NCBI RefSeq assembly: GCF_037101375.1
Contig: NZ_AP029019.1
Location: 558,001-622,000 of the forward strand
Source of the DNA: Acidovorax sp. DW039
GTDB taxonomy: Bacteria; Pseudomonadota; Gammaproteobacteria; Burkholderiales; Burkholderiaceae_C
Direction of reading: 5' to 3'
DNA: 64,000 bases
The notes beneath the pieces were generated by a model. It searched no databases, had not been told where the DNA came from, and saw nothing but the letters and a program-made list of their open reading frames with translations. Every line of letters starts with the position of its first letter. Position 1 is the first letter of the stretch. The translations under genes were made by a program, and so were the position numbers. This document shows positions 1 through 64,000 of the stretch, piece after piece.

Positions 1-1363
1 CTTCGGTCTGGCGCTGAACCTCGAGCGTGACTCCGTGGGCGCTGTGATCTTGGGTGAATACGAACACATCTCCGAAGGCGACACCGTCAAGTGCACAGGC
101 CGCATTCTGGAGGTGCCCGTCGGCCCCGAACTGGTGGGCCGCGTGGTGAACGCCCTGGGCCAGCCTATCGATGGCAAGGGCCCCATCAACGCCAAGCTGA
201 CCGACGTGATCGAGAAGGTGGCTCCTGGCGTGATCGCCCGTAAGTCCGTGGACCAGCCTCTCCAAACCGGTCTGAAGTCCATCGACTCCATGGTGCCCGT
301 GGGCCGTGGCCAGCGCGAGCTGATCATTGGTGACCGCCAGACCGGCAAGACCGCTGTGGCCATTGATGCGATCATTTCGCAAAAGGGCCAAGGCGTTACT
401 TGTATCTACGTGGCGATCGGCCAGAAGGCGTCCTCCATCAAGAACGTGGTGCGCGCTCTGGAGCAAGCTGGCGCGATGGAATACACCATCGTTGTGGCTG
501 CTTCCGCTTCTGAATCCGCTGCGATGCAATACGTGTCGGCCTACTCGGGCTGCACGATGGGCGAATACTTCCGCGATCGTGGTCAAGACGCCCTGATCGT
601 GTATGACGACCTGTCCAAGCAAGCTGTGGCCTACCGCCAAGTTTCCCTGCTGCTGCGCCGTCCACCAGGCCGCGAAGCCTATCCTGGCGACGTGTTCTAC
701 CTCCACAGCCGTCTGCTGGAGCGTGCAGCCCGTGTGAACGCCGACTACGTGGAGGCTTTCACCAAGGGTGAAGTCAAGGGCAAGACGGGTTCGTTGACGG
801 CTCTGCCCATCATCGAAACGCAAGCCGGTGACGTGTCTGCTTTCGTGCCTACCAACGTGATTTCGATCACTGACGGTCAGATCTTCCTGGAAACCAGCCT
901 GTTCAACGCCGGTATCCGTCCCGCTATCAACGCCGGTATCTCGGTGTCCCGCGTGGGTGGTGCTGCACAGACCAAGCTGATCAAGAACCTGTCCGGTGGT
1001 ATCCGTACCGACTTGGCGCAGTATCGTGAACTGGCTGCGTTCGCGCAGTTCGCCTCTGATCTGGATGAAGCCACCCGCAAGCAGTTGGACCGTGGTGCCC
1101 GCGTGACCGAACTGCTCAAGCAGGCACAGTACAGCCCTCTGTCCATCTCGTTGATGGGCGCAACGCTGTTCGCTGTGAACAAGGGCTTCATGGATGACGT
1201 GGAAGTCAAGAAGGTTCTGAGCTTCGAGCATGGCCTGCACCAGTTCCTGAAGACCAGCCACGGCGCTCTGCTGGCCAAGCTGGAGCAGGCCAAGGCCATG
1301 GACAAGGATGCTGAAGCCGAATTGACCGCTGCCATCGCTGCGTTCAAGAAGACGTTCGCTTAA
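1..1363 (+). CDS. atpA: ATP synthase F1 subunit alpha (5'-truncated)
   Basis: Regulatory nucleotide-binding subunit of the F1 sector on the cytoplasmic face of the inner membrane. The reading frame is open from base 2 and encodes about 453 residues; the usual length is near 515, so roughly 60-70 N-terminal residues lie outside the window. The Walker A loop GDRQTGKT and the motif [14 protein letters not shown] are visible, and the protein ends at KKTFA. An internal GTG at 35 is not the true start, because the family sequence [13 protein letters not shown] continues upstream of it. It is followed after 18 bp by atpG, in the standard atp operon order. Identification is certain; only the start is missing. 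Confidence 0.98.
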
Positions 1364-1381
1364 ACCGGACGAGGAGCCATC

Positions 1382-2248
1382 ATGGCAGCAGGCAAGGAAA
1401 TACGCGGCAAGATCAAATCGGTGGAAAACACCAAGAAGATCACCAAAGCCATGGAAATGGTGGCCGCATCCAAAATGCGCAAGGCGCAGGACCGGATGCG
1501 TGCTGCTCGTCCCTACAGCGAAAAGATCCGCAACATTGCAGCCAACCTCGGCAAGGCCAATCCTGAGTACACACACCCCTTCATGGTGGTGAACGATGCG
1601 AAGGCGGCTGGTGTGATCGTCGTGACGACCGACAAGGGTCTTTGCGGCGGCATGAACACCAACGTTCTGCGTGCCGTGACCACCAAGCTGCGGGAGTTGC
1701 AGGCGGCTGGCATCTCTGCGGAAACCGTGGCGATTGGCAACAAGGGCTTCAGTTTTCTGAACCGCGTGGGTGCCAAGGTGGTTTCGCATGTGACAGGTCT
1801 GGGCGATACGCCCCATCTGGACAAGCTGATTGGCCCGGTTAAGGTGCTGCTGGATGCATACGCTGAAGGCAAGATCAATGCGGTGTATCTGAGCTACACC
1901 AAGTTCATCAACACCATGAAGCAGGAGTCGGTTGTGGAGCAGTTGCTCCCACTGTCCTCCGAGCAGATGCAGGCCGACAAGACGGAACATAGCTGGGAAT
2001 ACATCTATGAACCGGACGCACAAACCGTGATCGACGAGTTGCTGGTGCGCTATGTCGAGTCGCTGATCTATCAGGCAGTTGCTGAGAACATGGCGTCCGA
2101 GCAGTCGGCACGCATGGTGGCCATGAAGGCCGCGACAGACAACGCTGGCAGCGTCATTGGTGAGTTGAAGCTGGTCTACAACAAGACGCGTCAGGCAGCG
2201 ATCACGAAAGAGCTTTCCGAGATCGTGGCAGGCGCCGCCGCTGTGTAA
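1382..2248 (+). CDS. atpG: ATP synthase F1 subunit gamma
   Basis: Central rotor stalk of F1, coupling rotation of the c-ring to the catalytic alpha/beta hexamer. The 288 residues match the family length. The N-terminal helix carries the signature [20 protein letters not shown] and the C-terminal helix the conserved [17 protein letters not shown]. An AGGAG ribosome-binding site at 1372-1376 supports the ATG at 1382. It lies between atpA and atpD with short spacers, so it is co-transcribed with them. Confidence 0.98.
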
Positions 2249-3688
<1,440 letters not shown>

Positions 3689-3764
3689 TTGCCCTTGGGC
3701 TGAGAGTCAGCAATGACCGCTCAGCCTTCGCAGTCAAGCAACCCACCTTTTCTCAGGAGCAATG

Positions 3765-4181
3765 ATGAACACTATCCACGTTGATGTGGTCAGCGCCGAA
3801 GAGTCCATCTTCTCGGGCGAAGCACGCTTTGTTGCGCTGCCCGGCGAAGCTGGCGAGTTGGGCATCTATCCCCGCCACACACCGCTGATCACCCGTATCA
3901 AGCCCGGTTCGGTGCGCATCGAAACCGCTGACGGTGGTGAGGAATTCGTTTTCGTCGCCGGTGGCATTCTGGAAGTCCAGCCCAATTGCGTGACTGTGTT
4001 GTCTGACACAGCCATCCGCGGTAAGGACCTGGACGACGAGAAGGCCAACGCTGCCAAGGCTGCAGCGCAAGAAGCGTTGAAGAACGCGAAGAGCGATATC
4101 GATTTGGCAAAGGCTCAGTCCGAGTTGGCCGTGATGGCTGCCCAGATTGCGGCTCTGCGCAAATACCGCCAAAAGAAGTAA
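3765..4181 (+). CDS. atpC: ATP synthase F1 subunit epsilon
   Basis: Small stalk subunit that regulates ATPase activity and couples F1 to the c-ring. It has 138 residues: an N-terminal beta-sandwich ([35 protein letters not shown]) and a C-terminal helical hairpin rich in Ala and Lys. Two adjacent ATGs exist at 3762 and 3765; the AGGAG at 3755-3759 leaves only 2 nt before the first and 5 nt before the second, so 3765 is preferred. It is the last gene of the atp operon and is followed directly by a strong terminator. Confidence 0.96.
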
Positions 4182-4206
4182 GGCTCCGGCTTTACGCAGG
4201 CTTTGG

Positions 4207-4233
4207 AAAACCCGGCTGTGCCGGGTTTTTTTT
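4207..4233 (+). terminator. Rho-independent terminator of the atp operon
   Basis: Perfect 10-bp stem AAAACCCGGC / GCCGGGTTTT with a TGT loop, followed by a T-run. It begins 25 bp after the atpC stop. Confidence 0.93.
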
Positions 4234-4433
4234 ATGTCTGTCGCTGACAGCGATACGGGGCTTCCTCAAGGCCGAGGACTGAATTGCTGAGCCCAGGTGA
4301 TCGGGAGTCGGTGATAAGGTGATGACCAAGGTGACTGATGAAGGGTTGTTTGTCCAGCACCATTCCCCATGTTGCACTCCCAGCCACAATCCCCACCATG
4401 TGCCTCAAGCCCCATCTTGCCTGACACACCGCC

Positions 4434-4883
4434 ATGCCACGAACCAAGCTTTCTGCCTCGCCTCTGGGCGGCTCACCGGACGAAACGGAATCCCTGTTTT
4501 ATGAAGCCTTGCAGAGGGGCGATATCGACTTGCTCATGTCTTGCTGGGCAGAGGAGGACGATATCGTGTGCGTTCATCCCGGTGGTGGGCGTCTGGTCGG
4601 CGCACCCGCCATCCGTGCGGCCTTTGATGCGATGTTCACCCAAGGGACGCTCAGGATCACCATTTCCCAGATTCATCGCATCCAATCTGTATCGAGTGCC
4701 GTACATAACGTGACGGAGCGCGTGGAGGTCATGCTGCCTGACGGTGTGCATTCAGCCTACCTGCTGGCCACCAATGTGTACCACCGCACACCGGAAGGTT
4801 GGCGTCTGGTGGCGCACCATGCCAGTGCAGGAGCATCCCCCACGGACACACTGGCGACCGAAGCGCCGTCCATGCTGCATTAG
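4434..4883 (+). CDS. NTF2-like / SnoaL-type small protein (DUF4440-like)
   Basis: A protein of 149 residues with the sequence pattern of the nuclear-transport-factor-2-like fold: an N-terminal helix (ESLFYEALQRGDIDLLMSCW), the segment EDDIVCVHPGGGRLVGAPAI typical of DUF4440/SnoaL-like proteins, a central strand region and the closing TPEGWRLVAHHAS. The fold forms a cone-shaped ligand pocket, but the ligand and reaction cannot be deduced. The 250 bp upstream hold the atp terminator and nothing else recognisable. The hydrolase gene follows about 90 bp downstream on the same strand, so the two may be co-transcribed. Confidence 0.8.
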   Translation: MPRTKLSASPLGGSPDETESLFYEALQRGDIDLLMSCWAEEDDIVCVHPGGGRLVGAPAIRAAFDAMFTQGTLRITISQIHRIQSVSSAVHNVTERVEVMLPDGVHSAYLLATNVYHRTPEGWRLVAHHASAGASPTDTLATEAPSMLH

Positions 4884-4975
4884 GCTCCTGCCTCCATGAA
4901 GGTCGGCAGAAAGCACTGCCATCGGAGTATTCATTAAAACAGGTTGTAACGCTTATGGATCCAGCGGAAGCAGCT

Positions 4976-5986
4976 ATGAAATATGTAGCGCCATCGTGGT
5001 TGCCTGGGGGGCAGCTTCAAACCATCTGGCCTGCGCTTTTTTCGCGGCGGACGAATGGGCCAGCCCCAGCCTACCAGCGGGAGCGTTGGACGACGCCCGA
5101 TCAAGACTTCATTGATGTGGACTTTGTGCTGCAGCAGGGCCCGCTTGCGCAAAGCTCTGAACAGCCTTTGCTGGTAGTGTTTCACGGGCTCGAAGGCTCG
5201 TCGCGAAGCCATTACTGCGAAGCTCTGGCCGAGGCTGCCCTGTCGCAAGGCTGGGCCTGTGCGATTCCCCATTTCCGAGGATGCAGCGGTGAAATCAATT
5301 GGGCTCCGCGCGCCTATCACTCGGGCGACTACGAAGAAATTGCCTGGATTCTGAGCAGGTTTCGCCAGCAGCACACCGGGCCCATCATCGCCGTGGGAGT
5401 ATCTCTGGGTGGAAATGCTTTGCTCCGGTGGGCGGCAGAGGCGGGAACTGCTGCGAGTTGCATGGTCAGTGCGGTTGCCGCAGTATGTTCGCCGCTGGAT
5501 CTGGCTGCGGGTGGACATGCCATAGGGCAGGGCTTCAACCGCTTGGTTTACACCCGCATGTTTTTGCAAACTATGGTGCCGAAAGCGCTGCGCAAACTGG
5601 AGCAGCACCCTGGCTTGTTTGACCGGGACGCATTGCTGGCTGCGCGTGATCTCTACGCTTTCGATAACGTTTTTACAGCCCCGTTGCATGGCTTCAAAAG
5701 CACGGAAGACTATTGGCAACGTGCCTCCTCCAAACCTCTTCTGAGACAAGTGCGAGTGCCTGCTTTGGTCCTCAATGCCCTGAATGACCCGTTTGTGCCA
5801 GCCGCAAGTCTTCCGGCGGCCAATGAAGTGGGAGATTGGGTGACCTTGTGCCAGCCCCGGCATGGAGGACATGTGGGTTTTGCGCAAGGGCCATGGCCTG
5901 GGCATGTCAAGCCCATGCCGGATGCTGTAGTGCGTTGGCTGACAGACCATGTGCCCCAAGGCGGCGCACAATCGCGGTATGGATGA
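4976..5986 (+). CDS. YheT-family alpha/beta hydrolase
   Basis: Predicted cytoplasmic alpha/beta-fold hydrolase of the YheT/EMB8 group, 336 residues from the ATG at 4976. The family N-terminus YVAPSWLPGGQLQTIWPAL follows immediately. The core contains LVVFHGLEGSS, the nucleophile elbow GVSLGGNALL (Ser), the acid-containing segment LNALNDPFVP (Asp) and RHGGHVGF with the catalytic His, so the triad is complete. GGAAG at 4966-4970 sits 5 nt before this ATG; an in-frame ATG at 4955 is the alternative start. The 3' end overlaps the next gene by 8 bp (ATGGATGA), indicating translational coupling. Its physiological ester substrate is unknown. Confidence 0.88.
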   Translation: MKYVAPSWLPGGQLQTIWPALFSRRTNGPAPAYQRERWTTPDQDFIDVDFVLQQGPLAQSSEQPLLVVFHGLEGSSRSHYCEALAEAALSQGWACAIPHFRGCSGEINWAPRAYHSGDYEEIAWILSRFRQQHTGPIIAVGVSLGGNALLRWAAEAGTAASCMVSAVAAVCSPLDLAAGGHAIGQGFNRLVYTRMFLQTMVPKALRKLEQHPGLFDRDALLAARDLYAFDNVFTAPLHGFKSTEDYWQRASSKPLLRQVRVPALVLNALNDPFVPAASLPAANEVGDWVTLCQPRHGGHVGFAQGPWPGHVKPMPDAVVRWLTDHVPQGGAQSRYG

Positions 5987-6503
5987 CATCGTCAAACAAG
6001 CGCTGGCCAAGTGGCCGCACGTGCCCGACTGCTATGGGTGGCTGGGGTTGGATGCCCGTGGCCGCTGGTTCATGCGGGATGACGCTACCCAGGCAGCAGG
6101 TGATTTCACGCACAGCCGGGGTTCATGGCTACGGCACGAAAAGCTCATTGAATTTATCGGGCGCAATTACGAACCCGACGGGGACGGGCGCTGGTTTTTT
6201 CAGAATGGTCCCCAGCGGGTGTACGTGGAGCTGGAATGCGCGCCATGGGTGTGGCGCATATCGCCAGATTTCGAGTTGGAGTCTCACACGGGCAAAGTCA
6301 CGTCTGCCGGTGCCTGCTGGCTGGACGAGCATGGACGGCTGTTCATAGAGTCCCCATTGGGTCTGGGCGTGGTTCACACTCAGGACATGGTATTGGCCGC
6401 TGAGGCCGTGGAGCGCGGCCTCTGGATGCCGGAGGAAACTACCTTTGCTTCACTGCCTGCGCAGTATCACTATGTGCTGAGCCCGGCAGCAAAGACGAGT
6501 TGA
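5979..6503 (+). CDS. Conserved betaproteobacterial protein of unknown function (DUF2944/DUF2946-type)
   Basis: A soluble protein of 174 residues beginning MDDIVKQALAKWPHVPDCYG. I recognise the opening from conserved hypothetical proteins of Burkholderiales; the DUF label is from memory and uncertain. Further conserved-looking segments are GWLGLDARGRWFMRDD, DGRWFFQNGPQRVYVELE and a Trp/Gly-rich C-terminal half. No catalytic motif, signal peptide or membrane segment is visible. Its start overlaps the end of the hydrolase gene, so the two are probably expressed together. Function unknown. Confidence 0.85.
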   Translation: MDDIVKQALAKWPHVPDCYGWLGLDARGRWFMRDDATQAAGDFTHSRGSWLRHEKLIEFIGRNYEPDGDGRWFFQNGPQRVYVELECAPWVWRISPDFELESHTGKVTSAGACWLDEHGRLFIESPLGLGVVHTQDMVLAAEAVERGLWMPEETTFASLPAQYHYVLSPAAKTS

Positions 6504-6596
6504 GTTAGACGGGTGCAGCGAAGCGGTGGAGTGGGGCTGGAACTGCCGTTGTACCTACAGCCTTTTTTTGCGAGCTTTATCTCTCATCGCACCAAT

Positions 6597-6627
6597 AAAA
6601 AAAGCCGGTACGCGTACCGGCTTTTTT
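6597..6627. terminator. Bidirectional terminator
   Basis: Perfect palindrome GCCGGTACG/CGTACCGGC at 6604-6621, flanked by an A-run on the left and a T-run on the right, so it can work on both strands. It lies between the rightward unknown gene and the leftward cytochrome gene. Confidence 0.92.
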
Positions 6628-6647
6628 GCTTGGATGAAATTCACATT

Positions 6648-7202
6648 TCACTTGGCTGCAGAGGCACCTGCGTCTGCTGGCGCTGCCGCAGCATCACCAG
6701 CGGCGGCAGGTGCTGCAGGCTCAGCGAACTTGGCACCTGCAGCGTTGGCCATATACACCACAGCCCGGGCAATTTCAGTGTCATTGAAATCCCCACCACC
6801 TTGGGGCGCCATGGCACCCTTGCCCTTCAGTGCGGACTGCACCAAGGCTTCAAAGCCGGTCTTGATGCGAGGGCCCCAAGCCGCTGCATCGGCATATTTG
6901 GGCGCACCTGCTGCCCCAGTAGCGTGGCATGCAGCGCACTGGCCCTTAAACACTTCTTCGCCTGCGCGCAAGGGGCGGTTGGCATCGCGCACCTCAACCA
7001 TGCCGACTTTCTGGATACGTTCAGCCAATGCCTTTTCGGGATTGACCGCACCTGCTGCAGGCTTGTTGCCAGAGGTCACGTACAGCACCAAGCCGATGAT
7101 CACAAAGATAGGCACCACGAACGAGAAAAATCCCGCGATCAGTAATTGCTTGGGGGTCTTGATCGGGCCTGTGTGCGCTTCTTCGTGGTGGTTGTCGCTC
7201 AT
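6648..7202 (-). CDS. Membrane-anchored c5-type cytochrome c
   Basis: A single-haem cytochrome c of 184 residues. A short hydrophilic N-terminus (MSDNHHEEAHTGPIKTPKQ) is followed by one transmembrane segment at about residues 20-42 (LLIAGFFSFVVPIFVIIGLV), then a periplasmic domain with the haem-binding CAACH in KGQCAACHATG, and an axial-Met region around GKGAMAPQGG. The tail is an Ala/Pro-rich low-complexity stretch. The frame is also open upstream of 7202, but MSDNHH is the natural start. It should shuttle electrons in the periplasm; the partner oxidase is not encoded nearby. It is monocistronic, ending at the bidirectional terminator. Confidence 0.9.
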   Translation of the reverse strand: MSDNHHEEAHTGPIKTPKQLLIAGFFSFVVPIFVIIGLVLYVTSGNKPAAGAVNPEKALAERIQKVGMVEVRDANRPLRAGEEVFKGQCAACHATGAAGAPKYADAAAWGPRIKTGFEALVQSALKGKGAMAPQGGGDFNDTEIARAVVYMANAAGAKFAEPAAPAAAGDAAAAPADAGASAAK

Positions 7203-7319
7203 GACGTCCTCTGGTGGATCGGGGGCTTTGTTGGAACTAACCAAAAATTATATCTGCGGGTCTCAGTTGCCGATATGCCAGCAAACTTGATTTCCCGCAA
7301 GTTATACACGTGAAGGCAC

Positions 7320-8732
7320 TCAGGGTTTACGCGAGGGCGTGTCTGCCTCCTCATTCCACCCACCTCCCAGTGCCTTGAACAGCGTCACCTGATTCTGCAG
7401 TTGGCCCAGACGAACCTGCACAACAGCTTGTTGTGTGCTGAAGAGAGAGCGTTGGGCATCGAGCAGGTCCAGGTAGCTGGCCACGCCGTTCTTGTAGCGC
7501 AGATCGGCAAGGCGGAAGCGAACAGATTCGGACTCGGCCTGCTGCTTTTGCGCCTCCAGCTGCTCGTTCAGCGTGCCTTGGCTCGCCAGCGCATCAGACA
7601 CTTCCCTGAATGCCGTCTGTATGCTCTTCTCGTACTGCGCTATCGCCAGTTCACGGGACACCTTGGCGCTGTCCAGATTGGCTTGGTTGGTGCCAGCATC
7701 AAACAGCGGCAACAGCATGGAGGGGGCAAGGGTGAAGCCCCACGATCCGTTCTTGAACAGACCCGAAAGCTCGCCACTGGCTGTGCCTGCCTGGGCTGTT
7801 AACGAAATTCTGGGGAAGAACGCGGCCCGGGCTGCGCCGATGTTGGCATTGGCGGCTTTCAGTTGCTGCTCGGCCTGGCGAATATCGGGACGACGCGTCA
7901 GCAGGTCAGACGGCAAGCCTGGGGGCAGTGGCTGAAGCAGGGGGGCACCATCCAGATTGTTGCCTGCCAGTGCTGCCTTGACTTCCGGAGGCAGTGACTG
8001 GCCCAGCAGCAGCACCAACGCATTCTCGTCCAGCGCCCGCTGGCGCTGCTGCTGTGCAAACGTGGCGCGTGCCGCTTGAGCCAGGGACTCCGCCTGGCGG
8101 AAGTCCAGCTCTGATGCGGCCCCGGAGTCGAGCCGCAATTTGGTCAGCCGGACGGATTCTTCGCGTGTGGCCAGCGTGCGGCGCGACAGTTCCAGAAGTT
8201 CTTCGTCGGCTAGCAGGTTGAGCCAACCGTTGGCTACGGCGCTGATCAGGCTCACCTGGGCCGCATTTCTTCCCTCTTCTGTCGCGAGATACTGGGACAG
8301 TGCCTGCTCTTTCAAGCTTGCAATGCGACCGAAGAAGTCAATCTCCCAGGCCGTCACCGCAAACCCCACGCTGAAACTGTTGGTCAGCTTGCCGGTGCCT
8401 GAGGCGGGGGCCCGGGACGCGTTGGCGGCCAGACCCACGGAGGGATATTCCGCCGCGCTGCGGATCTGAAATTGAGCGCGGGCCTGCTCCACGTTCAGGC
8501 TGGCAATGCGCAAGTCCCGGTTGTTCGCCAAAGCAATCTCAATGAGCTGCTGCAGGCGGGGCTCTGAGAAATACGTACGCCACTGTGGAGGCTGTGCCGC
8601 TGTGCTTGCCGAGGCTGCTCCGGGAAAGCTGTCGGGCACCGGCGCTTGAGGGCGCTCATAGGTGGGTATGAATGAGCAGGCCGACATCAAAGCGGCGGCG
8701 GCCAGCGTCAAGGGGGCCAGTTTCTTATTCAT
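7320..8732 (-). CDS. RND efflux outer-membrane factor (NodT/OprM family lipoprotein)
   Basis: Outer-membrane channel of the tripartite pump, 470 residues. The N-terminus MNKKLAPLTLAAAALMSACS carries a lipobox (LMSA-C), so the mature protein is probably acylated. Two OEP repeats follow, with typical segments TYFSEPRLQQLIEIALANN, LLTRRPDIRQAEQQLKAANA and YKNGVASYLDLLDAQRSLF. The start codon overlaps the acrB stop by 8 bp, so the genes are translationally coupled. Third and last gene of the acrA-acrB-OMF operon. It resembles OprM/TtgC; the exact orthologue cannot be named from sequence alone. Confidence 0.93.
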   Translation of the reverse strand: MNKKLAPLTLAAAALMSACSFIPTYERPQAPVPDSFPGAASASTAAQPPQWRTYFSEPRLQQLIEIALANNRDLRIASLNVEQARAQFQIRSAAEYPSVGLAANASRAPASGTGKLTNSFSVGFAVTAWEIDFFGRIASLKEQALSQYLATEEGRNAAQVSLISAVANGWLNLLADEELLELSRRTLATREESVRLTKLRLDSGAASELDFRQAESLAQAARATFAQQQRQRALDENALVLLLGQSLPPEVKAALAGNNLDGAPLLQPLPPGLPSDLLTRRPDIRQAEQQLKAANANIGAARAAFFPRISLTAQAGTASGELSGLFKNGSWGFTLAPSMLLPLFDAGTNQANLDSAKVSRELAIAQYEKSIQTAFREVSDALASQGTLNEQLEAQKQQAESESVRFRLADLRYKNGVASYLDLLDAQRSLFSTQQAVVQVRLGQLQNQVTLFKALGGGWNEEADTPSRKP

Positions 8733-11700
8733 GGGTTCCAATTCCTGCTTCTTGCGCGTGGCGACGGTTCATTTCCTGCTGGCGTGCACTGCCTTTGAAG
8801 ATGCTGCGCACTACAACAAAAAACACAGGGACGAAGAAGACCGCCAGCACCGTGCCGGTCACCATGCCGCCGAGCACACCAGTGCCAATGGCACGCTGGC
8901 TGGCAGAGCCAGCACCGCTGGCAATGGCCAGAGGCACCACCCCGAGGCCGAACGCCATCGACGTCATGATGATCGGACGGAACCGCAGGTGGGCTGCTTC
9001 CAGGGCGGACTCGATCACTCCCTTGCCCTGTGCCTGCAGGTCTTTCGCAAATTCAATGATCAAAATCGCGTTCTTCGCCGACAGACCGATGATGGTGATC
9101 AGACCCACCTGGAAGTACACGTCGTTCGCGTAACCGCGCATCAAGGTGGCCAGCAGCACGCCCAGAACACCCAGCGGAACCACCAGAATCACGGCCAGCG
9201 GAATGGACCAGCTCTCGTACAGTGCCGCGAGGCAGAGGAAGACCGCCAGAATCGCGAAGCTGTACAGAATCAGCGATTGCGCTCCTGCCAGCTTTTCCTC
9301 GCGGGACTGCCCCGTCCATTCAAAGCCGAAGCCCGCGGGCAACTGGCTGGCAAGCTTTTCCATCTCGGCCATGGCAGCACCTGTGCTGTAACCCGGTGCC
9401 GGGCTGCCCGAAATGCGCATGGCGGGATAACCGTTGTATCGCACGGTTTGTTGTGCGCCCTTGACCCATTTGGTCGTCGCAAAAGCAGACATCGGCACAG
9501 GCTTGCCCTGTGCGTTGCTGGCATTCAATCGCAGAAGGTCATCAGGCTGCATACGTGCCGGTGCATCGGCTTGTACCACCACGCGTTGCAAACGGCCTTG
9601 GTTGGGAAAGTCGTTCACGTAGCTGGAACCCAGCGCTGTGGAAAGTGCCGAGTTGATCGCATCAAAGGTCACACCCAAGGCATTGGCCTTATCGCGGTCA
9701 ATGTCGATTTGCAGCTGTGGCGCATCTTCCAGACCGTCAGGCCGTACCTGCGTCAGGACCTTGCTCTGCGAGGCCATGCCCAAAAGCTGGTTGCGCGCAT
9801 TCACCAATGCTTCGTGCCCTGCGCCGCTGCGGTCTTGCAGCCGGAAGGTGAATCCGCTGGCGTTACCCAGTTCTGGAATGGGAGGAGGGCTGAGCGGATA
9901 GATGAAGGCGTCGCGAATCCCCGACAGGCCGCCAAATGCCCGCCCTGCCACGGCTTGGGCCGAGCTCTCGGGGGCGTGGCGTTCGCTCCAGTCTTTCAGC
10001 GTCACGAATGCCAGGGCAGCGTTCTGGCCTTGACCAGAGAAGCTGAAACCCAGCACGCCCACCATGCTCTGCACTTCGGGTTGCTTCAGGATGAAGTTTT
10101 CCACTTGCTCCATGACCGCCAAGGTGCGCTCCTGCGTTGCACCCGGTGGCAACTGCACGTTCACGATGATGTTGCCCTGGTCTTCACCTGGGAGGAAAGA
10201 CGTTGGCAGTCGCAGGTAAACCACCGCCACGGCTCCGACAATCGCTGCGTAGATCACGAGGTAGCGCACAGCCCGTTTGAGCATGCGTGCAACCCAGCTT
10301 TCGTAGCCTTTGGCTGCCGTCGTAAAGCGCCTGTTGAACCATCCGAAGAATCCGGTCTTCTCGTGGTGATGGCCTGCTTCTACGGGCTTGAGAAGTGTTG
10401 CACAGAGCGCAGGTGTGAGCGACAGTGCCATGAAGGCGGAGAAACCGATGGAAGCAACCATCACCGCCGAGAACTGACGATAGATGTTGCCGGTGGAGCC
10501 GGAGAAAAATGCGAGCGGCACGAACACCGAGATCAGCACCACGGTCACCCCGATGATGGCGCCGGAAATCTGGCGCATGGCCTTGCGCGTGGCCTCTACC
10601 GGTGACAACCCTTCTTCGCTCATGATGCGTTCGACGTTCTCCACCACCACAATCGCGTCGTCCACCACGATACCGATGACCAGCACCATCCCAAACATGG
10701 TCAGCACGTTGATCGAGAAGCCCAGCGCCAGCAGCGTGGCAAAGGTGCCGAGCAGAGCAATCGGCACAACGATGGTGGGGATGACGGTGTAGCGCCAGTT
10801 CTGCAGGAACAGAAACATCACCAGGAACACCAGCACTACGGCCTCAAACAACGTCTTGGCAACCTGCTTGATGGAGATGTCCACAAAACGCGAGCTGTCG
10901 TAAGGAATGCTCCAGCTCATGCCCTGCGGAAAATACTTGGACAGTTCGTCCATCTTCACACGCACGGCCTTTGCGGCTTCCAGCGCATTACCGCTCGGGG
11001 ACAGCTGCACGCCAATGCCGACGGCGGGCTTGCCGTTGAGGCGGGCCGCGGTGGCATACGCCTGACCACCCAGTTCCACGCGGGCTACGTCCTTGATGCG
11101 CACTGTGGAGCCGTCTGCGTTGGCACGCAGAATGATGTTGGAAAACTGCTCTACGTTGGAAAGCTGGCCACTGACCACCACGGTGGCAGAGATGCCTTGA
11201 CCCGAGAGGTTGGGCAGATCACCAATCGTGCCGCTTGCCACCTGCGCGTTTTGGGAACGGATGGCCGCAGTGACGTCTGCTGCAGAGATGTTGAAGCTCT
11301 CCATCTTGGCTGGATCGATCCAGATGCGCATGGCTCGTTCGGTGCCGAAAAGCTGCGCCTGGCCAATACCGCTGAGCCGCTGAAGCTCAGGCACCACATT
11401 ACGTGATGCGTAATCGCCCAAGGCGACGGTGTCGGTCTTGGGGTCGCTGGACGAAAGCATGGTGAATAGCAAGAAGTTCGAGCGCGACTTGTCGACCCGC
11501 ACGCCTTGCTGGGTTACCGCGGAGGGCAGTCTGGGGCTCGCCCGCGACAGGCGGTTTTGTACATCCACCTGGGCCAAGTCGGCGTTGGTGCCTGGCTGAA
11601 AGCTGAGCGTGATGCTTCCGGAGCCGTCGGCCTGGGCCACCGATTCCATATAGATCAGCCCGGGGGAGCCGTTCATCTCCCGTTCGATGACGGAGAGAAC

Positions 11701-11880
11701 GCTGTCTTCCAATGTCTGCGCGGAGGCTCCTGGATAAGCCGCGTTGATGACGATGGAGGGCGGCGCTACGGGCGGGTACTGCGCAATGGGCAACTGCGTG
11801 ATCGCGACGCCCCCCAACACCATGATGAACAGTGAAATAACCCATGCAAAGATGGGGCGGTCAATAAAAAACTTGGCCAT
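8725..11880 (-). CDS. acrB: RND multidrug efflux permease (AcrB/MexB/TtgB family, HAE1)
   Basis: Inner-membrane proton/drug antiporter, 1051 residues, the expected length for HAE1 transporters. It starts MAKFFIDRPIFAWVISLFIM. The proton-relay residues are present: the Asp-Asp pair in GIVVDDAIVVVENVER (about residue 407 by comparison with E. coli AcrB) and the Lys in GLSAKNAILIIEFAKD. Two large periplasmic loops and twelve membrane helices fit the family. It follows acrA by 12 bp and overlaps the outer-membrane factor. The substrate range cannot be read from the sequence; homologues export lipophilic drugs, solvents and detergents. Confidence 0.96.
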   Translation of the reverse strand: MAKFFIDRPIFAWVISLFIMVLGGVAITQLPIAQYPPVAPPSIVINAAYPGASAQTLEDSVLSVIEREMNGSPGLIYMESVAQADGSGSITLSFQPGTNADLAQVDVQNRLSRASPRLPSAVTQQGVRVDKSRSNFLLFTMLSSSDPKTDTVALGDYASRNVVPELQRLSGIGQAQLFGTERAMRIWIDPAKMESFNISAADVTAAIRSQNAQVASGTIGDLPNLSGQGISATVVVSGQLSNVEQFSNIILRANADGSTVRIKDVARVELGGQAYATAARLNGKPAVGIGVQLSPSGNALEAAKAVRVKMDELSKYFPQGMSWSIPYDSSRFVDISIKQVAKTLFEAVVLVFLVMFLFLQNWRYTVIPTIVVPIALLGTFATLLALGFSINVLTMFGMVLVIGIVVDDAIVVVENVERIMSEEGLSPVEATRKAMRQISGAIIGVTVVLISVFVPLAFFSGSTGNIYRQFSAVMVASIGFSAFMALSLTPALCATLLKPVEAGHHHEKTGFFGWFNRRFTTAAKGYESWVARMLKRAVRYLVIYAAIVGAVAVVYLRLPTSFLPGEDQGNIIVNVQLPPGATQERTLAVMEQVENFILKQPEVQSMVGVLGFSFSGQGQNAALAFVTLKDWSERHAPESSAQAVAGRAFGGLSGIRDAFIYPLSPPPIPELGNASGFTFRLQDRSGAGHEALVNARNQLLGMASQSKVLTQVRPDGLEDAPQLQIDIDRDKANALGVTFDAINSALSTALGSSYVNDFPNQGRLQRVVVQADAPARMQPDDLLRLNASNAQGKPVPMSAFATTKWVKGAQQTVRYNGYPAMRISGSPAPGYSTGAAMAEMEKLASQLPAGFGFEWTGQSREEKLAGAQSLILYSFAILAVFLCLAALYESWSIPLAVILVVPLGVLGVLLATLMRGYANDVYFQVGLITIIGLSAKNAILIIEFAKDLQAQGKGVIESALEAAHLRFRPIIMTSMAFGLGVVPLAIASGAGSASQRAIGTGVLGGMVTGTVLAVFFVPVFFVVVRSIFKGSARQQEMNRRHAQEAGIGTHE

Positions 11881-11892
11881 GGTCTTCTACCC

Positions 11893-13149
11893 TCAGGGCT
11901 TGGCTTGAGGGGCGGAAGCTTCAGCTGCAGGCGCTGGGGCTGGTGCCTGACCGGGGGCTTGCCAGGGAACCGCTTTGACGGGCGTGCCGGGGGGCAGCAT
12001 CTGAAGCTTCTGAAAGCCGTCAACCATCACCTTTTCACCGGCCTGCAGTCCCTCTCGGACGACCCAGCGGTTGTTTTGCGCTGCACTGATCTTCACTGGG
12101 CGGGGGCTGACTTTGCCGTCTTCTCCCACCACGTTGACGATGTCTCCCTGCTGCGTGCGCGTGACAGCCTGCTGGGGAAGGGTGATGGCATTGGCTGCCT
12201 GGGCTTGCTCAAGGCGAACCCGCAGATACATGCCTGGCAAAAGCTCTCCCTTGGGATTGGGTACCTCTGCCCGCAGCGTGATTTGTCCTGTGGTTGCGTC
12301 CACCGTCAGGTCAGAAAACAGCAGCTTCCCAGGTTGGGTGTATTCACTCCCATCACTCAGCAAAAGCTTCACGCTTGCAGCCTCCTTGCCTTCGGCCCGC
12401 TTGAACTGCCCGTTCGCCATGGCTTTACGCAGTTGCAAGATTTCATTCGCAGACTGGGTGAAGTTGACGTAAACCGGATCGATTTGCTGCACCACGGCGA
12501 GCGGCGTGGCTTCCCCTTGTCCCACCAGCGCGCCCTCGGTCACCAGCGCCCGGCCGATCCGCCCTGAGATGGGGGCCGTGACGTTGGCATATCCCAGGTT
12601 GATCCCTGCTGTACGCACCGCAGCTTTCGTTGCTGCCACGTCAGCCTGCGCCTGCTTGAGGGCTGCCTCGGCATTCACAAAGTCCTGCTTGCTGATGGCA
12701 TTGGCTTCGACAAGGGGCTTGTACCGATCCAATTGCGCTTGTGTCTGCGCAAGGTTGGCTTCTGCCTTGGCCTGATTGGCTTTGGCGCTGTCCAGTGCTG
12801 CCGCGTAAGGGGCTTCATCAATGCGGAAGAGCGCTTGCCCTGCTTTGACGTCGCTGCCTTCCTTGAACAGGCGTTGCTGCAATATGCCCGCCGCCCGTGC
12901 TCTTACCTGCGCAACACGCGAGGCCTCCACGCGTCCTGGCAATTCTGTCATCAGACCGATGTCCCCTGGAGTCGCCACGACGGTGCCCACCTCGACGGCG
13001 GGTCTCTGCCCGCCTGCGCCTGCCGCGGGAGCGGGTTCCTTGCTGCAGCCTGCGACCATGACGCCAGTCACGACAAGGGCCCCGACGAATAGCGAGGGGG
13101 AGTAGGTTTGAGGCCGTTTTGCGGTATTGGAGTCAGTCTGGCTGGGCAT
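11893..13149 (-). CDS. acrA: RND efflux periplasmic adaptor (AcrA/MexA family lipoprotein)
   Basis: Membrane-fusion protein bridging the permease and the outer-membrane channel, 418 residues. The start MPSQTDS at 13149 is preferred over an in-frame ATG 39 bp upstream. A membrane/lipobox region LVVTGVMVAGC is followed by the lipoyl half-motif LFKEGSDVKAGQALFRID, an alpha-hairpin (AKANQAKAEANLAQTQAQLD) and the second lipoyl half (NVTAPISGRIGRALVTEG). The C-terminus is a Pro/Ala-rich tail. First gene of the operon, reading away from the divergent tetR gene across a shared operator. Confidence 0.94.
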   Translation of the reverse strand: MPSQTDSNTAKRPQTYSPSLFVGALVVTGVMVAGCSKEPAPAAGAGGQRPAVEVGTVVATPGDIGLMTELPGRVEASRVAQVRARAAGILQQRLFKEGSDVKAGQALFRIDEAPYAAALDSAKANQAKAEANLAQTQAQLDRYKPLVEANAISKQDFVNAEAALKQAQADVAATKAAVRTAGINLGYANVTAPISGRIGRALVTEGALVGQGEATPLAVVQQIDPVYVNFTQSANEILQLRKAMANGQFKRAEGKEAASVKLLLSDGSEYTQPGKLLFSDLTVDATTGQITLRAEVPNPKGELLPGMYLRVRLEQAQAANAITLPQQAVTRTQQGDIVNVVGEDGKVSPRPVKISAAQNNRWVVREGLQAGEKVMVDGFQKLQMLPPGTPVKAVPWQAPGQAPAPAPAAEASAPQAKP

Positions 13150-13258
13150 ATTTATCCTTTTGAGCAACTTCAAAGAAGGTGAAAGCATGGGCTGGGCTCA
13201 TGACAAATTGAATGCAGATGGTGTGGGCGTAGTGATGCCCTAGGAATTCGGTGCGGGA

Positions 13259-13284
13259 TTATACATACAGACGTGAATGTATAA
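13259..13284. promoter_or_regulatory. AcrR-type operator with back-to-back -10 boxes
   Basis: Perfect 8-bp inverted repeat TTATACAT / ATGTATAA separated by 10 bp. The centre, TACATACAGACGTGAATGTA, closely resembles the E. coli AcrR site TACATACATTTGTGAATGTA. A TATAAT hexamer lies on the plus strand at 13280-13285 (toward the regulator) and another on the minus strand at 13263-13258 (toward acrA), so a bound repressor would cover both promoters. Good -35 hexamers are not evident. Confidence 0.8.
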
Positions 13285-13334
13285 TTGAGAGCGGAGTTTA
13301 TGCACAATCCGTGCCGATCGGAGATGGTGGCCAC

Positions 13335-13970
13335 ATGGTTCGCAAAACAAAGGAAGAGGCTGCGGCTACGCGCAACAGCTTGATAGATGCAGCGGAGCGG
13401 GTATTTTGTGAAAAGGGCGTCTCCCGGGCGTCGCTGAGCGATATTGCGAATGCTGCAGGTGCCACGCGCGGTGCCATTTACTGGCACTTCAGGGACAAGG
13501 TGGACCTGTTCAATGCCATGATGGATCGCGTGACTTTGCCGCTGGAGCAGGGGTGTGCCCAGTTCTCCTGTGTGGCGGTGGCAGATCCTGTGGCTCGCCT
13601 CAGGGCGGTGATTTCATTTGTTCTCGGCGCCGTGGCATCCAATGCGCAGGCTCGGCGCGTGTTTGAAATCGCGCTGTTCAAAATTGAGTATGTGGACGAG
13701 ATGGCTGCTGCGCGAGATCGGCACATCGCTGCCTCTGATGCTTTCACGGCGCAATTGGCGCAGGACCTGACGATGGCTCAGGAGTCTGCTGGCGAGGCGT
13801 TGGCTATGCCACCCCATGAGGCGGCTGTGGCTCTTCATGCGCTTTTTGATGGTTTGATCCAAAACTGGCTCCTGTGTCGGGCGGGTTTTGATCTGGTGCG
13901 AGTGGGTGTCAGCGCGAGCGACTCGTTCCTGAGGGGGCTGGGTCTGCGGGTACCTGTTGATGGGCTTTGA
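13335..13970 (+). CDS. acrR: TetR-family repressor of the efflux operon (AcrR/TtgR-like)
   Basis: A regulator of 211 residues. The start MVRKTKEEAAATRNSLIDAA at 13335 matches the family; upstream in-frame codons run through the operator and are leader. The N-terminal helix-turn-helix is VSRASLSDIANAAGATRGAIYWHF, followed by a helical ligand-binding domain with PLEQGCAQF and WLLCRAGFDL. Divergent from acrA with an AcrR-like palindrome between them, so it most likely represses both itself and the pump until a pump substrate binds. That regulatory role is inferred from family and position. Confidence 0.9.
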   Translation: MVRKTKEEAAATRNSLIDAAERVFCEKGVSRASLSDIANAAGATRGAIYWHFRDKVDLFNAMMDRVTLPLEQGCAQFSCVAVADPVARLRAVISFVLGAVASNAQARRVFEIALFKIEYVDEMAAARDRHIAASDAFTAQLAQDLTMAQESAGEALAMPPHEAAVALHALFDGLIQNWLLCRAGFDLVRVGVSASDSFLRGLGLRVPVDGL

Positions 13971-14021
13971 TGGTTGCTGGCGAGGTCCGTGCCATAATCA
14001 CAGGCTAAACATCCAGCAAGC

Positions 14022-14097
14022 GCGGCTGTAGCTCAGTGGATAGAGTATTGGCCTCCGAAGCCAAGGGTCGTGGGTTCGATCCCCGCCAGCCGCGCCA
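14022..14097 (+). tRNA. tRNA-Arg (CCG)
   Basis: Acceptor GCGGCTG pairs with CAGCCGC, and CCA is encoded. D-arm GCTC, anticodon loop CTCCGAA giving CCG, T-loop TTCGATC. First of four tRNA genes upstream of tuf. A CATAAT hexamer at 13993-13998 may be its -10 element. Confidence 0.95.
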
Positions 14098-14127
14098 TAT
14101 GGTGTTTATTTGAATCTTGGCAAAATT

Positions 14128-14157
14128 TTGGGATTTCTCAAAAAGTCGTGCTAGAAT
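14128..14157 (+). promoter_or_regulatory. Promoter for the tRNA-Tyr/Gly/Thr-tuf unit
   Basis: -35-like TTGGGA at 14128-14133, an 18-bp spacer and an extended -10 (TGC-TAGAAT, hexamer at 14152-14157), 12 bp before tRNA-Tyr. This suggests that the three tRNAs and tuf form a unit separate from tRNA-Arg. Confidence 0.5.
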
Positions 14158-14169
14158 TCGAAATTCCTC

Positions 14170-14255
14170 GGAGGGGTGCCCGAGTGGCTAAAGGGGGCAG
14201 ACTGTAAATCTGTTGGCTTACGCCTACACTGGTTCGAATCCAGTCCCCTCCACCA
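14170..14255 (+). tRNA. tRNA-Tyr (GTA)
   Basis: A class II tRNA of 86 nt with a long variable arm. Acceptor GGAGGGG pairs with CCCCTCC, discriminator A and encoded CCA. The anticodon GTA lies in CAGACTGTAAATCTG. Confidence 0.96.
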
Positions 14256-14319
14256 AATTTGAAAGTGTGAGCTTGTTGCCGGACTGCTGTGCAGGCTTCG
14301 CAAAAGTCGAATGGCTTGC

Positions 14320-14393
14320 GCGGGAGTAGTTCAATGGTAGAACCCTAGCCTTCCAAGCTAATGACGCGGGTTCGATTCCCGTCTCCCGCTCCA
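14320..14393 (+). tRNA. tRNA-Gly (TCC)
   Basis: Acceptor GCGGGAG pairs with CTCCCGC, discriminator T, CCA encoded. Anticodon loop CTTCCAA reads TCC; T-arm GCGGGTTCGATTCCCGT. Confidence 0.95.
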
Positions 14394-14447
14394 CTTAAAA
14401 GTCTGGTTGTAATCTGTTTGACGTCGCTGGCTGTGATGATCAAATTT

Positions 14448-14522
<75 letters not shown>

Positions 14523-14595
14523 TTTAAAGGTGCGTCCGGTTCTGGTTGTGCCGAGATCCTGTTGTTTTAGATAGATATTTTTCGGAGTCGGAAAA

Positions 14596-15786
<1,191 letters not shown>

Positions 15787-15795
15787 TGTGTTTTT

Positions 15796-15871
15796 AGGGG
15801 TATAGCTCAATTGGCAGAGCGTCGGTCTCCAAAACCGAAGGTTGTAGGTTCGATTCCTACTGCCCCTGCCA
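15796..15871 (+). tRNA. tRNA-Trp (CCA)
   Basis: Acceptor AGGGGTA pairs with TGCCCCT (one G-U pair), discriminator G and encoded CCA. Anticodon CCA lies in the loop TCTCCAAAA. It lies between tuf and secE, as in many proteobacteria. Confidence 0.96.
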
Positions 15872-15890
15872 CTTGAATGTGGCTCATGCA

Positions 15891-15915
15891 AAGCCCGCCA
15901 GGATCTGGCGGGCTT
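15891..15915 (+). terminator. Strong hairpin between tRNA-Trp and secE (weak terminator or processing site)
   Basis: 11-bp perfect stem AAGCCCGCCAG / CTGGCGGGCTT with a GAT loop, but no T-run follows. It could separate tuf/tRNA transcripts from secE-nusG, or protect the processed 3' end. Confidence 0.45.
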
Positions 15916-15961
15916 CGGTGTCTTGTGTGATGCCGTGTGAAACGAAGTGGAAATAACAAAC

Positions 15962-16348
15962 ATGGCTGCCTCACAGGTTGAAACTGTCAGTACTGGTGCA
16001 GACAAAGCAAAGCTAGCGGCTGTTGCGGCTCTTGTTGTGGGGGCTGTCGCCGGGTTTTATCTGCTTGGTAAACAGGGTGTTTACGCCCAGTGGGCTGTTC
16101 TTTTAGTGGGTTTGATTGCTGCAGCTGGCGTATTTCTGGTTTCTGAGCCAGGACGCCAGTTTGTGGCGTTTGCCCGCGATGCGTGGCGCGAGGTCAAAAA
16201 AGTCGTCTGGCCTACGCGCAAGGAAACGCTGCAAATCACCGCATACGTTTTTGCGTTTGTGGTCATCATGGCCCTATTTCTTTGGTTCACCGACAAGACT
16301 CTGGAGTGGGTTTTGTATGACCTCATTTTGGGATGGAGAAAGTCATGA
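15962..16348 (+). CDS. secE: Preprotein translocase subunit SecE
   Basis: Small essential subunit of the SecYEG channel, 128 residues with three predicted membrane segments ([31 protein letters not shown] and [18 protein letters not shown]). The conserved amphipathic segment [20 protein letters not shown] precedes the last helix. ATG at 15962 is preferred to a GTG 15 bp upstream. The stop overlaps the nusG start (ATGA at 16345-16348), showing coupled translation of the secE-nusG pair. Confidence 0.96.
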
Positions 16349-16941
16349 CAAGCGATGCAGTGGTGACAGCGGACGGCGCTACGCCCGCATCTTCTGGTTC
16401 ATCCAACCCTGATCTGCGCTGGTACATCGTTCATGCCTACTCGGGCATGGAGAAGGCTGTTGAGCGCAACATTTTGGAGCGGATTGGTCGCGCCGGAATG
16501 CAGGACAAGTTTGGTCGCATTCTGGTCCCCACGGAAGAAGTGGTGGAGATGAAGAATGGCCAGAAGAAGACCACCGAGCGTCGTCTCTTTCCAGGCTACG
16601 TCTTTGTAGAGATGGTCATGGACGATGACACGTGGCACTTGGTGAAGCACACCAGCAAAGTCACGGGTTTTGTGGGGGGCGCGAAAAACCGTCCTGCCCC
16701 GATTTCTGAAGATGAGGTTCAGAAAATCGTCAGCCAGATGCAAGAGGGTACAGACAAGCCTCGCCACAAGATTGAGTTCATGGTGGGTGAGCTGGTTCGT
16801 GTCAAGGAAGGTCCATTCACAGACTTCAATGGTTCTGTGGAAGAGGTCAACTACGAGAAGAATCGTCTTCGCGTGTCTGTCATGATTTTTGGTCGCTCCA
16901 CGCCTGTCGAACTGGAGTTCGGCCAAGTGGAAAAGACCTGA
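16345..16941 (+). CDS. nusG: Transcription termination/antitermination factor NusG
   Basis: Elongation factor that links RNA polymerase with Rho and the ribosome; 198 residues. The N-terminal NGN domain begins [18 protein letters not shown] and contains [11 protein letters not shown]; the C-terminal KOW domain is [20 protein letters not shown]. The first 20 or so residues form a Ser/Thr/Ala-rich extension before the NGN core. Overlaps secE by 4 bp. The 123 bp downstream, before rplK, hold a CGACTC/GAGTCG inverted repeat (16971-17001) but no clear terminator. Confidence 0.97.
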
Positions 16942-17064
16942 AATCCCTTTATTTCGTATCCTGCATTTTTCGACTCGGTGCGGGAATTTATTGTTGAGTC
17001 GTTAACCCCGGGGAGCTTTAGGTGCTGCGGCATTTGAGGCGCTATCACCCGTAAGGAGCAAAAC

Positions 17065-17496
17065 ATGGCGAAGAAAATCGTCGGTTTTATCAAGCTGCAA
17101 GTTCCAGCAGGTAAGGCCAACCCATCCCCACCAATCGGTCCTGCACTGGGTCAGCGTGGTCTGAACATCATGGAGTTCTGCAAGGCATTCAATGCGCAGA
17201 CCCAAGGTGTTGAGCCAGGTCTGCCACTGCCAGTCGTGATTACGGCTTTCGCAGACAAGAGCTTCACCTTCATCATCAAGACTCCTCCCGCGACCACCTT
17301 GATCAAGAAGGCGATCAAGCTCGAGAAGGGTTCTTCGAATGCTCTGAAGACCAAGGTTGGCAAGATCACTCGCGCCCAACTGGAAGAAATCGCCAAGACG
17401 AAGTTGAAGGACATGAACGCCGCTAACGTGGACGCTGCTGTCCGTACGCTGGCTGGTTCTGCCCGTTCGATGGGCGTGACGGTGGAGGGTCTCTGA
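17065..17496 (+). CDS. rplK: 50S ribosomal protein L11
   Basis: Binds the GTPase-associated region of 23S rRNA; 143 residues. Conserved Pro-rich N-terminal linker ([20 protein letters not shown]), [11 protein letters not shown] and the C-terminal [19 protein letters not shown] ribosome-binding site precedes the ATG. The rplA start follows 2 bp after the stop, so the pair is co-translated. In related bacteria L1 represses this pair by binding the leader; such a site may lie within 16942-17064 but is not obvious. Confidence 0.98.
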
Positions 17497-17498
17497 TC

Positions 17499-18194
17499 AT
17501 GGCAAAGCTGACAAAGAAGCAAAAAGCGCTGCAAGGCAAGGTCGACAGCACCAAGCTGTACCCTTTCGCCGAAGCCGTGGCAATCGTCAAGGAAGCTGCT
17601 ACTGCCAAGTTCGATGAGTCCATCGACGTGGCCGTGCAACTGGGTATTGATGCCAAGAAGTCGGATCAAGTGGTGCGTGGCGCCGTGGTTCTGCCCAACG
17701 GCACAGGCAAGACAACCCGCGTAGCTGTGTTTGCGCAAGGTGCCAAGGCTGAAGAAGCCAAGGCGGCTGGTGCTGACGTGGTGGGTATGGACGACCTGGC
17801 TGCCCAAGTGAAGGCTGGCGACATGCCTTTCGATGTGGTGATCGCTGCTCCTGATGCCATGCGCGTTGTGGGTACCCTGGGTCAAATTCTGGGCCCACGT
17901 GGTCTGATGCCTAACCCCAAGGTCGGCACTGTGACTCCTGATGTGGCTACTGCCGTCAAGAACGCCAAGGCTGGTCAAGTCCAGTTCCGCGTTGACAAGG
18001 CTGGTATCGTGCACACCACCATTGGTCGTCGCTCGTTCGACAGCGAAAAGCTGCAGGGCAACTTGGCTGCGCTGATCGATGCCCTGAACAAGGCCAAGCC
18101 TGCTTCGAGCAAGGGCTTGTACCTCCGCAAGATCGCTGTGTCCTCCACCATGGGTGTAGGCGTCCGCGTGGATACCCAATCCATCGCAGCGTAA
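17499..18194 (+). CDS. rplA: 50S ribosomal protein L1
   Basis: L1-stalk protein and translational repressor of the rplK-rplA mRNA; 231 residues. Conserved segments are [38 protein letters not shown] and the C-terminal [18 protein letters not shown]. It starts 2 bp after rplK and ends just before the L10 leader region. Confidence 0.98.
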
Positions 18195-18418
18195 TTGCAA
18201 AAAATCTTCGGATCTCGTTGAGATCCGATGTGGTGGGCTGGAGGGATATCTCTCCAGGCCATCCAAGACCGTTGGTGTGCATGGGTTGCACTTAATCCCT
18301 CTGGGCCAACGCAGATGGCGATCCCGCTGCTGATGGAATTCATTCCGAAACAGTTGGTCGCTGCAACAAGAGCGCGCATGAGGGCGAAAGCCCAAGTGTG
18401 CAATTTAAGGAGTAGACC
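18195..18418 (+). promoter_or_regulatory. rplJL leader (L10 leader region)
   Basis: 224 bp without a gene between rplA and rplJ. In bacteria this position usually carries the rplJL promoter and the structured leader to which the L10-L12 complex binds for autogenous control. Short complementary tracts are present (for example ATCTCGTTGAGAT at 18212-18224). The assignment rests on position and family knowledge; the fold was not computed. Confidence 0.6.
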
Positions 18419-18925
18419 TTGAGTCTTAATCGCAGTGAGAAAGAAGCGGTCATCAATGAAGTGACCAGCCTCGCCGCTAAAGCTCAAACGCTCGTGATCG
18501 CGGAATACCGTGGCATCACGGTCGCTGACATGACCAAACTGCGCGTTGATGCACGCAGCAAGGGTGTGAGCCTGAGTGTTCTGAAGAACACCCTGGCCCG
18601 CCGTGCTGTGGCAGGCAGCCAGTTTGACGTGGTGGCTGACCAGATGACTGGTCCCCTGATCTATGGCTTCTCCGAAGACGCTGTGGCCGCCGCCAAGGTG
18701 GTGGCCGATTTCGCGAAAACCAACGACAAGCTGGTGATTCGCGGTGGTGCCTTCGCAGGGAAAGCCCTGGACGTGAACGGCGTGAAGCAACTGGCCAACA
18801 TTCCTACCAAGGAAGTTCTGCTGGCTCAGCTGTGTGGCTTGCTGAAGTCGCCAATCTCCCGTACCGCAGTGGTGCTGGGTGCTCTGGCGGCCAAAAAAGG
18901 CGAAGGCGAAGCCGCTGCTGCTTGA
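18419..18925 (+). CDS. rplJ: 50S ribosomal protein L10
   Basis: Base of the L7/L12 stalk, 168 residues. Translation starts at TTG 18419, supported by AAGGAG at 18408-18413 and by the family N-terminus [15 protein letters not shown]. Central conserved segments are [20 protein letters not shown] and [10 protein letters not shown]; the C-terminal helix binds L7/L12 dimers. The rare start codon fits a gene under translational autocontrol. rplL follows 48 bp downstream. Confidence 0.97.
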
Positions 18926-18973
18926 GCATCAAGCGCCGGCAATAACCTGTTAACCAATTGTTAGGAAATCAAA

Positions 18974-19351
18974 ATGGCATTCGATAAAGACGCATTTCTG
19001 ACCGCTCTCGACAGCATGACGGTCCTGGAACTCAATGACCTGGTGAAGGCCATTGAAGAGAAGTTTGGCGTGAGCGCTGCAGCTATGGCTGCTCCTGCTG
19101 CCGCTGGTGGTGGCGCTGGCGCTGCTGCTGCTGAAGAAAAGACGGAATTCAACGTGGTGCTGGCTGACGCTGGCGCTAACAAGGTTGCCGTCATCAAGGC
19201 AGTGCGCGAAATCACCGGCCTGGGCCTGAAGGAAGCCAAGGATCTGGTGGATGGCGCTCCCAAGAACGTCAAGGAAGGCATTGCCAAGGCTGACGCCGAA
19301 GCTGCTGTCAAGAAGCTGGTGGAAGCCGGCGCCAAGGCCGAACTCAAGTAA
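18974..19351 (+). CDS. rplL: 50S ribosomal protein L7/L12
   Basis: Dimeric stalk protein that recruits translational GTPases; 125 residues. N-terminal dimerisation domain ([20 protein letters not shown]), a flexible Ala/Gly hinge around residues 35-52, and the C-terminal domain with [20 protein letters not shown] and [16 protein letters not shown]. Co-transcribed with rplJ; a weak hairpin separates it from rpoB. Confidence 0.98.
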
Positions 19352-19367
19352 TTCGGACCTGCTCAAG

Positions 19368-19400
19368 GGCTGGAGTGCACCGCAAGGGCCTCCAGCCTTT
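19368..19400 (+). terminator. Putative attenuator between rplL and rpoB
   Basis: 8-bp stem GGCTGGAG / CTCCAGCC with a 14-nt loop and only a short TTT tail. E. coli has a partial terminator at the same place that lowers rpoBC transcription relative to rplJL; a similar role is plausible here. The rest of the 288-bp rplL-rpoB gap shows nothing else recognisable. Confidence 0.45.
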
Positions 19401-19639
19401 GGCGCTTTCAGAGCGCACCCGAAAAATGGCTTGAATCGACTGGCTGGAAGTCGATCACGAAGTCAGGTTTCGAGTGTCTTCTGACAATCCCGACAGCAGA
19501 AGATGCCTTGGCCCGGGCGATGTGCAACGCATCGCCGTCCGCCATGGTTGGTAGTGGCCAACCGCCAAGCCCGCACAGGAGCGCACCTTGCGGGTCAGTC
19601 GTCGAAGACCCAGGACTCATGTCTTTGCCCGGAGATCTC

Positions 19640-22600
19640 ATGGCCTATTCCTATACCGAACGCAAGCGAATTCGCAAAAGTTTCGGCAGCCGCGACAGCG
19701 TGCTGGAAGTTCCTTACCTGCTGCAGATGCAGAAGGACGCATACACAGCTTTTCTGCAGGCAGATACAGCCCCTCAAAAAAGAACCAATGAGGGCTTGCA
19801 GGCTGCCTTCAATGCGGCTTTCCCCATCGTCTCCCACAACGGTTTTGTGGAGATGAAATTCATTGAGTACAACTTGGCCAAGCCCGCCTTCGACGTGCGT
19901 GAATGTCAGACCCGCGGGCTGACTTTTGCGTCGGCTGTGCGTGCCAAGGTGCAGCTCATCATCTATGACCGTGAGTCGTCCACTGCGCAATCGAAGGTGG
20001 TCAAAGAGGTCAAGGAGCAAGAGGTTTACATGGGCGAAGTGCCGCTCATGACCGACAAGGGCTCTTTCATCATCAACGGCACCGAGCGTGTGATCGTGTC
20101 GCAGCTGCACCGCTCGCCTGGTGTGTTCTTTGAACACGACAAGGGCAAGACCCACAGCTCCGGCAAGTTGCTGTTCTCGGCCCGCATCATCCCTTACCGC
20201 GGTTCCTGGCTCGACTTCGAATTCGATCCTAAGGACATCCTCTACTTCCGCGTGGACCGTCGTCGCAAGATGCCCGTCACCACGCTGCTCAAGGCGATCG
20301 GCCTGAACCCCGAGTCCATCCTGGCGAACTTCTTCGTCAACGACAATTTCCGCCTGATGGACAGCGGTGCCCAGATGGAGTTCGTATCTGAGCGTCTGCG
20401 TGGCGAAGTGGCCCGTTTTGACATCACCGACAAGTCCGGCAAGGTCATCGTTGCCAAGGACAAGCGCGTGACCGCGCGTCACACCCGTGAACTGGAGCAA
20501 TCCGGCACGACGCACATCAGCGTGCCCGAAGATTTCCTGATCGGTCGCGTGGTGGCACGCAACATCGTCGACTCCGACACCGGCGAAATCATTGCCAAGG
20601 CCAACGAAGAGCTGACAGAAGCCCTGCTCAAGAAGCTGCGTTCCGCAGGCGTGCAGGCACTGCAGTGCATCTACACCAACGAACTGGACCAGGGTGCCTA
20701 CATCTCGCAGACGCTGCGCATTGATGAGACCGTGGACGAGTTTGCTGCCCGCGTTGCCATCTACCGCATGATGCGTCCTGGCGAGCCTCCTACCGAGGAC
20801 GCCGTGCAGGCCCTGTTCCAGCGCCTGTTCTACAACCCCGACACCTACGATCTGTCGCGCGTGGGTCGCATGAAGTTCAACGCCAAGATTGGCCGCGATG
20901 AGTCCACAGGCCCCATGGTGCTGTCCAACGAAGACATCCTGGCCGTGGTCAAGATTCTGGTGGACCTGCGCAACGGCAAGGGTGAAGTGGACGATATCGA
21001 CCACCTGGGCAACCGCCGCGTGCGTTGCGTGGGCGAACTGGCCGAAAACCAGTACCGCACTGGTCTCGCTCGTATTGAAAAGGCTGTGAAGGAACGTCTG
21101 GGCCAGGCAGAGCAAGAGCCGCTGATGCCTCACGACCTGATCAACTCCAAGCCCATCTCTGCGGCTCTGAAGGAGTTCTTCGGTGCTTCGCAGCTGTCGC
21201 AGTTCATGGACCAGACTAACCCTCTGGCCGAGATCACGCACAAGCGCCGCGTCTCTGCTCTGGGCCCAGGCGGTCTGACCCGCGAACGTGCAGGCTTCGA
21301 AGTGCGTGACGTGCACGTGACCCACTACGGCCGCGTCTGCCCAATCGAAACACCTGAAGGTCCTAACATTGGTCTGATCAACTCGCTGGCTCTGTACGCC
21401 CGTCTGAACGAGTACGGCTTCATCGAGACCCCCTACCGCCGCGTGGTGGATGGCAAGATCACCAACGACATCGACTACCTGTCTGCCATCGAAGAAGGCA
21501 AGTACGTCATCGCCCAGGCGAACGCCCAGCTGGACAAGGACGGTCGCCTGACGGGGGATCTGGTTTCTGCCCGTGAAAAGGGTGAATCCATCCTCTGCGG
21601 CGCGGACCGTGTGCAGTACATGGACGTGTCTCCTGCACAGATCGTGTCGGTGGCTGCTTCGCTGGTTCCGTTCCTGGAACACGATGACGCGAACCGCGCG
21701 TTGATGGGTGCGAACATGTCGCGTCAGGCGGTGCCTGTGCTGCGTCCTGAAAAGCCTCTCGTGGGTACGGGCATCGAGCGCGTGGCCGCTGTGGACTCCG
21801 GCACCGTGGTGACCGCCAAGCGCGGTGGTGTGGTGGACTATGTGGACGCCACCCGCATCGTGGTGCGTGTGAACGACGCGGAAGCCGTGGCCGGTGAAGT
21901 GGGTGTGGACATCTACAACCTCATCAAGTACCAGCGTTCCAACCAGAACACCAACATCCACCAGCGCCCCATCGTCAAGAAGGGCGACAAGCTGGTCAAG
22001 GGTGATGTGGTGGCCGACGGCGCATCGACGGACTTTGGCGAAATCGCCATCGGCCAGAACATGCTGATCGCCTTCATGCCCTGGAACGGCTACAACTTCG
22101 AAGATTCGATCCTGATCTCCGAACGCGTCGTGTCCGAAGACCGCTACACCTCCATCCACATCGAAGAACTGGTGGTGATGGCGCGTGACACCAAGCTGGG
22201 TGCGGAAGAAATCACACGCGACATTCCGAACCTGTCCGAGCAGCAACTGAACCGCCTGGACGAGTCCGGCATCATCTACGTGGGTGCCGAAGTGCAGCCT
22301 GGCGATACGCTGGTTGGCAAGGTCACGCCCAAGGGCGAAACCACCCTCACGCCTGAAGAGAAGCTGCTGCGCGCCATCTTCGGTGAGAAGGCTTCCGATG
22401 TGAAGGACACCTCGCTGCGCGTGGACCAGGGTTCATCGGGCACCGTGATCGACGTGCAGGTCTTCACCCGTGAAGGCATCCAGCGCGACAAGCGCGCCCA
22501 GCAGATCATCGACGATGAACTCAAGCGCTTCCGCCTGGACCTGAACGACCAGCTGCGCATCGTGGAGGCCGACGCGTTCGACCGTATCGAAAAGCTGCTG

Positions 22601-23752
22601 ACCGGTCGTGTCGCCAACGGCGGCCCACAAAAGCTGGCCAAAGGCACCAAGATCGACAAGGCGTACCTGTCTTCCGTGGAGAAATTCCACTGGTTCGACA
22701 TCCGTCCTGCCGAAGACGAAGTGGCTACCCAGCTCGAGTCCATCAAGAACGCGCTGGAGCAAACCCGCCACAGCTTCGACTTGGCTTTTGAAGAAAAGCG
22801 CAAGAAGCTCACCCAAGGTGACGAGCTGCCAGCAGGCGTGCTCAAGATGGTCAAGGTGTACCTGGCCGTCAAGCGCCGTCTGCAGCCTGGTGACAAGATG
22901 GCCGGCCGCCATGGTAACAAGGGTGTGGTGTCCAAGATCGTTCCGGTCGAAGACATGCCTTACATGGCCGACGGTACCCCTGCCGACATCGTTCTGAACC
23001 CCCTGGGCGTGCCTTCGCGGATGAACATCGGCCAGGTGCTGGAAGTCCACTTGGGCTGGGCTGGCAAGGGTATTGGTCAGCGCATTGGCGACATGCTGCG
23101 TGAGCAGGCCAAGGCGGCCGAAGTGCGCAAGTTCCTGGAAGAGGTTTACAACTCCCGTGGTCGTACCGAGGACCTGTCGCAACTCAGCGATGACGACCTC
23201 ATGGCCATGGCTGCCAACCTCACCAACGGTGTGCCTTATGCCACCCCTGTGTTCGATGGTGCTTCGGAAGAAGAAATCAAGGACATGCTCAAGATCGCCT
23301 ACCCCGACGACATCGCCGAGCGCAAGGGCCTCACGCCCACACGCACCCAGGCGTACCTGTACGACGGTCGCACGGGCGAGCGTTTCGAGCGTCCCACGAC
23401 CATCGGCTACATGCACTACCTGAAGCTGCACCACTTGGTGGACGACAAGATGCATGCCCGCTCCACAGGTCCTTACTCGCTCGTCACGCAGCAACCTCTG
23501 GGCGGTAAGGCCCAGTTCGGTGGTCAGCGTTTCGGGGAAATGGAAGTGTGGGCGCTGGAAGCGTACGGCGCCGCCTACGTGCTGCAGGAAATGCTGACGG
23601 TGAAGTCCGACGACGTGGTGGGCCGTACCAAGGTGTACGAATCCATCGTCAAGGGCGAACACGCCATCGAAGCCGGCATGCCGGAATCGTTCAATGTGCT
23701 GGTCAAGGAAATTCGTTCCCTGGGCCTGGACATCGAACTCGAACGCTCCTGA
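19640..23752 (+). CDS. rpoB: DNA-directed RNA polymerase subunit beta
   Basis: Catalytic-core subunit, 1370 residues from the ATG at 19640 ([20 protein letters not shown]). The frame is open 132 bp further upstream, but the family start and the CCGGAG ribosome-binding site at 19629-19634 fix this ATG. The rifampicin region reads [20 protein letters not shown] then [19 protein letters not shown] with no unusual residues, and [17 protein letters not shown] is intact. The C-terminus [11 protein letters not shown] is typical. Separated from rpoC by a 131-bp spacer containing a repeat hairpin. Confidence 0.98.
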
Positions 23753-23769
23753 ACAGGATCGGGATTATT

Positions 23770-23865
23770 AAAAAAGTGAGCTACTTGCGCTGATGGATAA
23801 AGGCTTTGAGGGTTGTTCGACCTTCAAAGCCCCGTTTATCAAGCGCAGGCTGCTATGATTTTTGA
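23770..23865. repeat. Head-to-head pair of the dispersed repeat between rpoB and rpoC
   Basis: The rightward half (23770-23812) contains CTACTTGCGCTGATGGATAA; the leftward half (23821-23865) reads on the minus strand as ATAGCAGCCTGCGCTTGATA. The centre forms a 12-bp stem (23802-23813 with 23820-23831, one G-U) with a TGTTCG loop. The stem extends outward through GATAAA/TTTATC and TTGCGC pairing with GCGCAG. No T-run follows, so it is not a classical terminator. Confidence 0.75.
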
Positions 23866-23883
23866 CGAAAAGGAAAGAGTCAC

Positions 23884-28116
<4,233 letters not shown>

Positions 28117-28134
28117 TCCGTTGAGGACGTTCTG

Positions 28135-28174
28135 AAAACGCTCCCGTTCCGCTTCTGGCGGACGGGAGCGTTTT
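28135..28174 (+). terminator. Rho-independent terminator after rpoC
   Basis: 13-bp stem AAAACGCTCCCGT / ACGGGAGCGTTTT with an inner CCGC/GCGG hairpin, followed by a T-run. It begins 18 bp after the rpoC stop. Confidence 0.93.
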
Positions 28175-28257
28175 TTATTGGAAGCTTTTCTTTTTGCCAT
28201 GCCGCGAGGCCCGACCACGTTGAATGCTGTGGAACAGGGGTCTTGCCTGAAATTTGT

Positions 28258-28809
28258 ATGTGGTCGTCCCCGCTGTTCTGGATCGTTGTTGCCATTGGGG
28301 TGTTCTGGGCGCTGGGTGCGTACAACCGCCTGGTGCGATTGAGGGCCGAGGCGGTCAGCGCGCGTGCTGAAATGCTCGGCCTCTGCCAGCAGAGTTCCGA
28401 GCTGGTCATCCACAGCCTGCTTGTGTGGAACACCCCTGCAGATATGACGGGTGCAGAGCCCGAAGCCGGGTTGCCTGCCGCCACGTTGGAAGCGCTGGAA
28501 GCGCAAGCGGCCGACCTGATGGAGCTGTCCGGCCAGGGAACGCGAGCGGGCGCTGAGAGCGGCAAGCCTGCCGTCTGCCCATCGGAGGGGGATGTGCCCC
28601 GGTTGCATGCAGGCTGGCACCAGTTTCTTGAGCAGGCCTCCCACGCCGGTCGGGATACCGCTGCAGTAAAGCAGCGGTGGGCTGCCCTGCACGAGGCGCT
28701 ATCCCGCGCGGCCCGGGCCAGCGACTGCAGCCTGCTGGCCTATCACTGCGCGATTGGCCAGTTTCCCGCCAGCGTGCTGGCACGCGTTTGCGGTTTCAGG
28801 CCGCTTTGA
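28258..28809 (+). CDS. LemA-like single-pass membrane protein
   Basis: A protein of 183 residues with one N-terminal transmembrane segment (LFWIVVAIGVFWALG) followed by AYNRLVRLRAEAVSARAEML, which resembles the LemA-family signature. The remainder is predicted to be helical and soluble, without catalytic motifs. It is shorter and more divergent than typical LemA, so membership is tentative. The ATG at 28258 is chosen; a TTG at 28243 with AGGGG just upstream is an alternative. It ends 52 bp before rsmB on the same strand. Function unknown. Confidence 0.7.
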   Translation: MWSSPLFWIVVAIGVFWALGAYNRLVRLRAEAVSARAEMLGLCQQSSELVIHSLLVWNTPADMTGAEPEAGLPAATLEALEAQAADLMELSGQGTRAGAESGKPAVCPSEGDVPRLHAGWHQFLEQASHAGRDTAAVKQRWAALHEALSRAARASDCSLLAYHCAIGQFPASVLARVCGFRPL

Positions 28810-28861
28810 TTGTCTTTGCTCAGCCTCCACTTTCGCATTGCGCGTTCTCCCTATCACCACC

Positions 28862-30298
28862 ATGACTTCCATCCCTCCCCGCCGCTCACCCCCATCTGCC
28901 AAACACGGGAGAGGGGTTGCACCTGCACCTGCACCTTCCTCCTCTGGTGCCGTCAGCCCGCCAGGGACCGTGCCGCTTTGGCAGCAGATGCAGCAGGTGG
29001 GGCAAGCGCTGCAGGCCATTCGTGGTGGCCGCTCTGGCACGGCGGCCGTCGAGGCGGTGGAGCCCCGCCTGCGCCCGGGAGTGCAGGCATTGCTGTTTCA
29101 AGTGCTGCGCAATCTGGGGCGTGCCGAGGCCTTGCGTGCGCAACTGGCCGCCCGCAAGCCCGCACCAGCGGCGGATGCCCTGCTGTGCGCAGCCCTCGCA
29201 CTGGCCTGGGATGCCAACACCGCGCCTTATGAGCCCTTCACGCTGGTCAACCAGGCGGTAGAGGCGGCCAAGCGGGCCCCCGCGACACGCGCGCAGGCCT
29301 CCTTCATGAACGCCTGTTTGCGCCGCTTCTTGCGGGAGCGCGACGCGCTGGTGCAAGCCACTGACGCGGACCCCGTGGCGCGCTGGAATCACCCCGCCTG
29401 GTGGATACAGCGCTTGCGCAAAGACTACCCCGAGGCCTGGGAGCAGATTCTTCTGGCCAATAACGCACATGCGCCCATGGCCCTGCGCGTTAATCAGCAA
29501 AAATGCTCGCTAGCGCAATATCAACAGGCGCTATCGGCTATTAATTTAATAGCAAAACAAGTGGGCGATTGCGGCTTGGAGCTGGACCACCCCGTGCCCG
29601 TGCACACCTTGCCGGGGTTTGCTGAAGGCTGGGTCTCCGTGCAGGACACAGCAGCGCAGCAAGCGGCTCCGATGCTGCTGCGGGGGCTCGATCTTTCGCA
29701 ACCCCTGCGCGTGCTGGATGCCTGTGCAGCGCCCGGCGGCAAGACTGCGCACCTGCTGGAGCAGGCCCCGCCCGGCTCTCCCTTGCATGTCACTGCGCTG
29801 GAGGTGGACGCAAGCCGCAGTGCCCGCATCCATGACACGCTGGGCCGCTTGGGGCTCCATGCGCAGGTGCTGGTGGCCGATGCCGCTGAGCCCGACACGT
29901 GGTGGCGAGCCCACTGCGGCGGGGCACATTTTGACGCCATCTTGCTGGACGCACCCTGCACCGCGTCGGGCATCGTGCGCCGCCATCCGGATGTGCGCTG
30001 GCTGCGCCGCGAAAGCGATATTGCCCAGCTGGCCCAGCTCCAGGCATGCATCCTGGCAGCCCTGTGGCCCCTGCTCAAACCGGGTGGACGGATGCTGTAC
30101 TGCACCTGCTCGGTATTCAAGGCCGAGGGCGATGTACAGATGCAAACGTTTCTTGCACACAACAAAGACGCCCAATTGCTACCCTCACCGGGTCATTTAA
30201 TTCCCCGGACCGGGAACAAAGCCGAGTCTGTCCCGGACAATTCCACAGGTGATCACGACGGATTTTTTTACGCACTGTTGCAAAAATTGGCGCATTGA
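28862..30298 (+). CDS. rsmB: 16S rRNA (cytosine-967-C5)-methyltransferase RsmB
   Basis: SAM-dependent m5C methyltransferase for 16S rRNA, 478 residues. A variable Pro/Ser-rich N-terminus is followed by a NusB-like RNA-binding domain (ANQ-type segment NQAVEAAKRAP, ASFMNACLRRFLRERD). The catalytic domain has the SAM loop LDACAAPGGKTAHLLE, motif IV DAPCTASGIVRRHPD with Cys366, and motif VI YCTCSVFKAEGD with the second catalytic Cys416. Residues about 213-232 are encoded by a copy of the dispersed genomic repeat (29498-29556) in reverse orientation, with the frame intact. The 3' end overlaps the DUF4390 gene. Confidence 0.94.
   Translation: MTSIPPRRSPPSAKHGRGVAPAPAPSSSGAVSPPGTVPLWQQMQQVGQALQAIRGGRSGTAAVEAVEPRLRPGVQALLFQVLRNLGRAEALRAQLAARKPAPAADALLCAALALAWDANTAPYEPFTLVNQAVEAAKRAPATRAQASFMNACLRRFLRERDALVQATDADPVARWNHPAWWIQRLRKDYPEAWEQILLANNAHAPMALRVNQQKCSLAQYQQALSAINLIAKQVGDCGLELDHPVPVHTLPGFAEGWVSVQDTAAQQAAPMLLRGLDLSQPLRVLDACAAPGGKTAHLLEQAPPGSPLHVTALEVDASRSARIHDTLGRLGLHAQVLVADAAEPDTWWRAHCGGAHFDAILLDAPCTASGIVRRHPDVRWLRRESDIAQLAQLQACILAALWPLLKPGGRMLYCTCSVFKAEGDVQMQTFLAHNKDAQLLPSPGHLIPRTGNKAESVPDNSTGDHDGFFYALLQKLAH
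29498..29556 (-). repeat. Dispersed repeat copy inside rsmB
   Basis: Read on the minus strand the segment begins GCTATTAAATTAATAGC, then GATAGCGCCTG and GCGCTAGCGAGC, the same order of blocks as the intergenic copies at 35692 and 47461. It is wholly within the rsmB coding sequence and introduces no stop in that frame. Confidence 0.7.
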
Positions 30299-30905
30299 GC
30301 CCCTCTGGGCCCGTGTGCTGCGCGTGGTTGCGTACCTTGCTCTCCTTGCCTTTGTTACAAATGTGCCTGCGGCGGATGTGGAGCCTGCTGAGGTTGTGGG
30401 TGTGCGGCTGGAGCGGGCGGACGATTCTCTTTCCCTGTCAGCCTCCCTCGATTTCACCTTGCCCGAGCTGGCTGTAGATGCCTTGCAAAAGGGCATCCCC
30501 ATGTTCTTTGTCATGGAGGCCCAGCTGCTGCGCGAGCGGTGGTACTGGTCCGACAAAATGGTGGCGGAAGCCACCCGCTACATGCGCCTGAGCTACCAGC
30601 CTTTGACCCGGCGCTGGCGCCTGAATACCTCCAACGTCCCCTTCACCAACAGCGGCCTGGGGGTGGTTCTGGGCCAGAATTTTGATGACCTGGACGAGGC
30701 CTTGTCTGCCATGCAGCGGGTTTCACGCTGGCGCATCGGCCCGGCAGATGCGCTGGATGTGGATGCTGCGCACACGGTGCAACTGCGCTTCCGGCTCGAT
30801 ATGTCGCAATTGCCTCGCCCCCTTCAGATCGGGGCTGTGGGGCGTTCCGACTGGAACCTGCTGGTGTCGCGCAGCCAGCGCATTGCCCCCAACAGCCTGA
30901 AGTGA
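30249..30905 (+). CDS. DUF4390 domain protein
   Basis: A protein of 218 residues, with a GTG start at 30249 overlapping the end of rsmB by 50 bp. A hydrophobic N-terminal stretch (VLRVVAYLALLAFVTNVPAA) looks like a signal peptide or membrane anchor. The rest matches the DUF4390 pattern found upstream of NtrY-type kinases in Burkholderiales (LDFTLPELAVDALQKGIPMF, QLLRERWYWSDK, TRYMRLSYQPLTRRW). It ends 9 bp before the kinase gene, so it is probably a periplasmic or membrane accessory of the same operon. Molecular role unknown; an internal start such as the GTG near 30312 cannot be excluded. Confidence 0.82.
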   Translation: MITTDFFTHCCKNWRIEPLWARVLRVVAYLALLAFVTNVPAADVEPAEVVGVRLERADDSLSLSASLDFTLPELAVDALQKGIPMFFVMEAQLLRERWYWSDKMVAEATRYMRLSYQPLTRRWRLNTSNVPFTNSGLGVVLGQNFDDLDEALSAMQRVSRWRIGPADALDVDAAHTVQLRFRLDMSQLPRPLQIGAVGRSDWNLLVSRSQRIAPNSLK

Positions 30906-30914
30906 GGGCCTGCC

Positions 30915-33239
30915 ATGACCAGCCCTGCAGCCTCGCCTGACGGCCGTCCTGACACCGCATCTTCCCGCACCCTGTCGGCCTCTGCCGAGGCCGCCATCCG
31001 CGCCTCCCGTGCCGTGCGCTGGGCATTGGGCGTGGGTGTGGCGGCCATGGCGGCCATCAGTCTGGTGTTGTTGTTCTTGCTGACTCTGGCCACCAACAAC
31101 CGGGCCTTGTACGAGCGCAACTACGCCTGGCTTTTCGGTGTGAACGTGCTGGTGGCCGTGCTGCTGCTCGGCGTGCTGGTCTGGATTGGGGCGCGCCTGC
31201 TCATGCGGCTGAGGCGGGGGCGTTTTGGCAGCCGTCTTCTTGTCAAGCTCGCTGCCATCTTTGCCCTGGTGGGGCTTTTGCCCGGGGTTCTGATCTACGT
31301 GGTGTCCTATCAGTTCGTCACCCGGTCGATTGAAAGCTGGTTTGACGTCAAGGTCGAGGGCGCACTCAATGCGGGCGTCAATCTGGCCCGGGTGTCTCTG
31401 GAATCTCAGGCGGCAGACATGGCCGCCAAGACCCGCACTGCCAGCGCGCCCTTGGCCCAAGGCTCCAGCGCCACGGTCGGTATCGCGCTGGAGCGGGTGC
31501 GTGACCAGCTGGGGGCCACCGATGTCGTGCTCTGGAATGCATCGGGCCAGCCCATTGCCAGTGCGGGCCAGTCGCGCTTCAGCCTCAATCCTGAACGCCC
31601 CAGCATGGCCATGCTGCGCGCGGTGCGTGAGCAGCGTGCGGTTTCGCAGATTGAAGGGCTGGACGACATTGCAGACCCTGCTGCGGTGCAGGCCGCCCGC
31701 GTCAAGGTGCTGGTGCTGGTAACCAATCCTGGGCTGGGGCTGCTCACCGAGCCACGGTTTTTGCAGGCTACCTTGCCCTTGCCGCCTGCCTTGGTGTCGA
31801 ACGCGATTGCGGTCCAGGAGGCGAACCGCGAATACCAGGAGCGAGCCTTGGCTCGGGGTGGCCTGCGGCGCATGTATGTGGGCACGCTCACCCTCAGCCT
31901 GTTCCTGGCGGTTTTTGGCGCGGTGCTGTTGGCGGTATTGCTGGGCAACCAGCTCGCCCGTCCGCTGCTGGTGCTGGCCGAAGGCGTGCGCGAAGTGGCA
32001 GCGGGCAACCTCAGCCCCAAAGCGGTGCTGCAGAGCAAGGATGAGCTGGGCGGGCTCACCCGGTCGTTTGCACTGATGACCCAGCAGCTGGCCGATGCCC
32101 GCACGGCGGTGGAGCAGAGCATGCTCAAGGTGGATGCCGCGCGCTCCAACCTGCAGACCATCCTCGACAACCTGACTGCCGGAGTGATCGTGCTGGGGGA
32201 ACGGGGCGTGATCCGCTCCTCCAACCCCGGTGCCACCCGCATCCTGCGCGCCCCCATGGCGGCGTACGAAGGCAAACCTCTGTCTGAAGTGCCTGGGCTC
32301 TCCGAATTTGCCGCCACAGTGGACAAACACTTCCTCGCGTTCTTTGGTGATCGAGACCACCACGGGCTGGACCACTGGCAACAGCCTTTTGAGCTACATG
32401 CCTCGTCAGCAGGTGTGGGGCAGCACGCAACCAGCCTGGTGGCCCGGGGGGCTGAACTGCCCGACGGGACACAACTGTTGGTTTTTGACGACATTTCAGA
32501 GATTGTTTCAGCCCAGCGTGCGCAGGCCTGGGGAGAGGTGGCGCGCCGCCTTGCGCATGAAATCAAGAACCCTCTGACTCCCATTCAGCTGTCTGCCGAG
32601 CGGCTGGAAATGAAGCTCTCTGGCAAGGTCGCTCCACCCGAGCAAGCCATCCTTGCCAAGTCGGTGAAAACCATCGTGGACCAGGTCGACGCCATGAAGC
32701 GGCTCGTCAACGAATTTCGCGATTACGCCCGGCTTCCCACGGCCGAGTTGCACCCGCTCGATTTGAACGCGCTGATCTCTGATGTGCTGCAGCTTTATGG
32801 TGAAGAAAACGCCTCCACCCCTGTAAAAGCCGAGCTGGATTCACGTTGCCCCCGCATCCTGGGCGATGCACAACAGCTGCGCCAGGTGGTGCACAACCTG
32901 CTGCAAAACGCGCAGGACGCGACCGAACAGGCGCGGGCAGAAGGGCGTGAAGATGCTTCGTCTGTGCGCATTTCAACGCGCGTCAGCGAGTCGTCCGGGC
33001 GCGTGCGCCTCACCATCTCAGACAGCGGAACTGGCTTTCCCGCGCACATATTGCAGCGCGCTTTTGAGCCCTATGTCACCACCAAGGCGCGGGGTACAGG
33101 ACTGGGTCTGGCCGTGGTCAAAAAGATCGCAGATGAGCACGGTGCACGCATCGATCTGTCCAATCGCATGGACAACGGTGTGTTGCGTGGCGCGCAAGTC
33201 TCGCTATCATTCGCCCCTGAACCCGCGGTGGCGTCTTGA
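30915..33239 (+). CDS. ntrY: NtrY-like sensor histidine kinase
   Basis: Membrane sensor kinase of 774 residues. Two N-terminal membrane helices (about 32-57 and 70-95) and a third near 113-135 precede an extracytoplasmic domain; a further helix near 325-350 leads to a HAMP domain (NQLARPLLVLAEGVREVAAG), then a PAS domain (LDNLTAGVIVLGERGVI). The H-box is LAHEIKNPLTPIQLSAERL with His548. The N-box LLQNAQDA and G-boxes SDSGTGFP and GTGLGLAVVKKI are complete. It is followed by the NtrX-like regulator after a 205-bp gap. NtrY/NtrX systems respond to nitrogen or redox state in alphaproteobacteria; the signal here is unknown. Confidence 0.9.
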   Translation: MTSPAASPDGRPDTASSRTLSASAEAAIRASRAVRWALGVGVAAMAAISLVLLFLLTLATNNRALYERNYAWLFGVNVLVAVLLLGVLVWIGARLLMRLRRGRFGSRLLVKLAAIFALVGLLPGVLIYVVSYQFVTRSIESWFDVKVEGALNAGVNLARVSLESQAADMAAKTRTASAPLAQGSSATVGIALERVRDQLGATDVVLWNASGQPIASAGQSRFSLNPERPSMAMLRAVREQRAVSQIEGLDDIADPAAVQAARVKVLVLVTNPGLGLLTEPRFLQATLPLPPALVSNAIAVQEANREYQERALARGGLRRMYVGTLTLSLFLAVFGAVLLAVLLGNQLARPLLVLAEGVREVAAGNLSPKAVLQSKDELGGLTRSFALMTQQLADARTAVEQSMLKVDAARSNLQTILDNLTAGVIVLGERGVIRSSNPGATRILRAPMAAYEGKPLSEVPGLSEFAATVDKHFLAFFGDRDHHGLDHWQQPFELHASSAGVGQHATSLVARGAELPDGTQLLVFDDISEIVSAQRAQAWGEVARRLAHEIKNPLTPIQLSAERLEMKLSGKVAPPEQAILAKSVKTIVDQVDAMKRLVNEFRDYARLPTAELHPLDLNALISDVLQLYGEENASTPVKAELDSRCPRILGDAQQLRQVVHNLLQNAQDATEQARAEGREDASSVRISTRVSESSGRVRLTISDSGTGFPAHILQRAFEPYVTTKARGTGLGLAVVKKIADEHGARIDLSNRMDNGVLRGAQVSLSFAPEPAVAS

Positions 33240-33444
33240 GAAGCCTCCGCACAACTCCTGCGGACTGTGTTAGTACACACCTCGGGTGGTCAGTGGTGTT
33301 GCTGCAAGCCCGTTGAACGGCGTGCGGCGAGAGGGACACCTTGCAGCCCCGTCCGGTCTGCACAGCTGGCTGCCCTGGCGCAGAGGTTGTGCACGAAGCC
33401 TTTTTCGCCGCCGCTCTGCAGCATTCCTTGGCGCTTCAATACAC

Positions 33445-34125
33445 ATGGCAAATATTCTGGTGGTCGACGACGAACTCGGCATTCGCGACCTGTTGTCTGA
33501 AATCCTGAACGATGAAGGCCACAGTGTGGACTTGGCCGAAAACGCCACCCAAGCCCGCGCCGCCCGTCTGGCCAACTCCTACGACCTGATCCTGCTGGAC
33601 ATCTGGATGCCTGACACCGACGGCGTCTCCCTCCTCAAGGAGTGGGCAGCAGCCAGCGTGCTGACCATGCCGGTGATCATGATGAGCGGCCATGCCACCA
33701 TCGACACGGCGGTAGAAGCCACGCGCATCGGAGCCTTCTCTTTTCTGGAGAAGCCCATCACCATGCAGAAGCTGCTCAAGGCGGTGGAACAGGGCCTTGC
33801 CCGCAACCATGCCCGCCCCGCAGCGCCTGCCCCCGCCAGTCCCGTCACGTTGCAGGCCTCTGCTGATATCACGCAGGCCCCTTTGCCCGCCATCACGATT
33901 GCATCTGGCGCAGACAGCGGTCCCCACGCACACCAAGGCTTTGACTTGGACCGCCCCCTGCGTGAAGCCCGCGACGGATTCGAGAAGGCCTACTTTGAAT
34001 TTCACCTGGCCCGCGAAGGTGGCTCCATGACCCGCGTGGCCGAGAAAACAGGCCTGGAGCGCACCCACCTGTACCGCAAGCTGCGCCAGCTCGGCGTAGA
34101 CCTCGGACGGGGCAAGCGTAATTAA
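33445..34125 (+). CDS. ntrX: Short NtrX-like response regulator (REC-Fis, no AAA+ domain)
   Basis: A regulator of 226 residues. The receiver domain begins MANILVVDDELGIRDLLSEI with phosphoacceptor Asp52 in LILLDIWMPDTDG, the switch Thr/Ser in MMSGHATIDTAVEA and Lys in EKPITMQKLL. After an Ala/Pro linker a Fis-type helix-turn-helix ends the protein (SMTRVAEKTGLERTHLYRKL). The sigma-54 AAA+ ATPase domain of canonical NtrX (about 450 residues) is absent. The frame is open 159 bp upstream, but the CheY-like start fixes ATG 33445. It follows ntrY across 205 bp with no recognisable signal. Confidence 0.9.
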   Translation: MANILVVDDELGIRDLLSEILNDEGHSVDLAENATQARAARLANSYDLILLDIWMPDTDGVSLLKEWAAASVLTMPVIMMSGHATIDTAVEATRIGAFSFLEKPITMQKLLKAVEQGLARNHARPAAPAPASPVTLQASADITQAPLPAITIASGADSGPHAHQGFDLDRPLREARDGFEKAYFEFHLAREGGSMTRVAEKTGLERTHLYRKLRQLGVDLGRGKRN

Positions 34126-34161
34126 ATTTGCGAATTTCCTTTTTAAGGCAAATTCTCTGGT

Positions 34162-34167
34162 TATAAT
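34162..34167 (+). promoter_or_regulatory. -10 element of the tRNA-Phe promoter
   Basis: Perfect TATAAT, 10 bp upstream of the tRNA; the matching -35 is weak (TTTTT-rich region near 34139-34144). Confidence 0.45.
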
Positions 34168-34177
34168 TTGAGGCTCA

Positions 34178-34253
34178 GGCCCGGTAGCTCAGTCGGTAGA
34201 GCAGAGGATTGAAAATCCTTGTGTCGGCGGTTCGATTCCGTCCCAGGCCACCA
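34178..34253 (+). tRNA. tRNA-Phe (GAA)
   Basis: Acceptor GGCCCGG against CCAGGCC with one C-A mismatch at position 5:68, discriminator A, CCA encoded. Anticodon GAA in GGATTGAAAATCC. T-arm GGCGG TTCGATT CCGTC has one G-U pair. Confidence 0.95.
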
Positions 34254-34256
34254 AAC

Positions 34257-34292
34257 AAAAAGCCCTTGATTCATCGCAATCAAGGGCTTTTT
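34257..34292 (+). terminator. Rho-independent terminator after tRNA-Phe
   Basis: Perfect 15-bp stem AAAAAGCCCTTGATT / AATCAAGGGCTTTTT with loop CATCGC, 4 nt after the CCA end. Confidence 0.93.
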
Positions 34293-34437
34293 CAATTTCT
34301 GCCCCAGCTTGGCTGCCTCTGCGGCGTTTCTGTTGGCAACTCCACGGTATGGGGGTTGCTTCTATCCCTCTGCACCTGTGCAGGCCCTCGCTTTGCTACG
34401 TGGGGCTGCTGTCCGTTGTTTCTACCTGCTTTTGATT

Positions 34438-35691
34438 ATGGATACCCTGAAGCACGTCACTCTTGGCATCGACTTTGGCACCTCCAACTCGGCCATGGCG
34501 GTGCGTTCAGGCGGTGGCGCTGCCCGCATGATCTGTCTGGAGGGGGATGCCCGTACGCTTCCGACCGCCCTGTTTTTCAATGCGGAGGAGCAGCGCACGC
34601 ACTTTGGCCGTGATGCGATTGGGCAGTATCTGGAGGGGACCGAAGGGCGGCTGATGCGTTCGCTCAAGAGTCTGCTGGGCAGTGCGCTGCTGCAGGACAA
34701 GACGGCGGTACACAACCAGCTCATTAGCTACCAGGACGTGATCAGCCTGTTCCTGCGCATGCTGGCCGACAAGGCGCAGGCAGAGCTGGGCGGCATGCCC
34801 GAGCGCGTGGTGATGGGGAGGCCGGTGCATTTTGTGGATGACGACCCGGCCAGAGACCAGCTGGCCGAGGATGCCTTGCGGGCAGCGGCGCTGGGGGCCG
34901 GCTTTGCGCAGGTGTCCTTCCAGCTGGAACCCATTGCCGCCGCATTGGATTACGAGCAGCGCATCGACAGCGAGGCACTGGTGCTGGTGGTGGACATCGG
35001 CGGGGGGACTTCCGACTTCACGGTGGTGCGTCTGGGCCCGCAGCGCATGCATCAGGCAGATCGGATGCAGGATGTGCTGGCCACCACGGGGGTGCACATT
35101 GGCGGTACCGATCTGGACAGGCGCCTCAGCCTGGAGCTGGTGATGCCGCTGCTGGGGTTCCGTCACACCGGTCCCAGCGGACGGGAGGTGCCCAGCCGTG
35201 TGTTTTTCGACCTGTCCACCTGGCACCTGATTCAGTGGTTGTATTCCCCCAAGGCCTTGCGCGACGCGCAGGGGCTGCGCTCGGATTACAGCGAGCCTCG
35301 CCTGCACGCACGCTTGATGACGGTGCTGAACGAGCGCCTGGGCCACCGCCTTGCCAACACGGTGGAGCAGGCCAAGATCGCCGCGTCCGTGAGCGATGGC
35401 GACGCCCCGATCCCGCTGGAGTGGATCGAGCCTGCGCTCGCCTCCAGCGTCACTCCGGCAGGGCTTGCAGAACACCTCCAAAGCCCCCTGGAGCAGGTGG
35501 TGGCGTGCGCGCAGCAGTGCGTGCAGGATGCAGGGCTGCAGATGAACGAGCTGCAGGCCATCTACCTCACTGGGGGCTCGTCCGCATTGCGCCCATTGCG
35601 CCACGCATTGCGCGTGGCATTTCCGCATACCCCGCAGGTGGAGGGCGACCTGTTCGGCGGGGTTGCGATGGGGTTGGCTGTAGCGGCCTGA
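34438..35691 (+). CDS. Hsp70-family protein (YegD-like, no substrate-binding domain)
   Basis: An actin-fold ATPase of 417 residues related to the nucleotide-binding domain of DnaK. Phosphate-1 motif LGIDFGTSNSAMAV, phosphate-2 VVDIGGGTSDFTVV and adenosine motif IYLTGGSSALRPLRHAL are all present. The substrate-binding beta-domain and lid of DnaK are missing, as in E. coli YegD. The ATG at 34438 precedes the phosphate-1 motif by 8 residues; the open frame upstream is leader. It stands alone between the tRNA-Phe terminator and a repeat, with no co-chaperone nearby. The client and role are not known. Confidence 0.88.
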   Translation: MDTLKHVTLGIDFGTSNSAMAVRSGGGAARMICLEGDARTLPTALFFNAEEQRTHFGRDAIGQYLEGTEGRLMRSLKSLLGSALLQDKTAVHNQLISYQDVISLFLRMLADKAQAELGGMPERVVMGRPVHFVDDDPARDQLAEDALRAAALGAGFAQVSFQLEPIAAALDYEQRIDSEALVLVVDIGGGTSDFTVVRLGPQRMHQADRMQDVLATTGVHIGGTDLDRRLSLELVMPLLGFRHTGPSGREVPSRVFFDLSTWHLIQWLYSPKALRDAQGLRSDYSEPRLHARLMTVLNERLGHRLANTVEQAKIAASVSDGDAPIPLEWIEPALASSVTPAGLAEHLQSPLEQVVACAQQCVQDAGLQMNELQAIYLTGGSSALRPLRHALRVAFPHTPQVEGDLFGGVAMGLAVAA

Positions 35692-35750
35692 TTGCTATTA
35701 AATAAATAGCTTTTTGCGCTTTATGGATAAGCGCTGGGGGCTAATTTGAT
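35692..35750 (+). repeat. Dispersed palindromic repeat copy
   Basis: Starts directly after the Hsp70 stop codon: GCTATT-AAATA-AATAGC hairpin, then GCGCTTTATGGATAAGCGC and a terminal TTTGAT. Same block order as the copies at 29498 and 47461. Confidence 0.75.
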
Positions 35751-35779
35751 AGGTGGTCTTCAGGTTAGGGTTGTAGGAC

Positions 35780-36739
35780 TCACTCAGTCGCGTCATTCGT
35801 ATCACCCGCATCCGCCGCCGTATCCCCGGCCCGCTTCCACTCCAGCGCGGTGTCGTACAGCACGTTGCGGGATGCCCCGGTGATCTCCGCTGCAAGGCGC
35901 ACGGCGGTTTTCAAAGGGAGTTCTGCGAGCAGCAGGCGCAGCACGCGCTGGCTCTCTCCGCCCTTGTCGTCACTTGTCGCCACGGGGTGCAAAAGCACCA
36001 CGAACTCGCCGCGGGAGCGTTGAGTGCCGCCTTCCAGCCAGGCCGTCAGCGCGTGGGCGGGCTGTGTCGTGATTTCTTCAAACTGCTTGGTCAACTCACG
36101 CGCTAGCGTGACGGCGCGCTCGCCCAGCGGTGCCAAGGCCGCAGCCAGCTCCTGGATGCGATGGGGGGCCTCCAGCAGCACGATGCAGCGAGACTCGCTG
36201 GCCAGCTTCTGCACGGCCGCGGCGCGTTCGGCCTGCTTCACAGGCAGAAAGCCCGCAAACACAAATCCCCCTTGCTCCGTTGCGTGGGCAACGGCACCGG
36301 CAGCGCTCAAGGCGGTGGTGATGCTACTTGCACCGGGCAGCGGCATCACGCGCAGCTGGGCTTGCTGCACCGCATGGGCCAAGCGGGCACCGGGGTCGCT
36401 CACGCCGGGCGTTCCCGCATCGCTCACATAGGCCACGCGTTGACCTTGCTGCAGGCGCTGCACCACGTCCTGCGCCGCTTCGGCCTCGTTGTGCTGGTGC
36501 ACGGCCAGCAGTTCGGCTCCGCTCTTGTCGATACCATAGGCGCGCAGCAGCTGCTGGGTGTGCCGCGTGTCTTCGCAGGCCACGGTATCGGCCAGTTGCA
36601 GCACATACAGGGCCCGCAGGGTGATATCTGCCAGATTGCCGATGGGCGTTGCCACGACGTACAGCGCGCCCTGCGGATAATGCTGGGACGCGGCCGCGTC
36701 ATGCGCGGCGGCAAGGGCTGTTGCGAAAGATGCGCTCAA
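35780..36739 (-). CDS. rsmI: 16S rRNA (cytidine-1402-2'-O)-methyltransferase RsmI
   Basis: SAM-dependent 2'-O-methyltransferase acting on C1402 of 16S rRNA, formerly YraL. It has 319 residues from a TTG at 36739, which is supported by AAGGAA 5 nt upstream; an ATG at 36847 would overlap yraN by more than 100 bp. The tetrapyrrole-methylase fold shows LYVVATPIGNLADITLRAL, EDTRHTQQLL, YVSDAGTPGVSDPGARL and LPGASSITTALS. It is divergent from yraN, and the two start codons share a base. The C-terminus is Asp/Ala/Thr-rich and variable. Confidence 0.93.
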   Translation of the reverse strand: MSASFATALAAAHDAAASQHYPQGALYVVATPIGNLADITLRALYVLQLADTVACEDTRHTQQLLRAYGIDKSGAELLAVHQHNEAEAAQDVVQRLQQGQRVAYVSDAGTPGVSDPGARLAHAVQQAQLRVMPLPGASSITTALSAAGAVAHATEQGGFVFAGFLPVKQAERAAAVQKLASESRCIVLLEAPHRIQELAAALAPLGERAVTLARELTKQFEEITTQPAHALTAWLEGGTQRSRGEFVVLLHPVATSDDKGGESQRVLRLLLAELPLKTAVRLAAEITGASRNVLYDTALEWKRAGDTAADAGDTNDATE

Positions 36740-37158
36740 TGAAGTTCCTTGGAAAGACGCCTGAATGGACCAAAAAGGCTGTGGCCCGCCCGGGGGCAGC
36801 GCCGCAGACCACCCGCGAGCGGGGCGATGCAGCGGAAGACCGTGCATTGGCTTACCTGCTGTCCCAGGGGTTGCAGCTGCTGGAGCGCAATTATCGGACG
36901 CCGGGGCGGGGCGGGGGTGAGATCGATCTCATCATGCGCGAACGCGATGGCACAGTGGTGTTTGTGGAAGTGCGAAGCCGCAGCAGCAAGGCGTTTGGCG
37001 GGGCAGCGTCCAGCATCGGTGCAGTCAAGCAGCAGCGCATCATCCATGCGGCCCACCACTACCTTTTGCGCCATGCATCCCCGCCACCGTGCCGCTTTGA
37101 CGCCGTGTTGCTGGAGGATTCTGTGCAATGGCTGAAGGCGGCTTTTGATGCTGGCTAA
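36739..37158 (+). CDS. yraN: YraN-family (UPF0102) nuclease-like protein
   Basis: A protein of 139 residues with the UPF0102 restriction-endonuclease-like core: GDAAEDRALAYLLSQGLQLL, NYRTPGRGGGEIDLIMRERD and TVVFVEVRSRSS, which carry the E...D...ExR pattern of the fold. Activity has not been firmly established for the family. ATG at 36739 (MKFLGKTPEW) is used; an in-frame ATG at 36730 is equally possible. It belongs to the conserved rsmI-yraN-diaA-dolP neighbourhood, here interrupted by a 270-bp repeat element. Confidence 0.88.
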   Translation: MKFLGKTPEWTKKAVARPGAAPQTTRERGDAAEDRALAYLLSQGLQLLERNYRTPGRGGGEIDLIMRERDGTVVFVEVRSRSSKAFGGAASSIGAVKQQRIIHAAHHYLLRHASPPPCRFDAVLLEDSVQWLKAAFDAG

Positions 37159-37236
37159 CAGGTCTATGGGCTGCTGTGCAGAGCTATCGCCGACTGCACA
37201 ATCCCTCGCAGCAGACAACCCTTTGCTACAAAAGTA

Positions 37237-37506
37237 AGAGCCTGTTTACGATCTCGCAGGGGATCGCGTTGGAGCGCAATCGGGATGAGTGGATGCTTCG
37301 GGTGCGCCGCGTGGGCTCATGCCCATGCAAGCAGCTGGGGCATTCAATCGCCCGATTTCGCTCCAACCCTTCGGGCAGCGGTCTTTGCGGGCGGTCTGCG
37401 GCGTTGCGGCGCTTGTGGATAGCCAGGCTATCCACTGCGCACCGCGCCTAGCAGCCCATCCCGCAAAGACCGCTGCGCGACCCCTGGGAGATCGTAAACA
37501 GGCTCT
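37237..37506. mobile_element. MITE-like element with 19-bp terminal inverted repeats
   Basis: 270 bp bounded by perfect inverted repeats AGAGCCTGTTTACGATCTC (37237-37255) and its complement (37488-37506), with imperfect extension to about 31 bp. Inside are three more inverted repeats: TTGGAGCGCAATCGGG (37269-37284) with CCCGATTTCGCTCCAA (37351-37366), one mismatch; GCAGCGGTCTTTGCGGG (37375-37391) with its exact complement (37460-37476); and GTGGATAGCC-A-GGCTATCCAC (37415-37435). No plausible coding sequence and no clear target duplication. It fills most of the gene-free gap 37159-37534; the remaining flanks show nothing recognisable. Confidence 0.75.
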
Positions 37507-37534
37507 CACAGCCCCCGGGTATCATCGGGGCCTC

Positions 37535-38137
37535 ATGCTTGAGCAACGCATCCAACAACACTTCATCGACAGTGCCGACCTGAAGTACCAGGCAGCCCAG
37601 TTGCTGAGCCAGCCCATAGCGGCCGCAGTCCATGCCATCCTCGCCTGCGTCACCAGTGGTGGCAAGGTGCTCGCATGCGGCAATGGCCCCTCTGCCGCAG
37701 AGGCCCAGCAGTTCGCGGCGTTTTGTGTGGCGGGTTTTGAGCGCGACCGGCCCGAACTGGCTGCCATGGCGCTGACCGCAGACAGCACGCTGCTTACCGC
37801 ATCGGCCAGCAGCCCTGATATGGCGTCTCAGCAGTTTGCGCGGCAAGTGCGTGCGTTGGGCCAGGCGGGCGATGTGTTGCTGGTCCTTTCTGTGTCTGGC
37901 AACGATGCCAATGTGCTGGCGGCCACTGAGGCTGCCCACGAACGCGACATGACCGTCATCGCGCTGACGGGTCGCACGGGCGGCAGGTTGTCCGCCGTGC
38001 TGCGCGAGACCGATGTACTGATCAGTGCCCCCCATGACAGAGCCGCCCGTGTGCGCGAAGTGCATGCCCTGGTGCTGCATTGCCTGAGCGATGGGGTGGA
38101 TGCCCAATTACTTGGTGAACAGGAGATTCCTTTATGA
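37535..38137 (+). CDS. diaA: SIS-domain protein DiaA/GmhA-like
   Basis: A phosphosugar-isomerase-fold protein of 200 residues. The start MLEQRIQQHFIDSADLKYQA at 37535 follows the MITE-like element; the frame is open upstream through the element. SIS-domain segments are GGKVLACGNGPSAAEAQQFA, VLLVLSVSGNDANVLAATEA and VIALTGRTGGRL. The location between yraN and dolP matches diaA (yraO), which in E. coli binds DnaA and times initiation; paralogous GmhA makes heptose precursors. Context favours DiaA. It overlaps dolP by 4 bp (ATGA). Confidence 0.85.
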   Translation: MLEQRIQQHFIDSADLKYQAAQLLSQPIAAAVHAILACVTSGGKVLACGNGPSAAEAQQFAAFCVAGFERDRPELAAMALTADSTLLTASASSPDMASQQFARQVRALGQAGDVLLVLSVSGNDANVLAATEAAHERDMTVIALTGRTGGRLSAVLRETDVLISAPHDRAARVREVHALVLHCLSDGVDAQLLGEQEIPL

Positions 38138-38793
38138 AGCAAACCTTGAACCGTACCGTCTGCACCGTTCTGGCGGCCGCTGGCCTGGCTGCAGCGCTGT
38201 CTGCCTGTGCACCGCTGGTGGTGGGTGGCGCCGTCATGGGCACGATGATGGCTGTTGATCGCCGCACGGCGGGCACCCAGGTGGAAGACGAGGGCATTGA
38301 GCTGCGCTCTGCCAACCGGCTGTCTGAGAGCCTGGGAGACCGCGCGCACGTGAATGTGACCAGCTTCAACCGTCAAGTGCTGCTCACGGGTGAGGTGCCT
38401 ACGGCGCAAGATCGCCAGCGTGTCGAGCAGATCGTGATGGGCGTGGAGAACGTCCGCTCGGTGGTGAATGATCTGGCCATCATGCCTTCCAGCAGTCTCA
38501 GCCAGCGCTCCAACGACACCTTCATCACAGGCAAGGTGCGTGCGAGTCTGGTGGACGCCAAGGACATCACGGCCAATGCGTTCAAGGTGGTCACCGAGCG
38601 CAACATCGTGTACCTGATGGGGCGAGTGACCCAGCGCGAGGCGCAACGTGCCACCGAAATCGCCCGCGGTGTGAGTGGCGTGAGCAAGGTGGTGCGCGTG
38701 TTCGAAATGATCACGGAAGAAGAGCTGCGCAACATTGCGCCAGCCCCTGTGGTGCAGGACGCGCCACCTGCCTCCGTGCCTCCACGCAACTGA
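38134..38793 (+). CDS. dolP: BON-domain outer-membrane lipoprotein DolP (YraP)
   Basis: A lipoprotein of 219 residues: signal peptide with lipobox around AAALSACAPL (Cys at about residue 25), then VVGGAVMGTMMAVDRRTAG, and two BON domains (about 60-120, NVTSFNRQVLLTGEVPTAQD; about 135-200, ERNIVYLMGRVTQREAQRA). In E. coli DolP sits at cell-division sites and helps maintain outer-membrane integrity. Its start overlaps the diaA stop. The C-terminal Pro/Ala tail is variable. Confidence 0.9.
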   Translation: MKQTLNRTVCTVLAAAGLAAALSACAPLVVGGAVMGTMMAVDRRTAGTQVEDEGIELRSANRLSESLGDRAHVNVTSFNRQVLLTGEVPTAQDRQRVEQIVMGVENVRSVVNDLAIMPSSSLSQRSNDTFITGKVRASLVDAKDITANAFKVVTERNIVYLMGRVTQREAQRATEIARGVSGVSKVVRVFEMITEEELRNIAPAPVVQDAPPASVPPRN

Positions 38794-38853
38794 ACTGCTC
38801 TGATGGGGGATGGGCTGCACCGGCGCCTGGCAGAGGCCACTCCCGTATCCATA

Positions 38854-38880
38854 AAAAAGCCCCGCAACGCGGGGCTTTTT
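38854..38880. terminator. Bidirectional terminator after dolP
   Basis: Stem AAAAAGCCCCGC / GCGGGGCTTTTT with an AAC loop; A-run and T-run on either side let it serve dolP (plus) and the converging dehydrogenase gene (minus). Confidence 0.92.
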
Positions 38881-38896
38881 GCTGAGTGAACAATGC

Positions 38897-39811
38897 TTAC
38901 TTCAGCCGCTTGATCAGGCTGGAGGTATCCCAGCGGTTGCCGCCCATTTTCTGCACGTCGGCATAGAACTGGTCTACCAGCGCCGTCACCGGCACGCGGG
39001 ATCCATTGCGTTTGGCTTCGTCCAGCACCAGACCCAGGTCCTTGCGCATCCAGTCCACTGCAAAACCGAAGTCGAACTTGTCATCCACCATGGTCTTACC
39101 GCGGTTGTCCATTTGCCAGCTCTGCGCGGCACCTTTGCCAATCACGTCCAGAACCTGCTTCATGTCGAGCCCGGCGTTCTGCCCAAAGGCAATGGCTTCA
39201 GACAGGCCTTGCACCAGGCCTGCAATGCAAATCTGGTTCACCATCTTGGCGAGTTGACCGGCACCGCTTTCGCCCAGCAGGGTGAAGGCGCGCGAAAAGG
39301 CCATGCCTACGGGCTGCACCGTCGCAAATGCCTGGCTGTCGCCTCCGCACATCACCGTCAGCAGGCCGTTTTGTGCACCTGCCTGGCCGCCAGAAACAGG
39401 AGCATCCACAAACTGAAGGCCCTGTGCTTTTGCGGCGGCATACAACTCCCGCGCCACATTGGCGGATGCGGTGGTGTGGTCCACAAAAATGGCGCCGGGC
39501 TTCATGCCAGCAAATGCTCCGTCCTCCCCGAGGGTGACCGATCGCAAGTCATCATCGTTGCCCACGCAGCAAAAAACGATCTCTGCGTCTGCCACGGCTT
39601 CACGGGGCGTGGCGGCGTGGTTGGGCGAAGCCGTGCCCGAAAACTCGGCACACCAGGCCTGTGCCTTGGCTGTCGTGCGGTTGTAGACCGTGACTGCATG
39701 CCCGGCCAGTGCCAGATGGCCTGCCATGGGGTAACCCATGACTCCCAGCCCCAAGAAGGCCACTTTACGGGAAGGAATGCTGTCGTAATTGCGAGGGTTG
39801 GTGCTTGGCAT
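38897..39811 (-). CDS. 3-hydroxyisobutyrate dehydrogenase-like NAD(P) oxidoreductase
   Basis: A beta-hydroxyacid dehydrogenase of 304 residues. The Rossmann motif is VAFLGLGVMGYPMAGHLALA, the substrate-binding signature FVDAPVSGGQAGAQNG, and the catalytic Lys lies in GAGQLAKMVNQICIAG. The C-terminal helical domain ends DTSSLIKRLK. Members act on 3-hydroxyisobutyrate, tartronate semialdehyde or related 3-hydroxyacids; the exact substrate is not evident, since no valine or glycerate pathway genes adjoin. It is preceded by 186 bp without a gene, which should hold its promoter, and ends at the shared terminator with dolP. Confidence 0.88.
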   Translation of the reverse strand: MPSTNPRNYDSIPSRKVAFLGLGVMGYPMAGHLALAGHAVTVYNRTTAKAQAWCAEFSGTASPNHAATPREAVADAEIVFCCVGNDDDLRSVTLGEDGAFAGMKPGAIFVDHTTASANVARELYAAAKAQGLQFVDAPVSGGQAGAQNGLLTVMCGGDSQAFATVQPVGMAFSRAFTLLGESGAGQLAKMVNQICIAGLVQGLSEAIAFGQNAGLDMKQVLDVIGKGAAQSWQMDNRGKTMVDDKFDFGFAVDWMRKDLGLVLDEAKRNGSRVPVTALVDQFYADVQKMGGNRWDTSSLIKRLK

Positions 39812-39997
39812 AAGGCAGGTGGGTCGGCAAAGGTGCTGAGGAGTAGAGAGATGGGAGAACCGGACGCCGAGCCGGGACTGTGTGTGTCCAGCAGCATTCA
39901 GCGGCAGCCCGTATTCCCCATATTCTCTTGCCTCGCCAAAAGGAACGCAGACGACGCGCCAGAGGGTGAGCCAGGGCGTCGGCTTTTGCGCTTGGGC

Positions 39998-41134
39998 TTA
40001 AACGATGGCGAAATGCTCGGTACCCGATGCCAGATCAGGTGACTTGGCGCGTTGGCTGTTGAGCTTGATCTGCAGGCGCAGATCGTTCAGCGAATCGGCG
40101 TTGCGCAGCGCATCTTCATAGCTGATGATGTTGGCCTCGTACAGGTCAAAGAGCGACTGGTCAAAAGTCTGCATGCCCAGGTTGCGGCTCTTTTTCATGA
40201 TCTCCTTGATCTCGGAGACTTCGCCCTTGAAGATCAGATCAGAGATCAGCGGGGTGTTGAGCATGACCTCCACCGCAGCGGCACGGCCTTTGCCATCCTG
40301 CTTGGGGATGAGGCGCTGCGACACCATGCCGCGCAGGTTCAGCGACAGATCCATCAGCAACTGGGCACGCCGCTCTTCGGGGAAGAAGTTGATGATCCGG
40401 TCCAGCGCTTGGTTGGCACTGTTGGCATGCAGCGTGGCAAGACACAAGTGCCCTGTTTCCGCAAAAGCCACGGCATGTTCCATGGTTTCGCGGTCACGGA
40501 TCTCGCCCATCAGGATCACATCGGGTGCCTGTCGCAGCGTGTTCTTGAGTGCAGCTTCCCAGCTGTCAGTGTCCAGCCCCACCTCACGCTGCGTCACCAC
40601 GCAGTTCTTGTGGGGGTGCACGAATTCAACAGGGTCTTCCACCGTGATGATGTGACCGAAAGAGTGCTCATTGCGCCAGTCCACCATGGCTGCCAGCGTG
40701 GTGGATTTACCCGAGCCGGTGGCTCCCACCATGATGCACAAGCCGCGCTTGGTCATCGTGATTTCCTTGAGCACCTGCGGCACGCCCAAGCCATCAATGG
40801 TGGGCAGCGTGAGCGGAATGGTCCGCAACACCATGCCGACCTTGCCCTGCTGCACAAAGGCATTGACCCGGAAGCGGCCAATGCCCGCAGGCGAGATGGC
40901 GAAATTGCACTCCTTGGTGCGCTCAAAATCAGCCACCTGCTTGTCGCTCATGATGGCGCGGGCCAGCGTGAGCGTGTGGTTGGAGGTCAGCGGTTGGGGA
41001 GATACCTTGGTAACCTTGCCGTCGACCTTGATAGCCGGCGGAAACTCTGCTGTGATGAACAAGTCACTGCCATTGCGGCTTACCATCAACTTGAGCAGGT
41101 CATTGATGAATTTACTGGCCTGATCGCGTTCCAT
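39998..41134 (-). CDS. pilU: Type IV pilus retraction ATPase PilU
   Basis: Hexameric cytoplasmic secretion-type ATPase, 378 residues, an accessory to PilT in pilus retraction. Walker A is GATGSGKSTTLAAMVDW, the Asp box DPVEFVHPHKN, Walker B ILMGEIRDRETMEHA, and the His box TGHLCLATLHANSANQALDR. The N-terminal PAS-like domain starts LLKLMVSRNGSDLF. It is the last gene of pilT-CNB-pilU, 65 bp after the cyclic-nucleotide-domain gene. Confidence 0.94.
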   Translation of the reverse strand: MERDQASKFINDLLKLMVSRNGSDLFITAEFPPAIKVDGKVTKVSPQPLTSNHTLTLARAIMSDKQVADFERTKECNFAISPAGIGRFRVNAFVQQGKVGMVLRTIPLTLPTIDGLGVPQVLKEITMTKRGLCIMVGATGSGKSTTLAAMVDWRNEHSFGHIITVEDPVEFVHPHKNCVVTQREVGLDTDSWEAALKNTLRQAPDVILMGEIRDRETMEHAVAFAETGHLCLATLHANSANQALDRIINFFPEERRAQLLMDLSLNLRGMVSQRLIPKQDGKGRAAAVEVMLNTPLISDLIFKGEVSEIKEIMKKSRNLGMQTFDQSLFDLYEANIISYEDALRNADSLNDLRLQIKLNSQRAKSPDLASGTEHFAIV

Positions 41135-41199
41135 CAGAAATCCTCTCTGGCGTGATTGTCCGCCCGTAGGCAGTCTTTCTTCGCGCGGTTTACGTGCGG

Positions 41200-41835
41200 T
41201 TACTTTTGGTTATCGCTCAGGCGGGCGCTGACCACACGCAAGCGAAGCGACAGTTTACGTGCCAGCAATGCCACCAGGCTGGCAGCCAGCTGAGGGTCCT
41301 TGCTCATCATGTCGTCCATGGCTTCAGCACTCAGCACGGCAATTTCGCAGTCCGTCAACGTGGTGCAGGCCGAGAAGCGGATGCCACTGTCCAGCAGCGA
41401 CATTTCGCCCAGGATGTCGCCCGGGCGTGTCTCAGCCAGTCGCAACTGCTCGCCCCAGGGTTGCACACGGTCCACGGCAATCGTGCCGGTCAGCAGCACC
41501 ACCATGAAGTTGCCGTACTCATCCTGCCGGATCACATCCCGGTTGGAGGGAACAGCGGCAAATTCGAAAAACCGTTCCATGCGTTCCACGGCGTCCTTGT
41601 CCAGGTGTGCCATGTACTTGTCTTTGGACCATAAGCCCTGCAGCAGCTTGCCCCCCCGACTGGCAGGCAGGCGCTTGGCACCCACCTCTACAGCCCGTGC
41701 CTCCCACGGTACCAGCATGGAGTCATCCACGCCTTGCCCCGCAAAGGCAGTGGAGAACAGCACCGAATCCGTGCTGTCGTCTTTGGATTTGTTGCCTGCG
41801 GTCTTTGAACGCAGAAGGCCAAGAATGCCTTTCAT
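41200..41835 (-). CDS. Cyclic-nucleotide-binding-domain protein between pilT and pilU
   Basis: A protein of 211 residues. About 85 N-terminal residues lack a recognised fold, followed by a CRP-type cyclic-nucleotide-binding domain: MVVLLTGTIAVDRVQPWGEQ, ETRPGDILGEMSLLDSG and IRFSACTTLTDCEIAVLS. The glutamate of the phosphate-binding cassette (GEM) is present, but the Arg-Ser pair of CRP reads Phe-Ser, with Arg one place earlier, so ligand binding may differ. There is no DNA-binding helix-turn-helix, which argues against a transcription factor. Placement between the two retraction ATPases suggests a role in twitching control; this is inference. Confidence 0.85.
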   Translation of the reverse strand: MKGILGLLRSKTAGNKSKDDSTDSVLFSTAFAGQGVDDSMLVPWEARAVEVGAKRLPASRGGKLLQGLWSKDKYMAHLDKDAVERMERFFEFAAVPSNRDVIRQDEYGNFMVVLLTGTIAVDRVQPWGEQLRLAETRPGDILGEMSLLDSGIRFSACTTLTDCEIAVLSAEAMDDMMSKDPQLAASLVALLARKLSLRLRVVSARLSDNQK

Positions 41836-41899
41836 AGATTGCTCCGGTCTGCAGCGCCTCGCGCTGCCATAAATCAGTGTGGGGCGGGTTCGATGCCCG

Positions 41900-42943
41900 T
41901 CAGCCTGGGAAGTTCTCGGGAATCTTCGCTTTGCTGCGTGCCTCTGCAGGGCTGATGATGTTGCGGCGGACCAGATCAGTCAGGTTTTGGTCCAGAGTCT
42001 GCATGCCCACGCTGTTGCTGGTCTGGATGGTGGAGTACATCTGCGCCACCTTGGCTTCGCGGATCAGGTTGCGGATGGCGCTGGTGCCCAGCATGATCTC
42101 ATGGGCGGCCACGCGGCCGGAGCCGTCCTTGGTCTTGCACAGTGTCTGCGAGATCACCGCTTGCAGCGACTCAGACAACATCGCGCGGACCATTTCCTTT
42201 TCTTCGGCGGGAAACACGTCGATGATCCGGTCGATGGTCTTGGCGGCACTGGACGTGTGCAGCGTGCCAAACACCAAGTGGCCTGTTTCCGCAGCCGTCA
42301 TGGCCAGGCGAATGGTTTCGAGGTCACGCATTTCACCCACCAGAATGGCGTCCGGGTCTTCGCGCAGCGCAGACTTCAGCGCAGCGGCGAACGACAGGGT
42401 CATCGGGCCGACTTCACGCTGGTTGACCAGGCACTTTTTGGATTCGTGCACGAACTCGATCGGATCTTCCACCGTGAGGATGTGGCCGTATTCGGTTTCG
42501 TTCAGGTAGTTGACCATGGCCGCCAGCGTGGTGGACTTGCCCGAGCCCGTAGGGCCTGTCACCAGCACCAGGCCGCGCGGCTTCAGTGCCAGGTCGCCAA
42601 AAATCTTGGGCGCGTTGAGCTGCTCCAGCGTCAGGATCTTGCTCGGAATCGTCCGGAAAACGGCGGCTGCGCCGCGGTTCTGGTTGAAGGCATTGACGCG
42701 AAAACGTGCCAGACCTTCGATCTCGAACGAGAAGTCAACTTCCAGAAACTCTTCATACTGTTTGCGCTGCGAGTCGCTCATGATGTCGTACACCATGGCG
42801 TGCACCGTCTTGTGGTCCAGCGCTTCCACATTGATGCGTCGCACATCGCCATGCACCCGGATCATGGGCGGCAGTCCTGCCGACAAGTGCAGGTCGGAGG
42901 CCTTGTTCTTGACGCTGAATGCCAGCAGTTGGGTAATGTCCAC
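41900..42943 (-). CDS. pilT: Type IV pilus retraction ATPase PilT
   Basis: Hexameric motor that depolymerises pili for twitching motility; 347 residues, canonical length. Walker A GPTGSGKSTTLAAMVNY, Asp box DPIEFVHESKK, Walker B ILVGEMRDLETIRLA, His box TGHLVFGTLHTSSAAKT, and the PilT-specific C-terminal AIRNLIRE motif. It is the first gene of the leftward cluster, 38 bp from the divergent yggS gene, a classical pilT neighbour. Confidence 0.96.
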   Translation of the reverse strand: MDITQLLAFSVKNKASDLHLSAGLPPMIRVHGDVRRINVEALDHKTVHAMVYDIMSDSQRKQYEEFLEVDFSFEIEGLARFRVNAFNQNRGAAAVFRTIPSKILTLEQLNAPKIFGDLALKPRGLVLVTGPTGSGKSTTLAAMVNYLNETEYGHILTVEDPIEFVHESKKCLVNQREVGPMTLSFAAALKSALREDPDAILVGEMRDLETIRLAMTAAETGHLVFGTLHTSSAAKTIDRIIDVFPAEEKEMVRAMLSESLQAVISQTLCKTKDGSGRVAAHEIMLGTSAIRNLIREAKVAQMYSTIQTSNSVGMQTLDQNLTDLVRRNIISPAEARSKAKIPENFPG

Positions 42944-42981
42944 GGGTTCCCCTCTATCGTTTGGTACGCTTGGCGGCCATT

Positions 42982-43704
42982 ATGACTACGATTGCCGCCA
43001 ACCTCCAACAGGTCAATGACCGCATTGCGCAGGCCTGCCGCGCCGCTGGACGTGCCCCCGCAGAAGTGCGTTTGCTCGCTGTCTCCAAGACCTTCGGCGC
43101 CGATGCCGTGGCAGAAGCGGTGACCGCCGGGCAGCGCGCGTTTGGCGAAAACTACATCCAGGAAGGGGTGGACAAGATCATCTCGCTGCGCCAGTCGTCA
43201 CCCCACCGGCTGGAGTGGCACTGCATTGGCCCTATACAGAGCAACAAGACGAAATGGGTGGCCGAGTACTTTGACTGGGCCCACACGGTGGACCGGCTGA
43301 AGATCGCCCAGCGCCTGTCGGACCAGCGGCCTGCCGATATGCCTCCGCTCAACATCTGCATTCAGGTGAATGTGGACGGCGGGGAAAACAAGGCGGGCGT
43401 GTCTCCCGCAGACGCCCTGCAACTTGCGCTGGATGTCGCGAAACTGCCACGACTGTGCCTCAGGGGGCTCATGAGCATTCCGGAGCCCGCGCCCGACTTT
43501 GCCGCGCAAAAGGCGGTTCACGAACAGGCCCGCCAGCTGTTTGAAGACATTCGGGCCGCCTTGGCTGCCGCTGGCGCGCCATGGGCGCAGCCGTGGGACA
43601 CCCTCTCCCTGGGCATGACGGGTGACATGGAGGCGGCCATTCATGCCGGTAGCACCATGGTGCGGGTGGGCACAGGCATTTTTGGTGGCCGCACTTACGC
43701 TTGA
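42982..43704 (+). CDS. yggS: YggS-family PLP homeostasis protein
   Basis: Cytoplasmic pyridoxal-phosphate-binding protein without known enzymatic activity, important for vitamin B6 and amino-acid homeostasis; 240 residues. The PLP lysine is in LLAVSKTFGADAV, followed by GENYIQEGVDKI, WHCIGPIQSNK, RGLMSIPEP and SLGMTGDMEAAIHAGSTMVR. ATG at 42982 gives the family N-terminus; an upstream GTG-type start at 42961 is less likely. Divergent from pilT with a 38-bp promoter region. Confidence 0.93.
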   Translation: MTTIAANLQQVNDRIAQACRAAGRAPAEVRLLAVSKTFGADAVAEAVTAGQRAFGENYIQEGVDKIISLRQSSPHRLEWHCIGPIQSNKTKWVAEYFDWAHTVDRLKIAQRLSDQRPADMPPLNICIQVNVDGGENKAGVSPADALQLALDVAKLPRLCLRGLMSIPEPAPDFAAQKAVHEQARQLFEDIRAALAAAGAPWAQPWDTLSLGMTGDMEAAIHAGSTMVRVGTGIFGGRTYA

Positions 43705-43745
43705 GCCCCGCCCTTCTGCACGCCTGCCTGCAAAGGTGCCCGTAA

Positions 43746-44810
43746 TCAGCCCTTGAAGCGAGCGATGCAGTCCAGCGCCTGCGCTACGTCTACCGCGTTC
43801 ACATCCAGGTGCGTCACCCAGCGCACCCGCGACTGCCCTGCATACAGCCCGCTTGTCACCCGCACCTGATGCTGGGCCAGCCATGCCAGCAGCGCAGGCG
43901 CGACATCGGCATGGATATCAGTGAACAGGATGTTCGTCTGCCATGGCTGAACCGTGATGCGCCCCTGGAGCACGGGGTGGCTCTCGGCCGCCTGCTGAAG
44001 CCCCTGGGCCAAGGTGTCCAGGTGGGCGTGGTCTTCTGCCAGCCTGCGCACCTGGTGCTCCAGTGCAAATTGTCCCGCTGCTGCCAGCAGGCCGGCCTGG
44101 CGCATGCCTCCCCCCAGCATCTTGCGCACGCGCCGGGCCCGGTGGATGAAATCGCGGCTGCCCAGCACCAAAGAGCCTACTGGCGCACCCAGCCCCTTGC
44201 TCAGGCACAGAGACACCGAGTCAAAGTGGCCGCACAGCGTGCGGGCTTCGTCATACACATCGCTGCCATGCCGGGCGGCATTGGCCGTAGCGGCGTTGAA
44301 CAGCCGCGCACCGTCCAGATGCAGGGCCAGACCGCGCTGGCGTGCCAGCCCCGTCGCCTCTGCCACATACGCTGGAGGAAGGACTTGGCCACCCGTGGTG
44401 TTTTCCAGCACCAGCAGGCGGGTGCGCGCAAAGTGTGGGTCGTCGGGTTTGATGGCCGCCGCGATGTCTGCGATGCGCAGCGTGCCGTCCGGCTGGGTTT
44501 CCACAGGTTGTGGCTGGATGGAGCCCAGCACCGCCATGCCGCCCCCTTCCCAGCGGTAGGTGTGCCAGCTTTGCCCCACGATGGCCTCATCCCCCCGCTG
44601 GCAATGGGTCATCAGCGCAATCAGGTTGGTTTGCGTACCTGAAGGCGCAAAGAGTGCCGCCTTAAACCCCAGCAACTGTGCAGCGTAGTCCTGCAGGGCA
44701 TTGACGGAGGGGTCATCGGCGAAGACATCGTCCCCCAGCGGGGCCTTGAACATCGCCTCCCGCATGGCGGGCGTGGGTTGGGTAACGGTGTCACTGCGAA
44801 AGTCGGGCAT
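43746..44810 (-). CDS. ltaE: Low-specificity L-threonine aldolase
   Basis: PLP enzyme cleaving L-threonine or L-allo-threonine to glycine and acetaldehyde; 354 residues. N-terminus [51 protein letters not shown], and PLP-lysine segment [19 protein letters not shown]. It converges with yggS across 41 bp and is divergent from the aminotransferase at 44977 through a 166-bp intergenic region. Confidence 0.92.
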
Positions 44811-44976
44811 GCGGATGTCCTGCGGAAAATCAATCTACGGATCGTAAGCGGTGATGGCTGCCCAGGTTGCGTCTGGGTGCGTGCTAAGCTGAAACAGACC
44901 CGTGCGCCCACACCGGCTTGCTGACACAAGCGGTGGGCCGCATTCTTTCGCCCCTTGTTGATGGAGACCTGTTGCC

Positions 44977-46116
44977 ATGCCCGGACTTCTGCCCGATATC
45001 GATCCCGATGGCCTGCTCGAATTCTCGGTGGTGTACACCGACCGCGCGCTCAACCACATGTCCAAGCGCTTTACCGGCGTGATGCAGGACATTCTGGCCA
45101 CCCTCAAGGAGGTCTACCATGCACACACCGCCGTACTGGTGCCCGGCAGCGGCACCTTCGGCATGGAAGCCGTGGCACGCCAGTTCGCCAACAAGGAAAA
45201 GGTGCTCATCGTGCGCAACGGCTGGTTCAGCTACCGCTGGACGCAGATTTTTGACGCCGACAAAGGTCTGGGCGGCGGCTCTGTGGTGTGCAAGGCGCGC
45301 CAGCAGGGCAGCGGCTCGCAGGCACCTTGGGCTCCATGCCCGGCGGAAGAAGTGGCCGCCACGATCCGAGCCGAAAAGCCCAAGGTGGTGTTCGCGCCCC
45401 ATGTAGAAACCGCCAGCGGCATCATCCTGTCAGACGACTACATCCGCACGCTGACGGCTGCCGCCCACGAGGTGGGCGCGCTGTTCGTGCTCGACTGCGT
45501 GGCCTCCGGCGCCATGTGGGTGGACATGCAGGCCACCGGCGTGGATGTGCTGATCTCTGCTCCGCAAAAGGGCTGGAGTGGCTCGCCCTGCTGCGCCATG
45601 GTGATGCTGAGCGAGCGTGCGCGTCAGGCCATCGATGGCACGACGAGCAGCAGCTTTTCGTGCGACCTCAAGAAGTGGATGCAGATTGCTGAGGGCTACG
45701 AAAAAGGCCAGCACGCCTACCACACCACCATGCCCACCGATGCGCTGGTGCGCCTGCGCGACGTGATGGCCGAGACCCGTGCCTACGGCTTTGCCAAGGT
45801 GCGCGAAGAGCAGATCGAACTGGGCGCCAAGGTGCGTGCGCTGCTGGAGTCGCGCGGCTTCCCCAGCGTGGCCGCGGAAGGCTTTAAGGCCCCCGGCGTG
45901 GTGGTGAGCTACACCACCGATCCTGGCATTCAGACCGGTAAGAAGTTTCTGGAAGTGGGCCTGCAGACCGCATCGGGCGTGCCGCTGCAGTGCGATGAGG
46001 GACCGGACTTCAAGTCCTTCCGCATCGGCCTGTTTGGCCTGGAGAAATGGCACAACGTAGACCGCACCGTGGGCCACCTGTCCAAGGCGCTCGACCAGAT
46101 TGCCTCTGCGGGCTGA
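44977..46116 (+). CDS. Class-V aminotransferase (alanine-glyoxylate/serine-pyruvate type)
   Basis: A PLP enzyme of 379 residues. N-terminus LEFSVVYTDRALNHMSKRF, VLVPGSGTFGMEAVARQF, aspartate in FVLDCVASGAMWVDM, and the PLP lysine in ISAPQKGWSGSPCCAMVML. The C-terminal domain ends GLFGLEKWHNVDRTVGHL. Close relatives transaminate alanine, serine or phosphonate-derived amines to glyoxylate or pyruvate; the exact substrate is uncertain. Next to ltaE and not far from glcD, it fits loosely with glycine/glyoxylate metabolism, but the genes are not one operon. The DUF445 gene begins 16 bp downstream. Confidence 0.87.
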   Translation: MPGLLPDIDPDGLLEFSVVYTDRALNHMSKRFTGVMQDILATLKEVYHAHTAVLVPGSGTFGMEAVARQFANKEKVLIVRNGWFSYRWTQIFDADKGLGGGSVVCKARQQGSGSQAPWAPCPAEEVAATIRAEKPKVVFAPHVETASGIILSDDYIRTLTAAAHEVGALFVLDCVASGAMWVDMQATGVDVLISAPQKGWSGSPCCAMVMLSERARQAIDGTTSSSFSCDLKKWMQIAEGYEKGQHAYHTTMPTDALVRLRDVMAETRAYGFAKVREEQIELGAKVRALLESRGFPSVAAEGFKAPGVVVSYTTDPGIQTGKKFLEVGLQTASGVPLQCDEGPDFKSFRIGLFGLEKWHNVDRTVGHLSKALDQIASAG

Positions 46117-46132
46117 AGCGGCCCCGGCCCGG

Positions 46133-47431
46133 ATGACCGCAGGACTCCACACCCCTGCCGCCCAGGCCTTGCGCCGCGCCAAGCGGCAGGCACTGGGTCT
46201 GTTGCTGCTGGCATTCGCCGTGTTTGTGGGCACCAGCCTGATGGAGCGCGGCCTGGCCCTCAACTGCCTCAAGGCCGTGGCCGAAGCCGCCATGGTGGGG
46301 GCCCTGGCCGACTGGTTTGCGGTGGTGGCGCTGTTCCGCCGCCCGCTGGGCTTGCCCATTCCGCACACCGCCGTCATTACGCGCAACCAGGAGCGCATAG
46401 GCCGCAACCTGGGCACCTTTGTGCGCGACAAGTTTCTCGATGTGCCCTCGCTTGTCTCGCTGATACGTCGGCACGACCCCGCCGAGCGCCTCGCCCAATG
46501 GCTGCTGGCGCCCGGCCATGCCGAGCTGCTGGGCCAGCAGGCCACGCGGCTGGTATCGGCCGCGCTGGATACGGTGCAGGACGCGCAGGTGGAGCGCTTC
46601 ATCCAGAAAGCGGCGCGGGCCTTGATCGGGCAGGTGGACATGTCGCGCGCATTGGCTGCCGTGCTCGACACCCTGACCCACAAGGGCCGCCACCAGGCCC
46701 TGCTTGATGAGGTGCTGGTCAAGCTGACCGAGTTGCTGCAGAACCCGGAAACCCGTGCCTGGGTGGCGCAGTCCATCGTGGCATGGCTCAAGAAGGACCA
46801 TCCCCGCACCGAAAAACTGCTGCCCAGCGATTGGCTGGGCGACAAAGGCTCGGGCCTGTTGGCGCGCGCGCTGGAAAGCCTGATGGCTGATGTGGCCGCC
46901 AACCCCCAGCATGCGCTGCGCGCGCAGTTTGACGGTGCGCTGCAGCGTTTCATCGAGCGTTTGCGGACCGACCCGGACTGGCTGCGCAAGGGCGAGGAGA
47001 TTCGCACCTATCTGCAGACAGACCCCATGGTGGGCGGCTATGTGCAGACCCTGTGGCTGGATTTGCGCCATGCATTGCAGCGCGATCTGGCAGACGCCGA
47101 CTCGGTGCTGGCCCGGCAGGTGCGCAAGCTGGGGGTGTGGCTGGGCGAATCGCTGGCGGGCGATGCCGCCTTGCGCCACGCGTTCAATGAGCGACTGGAG
47201 CAGTGGGTGCAAGGCCTGGCCCCCGATGTGTCCGCCTTCATTGCCCAGCACATCGAGGACACCGTGCGCCGCTGGGATGCCGAGGAGATGTCAGCCCTGA
47301 TCGAGCTGAACATCGGCAAAGACCTGCAGTACATCCGCATCAACGGCACCCTGGTGGGCGGGTTGATCGGGCTGGTCCTGTTTGGCGTCTCCCATGCGGG
47401 GGACATCTGGCGCTTGCTGGTGGGCGGGTGA
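46133..47431 (+). CDS. DUF445 family membrane protein
   Basis: A protein of 432 residues with a hydrophobic N-terminal segment (ALGLLLLAFAVFVGTSLM), the family signature AVAEAAMVGALADWFAVVAL-FRRP, then a long soluble helical region and a C-terminal membrane segment (GTLVGGLIGLVLFGVSHAG). This anchor-helix-anchor layout matches the YjiN/DUF445 family of unknown function. ATG 46133 is preferred to an upstream frame that overlaps the aminotransferase. Probably co-transcribed with that gene (16-bp gap). Confidence 0.88.
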   Translation: MTAGLHTPAAQALRRAKRQALGLLLLAFAVFVGTSLMERGLALNCLKAVAEAAMVGALADWFAVVALFRRPLGLPIPHTAVITRNQERIGRNLGTFVRDKFLDVPSLVSLIRRHDPAERLAQWLLAPGHAELLGQQATRLVSAALDTVQDAQVERFIQKAARALIGQVDMSRALAAVLDTLTHKGRHQALLDEVLVKLTELLQNPETRAWVAQSIVAWLKKDHPRTEKLLPSDWLGDKGSGLLARALESLMADVAANPQHALRAQFDGALQRFIERLRTDPDWLRKGEEIRTYLQTDPMVGGYVQTLWLDLRHALQRDLADADSVLARQVRKLGVWLGESLAGDAALRHAFNERLEQWVQGLAPDVSAFIAQHIEDTVRRWDAEEMSALIELNIGKDLQYIRINGTLVGGLIGLVLFGVSHAGDIWRLLVGG

Positions 47432-47460
47432 TTCAGTCGGGCTGACGTCAGACGCAATGT

Positions 47461-47520
47461 GCTATTGATCTAATAGCTGATTGCGCCTATCTATCAAGCG
47501 CTAGAGCCAAAAAATATCAA
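47461..47520 (+). repeat. Dispersed palindromic repeat copy overlapping the glcD stop
   Basis: GCTATT-GATCT-AATAGC hairpin, then TTGCGCCTATCTATCAAGCG and a terminal ATATCAA. The last bases include the reverse complement of the glcD stop codon (47517-47519). Confidence 0.75.
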
Positions 47521-49022
47521 AACCTTGGCAGATCCGGGTGCTTGATCTGCCCCCCGCGCACCAGCATCTTCCCGTACTCCGCGCAGCGGTGTAGCGTTGG
47601 AATCACCTTGCCCGGGTTCAGCAACCCCGCCGGGTCGAACGCGTTTTTGAGCCCGAACATCTGCGCGTTTTCCTCGGCAGAGAACTGCACGCACATGCTG
47701 CTCAGCTTCTCGATGCCCACGCCGTGCTCACCTGTCACCGTGCCGCCCATGGCCACGCTGGTTTCCAGAATGTCGGCGCCAAACAGCTCGCAGCGGCGCA
47801 GCTGGTCGGGGTCGTTCGCATCAAAAAGGATCAGCGGGTGCAGGTTGCCATCGCCCGCGTGGAACACGTTGGCGCAGCGCAGCTGGTACTTTTTCTCCAT
47901 CTCGGCAATGGCAAGCAGGATGTCGGCCAGGCGCTTGCGCGGAATGGTCGAGTCCATGCACATGTAGTCAGGGCTGATGCGCCCGCTGGCCGGAAAGGCA
48001 TTTTTGCGCCCGCTCCAAAAGCGCAGGCGCTCGGCTTCGTCGCGGCTCACGCTGATGGCGGTGGCACCTGCAGCGCGCAGCACCTCGCTCATACGGCCAA
48101 TTTCTTCTTCCACCTCTTCGGGGGTGCCGTCGCTTTCGCACAGCAAAATGGCTTCGGCTGTCAGGTCGTAGCCCGCGTGCACAAAGTCTTCCACGGCAGC
48201 GGTCATGGGCTTGTCCATCATCTCCAGCCCGGCGGGGATGATGCCTGCCGCAATCACCGCCGCCACGGCGTCGCCCGCTTTGCGCACATCGTCAAAGCTG
48301 GCCATGATGCAGCGCGCCAGCTGGGGCTTGGGGATCAACCTCACGGTCGCCTCAGTGGTCACGGCCAGCATGCCCTCGCTGCCGATCACTGCGGCCAGCA
48401 GGTCGTAGCCGGGCGTGTCCAGCGCCTCGCTGCCAAATTCCACGGCTTCGCCTTCGGCGGTGAACCCCTTGACTTTGAGCACGTTGTGCACCGTCAGCCC
48501 GTACTTCAGGCAGTGCACACCGCCGGAGTTTTCTGCCACGTTGCCGCCGATGGTGCAGGCGATCTGGCTGCTGGGATCGGGCGCGTAATACAGCCCGTAG
48601 GGCGCAGCCGCCTCGCTGATGGCCAGGTTGCGCACACCGCACTGCACCCGCGCCGTGCGGCTCACCGGGTCCACATCCAGAATGCGGTTGAACTTGGCCA
48701 GCGACAGCGTGACGCCTGCAGCGTGGGGCATGGCACCGCCCGACAAGCCTGTGCCTGCCCCGCGCGCCACCACTGGCACCTGCAGTGCATGGCAGGTTTT
48801 CAGCACGGCGGCCACCTGCTCGTACGTCTCGGGCAGGCACACCACCAAAGGCCGCTGTCGGTAGGCCGTGAGGCCATCGCACTCGTAGGGCGTGGTGTCT
48901 TCGCTGTGCCAGAGCAGGGCGTGCTGTGGCACCACGGCAGACAAAGCCTGCACCACGCGGTGCTGCAGCGTCTTCCGTTCTTCAGGGGATAGGGTGGGAT
49001 GTAGGGCGGTTTCGGTCATCAC
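47517..49022 (-). CDS. glcD: FAD-linked oxidase, glycolate oxidase subunit GlcD type
   Basis: A flavoprotein of 501 residues oxidising a 2-hydroxyacid such as glycolate or D-lactate. The FAD-binding_4 domain shows VVARGAGTGLSGGAMPHAAG, ACTIGGNVAENSGGVHCLKY and IGSEGMLAVTTEATVRLIP; the C-terminal FAD-oxidase domain shows FHAGDGNLHPLILFD and GTVTGEHGVGIEK. The GlcE and GlcF partners are not in the window, so activity as a GlcDEF complex cannot be confirmed. The stop codon lies inside a dispersed repeat. Start at either of two adjacent ATGs (49022, 49019). It follows the CPBP protease gene by 57 bp on the same strand. Confidence 0.9.
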   Translation of the reverse strand: MMTETALHPTLSPEERKTLQHRVVQALSAVVPQHALLWHSEDTTPYECDGLTAYRQRPLVVCLPETYEQVAAVLKTCHALQVPVVARGAGTGLSGGAMPHAAGVTLSLAKFNRILDVDPVSRTARVQCGVRNLAISEAAAPYGLYYAPDPSSQIACTIGGNVAENSGGVHCLKYGLTVHNVLKVKGFTAEGEAVEFGSEALDTPGYDLLAAVIGSEGMLAVTTEATVRLIPKPQLARCIMASFDDVRKAGDAVAAVIAAGIIPAGLEMMDKPMTAAVEDFVHAGYDLTAEAILLCESDGTPEEVEEEIGRMSEVLRAAGATAISVSRDEAERLRFWSGRKNAFPASGRISPDYMCMDSTIPRKRLADILLAIAEMEKKYQLRCANVFHAGDGNLHPLILFDANDPDQLRRCELFGADILETSVAMGGTVTGEHGVGIEKLSSMCVQFSAEENAQMFGLKNAFDPAGLLNPGKVIPTLHRCAEYGKMLVRGGQIKHPDLPRF

Positions 49023-49079
49023 CGCCGCACTGTAACGCCCGCAGGGCCGTTTGTGGGGGCGGGACGGGTTGAAGTTTCG

Positions 49080-49628
49080 TCACAGCCCACGTGACAAAAG
49101 TGCCAGGCTCAAGTTGAACCAGGCATGGGTGGCAATGCAGGCACCCAGGCTGCCACTGCGGCGCCACACCTCGGCCAGCGCCCAGCCCGGCACCAGCCAC
49201 CACAGGCAGTGCCAGCCATGGGCCGGGGCGTGGGCTGCGGCGAACGCCATCGCGGTCAGCGTGGTGGCGCCGTGCTCTGCAGACCACCGCCCCACCGCTG
49301 TACGCACTGCGGCCGAGCGGGGCCAGAATCTGCTGCGCAGTGGCGGACGCCACCGCTGCAGCCCCTCGTGCAGGCTGCTCTGCACCAGCAGCCGAAAGAC
49401 GGACTCTTCCAGCACAGGAGCCCCCAGCAGAACCCAAAGCCATGCCCCCGCTCCCGCAGGGCGCAGCCCCATTCCCAGCCAGTGGTGTGCCAGCCATGCC
49501 ACGGCTGCCGCAGCCGCCCACACTCCCGCCAGAAAGGCCAGCAACCGGGTGGTGAGTGGGCGCACCTGCCGCCCGGCGCTCAGGATCTGCGCCAAGGCGT
49601 TCAAGGGGCGTTGCTGAGTCAGTCTCAT
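49080..49628 (-). CDS. mrtJ: CPBP/CAAX-type intramembrane glutamic protease (MrtJ-like, JDVT-CTERM system)
   Basis: A multi-pass membrane protein of 182 residues in the ABI/CPBP family. All three active-site motifs are present: Glu74-Glu75 with Arg79 in PVLEESVFRLL, Phe129 and His133 in FAAAHAPAHGW, and His168 and Asn172 in HAWFNLSLALL. It lies 47 bp downstream of the CLCA-like gene, whose C-terminus looks like a JDVT-CTERM sorting signal. The established JDVT-CTERM scheme pairs such targets with a dedicated protease named MrtJ, so this is most likely the processing enzyme. Family and motifs are clear; the specific MrtJ assignment is inferred from context. Confidence 0.8.
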   Translation of the reverse strand: MRLTQQRPLNALAQILSAGRQVRPLTTRLLAFLAGVWAAAAAVAWLAHHWLGMGLRPAGAGAWLWVLLGAPVLEESVFRLLVQSSLHEGLQRWRPPLRSRFWPRSAAVRTAVGRWSAEHGATTLTAMAFAAAHAPAHGWHCLWWLVPGWALAEVWRRSGSLGACIATHAWFNLSLALLSRGL

Positions 49629-49675
49629 GGCATTTCAGGTTGCAGTTCTGCTGAGTCCTGTGCTGTCAGTGGCCC

Positions 49676-52099
49676 TCAGCCGCGATCTGCCTGGCGCAGA
49701 CGGCGGCGCAGCGCAGCGCCTGCCAGTGCCAGGCCCAGAAGTGCCAGCAGCGAAGCGTCGCGCCCATCAGGGTTGACCGTACAGCCACCACCGCCACTGT
49801 CGCCGCTGCCAGGGGTGGGTGTTGGCGTGGGTGTCGGGGTTGGTGTGGGTGTTGGCGTGCCGCCGGTACCCAGCACACCGGTGGCCGTGGCCTCCAGCGT
49901 GAAGGAGACCTCTGCCTCGCGCTGGAATGCTTCCACAGGCGTCTCTTCGGCGCGGGCGCCCTTGACCAGCGCACCCAGGCTGGCGATCACGGCAGAGCCA
50001 TCGTTGTTGGCTTCCACAATCGCGTAGTACTCGCCCGCCTTGAGCTTGTCCTTGAGCGAGACGGCGTACTCCCCGTCGCCTGCGCGCAGGTCTGGGGCCA
50101 CCCCGTCATCGCGCATCACCAGGTTTTCGAGCACAGCCTGGCCATCCTCGTTGTAGACCGTGGCTCGCACCGTAGCGCCCTTGATACGCTTGTCAGAGGC
50201 CAGCGTCGCGCGCAGGGTGGGGGCGGTGTTGACGGTGGCCAGCAGACCGCCGGTGACCTCGCCATTCAGGGCCAGACGGGACGCGCTGCTCACATCCACA
50301 CTCAGGCCATCCACCATGGCGGCATTGCTGGTCGCCTTCAGCGTCCATACGCCGTTGCGGCCCGACACCTCGGTACCGATGGTGGCTACGAACACGCCTT
50401 CTGCGGCGTCCAGCTCCATGTCGATGCCAGCCGGTGCATTGGCGGGAGTGAATACGCGGCCATCGGGCGCCGTCAGGCTGAAGCTGAGCTTCTTGGCATC
50501 CGATGGATCAAAGTAGCTTTCGACATCGACGGCGCCATCCAGCGCAGCGCTGGCGATGCGGAACTTGGTGCTGAAGCTGCCGTTGGCTGCAAGCGCGTCA
50601 GAACCATCCAGCCGCACCGATGCAATGGCCTTGGCATGCACTTCGTTCAGTGCGCGGGTCACATCCTTGGCGGCTTCTGCGCCGTTGCGGGCCGAGTTGT
50701 ACGCGCCGCCTGTGAACTGGGCCAGTTGTGTCAGGTTCACCGAAGCGCCTGCCTTGGACTGGAGCACTGCCGTCTTGGCGCGCATGGCGCGGGCCTCTGG
50801 CGTGCCGCCCGTCAAGCCCAAGGGATTCACCGCGATACGAGCGGTCTTGGCGGTGGATGCAGCTTCTGCTGGCACCTGGGTTTCGGAACCGGTGAGCAGG
50901 TGCAGTGTGGCAGGGTCGCCCGCCTGGCGCGCGGCGCCAATCAGCTCATAGGCCTTGGTGAAGGCGGTGAGTGCGTTGAACGTGCCCGCTGTATCGGCCT
51001 GAATCGCATCGAGTGCCGCTGTCAGCGTCTGCTTGCCTGCGGCATCTGCCGTAGTGAACGCTGCTACAGGTTCGTTTCCTGTAGCAGGAGACGCCACGAT
51101 GGCGAACTGGGTGTTGGCTGCGGCTTGGCCAATCAGGGTCTTGGCGGCCTGCATCAGGTCTGCCAGGCGGGCTGCTGGCAGCGTACGGTCCACCACGATC
51201 ACGTCGCGGAACACGGGCGCCGGGGCAAAGATCAGCTTCAGGTCGGCATCAAACCCGGTGGTGGGGCGGGTGAGGTTCAGTGTCTTGGGGTCGATGCCGC
51301 GGAACGCCTCGAAGAATGTACGCCCCTGGCCGCGGGCCACTTCGGGGTCTTGTTCGGGTGGGCGCGTCAGCATTTCCCAGGCGCTGCCGCCGGTGCCGTC
51401 GCTTTGCGTGGCCATCATGCGGGCCTGGGCGGTTTTGCGTTCAGCGGGGTTGGTGTAGTCGGCGGGGGTTGAGAACGACACGAACTCCAGGTGGTTGTTC
51501 ATGGCCGTGTTTTTGGGCGTGTCTTCGCCAGACGGGCTGCCTGGGTCGCTGGGCTTGAGGGCTGCACCCGCCTCCACATACTCGTCGTACAGGCCGTAGG
51601 TGTAGTGGCCCAGTTCGTGGTTGATCACCTTGCCCAGGGCGTCAATGCTTTCAAAAGCGCCGCTGTAGGCCAGGTAGTTATAGGAAGTCTGGCCGCGCGT
51701 GCCCCAGCCGGAAATGTTGGCTGCCGAGCGGTCGGACTTGTTGATCATCCGGATATCGACGTTGTTGCCGAATTGTCCGTTCTTGTAGATGAACACGTTG
51801 CCCAGGCGGTGGCGGCCTTCCGTGGCGGTGAACTTGCTTCGGGCCACGGTGCGGATCACCTGGGTGATGTAGGCCCGGTCCAGCAGCTGACCAGGGTTGT
51901 CCTGTTGCGTGGGCGGATTGTCGTAGTCCCAGTCCACGTTCACCACGTAATCGATGATGTTCACATCACGCACAGTGGTGAGCGGGTGGTTGGCCGCCTG
52001 GGCGGTCATGTAGGGCTGAATGGCCATGGTGGCAGCCAGTGCGGCGGCCACAACGCGCTTCAGGGTAGGGCGCTGCAGGCCCGGGGTCATGCTTTTCAT
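49676..52099 (-). CDS. Secreted CLCA-like metalloprotease/VWA protein with C-terminal JDVT-CTERM-type sorting signal
   Basis: A protein of 807 residues. Signal peptide at residues 1-36 (cleavage near TAQAA-N). The N-terminal domain has the zinc-protease motif HELGH at 161-165 followed by YGLYDEY, as in animal CLCA proteins (HExxH...DEY). A VWA-like domain starts about 298; its metal site is degenerate (IVVDRT instead of DxSxS). A beta-sandwich (SFSLTAPDGRVF ... GRNGVWTLKATS) and an FnIII-like domain (GATVRATVYNEDGQAV, LVMRDDGVAPDLRAGDGEY) follow. A Thr-Pro linker (748-763) leads to GGGGC (Cys773), a hydrophobic helix and RRR. AAGGAG 8 nt upstream fixes the ATG at 52099. It forms an operon with the downstream CPBP protease. 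Confidence 0.85.
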   Translation of the reverse strand: MKSMTPGLQRPTLKRVVAAALAATMAIQPYMTAQAANHPLTTVRDVNIIDYVVNVDWDYDNPPTQQDNPGQLLDRAYITQVIRTVARSKFTATEGRHRLGNVFIYKNGQFGNNVDIRMINKSDRSAANISGWGTRGQTSYNYLAYSGAFESIDALGKVINHELGHYTYGLYDEYVEAGAALKPSDPGSPSGEDTPKNTAMNNHLEFVSFSTPADYTNPAERKTAQARMMATQSDGTGGSAWEMLTRPPEQDPEVARGQGRTFFEAFRGIDPKTLNLTRPTTGFDADLKLIFAPAPVFRDVIVVDRTLPAARLADLMQAAKTLIGQAAANTQFAIVASPATGNEPVAAFTTADAAGKQTLTAALDAIQADTAGTFNALTAFTKAYELIGAARQAGDPATLHLLTGSETQVPAEAASTAKTARIAVNPLGLTGGTPEARAMRAKTAVLQSKAGASVNLTQLAQFTGGAYNSARNGAEAAKDVTRALNEVHAKAIASVRLDGSDALAANGSFSTKFRIASAALDGAVDVESYFDPSDAKKLSFSLTAPDGRVFTPANAPAGIDMELDAAEGVFVATIGTEVSGRNGVWTLKATSNAAMVDGLSVDVSSASRLALNGEVTGGLLATVNTAPTLRATLASDKRIKGATVRATVYNEDGQAVLENLVMRDDGVAPDLRAGDGEYAVSLKDKLKAGEYYAIVEANNDGSAVIASLGALVKGARAEETPVEAFQREAEVSFTLEATATGVLGTGGTPTPTPTPTPTPTPTPGSGDSGGGGCTVNPDGRDASLLALLGLALAGAALRRRLRQADRG
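49812..49859 (-). repeat. Tandem hexamer tract encoding the Thr-Pro linker
   Basis: Eight imperfect repeats of ACN-CCN code for (Thr-Pro)8 between the ectodomain and the sorting signal of the CLCA-like protein. Such tracts can change length by slippage in 6-bp steps without breaking the frame. Confidence 0.85.
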
Positions 52100-52331
52100 C
52101 GTCGAACTCCTTGCGGTCAATACACGGAAGGAGGGCGCTGCAGCGCAGCGTTTGTATCAACGCCTGGCGCCTGCGGCTGTGCTTTTCAGCACGTGATTTC
52201 CCTCTCCTGCGCGGAGTATCTGCAGGCCAAAAAGAATGGCAACAAAAAAGTGCGCAAGTGCACGCCAACCTTTTTTCTTGACTGGAACGGTGCGTCTGTC
52301 CAGTGGGCAGGGGGGCAGAGGGCTCGGTTGC

Positions 52332-53234
52332 TCAGAGTGTGGCCTTGAGCCACTGCGCAAAAGCCGCGCATTCCCAGCGCTCCATGGCACCTGCGCGCCA
52401 GCACAGGTAGTGCGCGTGGGGACTGTGGGCGTCCGTGGGAAAGAGTCGCACCAGGGTGCCGTGGTCCAGCCATGGCGCACCCAGCTTCAGGCGCACCAGC
52501 GCCACCCCCATGCCAGCAGCGGCGGCATCGCACATCAGGCCAATGTCGTTGAACTGCGAGCCTTCGCTGGGCTCTGCCCAGTCCAGCCCGCTGACGGTGA
52601 ACCAGGTGCGCCAGGGCTCCAGCGGGCTGCGCAGCAGGGGCAGGCCTTCCAGGTCTTCCGGGCGCTCAAACGGGCCGTGTTCGCGGATGAAGGCGGGTGA
52701 GGCGAGGGGCGTGACCACGTCGCGGGCCAGCTCCACATGCTCCACATCGGCATAGTGACCCGGCCCAAAGCGCACCATGAGGTCAGCATCCTCGGCCACC
52801 ACGTCCAGCAGCGGAATCGAGACTTGCAGGGCCAGGTCGATTTCGGGGTAGGCCTCGGTGAATTGCCGCAGGCGCGGGATGAGGATGGTGCGCGCAAAGG
52901 TGGGCGTCACGGCCAGCTTCAGCCGTCTGCGGCCGGGCGCCGTGGCTTCACCGGGGAAACGCTGCAGTGCCCCCAGGCCTTCGCGCACATGGGCCAGGTA
53001 GGCGCTGCCTTCCGTGGTGAGCGAAAAATCCGCCCGTCCGAACAGGCGCACGCCCAGCATCTGCTCCAGTTGCTTGACGCGGTGGCTCACGGCGCTGGGC
53101 GTGACGCACAGCTCATCGGCAGTCTGCGTCACGCTGCGCAGCCGCGCCAGCGCCTCAAACGTCAGCAGGCACTGGATGGGCGGAATGCGCCGGGCGGCGC
53201 TGCTGAGCAAGGAGGCTGCAGCGGTGGTGGCCAC
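52332..53234 (-). CDS. LysR-family transcriptional regulator (GcvA-like)
   Basis: A regulator of 300 residues. The N-terminal helix-turn-helix is RSVTQTADELCVTPSAVSHR with VKQLEQMLGVRLFGRA; the effector domain has LAVTPTFARTILIPRL, DVVAEDADLMVRFG and SQFNDIGLMCDAAAAGMGVA, typical of the GcvA subgroup. The start is GTG at 53234, as no ATG fits. The target is unknown; it lies on the same strand as purU upstream and the CLCA-like gene downstream (232-bp gap that should contain the latter's promoter and shows nothing else). Confidence 0.88.
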   Translation of the reverse strand: MATTAAASLLSSAARRIPPIQCLLTFEALARLRSVTQTADELCVTPSAVSHRVKQLEQMLGVRLFGRADFSLTTEGSAYLAHVREGLGALQRFPGEATAPGRRRLKLAVTPTFARTILIPRLRQFTEAYPEIDLALQVSIPLLDVVAEDADLMVRFGPGHYADVEHVELARDVVTPLASPAFIREHGPFERPEDLEGLPLLRSPLEPWRTWFTVSGLDWAEPSEGSQFNDIGLMCDAAAAGMGVALVRLKLGAPWLDHGTLVRLFPTDAHSPHAHYLCWRAGAMERWECAAFAQWLKATL

Positions 53235-53275
53235 TTCAATGCACCCATCAAGCCCGCATCAAGCCAGCAAAGGCT

Positions 53276-54124
53276 TTAGCGGAACACCACTGTCTTGTGA
53301 CCGTTGAGCAGCACACGGTGCTCGCTGTGCCACTTCACTGCGCGTGCCAGCACCTGGCTTTCGGTGTCGCGGCCACGGGCGGTGAGGTCTTCCACGGTGT
53401 CGGTGTGGTCTGCGCGGGCCACGTCCTGTTCGATGATGGGGCCTTCGTCCAGGTCGGCCGTCACGTAGTGCGCGGTGGCACCAATCAGCTTCACACCACG
53501 GTCATGGGCCTGGTAGTAAGGCTTGGCACCCTTGAAGCTGGGCAGGAAGCTGTGGTGGATGTTGATGGCGCGGCCTGCCAGCTTGCGGCACAGGTCATCG
53601 CTCAATACCTGCATGTAGCGCGCCAGCACCACCAGCTCTGCGCCTTCGGCTTCGATGATCTCGAACTGCTTGGCCTCGGCCTGGGCCTTGGTGGCCGCCG
53701 TGACCGGGATGTGGTGGAACGGCACGTTGTAGCTCGCGGCCAGCTGGTAGAAGTCGCGGTGGTTGCTGATGATGGCGCGGATGTCCACGGGCAGCAGGCC
53801 GGATTTCCAGCGGAACAGCAGGTCGTTGAGGCAATGGCCCTCTTTGCTGACCATGAGCACGGTTTTCATGGGTTCGGCCGTGGTGTGCAGGCTCCAGCGC
53901 ATCTGGAAGGGCTCGGCAAAGGTGGCCAGTCGGCTCTTGAGGGTGCCGTGGTCGTGCTGGTCGCACGCGAACTGCACACGCATGAAGAACAGGCCCGTGG
54001 CGTTGTCGTTGTACTGGGCGGCTTCTTCAATGTTGCCGCCGTGTTCCATCAGGAATCCGGACACGGCGTGCACCAGCCCCAGTCGGTCAGGGCAGGACAG
54101 GGTAAGGATATAGGCTTGGGTCAT
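53276..54124 (-). CDS. purU: Formyltetrahydrofolate deformylase
   Basis: Hydrolyses 10-formyl-THF to THF and formate, balancing one-carbon pools; 282 residues. The N-terminal ACT domain is YILTLSCPDRLGLVHAVSGF, and the formyltransferase-like domain has INIHHSFLPSFKGAKPYYQA and ATAHYVTADLDEGPIIEQD with the catalytic Asn/His/Asp residues. The start MTQAYILTL at 54124 is used; the upstream extension does not fit the family. It sits between the LysR gene and the ChaN-like gene, all leftward. Confidence 0.94.
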   Translation of the reverse strand: MTQAYILTLSCPDRLGLVHAVSGFLMEHGGNIEEAAQYNDNATGLFFMRVQFACDQHDHGTLKSRLATFAEPFQMRWSLHTTAEPMKTVLMVSKEGHCLNDLLFRWKSGLLPVDIRAIISNHRDFYQLAASYNVPFHHIPVTAATKAQAEAKQFEIIEAEGAELVVLARYMQVLSDDLCRKLAGRAINIHHSFLPSFKGAKPYYQAHDRGVKLIGATAHYVTADLDEGPIIEQDVARADHTDTVEDLTARGRDTESQVLARAVKWHSEHRVLLNGHKTVVFR

Positions 54125-54172
54125 AGCCGCAACATTGTCGCAGCACTGCATAGGGTTTGCCCGCAAGGGCGT

Positions 54173-55111
54173 TCATTCCAGCTTTTTTCGCAGTGCTTCG
54201 CAGGCGTCAGGGGTGTCCCGCCAGGGGGATATCCACACCAGGTCAGCCTCTGCAGGTACCAGTCGGCCCACCTCTTTGGCGGTGGCCGCGTCGCCATTCT
54301 TGTCGCTGTCACCCTCTGGGGCGCGCTGCTGCAAGGCCACAATGACCCGGGTGGTGAGCTGTGGGGGCAGATGCACGGGCACCCCCACGGTGCGCAGAGA
54401 GTGGCCCGCGCCAGAAATCAGTACCACCGTGTTGGCCGTGGTGTTGGAAGATTTGCGTTGCGCCTCCACCAGCGTCTGGGCCATGGCCTTGTCGCGGGCG
54501 ACCTGGATGCGAGCCATGCCGGGAACCTGCGCTTCTGCCAGCAATTGGCAGTGCCCGTCCCGGATGGCCTGGCGCTGGCGCTCCAGTGCGGGCGGGGGCA
54601 GCGCCTGGTCCAGCTCGGCATTGCGCATGGCCACCCGGGCCTGGGTGCGCGGCAGGTTGCCACCCAGCACCGGCACACCTGCGCGCACCGCTTCCATGAT
54701 GGCGGGGCCGTACTTCTCCCACGGCCAGGCAGAGTCCTGCCATTGCAGGGCGGCCTGCACCTGGGCGGGGGTGGCCTCGGTGGGCAGTTGGGCCGTGCTG
54801 GTGCCGCGCTCGGCCATTTCCAGCACCACGGCACCCAGCTGGTTGCGTATGGCCAGCCACTCCACGGCGGCATGCTGCATGCGCTGGTGTTCCGGGTCGT
54901 CATGCTGTTCGCCCAGCAGCAGCACATCGGCAGGCAGCACGGTGCGTAACACCAGCGGCCACTGATCACCCGATGCGCTCGGGCTCCGGTGGGCACAGCC
55001 TGTGGCTGCCATGGCCACCAACGCGGCGCAGAAGCTGCGGCGTGCCAGGGTGGGGGCAGAGACAGGGGGGCGGGCAAGCGAGACGTGGAGACGTGTAGCA
55101 GAACGGAGCAT
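54173..55111 (-). CDS. ChaN-family haem-binding lipoprotein-like protein
   Basis: A protein of 312 residues with a signal/lipobox region (FCAALVAMAATGCAHRSP) indicating a lipoprotein. The ChaN domain is seen in ADVLLLGEQHDDPEHQRMQH, AVVLEMAERGTS, RDGHCQLLAEAQVPGMARIQ-VARD and TVVLISGAGHSLRTVGVP. ChaN-like proteins bind haem pairs at the cell surface in Campylobacter and are linked to iron uptake; no iron-uptake gene is adjacent here. It ends 48 bp before purU and starts 73 bp from the divergent narX gene, so its promoter may overlap the FNR-like site there. Confidence 0.87.
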   Translation of the reverse strand: MLRSATRLHVSLARPPVSAPTLARRSFCAALVAMAATGCAHRSPSASGDQWPLVLRTVLPADVLLLGEQHDDPEHQRMQHAAVEWLAIRNQLGAVVLEMAERGTSTAQLPTEATPAQVQAALQWQDSAWPWEKYGPAIMEAVRAGVPVLGGNLPRTQARVAMRNAELDQALPPPALERQRQAIRDGHCQLLAEAQVPGMARIQVARDKAMAQTLVEAQRKSSNTTANTVVLISGAGHSLRTVGVPVHLPPQLTTRVIVALQQRAPEGDSDKNGDAATAKEVGRLVPAEADLVWISPWRDTPDACEALRKKLE

Positions 55112-55135
55112 GCGCAAATGCTACGCGGTTGTGTC

Positions 55136-55149
55136 TTGACTTGGGTCAA
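55136..55149. promoter_or_regulatory. FNR/Anr-like palindrome upstream of narX
   Basis: TTGAC-TTGG-GTCAA, a perfect 5-bp inverted repeat with a 4-bp spacer; it differs from the FNR consensus TTGAT-N4-ATCAA by one symmetric change. It is centred 42 bp before the narX start, in the 73-bp divergent region shared with the ChaN-like gene. Oxygen-responsive control of narXL would fit the locus. Confidence 0.55.
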
Positions 55150-55184
55150 GAGTGCCTACTTCGCATGTGTCTACACTGCGGAGC

Positions 55185-57131
55185 ATGAAAACATCCCCCT
55201 CCCTGACCGCAAAGTTGCTGGCGCTGGGCGCTGGCTTCTTGCTGGTAGCGCTGGGTTCCATCGGGCTCACGCTCTGGGTGACCTGGAAGCTGGAGGGGGG
55301 CGCCGCCGCAGTGAATGAAGCGGGGCGCCTGCGCATGAATATGCTGCGCATGGTACTGGTTCTGCAGACGGAGCCCGTGCAGGCGGTGCAACAGAGAGCG
55401 CAGGAATTCGACGCCAGCCTGGAGCTGCTGCGCACTGGCGATCCCTCTCGCCCCCTGTTTGTGCCCTGGAACGACGCCTCCCGCTCACGCTTTGATGCCA
55501 TCTGCGCCGAATGGGCGGGCTTGCAACGCCAGTGGACGCAGGCAGACCGCCCCGACCGTGCCCAGGTACTGGCCCAGGCAGACCATTTTGTGCAGCAGGT
55601 GGACCAGTTCGTCGAAACCATCGAAGTGCAGATTGCGGGCTGGACGGCTGCGCTGCACCTGTTTCAGCTGTGCATGATGGCGCTGGCCATTGCGGCGGCG
55701 GTCACTTTCATGGCCGTGAGCTACCTTCTGGTGATCAACCCCGTGGCCCGGCTCAAGAACGCGCAGGCGCGGCTGCGCCAGGGCGACCTGAGCACGCGGC
55801 TACCGGTGGAGACCGATGACGAGTTCGGTCAGCTCTCGGCAGGCTTCAACCTCATGGCCCATGCCCTGCAGGCGTCGCACGAAGGCCTGGAGCAGAAAGT
55901 GCAGGAAAAGACGGCCAGCCTGGCGGTGCAAAACCAGCGCCTGGCCGCCTTGTATGAAGTGAGTGCCCTGGCCTCCGACGCGGGCAGCCTGCAGGCGCTG
56001 GCCAACGGCTTTGTCAGCCAGATCCGCCGTGTGGCAGGTGCGGATGCGGTGGCGGTGCGCTGGTCCGACGAAGCCAATGAGCGTTACGTGCTGCTTGCCA
56101 ACGATGGACTGCCCAGCGCCATGGCAGAGCAGGAGCACTGCCTGCACACAGGCTCGTGCCATTGCGGGCAACCGCAGGACAAGGCACGCACACGTGTCAT
56201 TCCCATCACCCCTGTTACCGCGGCAGCCTTGCCGTATTGCCGCGATGCAGGCTTCGAAACCATGGTCACCATCCCGGTGCAGATGCAGCAACGCGTGCTG
56301 GGCGAGGTGGACTTGTTCTTCCGCTCGCCCGTCGTTCTGAACGACGGCCTGCGCGAGCTGCTGGAGGCCATGACCCGCCACCTGGCCAGTGCCATGGAAG
56401 GCTTGCGCGCCACCGCGCTGGAGCGCGAGGCCGCCGTGGCGCAGGAGCGCAGCCTGATTGCGCGCGAGCTGCACGATTCCATTGCCCAGTCCCTGGCTTT
56501 CCTCAAGATCCAGACCCAGTTGCTGCGCGATGCCGTCACCAAGGGCGACACCGCCAAACGCGACCTGAGCATGGCCGAGCTGGATGTAGGCGTGCGCGAG
56601 TGCTACAGCGACGTGCGCGAGCTGCTGGTGCATTTCCGCACCCGCACCAGCGAGGAAGACATTGAGGCCGCCCTGCGCGCCACCCTGTCCAAGTTTGAGC
56701 ACCAGACGGGCATGCTGACCGCCCTTTCCATGTCGGGCCACGGCCTGCCACTGCCGCCCGATGTGCAGATACAGGTGCTGCACATGGTGCAGGAGGCCTT
56801 GTCCAACGTGCGCAAGCACGCTGGCGCATCGCGTGTGGAGCTGCGGGTGGAGCGCCACCCCCGCTGGCGCTTTGAGGTGCAGGACGATGGCGTGGGCTTT
56901 GATGTGGCGCAGGTGCCCCCCGACTCGCTGCATGTGGGCCTGGGCATCATGCGGGAACGTGCGCAGCGCATTGGCGCTGTGGTGCAGGTGCATTCCCGGT
57001 CAGGCCAAGGCACGCGGGTGTGCATCGAGCTGCCCAGCACGCCCCGCAGCCCCGAGCCTGCCAAACCCACAGCACCCGCCGCTCAGCCCCAGGCTGTTGC
57101 GACACCCACCCTCCAGGAGTTGTTGACGTGA
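55185..57131 (+). CDS. narX: Nitrate/nitrite sensor histidine kinase NarX
   Basis: A membrane sensor kinase of 648 residues. Helix 1 at about 10-32; the periplasmic P-box reads VNEAGRLRMNMLRMV, the nitrate-binding signature of NarX/NarQ. Helix 2 is near 160-182, then a HAMP domain (NPVARLKNAQARLRQGDLST), a coiled signalling helix and a GAF-like central module with a Cys cluster (HCLHTGSCHCG). The HisKA_3 H-box RELHDSIAQSLAFLKIQ has His430; the N-box QEALSNVRKHA and G-box DDGVGFD follow. The stop overlaps the narL GTG start, so the pair is coupled. Confidence 0.93.
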   Translation: MKTSPSLTAKLLALGAGFLLVALGSIGLTLWVTWKLEGGAAAVNEAGRLRMNMLRMVLVLQTEPVQAVQQRAQEFDASLELLRTGDPSRPLFVPWNDASRSRFDAICAEWAGLQRQWTQADRPDRAQVLAQADHFVQQVDQFVETIEVQIAGWTAALHLFQLCMMALAIAAAVTFMAVSYLLVINPVARLKNAQARLRQGDLSTRLPVETDDEFGQLSAGFNLMAHALQASHEGLEQKVQEKTASLAVQNQRLAALYEVSALASDAGSLQALANGFVSQIRRVAGADAVAVRWSDEANERYVLLANDGLPSAMAEQEHCLHTGSCHCGQPQDKARTRVIPITPVTAAALPYCRDAGFETMVTIPVQMQQRVLGEVDLFFRSPVVLNDGLRELLEAMTRHLASAMEGLRATALEREAAVAQERSLIARELHDSIAQSLAFLKIQTQLLRDAVTKGDTAKRDLSMAELDVGVRECYSDVRELLVHFRTRTSEEDIEAALRATLSKFEHQTGMLTALSMSGHGLPLPPDVQIQVLHMVQEALSNVRKHAGASRVELRVERHPRWRFEVQDDGVGFDVAQVPPDSLHVGLGIMRERAQRIGAVVQVHSRSGQGTRVCIELPSTPRSPEPAKPTAPAAQPQAVATPTLQELLT

Positions 57132-57841
57132 ATGCCCCCGAAACCGCCCGCCCCCTGACCCTGATGGTGGTGGACGACCACACGCTGTTTCGCCGTGGCC
57201 TCATCGCCCTGCTGGGGCAGGACGCCGGCCTGCAGGTGGTGGGCGAGGCGGGTGATGCCGCAGAGGCCCTGCACCTCGTGCCCAGGCTGCAGCCGGACGT
57301 GATCCTGCTGGACAACCATTTGCCGGGCGTCATGGGGGTGGACGCGATTCGCGGCCTGCGCGAAGTCTCGCCCCGCTCCCGCGTGCTCATGCTCACCGTC
57401 AGCGAAGACTCCCAGGACCTGGCCACCGCCCTGCGCAACGGCGCGCAAGGCTATTTGCTCAAGACCATTGACGGTGACCTGCTGGCGCAGGCCATACGCC
57501 GCGCAGCCCGTGGCGAACCCGTGGTCAGCCCGGAGTTGATGGGCAAGCTGGTAGCCGCCTTCCAGGCCCAGGGTGCTCCGGTCATCGACACCCCGGCACC
57601 GGCGGCGGCAGAAGCTCCCTCCGCTCCCGGCGAAGAAAGCGGCTCACCCCTGTCGCCGCGCGAGGAGGATGTGCTGCGTGAAATTGCCCGGGGCCTGAGC
57701 AACAAGGAAATTGCCCGCGCCCTGGACATTGCCGAGACCACCGTAAAGATCCACGTGCAGCACATTCTGCGCAAGCTGGGCCTGACCTCGCGCGTGCAGG
57801 CAGCGGTGTATGCGTCAGACCGGCAGCGTGCCGATGACTGA
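57128..57841 (+). CDS. narL: Nitrate/nitrite response regulator NarL
   Basis: A LuxR-type response regulator of 237 residues, start GTG at 57128 overlapping narX (GTGA). The receiver domain has LMVVDDHTLFRRGLIALL, phosphoacceptor Asp62 in VILLDNHLPGVMG and Lys in GYLLKTIDGD. An extended Ala/Pro linker (about 155-175) leads to the helix-turn-helix SPREEDVLREIARGLSNKEI with ETTVKIHVQHILRKLGL. It should activate narK/narG in response to nitrate together with an FNR-type regulator. Confidence 0.93.
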   Translation: MNAPETARPLTLMVVDDHTLFRRGLIALLGQDAGLQVVGEAGDAAEALHLVPRLQPDVILLDNHLPGVMGVDAIRGLREVSPRSRVLMLTVSEDSQDLATALRNGAQGYLLKTIDGDLLAQAIRRAARGEPVVSPELMGKLVAAFQAQGAPVIDTPAPAAAEAPSAPGEESGSPLSPREEDVLREIARGLSNKEIARALDIAETTVKIHVQHILRKLGLTSRVQAAVYASDRQRADD

Positions 57842-57871
57842 GAGCGGCTCACAAAACACTTCGGGCATCTT

Positions 57872-57917
57872 CCCGCTTGAAACCCCGTTCAGGTTCAGCG
57901 TGAACGGTTCAAGCGGG
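57872..57917 (+). terminator. Nested hairpin after narL
   Basis: Outer stem CCCGCTTGAA / TTCAAGCGGG and inner stem CCGTTCA / TGAACGG with a 3-nt bulge. It lies 30 bp after the narL stop, without a T-run, so it could be a weak or Rho-assisted terminator. Confidence 0.45.
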
Positions 57918-57937
57918 TTCGATCCTAACCCATAGAC

Positions 57938-58041
57938 GCTATTCAAAATTGATAGCAGCCTGCGCTTTCTTTATGAGGGCTGTAGGCTGTTTTGTTTTGA
58001 ATATGGCATGAATAAAGCGCAGGCTGCTATCTTTTTTGATG
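57938..58041. repeat. Inverted pair of the dispersed repeat between narL and narK1
   Basis: A rightward copy (57938-58000) and a leftward copy (58007-58041) share an exact 18-bp arm, GATAGCAGCCTGCGCTTT at 57951-57968 and its complement at 58014-58031. Pairing extends a further 6 bp inward. The rest of the 358-bp narL-narK1 gap shows no FNR-type palindrome I could identify. Confidence 0.75.
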
Positions 58042-58199
58042 TGCGGACGATGCATCTCTGCCGGGCATAGTTCTTTCGGACGATGCCGCCCGGTGCGGCA
58101 CTAGTTCTTCTGCCGTGCTTTAGCTGGTCTAGCGAAGGATGTGCAAAACCGGCCTGCAGCGCGACCATTCCTCCCATGCTCAAAGAGAGGAATCGCGCC

Positions 58200-59483
58200 A
58201 TGGCACAAGCCAATTTGCCTGCGGGCAACAGCCCACAGCGCACCCGTCAGGCCTGGTCGGTGCTGATCGTCAGCACCTTTGCCTTCACGGTCTGTTTCAT
58301 GGTCTGGATGATGTTCGGCGTCATCGGGATCCCCATCAAAAAGATGCTGAACCTGAACTCCACGCAGTTCGGGTTGCTCATGTCCATGCCCGTGCTCACC
58401 GGCTCGTTGGTGCGGGTGCCGCTGGGCATCTGGACGGACAAGTTTGGCGGCCGCATCGTGATGGCCGCTGTGATGGCCACCACTGTGCCCGCCATCTGGA
58501 TGATGGGCTACGCCACCGAGTACTGGCACTTCCTCACCATCGGCCTGTTCGTGGGTTTGGCGGGGGGCTCGTTCTCGGTGGGCACGCCCTACGTGGCGCG
58601 CTGGTTCCCCAAGGAGCGCCAGGGCACGGCCATGGGCGTGTATGGCGCGGGTAACTCGGGCGCGGCCGTCAACAAGTTCGTGGCCCCGGTGATTCTGGTG
58701 GCGTTTGGCTGGACCATGGTGCCGCAGGTGTATGCCGCCATCATGCTGGGCACGCTGGTGCTGTTCTGGCTGTTCACCTACAGCGACCCGGCCCACCTGG
58801 TCGCCAGCAACGTCAAGTTCACCGACCAGCTCAAGGCGCTGAAGGACCCCAAGGTGCTCAAGTACTGCCAGTACTACAGCATTGTGTTTGGCGGCTACGT
58901 GGCACTGTCGCTGTGGATGGTGCAGTACTACGTGGGCGAATATGGCTTGGACATCCGCGTGGCGGCCCTGCTTGCGGCCTGCTTCTCGCTGCCCGGCGGC
59001 GTGCTGCGCGCCATTGGCGGGGTGCTGTCGGACAAGTACGGCGCGCACAGCGTGACCTGGTGGGTGATGTGGGTGAGCTGGATCTGCCTGTTCCTGCTGA
59101 GCTATCCGCAGACGGACTTCACCATCCTCACCGTCAACGGTGCCAAGACCTTCCACATCGGCCTGAACGTGTATGTCTTCACCGGCCTGATGTTCCTGCT
59201 GGGCATCTGCTGGGCCTTCGGCAAGGCCAGCGTGTTCAAGTACATCAGCGACGACTACCCCAAGAACATCGGAACCATCAGCGGCATCGTCGGCCTGGCG
59301 GGCGGCATGGGCGGCTTCGTTCTGCCCATCCTGTTCGGGGCACTCATGGACCTCACCGGCATCCGCTCCAGCGCCTTCATGCTGATGTATGGCGTGGTCT
59401 GGGTCTCTCTCATCTGGATGTACTTCACCGAAGTGCGCCGCACCCGTGTCATCGGCCCGCAAGACGCTGCGGCTTCCCGCTGA
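58200..59483 (+). CDS. narK1: NarK1-type nitrate/nitrite MFS transporter
   Basis: Twelve-helix inner-membrane transporter of the nitrate/nitrite porter family, 427 residues. Start MAQANLPAG at 58200 with AGAGAGG upstream; an ATG at 58176 is an alternative. The conserved arginine segment is VRVPLGIWTDKFGGR, and the two nitrate signatures read GVYGAGNSGAAVNKF and GIVGLAGGMGGFVLPI. NarK1-type proteins are thought to act as nitrate/proton symporters. The next gene is a NarK2-type paralogue; the order narK1-narK2-narG is common in denitrifying betaproteobacteria, and in Paracoccus the two are fused. Confidence 0.93.
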   Translation: MAQANLPAGNSPQRTRQAWSVLIVSTFAFTVCFMVWMMFGVIGIPIKKMLNLNSTQFGLLMSMPVLTGSLVRVPLGIWTDKFGGRIVMAAVMATTVPAIWMMGYATEYWHFLTIGLFVGLAGGSFSVGTPYVARWFPKERQGTAMGVYGAGNSGAAVNKFVAPVILVAFGWTMVPQVYAAIMLGTLVLFWLFTYSDPAHLVASNVKFTDQLKALKDPKVLKYCQYYSIVFGGYVALSLWMVQYYVGEYGLDIRVAALLAACFSLPGGVLRAIGGVLSDKYGAHSVTWWVMWVSWICLFLLSYPQTDFTILTVNGAKTFHIGLNVYVFTGLMFLLGICWAFGKASVFKYISDDYPKNIGTISGIVGLAGGMGGFVLPILFGALMDLTGIRSSAFMLMYGVVWVSLIWMYFTEVRRTRVIGPQDAAASR

Positions 59484-59528
59484 AACGTCCTCTGACTGCT
59501 GCTGCAGATCTCTTCAAGGAATCTCACC

Positions 59529-60944
59529 ATGTCTGCCACTACCGTCACCAACAGCGGGCGCCAGGGGCGTCTGCTCACCCTCTGGGCGCCTGAGGACAAG
59601 TCCTTCTGGGCGCGCGAGGGCGAAGCCATCGCCAAGATCAACCTCTGGATCTCCGTGCCCGCACTGTTCCTGGCCTTTGCAATCTGGCAGGTCTGGAGCG
59701 TCGTGGCCGTGAGCCTGCCAGGGCTCGGCTTCAAGTACTCCACCAACCAGCTGTTCTGGCTGGCCGCAGCCCCTGCGCTCTCGGGTGCCACGCTGCGCAT
59801 CTTCTACTCGTTCATGGTGCCTCTGGTGGGGGGCCGCCGCTGGACGGCCATCTCCACGGCTTCGCTGCTGATCCCTGCGATCGGCATCGGCTTTGCGGTG
59901 CAGGACAACACCACCGCCTATCCCACCATGCTCATCCTGGCGCTGCTGTGTGGCCTGGGCGGCGGCAATTTCAGCTCCAGCATGGCCAACATCAGCTTCT
60001 TCTTCCCCAAGGAGCGCAAGGGCTCCGCGCTGGGCGTGAATGCGGGCCTCGGCAATCTGGGCGTGTCGGTGGTGCAGTTTTTGAGCCCACTGGTCGTCAC
60101 TGCAGGCATCTTCGGGATTTTTGGGGGAGATGCGCAGACCGTGGTGAAGAACGGTCAGAGCGTGCAGGTGTGGACGCAGAACGCCGCCTTCATCTGGGTG
60201 CCATGGATCGCCATCACTGCGCTGGCGGCGTGGTTCGGCATGAACGACATTGCCGACGCCAAGGCTTCGTTTGCCGCGCAGGCCGCCATCTTCAAGCGCA
60301 AGCACAACTGGCTGATGTGCATTCTGTACCTGGGCACCTTCGGTTCCTTCATTGGCTACGCAGCAGGCTTTCCGCTGCTCATCAAGAGCCAGTTCCCTGG
60401 TGTGAACCCGCTGGCCTATGCCTGGCTGGGCCCGCTGGTGGGCGCGGTGATCCGCCCCTTTGGCGGCTGGCTGGCCGACAAGCTCGGCGGTGCACGCGTC
60501 ACGCTGTGGAATTTCATTGTCATGGCCGTGGCCGTGATGGGCGTCACGGTGTTCCTGCCCTCTGCTGGCAACGAAGGCCAGTTTGCAGGTTTCTTTGTGT
60601 GCTTCCTGGTGCTGTTCCTCACCACCGGCATTGGCAACGGTTCCACCTTCCGCATGATCCCCGTGATCTTCCTGACCGAGGCCCTGCGCGGCGTGGACCG
60701 CAATGACCCCGCCGCAGTGGCCAGCGCCAACAAGGAAGGCAACACCTTGGGTGCTGCCACGCTGGGCTTCACCGCCGCCATGGCCGCCTACGGTGGTTTC
60801 TTCATCCCCAAGAGCTATGGCAGCTCGATTGCACTGACCGGTACGCCCAATGCTGCGCTGTGGTGCTTTGCTGCCTTCTACCTCATTTGCATCGTCGTGA
60901 CCTGGTGGTACTACGCCCGCAAGAACGCCGAGATGCCTTGCTGA
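59529..60944 (+). CDS. narK2: NarK2-type nitrate/nitrite antiporter
   Basis: A second MFS nitrate/nitrite porter of 471 residues with an AAGGA ribosome-binding site. Signatures are GVNAGLGNLGVSVVQFLSP and AATLGFTAAMAAYGGFFIP; a long loop around residues 195-215 (GGDAQTVVKNGQSVQVW) is characteristic of the NarK2 subgroup. It is believed to exchange external nitrate for internal nitrite during respiration. It begins 45 bp after narK1 and ends 47 bp before narG, consistent with one operon. Confidence 0.93.
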   Translation: MSATTVTNSGRQGRLLTLWAPEDKSFWAREGEAIAKINLWISVPALFLAFAIWQVWSVVAVSLPGLGFKYSTNQLFWLAAAPALSGATLRIFYSFMVPLVGGRRWTAISTASLLIPAIGIGFAVQDNTTAYPTMLILALLCGLGGGNFSSSMANISFFFPKERKGSALGVNAGLGNLGVSVVQFLSPLVVTAGIFGIFGGDAQTVVKNGQSVQVWTQNAAFIWVPWIAITALAAWFGMNDIADAKASFAAQAAIFKRKHNWLMCILYLGTFGSFIGYAAGFPLLIKSQFPGVNPLAYAWLGPLVGAVIRPFGGWLADKLGGARVTLWNFIVMAVAVMGVTVFLPSAGNEGQFAGFFVCFLVLFLTTGIGNGSTFRMIPVIFLTEALRGVDRNDPAAVASANKEGNTLGAATLGFTAAMAAYGGFFIPKSYGSSIALTGTPNAALWCFAAFYLICIVVTWWYYARKNAEMPC

Positions 60945-60991
60945 TGGATGTCCGCGCCCTCAGCACCCCCCTATAGAACAAGGAGCCCCCG

Positions 60992-63900
60992 ATGAGCCAT
61001 TTCCTCGATCGCCTCACGTACTTCTCGCAGCCCCGCGAGACTTTTGCCCAAGGCCATGGCGAAACCAACGGTGAAGACCGTACCTGGGAAGACGCCTACC
61101 GTGACCGCTGGGCGCACGACAAGATCGTGCGCAGCACCCACGGCGTGAACTGCACGGGTTCTTGCTCGTGGAAGATCTACGTCAAGGGCGGCATCGTCAC
61201 CTGGGAAACCCAGCAGACCGATTACCCTCGCACCCGCCCCGACCTGCCCAACCACGAGCCCCGCGGCTGCGCCCGCGGCGCCAGCTACAGCTGGTACCTG
61301 TACAGCGCCAACCGCGTGAAGTACCCCATGGTGCGCGGCCGCCTGCTCAAGCACTGGCGCGCGGCCCTGGCCATTGCCAAGAGCCCTGTGGACGCCTGGG
61401 CCAGCATTGTCGAGAACGATGCCTCGCGCAGCGAATGGCAAAAGCAGCGCGGCCTGGGCGGCTTTGTGCGCAGTACCTGGGACGAAGTGAACCAGATGAT
61501 CGCTGCGGCCAACGTCTACACCATCAAGAAGCACGGGCCCGACCGCATCATCGGCTTCTCGCCCATCCCGGCCATGTCGATGATTTCGTACGCCGCTGGC
61601 TCGCGTTACCTGAGCCTGATCGGCGGCGTGTGCATGAGCTTTTACGACTGGTACTGCGACCTGCCCCCCAGCAGCCCGCAGACCTGGGGCGAGCAGACCG
61701 ACGTGCCCGAATCGGCCGACTGGTACAACAGCTCGTACATCATTGCCTGGGGCTCCAACGTGCCCCAGACGCGGACCCCCGACGCGCACTTCTTGACCGA
61801 GGTGCGTTACAAGGGCACCAAGGTCGTGGCCGTCACGCCCGACTATTCCGAGGTGGCCAAGCTGGCCGACCTGTGGATGCACCCCAAGCAGGGCACCGAC
61901 GCCGCCGCCGCCATGGCCATGGGCCATGTGATCCTGAAGGAGTTTTACTTCAAGGACGGCGGCAAGGGGCGCAGCGCCTACTTTGACGACTACGCGCGCC
62001 GCTACACCGACCTGCCGCTCTTGGTGGTGCTCAAGGAAAAGACGCTGCCCGACGGCCGTAAGGCCATGGTGCCCGACCGCTACGTGCGCGCCAGCGACTT
62101 CCCTGGCCAGCTCGACCAGTCCAACAACCCCGACTGGAAGACCGTGGGCTACGACGAGCTGGGCCAGGTCACGCTGCCCAACGGCTCCATTGGCTTCCGC
62201 TGGGGGGCTGACGGCCGCGCAGACCAGGGCCTGTGGAACCTGGAGAACAAGGAAGCCCGCACCGGCAACACCGTGAAGCTCAAGCTGTCGGTGATGGAAG
62301 ACGGCGCCCAGGCCTACGACGTGGCGGATGTGGCCTTCCCGTACTTTGGCGGCGTGCACGCACCCAACTTCACCGCCAACGACCAGGGCGGTGACGTGAT
62401 GGTGCGCCGCGTGCCCGTGACCCACCTGGACCTGCACGGCGACGGCATCGAAGGCCGCGTGGCCGTGGCCACCGTGTTCGACCTGCTGGCCGGCAACTAC
62501 GGCATCGATCGCGGCCTGCCCGGTGAAGAACCTGGCGGCAGCTATGACGCAGACCGTCCGTTCACGCCCGCCTGGCAAGAGAAGATCACCGGCGTGCCGC
62601 GCGACCAGATCATCACCGTGGCCCGCCAGTTCGCCGACAACGCGGACAAGACGCATGGGAAGTCCATGGTCATCATCGGCGCGGCCATGAACCACTGGTA
62701 CCACAGTGATATGAACTACCGCGGCATCATCAACATGCTGATGCTGTGCGGCTGCATCGGCCAAAGCGGCGGCGGCTGGGCGCATTACGTGGGCCAGGAA
62801 AAACTGCGCCCCCAAACCGGCTGGACGGCCCTGGCCTTTGCGCTGGACTGGATCCGCCCACCCCGCCAGATGAACAGCACCAGCTTCTTCTACGCCCACA
62901 CCGACCAGTGGCGCTACGAGAAGCTGGGCATGGAGGAAATCCTCTCGCCCCTGGCCGATGCGCGCGCCTACCACGGCGCTCAGATCGACTACAACGTGCG
63001 CGCCGAACGCATGGGCTGGCTGCCGTCCGCGCCCCAGCTCAAGACCAGCCCGCTGCAAGTGGCCAAGGATGCCGCTGCGAAGGGCATGGACGCCAAGGAC
63101 TACGTGGTCCAGTCGCTGAAGGACGGCAGCCTCGCGATGAGCTGCGAGGACCCGGACCATCCCAACAACTGGCCACGCAACATGTTCGTGTGGCGCTCCA
63201 ACATCCTCGGCTCGTCGGGCAAGGGGCATGAGTACTTCCTCAAGCACCTGCTGGGCACCACCCACGGCGTGCAGGGCAAGGACCTGGGCCACGACGAAGC
63301 CAAGCCCGAAGAAGTGCAATGGCACGCCAAGGCCCCTGAAGGCAAGCTGGACCTGCTGGTCACGCTCGACTTCCGCATGAGCACGACCTGCCTGTACTCC
63401 GACATCGTGCTGCCCACGGCCACCTGGTACGAGAAGAACGATCTCAACACCAGCGACATGCACCCCTTCATCCACCCGCTGTCTACCGCAGTGGACCCTG
63501 CCTGGCAGGCCAAAAGCGACTGGGAGATCTACAAGGGCTTCGCCAAGGCCGTGAGCGAGGTCAGCGTGGGCCACCTGGGCGTCGAGAAGGACGTGGTGCT
63601 CACCCCCATCATGCACGACACGGCCGGTGAAATGGCCCAGCCCTATGGTGTGCGCGACTGGAAGAAGGGGGAGTGCGAACTCATCCCCGGCAAGACTGCA
63701 CCGCAGATCACGGTGGTCGAGCGCGACTACCCCAACCTGTATAAGCGCTTCACCGCCCTGGGCCCGTTGATGGACAAGGCCGGTAACGGTGGCAAGGGCA
63801 TCGGCTGGAACACGCAAACCGAAGTCGGCCAGCTGGGCGACCTGAACGGCCGTGTGAAGGAAGAGGGCGTGACGCAGGGCATGCCCCGCATCGTGAGCGA

Positions 63901-64000
63901 CATCGACGCCACCGAAGTGGTGATGATGCTGGCCCCCGAAACCAACGGCCACGTGGCCTGCAAGGCCTGGGAGGCCCTGGGCAAGCAGACCGGACGCGAC
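60992..64000 (+). CDS. narG: Respiratory nitrate reductase alpha subunit (3'-truncated)
   Basis: Catalytic molybdenum subunit of the membrane-bound nitrate reductase NarGHI, reducing nitrate to nitrite on the cytoplasmic side. The frame is open for 1003 residues to the window edge; the full protein is about 1250. The [4Fe-4S] FS0 ligands are His50, Cys54, Cys58 (HGVNCTGSCSW) and Cys93 (RGCARG). The Mo-ligand Asp lies in YDWYCDLPPSSPQT, and further conserved blocks are ESADWYNSSYIIAWGSNVPQ and TTCLYSDIVLPTATWYEK. AAGGAG at 60980-60985 supports the ATG. narHJI are expected beyond the edge. Confidence 0.97.
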   Translation, partial: MSHFLDRLTYFSQPRETFAQGHGETNGEDRTWEDAYRDRWAHDKIVRSTHGVNCTGSCSWKIYVKGGIVTWETQQTDYPRTRPDLPNHEPRGCARGASYSWYLYSANRVKYPMVRGRLLKHWRAALAIAKSPVDAWASIVENDASRSEWQKQRGLGGFVRSTWDEVNQMIAAANVYTIKKHGPDRIIGFSPIPAMSMISYAAGSRYLSLIGGVCMSFYDWYCDLPPSSPQTWGEQTDVPESADWYNSSYIIAWGSNVPQTRTPDAHFLTEVRYKGTKVVAVTPDYSEVAKLADLWMHPKQGTDAAAAMAMGHVILKEFYFKDGGKGRSAYFDDYARRYTDLPLLVVLKEKTLPDGRKAMVPDRYVRASDFPGQLDQSNNPDWKTVGYDELGQVTLPNGSIGFRWGADGRADQGLWNLENKEARTGNTVKLKLSVMEDGAQAYDVADVAFPYFGGVHAPNFTANDQGGDVMVRRVPVTHLDLHGDGIEGRVAVATVFDLLAGNYGIDRGLPGEEPGGSYDADRPFTPAWQEKITGVPRDQIITVARQFADNADKTHGKSMVIIGAAMNHWYHSDMNYRGIINMLMLCGCIGQSGGGWAHYVGQEKLRPQTGWTALAFALDWIRPPRQMNSTSFFYAHTDQWRYEKLGMEEILSPLADARAYHGAQIDYNVRAERMGWLPSAPQLKTSPLQVAKDAAAKGMDAKDYVVQSLKDGSLAMSCEDPDHPNNWPRNMFVWRSNILGSSGKGHEYFLKHLLGTTHGVQGKDLGHDEAKPEEVQWHAKAPEGKLDLLVTLDFRMSTTCLYSDIVLPTATWYEKNDLNTSDMHPFIHPLSTAVDPAWQAKSDWEIYKGFAKAVSEVSVGHLGVEKDVVLTPIMHDTAGEMAQPYGVRDWKKGECELIPGKTAPQITVVERDYPNLYKRFTALGPLMDKAGNGGKGIGWNTQTEVGQLGDLNGRVKEEGVTQGMPRIVSDIDATEVVMMLAPETNGHVACKAWEALGKQTGRD

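Follow-up and report, generated by a model that had tools for sequence, protein, structure and literature searches.

The window analysed here (the whole stretch of 64,000 nucleotides from Acidovorax sp. DW039) contains a gene for a CLCA-like protein, predicted to be exported, that ends in a JDVT-CTERM-type tail, and next to it a gene for a CPBP-type intramembrane protease. Comparison of homologous loci shows that the clade of this protease and the family of its target occur together, and only where the cysteine-containing tail is present; the pairing is well supported. It is very probable that the two genes form a surface-sorting cassette working like the JDVT-CTERM/MrtJ and MYXO-CTERM/myxosortase systems, in which case cleavage of the tail, lipidation of its cysteine and localization of the target to the cell surface would be expected by analogy with myxosortase.

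The tailed target and its neighbouring protease

The features of the pair, in window coordinates, are as follows.

49676..52099, minus strand: coding sequence of the target, 807 residues from ATG; exported CLCA-like zincin/VWA protein with a JDVT-CTERM tail
51995..52099, minus strand: N-terminal signal sequence, residues 1-35, ending ...MTAQA before ANHPL, judged by eye
51578..51619, minus strand: zincin motif HELGHYTYGLYDEY, residues 161-174, fitting the CLCA consensus HExxHxxxGxxDEY
50630..51217, minus strand: VWA-fold domain, about residues 295-490
50009..50116, minus strand: choice-of-anchor X domain (NF041940), residues 662-697; 37.8 bits, cut-off 25
49811..49858, minus strand: Thr-Pro linker, residues 748-763, from sequence
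49700..49798, minus strand: JDVT-CTERM sorting signal, residues 768-800, with Gly-rich stretch, Cys, hydrophobic helix and Arg cluster
49781..49783, minus strand: Cys773, the sole cysteine of the target
49629..49675, no strand: gap of 47 bp between target and protease
49080..49628, minus strand: CPBP/Rce1-type intramembrane protease, 182 residues, of the clade placed beside MrtJ
49392..49409, minus strand: EExxxR motif EESVFR, residues 74-79; the residue after Arg is not Gly
49230..49244, minus strand: FxxxH motif FAAAH, residues 129-133
49113..49127, minus strand: HxxxN motif HAWFN, residues 168-172

The ATG start of the target is preferred and is preceded by AAGGAG at 52107-52112; a TTG at 52120 would give a protein of 814 residues. 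Residues 11-26, within the signal sequence, are helical in the structure model, at low confidence. The original prediction described the protein as CLCA-like, which stands as far as the HExxHxxxGxxDEY motif and the VWA domain are concerned but does not extend to CLCA_N (Pfam) or TIGR00868 (NCBIfam), neither of which matches it. The Pfam VWA match reaches 19.3 bits, below the cut-off of 23.8, and sequence matches of the target in the PDB (E 0.004-0.03) are to VWF A domains and to a single further chain. The strict form of the zincin pattern is present in 79 of 87 homologues, and TIGR00868 is matched weakly in four of ten relatives. It is the JDVT tail, together with the lack of a Pfam CLCA_N domain, that sets the protein apart from the CLCA metalloproteases, be it human CLCA1 or bacterial CLCA; a 2013 survey records CLCA_N in the alpha, gamma and delta classes of proteobacteria, with CLCA_X alone found in the beta class as well (PMC3650047).

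The C-terminus of the target reads (TP)8-GSGDSGGGGC-TVNPDGRDASLLALLGLALAGAALRRRLRQADRG, in which Gly-Cys, hydrophobic helix and Arg cluster are all recognizable; the helix is modelled at 782-806 with middling confidence. The JDVT-CTERM model (NF033191) scores 35.5 bits against a cut-off of 27 (E 6.7e-9), and the proposed class of tail is thus borne out. It had also been noted that the window holds no second tail of this kind, and this extends to the whole genome (5.22 Mb, two contigs), where the suggested search for other substrates gave a single match at E<=1e-3 (54/54 candidates scored) and none other over the cut-off. Three extra matches at E<=10 have 12-14 bits, a level also reached in 12 of 14 control genomes and hence that of noise. 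Of the 87 homologues of the target, 80 have a tail that fits a search pattern; two of the seven missed have it by eye (P0076 and P0088), one ends otherwise (P0082), and P0077, P0078, P0090 and P0093 are seemingly cut or frame-shifted. G772, C773, D781 and R798 are invariant in the 26 homologues aligned, and 46 of the 80 proteins with the pattern have exactly one cysteine. With no other cysteine in the target, Cys773 is where any thiol modification has to be.

The neighbouring gene had been read as a CPBP protease, 47 bp away, with EExxxR, FxxxH and HxxxN motifs, and both its sequence and the Pfam model for Rce1-like proteins (PF02517, 40.4 bits, cut-off 22.4) confirm this. No terminator-like site was found in the 47-bp gap, a weak negative, and the two genes probably share one transcript. 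Like MrtJ (NF033192), the protease has the three motifs and adjoins a JDVT-CTERM target. MrtJ also scores highest with it among the NCBIfam families, yet the 44.8 bits stay below the curated cut-off of 75. Thus, of the two models proposed for checking the pair, the one for the tail scores over its cut-off and the one for the enzyme does not. The core myxosortase model (Mrt_core, NF040914) gives 23.6 bits, below its cut-off of 100. At E<=1e-3 the genome has no second match to the MrtJ model (20/20 candidates scored). The protease profile has no sequence match in the PDB at E<=1, and the best Foldseek hit (E 1.0) is unrelated.

Conservation of the pair and its genomic site

A profile made from the target alignment and scanned over genome contigs gave 17 loci, a set that includes close kin (L149 with L159, L153 with L154) and a locus from the same genus (L152, in genome G020). 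Thirteen of them have both the Cys tail and downstream DNA; at L144 and L146 the sequence ends within the target. A protease with EExxxR and HxxxN lies downstream on the same strand in 11 of the 13, directly in nine cases and after one gene in two (L149 and L159), and at L150, L156 and L157 its first in-frame start overlaps the target stop by four bases. The two tailed loci that lack a linked protease are L148 and L155, the former in the same bin as L157, where a second target does have one. No CPBP protease was found in the DNA read at L151 and L158, which lack the Cys tail, and a protease was present at none of three homologous loci without it. On this linkage and the tail-less controls chance adjacency is rejected, and the sorting-signal/protease pair of the original prediction is supported. 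The distances among targets, with the tail removed, and among proteases are also correlated (r 0.83 for 14 pairs; r 0.65, p 0.0026, for 10 pairs), for which shared descent alone could suffice.

The gene that intervenes at L149 (7554-8316) and L159 (7578-8350), in Paracidovorax wautersii and an uncultured Acidovorax, encodes a secreted-looking protein. Genome G442, one of the seven with a target in the survey below, carries two CLCA-like genes in tandem (L166 and L168), neither of them with a C-terminal tail, and gives no match to the protease profile at E<=1e-8.

A survey of 399 genomes of the family found the target at E<=1e-20 in at least seven. Five of the seven also match the protease profile at E<=2.3e-34, the next-best genome for that profile being at E 4.8e-22. 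It should be noted that the survey and the 17 loci are not independent sets, because genomes are shared, to judge by tail sequence or length (G467, G484, G687 and G749 at least, and probably G513) and the survey alignments (A2 and A3) contain rows from several surveyed genomes. At E<=1e-8 the protease profile matches at least 52 of the 399 genomes, so other CPBP proteins are also among these weaker matches. In G513 target and protease are on different contigs, the former at an end and the latter near a start; in G484 the tail is present, with only a distant, unlinked protease match (E 1.8e-16); and G467 has two CLCA-like targets with one clade protease. In G467, as in the bin of L148 and L157, the single enzyme may act on a second target to which it is not linked.

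The proposal of one enzyme for one substrate therefore holds in the genome of the window and is not general, given G467 and also genome G051, where five JDVT-CTERM proteins and one MrtJ are all over their cut-offs, so that a many-to-one arrangement also exists. Across 399 genomes of the order, JDVT-CTERM is over its cut-off in at least 16, MrtJ in at least 15 and both in at least 13, while MrtJ-model matches at E<=1e-3, mostly below the cut-off, occur in at least 130. The family and order counts are lower bounds because only part of the candidates was scored in most genomes (in that of the window 18/54, 12/20, 2/10 and 9/151); in one further search the 7,998 candidates sharing most words were scored. 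Within the genus (36 genomes, including that of the window), three genomes have a tail that passes the cut-off (G000, which is the window's own genome, G022 and G034), and in G020 the tail scores 22.2 bits, just below.

The neighbours of the pair are a LysR regulator gene (52332-53234) on one side and an FAD-linked oxidase gene (47517-49022) on the other. These two adjoin each other in 16 of 17 other loci of the genus, G002 having no LysR gene there; in ten of the 16 the gap is shorter than 350 bp, in two it holds a UvrD-like helicase and in four an acetyltransferase (one of each identified by Pfam, the others by eye). The gap (49023-52331 in the window) is thus variable in the genus, being empty or filled by helicase, acetyltransferase or the pair. 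The pair occupies it in G000, G020, G022 and G034, and this distribution implies gain or loss at one site. Identity to the window is 95-96% for the target and 84% for the protease in G022 and G034; in G020 the values are 66% and 44%, against 90-93% for LysR, oxidase and the next gene. The lower identity of the protease indicates that it changes faster than its target. A recent mobile insertion is not supported: despite the variability of the site, the pair has a G+C content (0.61-0.70) similar to that of the surroundings.

The protease clade and its relation to MrtJ

The paired proteases form, on sequence comparison, a clade sister to MrtJ, with good but not conclusive support. The tree has 48 rows (14 paired, 16 MrtJ and 18 generic CPBP, the last picked from weak matches to the MrtJ model); the paired proteases are one group (supports 94/98), the MrtJ rows another (84/92), and the generic rows stand apart (94/89), with supports below 95 and some long branches. 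Three rows labelled MrtJ score below 75 bits (L130, 74.5; L131, 59.3; L132, 57.4). The tree lacks L120 and L123, which are MrtJ over the cut-off, as well as L025 and L138, and L024 was left out by the trimming rule. The residue after EExxxR is Gly in all 16 MrtJ rows, in 13 of 18 generic rows and in none of the 14 paired ones. MrtJ is nevertheless the top NCBIfam family for each of the ten clade proteases scanned (those of the 11 linked loci except L159), although all score below 75 bits (38.5-72.3). Measured by the curated model, the window protease falls outside MrtJ, and its place is probably in the sister clade.

It might be argued that the pair is simply an ordinary MrtJ/JDVT-CTERM system, the low score reflecting a narrow model and the clade having no separate identity. 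The top-family assignments, the sister position and a JDVT tail over its cut-off all favour this, and the supports below 95 and long branches leave room for it; the missing Gly and the separation of the paired group (94/98) speak against it, and we regard it as a lesser, though real, possibility. It is far less likely that the tail is a permanent membrane anchor only and the neighbour a housekeeping CPBP protease there by chance. A window protease below the MrtJ cut-off, and the abundance in the order of mostly sub-threshold matches to that model, would suit such a reading, but linkage in 11 of 13 tailed loci with none at tail-less homologues, the grouping of the paired proteases and the correlated divergence of the partners tell against it.

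Possible mechanism and known sorting systems

If the pair works as a sorting cassette, the target, to judge from its signal sequence, would be exported by Sec, and its tail helix would keep it in the inner membrane. Cys773 lies immediately beyond that helix and may then be modified, most probably with a lipid, by an enzyme whose gene is not part of the pair but lies elsewhere, after which the adjacent glutamic intramembrane protease would cut next to the modified residue and remove helix and Arg cluster. The type II secretion system (T2SS), whose secretin is present in the genome, could carry the folded target across the outer membrane, with the new anchor retaining it on the surface.

Alternatively, a single sortase-like enzyme might suffice, the protease cutting the tail and transferring the new end or modifying the cysteine, with no separate lipidation enzyme. 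The genes flanking the pair, LysR and oxidase, include no modifying enzyme, and a dual function for MrtX is left possible, and deemed unlikely, by the authors of an mBio paper (PMC11980579). Against this, the same paper describes Rce1 and MmRce1 as endopeptidases acting after another enzyme has lipidated the cysteine, and a widespread lipidating enzyme would explain both the absent partner gene and the activity of MrtX in E. coli (PMC11980579). We think the single-enzyme scheme improbable. Much the same doubt attaches to a bolder reading, in which the clade would be a CPBP sorting family in its own right, diverging together with a single CLCA-like surface metalloprotease. Such a family would not depend on a dedicated modifying enzyme, and might both cut the tail and make the anchor at the lone cysteine. 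The preferred scheme, a cassette with a modifying enzyme encoded elsewhere, has close relatives amongst known systems.

Citing Haft 2024, PMC11980579 describes MrtJ and a single JDVT-CTERM protein as conserved neighbours that occur sporadically among beta- and gammaproteobacteria, and the two-gene arrangement is thus not new. The window pair resembles it in having one tailed protein, over the JDVT-CTERM cut-off, beside one CPBP protease with the same catalytic motifs, and in its sporadic occurrence in betaproteobacteria; it differs in the sub-threshold score and sister position of the protease, in lacking Gly after EExxxR, and in that the targets seen here for the clade are one CLCA-like family. 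Within a literature searched that leaves Haft 2024 outside it, the sister clade and the CLCA-like target that goes with it appear to be new; the search, on JDVT-CTERM, MrtJ, CLCA in betaproteobacteria and choice-of-anchor, had nothing on such a clade among the matches listed. The original prediction held that the known systems are described mainly from sequence. For CPBP sorting in general this is too narrow, in that the related MrtX cleaves the MYXO-CTERM tail of TraA, needs the two adjacent cysteines of TraA and works in E. coli, according to the experiments in PMC11980579. That system, in Myxococcota, likewise combines a tripartite tail with an invariant cysteine and a CPBP protease, but there a single enzyme has dozens of targets (in M. 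xanthus 35; PMC11980579), and the window tail gives only 16.5 bits with the MYXO-CTERM model, below its cut-off of 20.

Two other classes of processing enzyme were considered and rejected. Exosortase (TIGR02602) has no match in the genome of the window, and rhombosortase has one, at 38.2 bits against a cut-off of 84, with a model that also matches all 14 control genomes. GlyGly-CTERM/rhombosortase systems use a serine rhomboid enzyme and a Cys-free tail, with T2SS-linked surface display. They share with the window pair a tripartite tail and, if the preferred scheme holds, this mode of display, and differ from it in their enzyme, for which the genome has no match over cut-off. A CLCA-like homologue at L151 (Halothiobacillaceae, 4941-7322) and a nearby protein (9503-11680) have Gly-rich, Cys-free ends that look GlyGly-CTERM-like by eye; members of one protein family may thus have exchanged one sorting system for another.

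The pair can be viewed as a compact version of a known, poorly understood route for fixing proteins to the surface, and one small enzyme with one single-cysteine substrate makes a simple test case for anchoring through Cys tails. The curated MrtJ cut-off misses the paired clade (all ten members scanned), and the tails of five of nine tailed relatives scanned fall just below the JDVT-CTERM cut-off of 27, so such systems are probably under-counted. CPBP proteases also lie near other GGC-tailed proteins at L176, L184, L186, L187, L190, L191, L192, L195 and L200.
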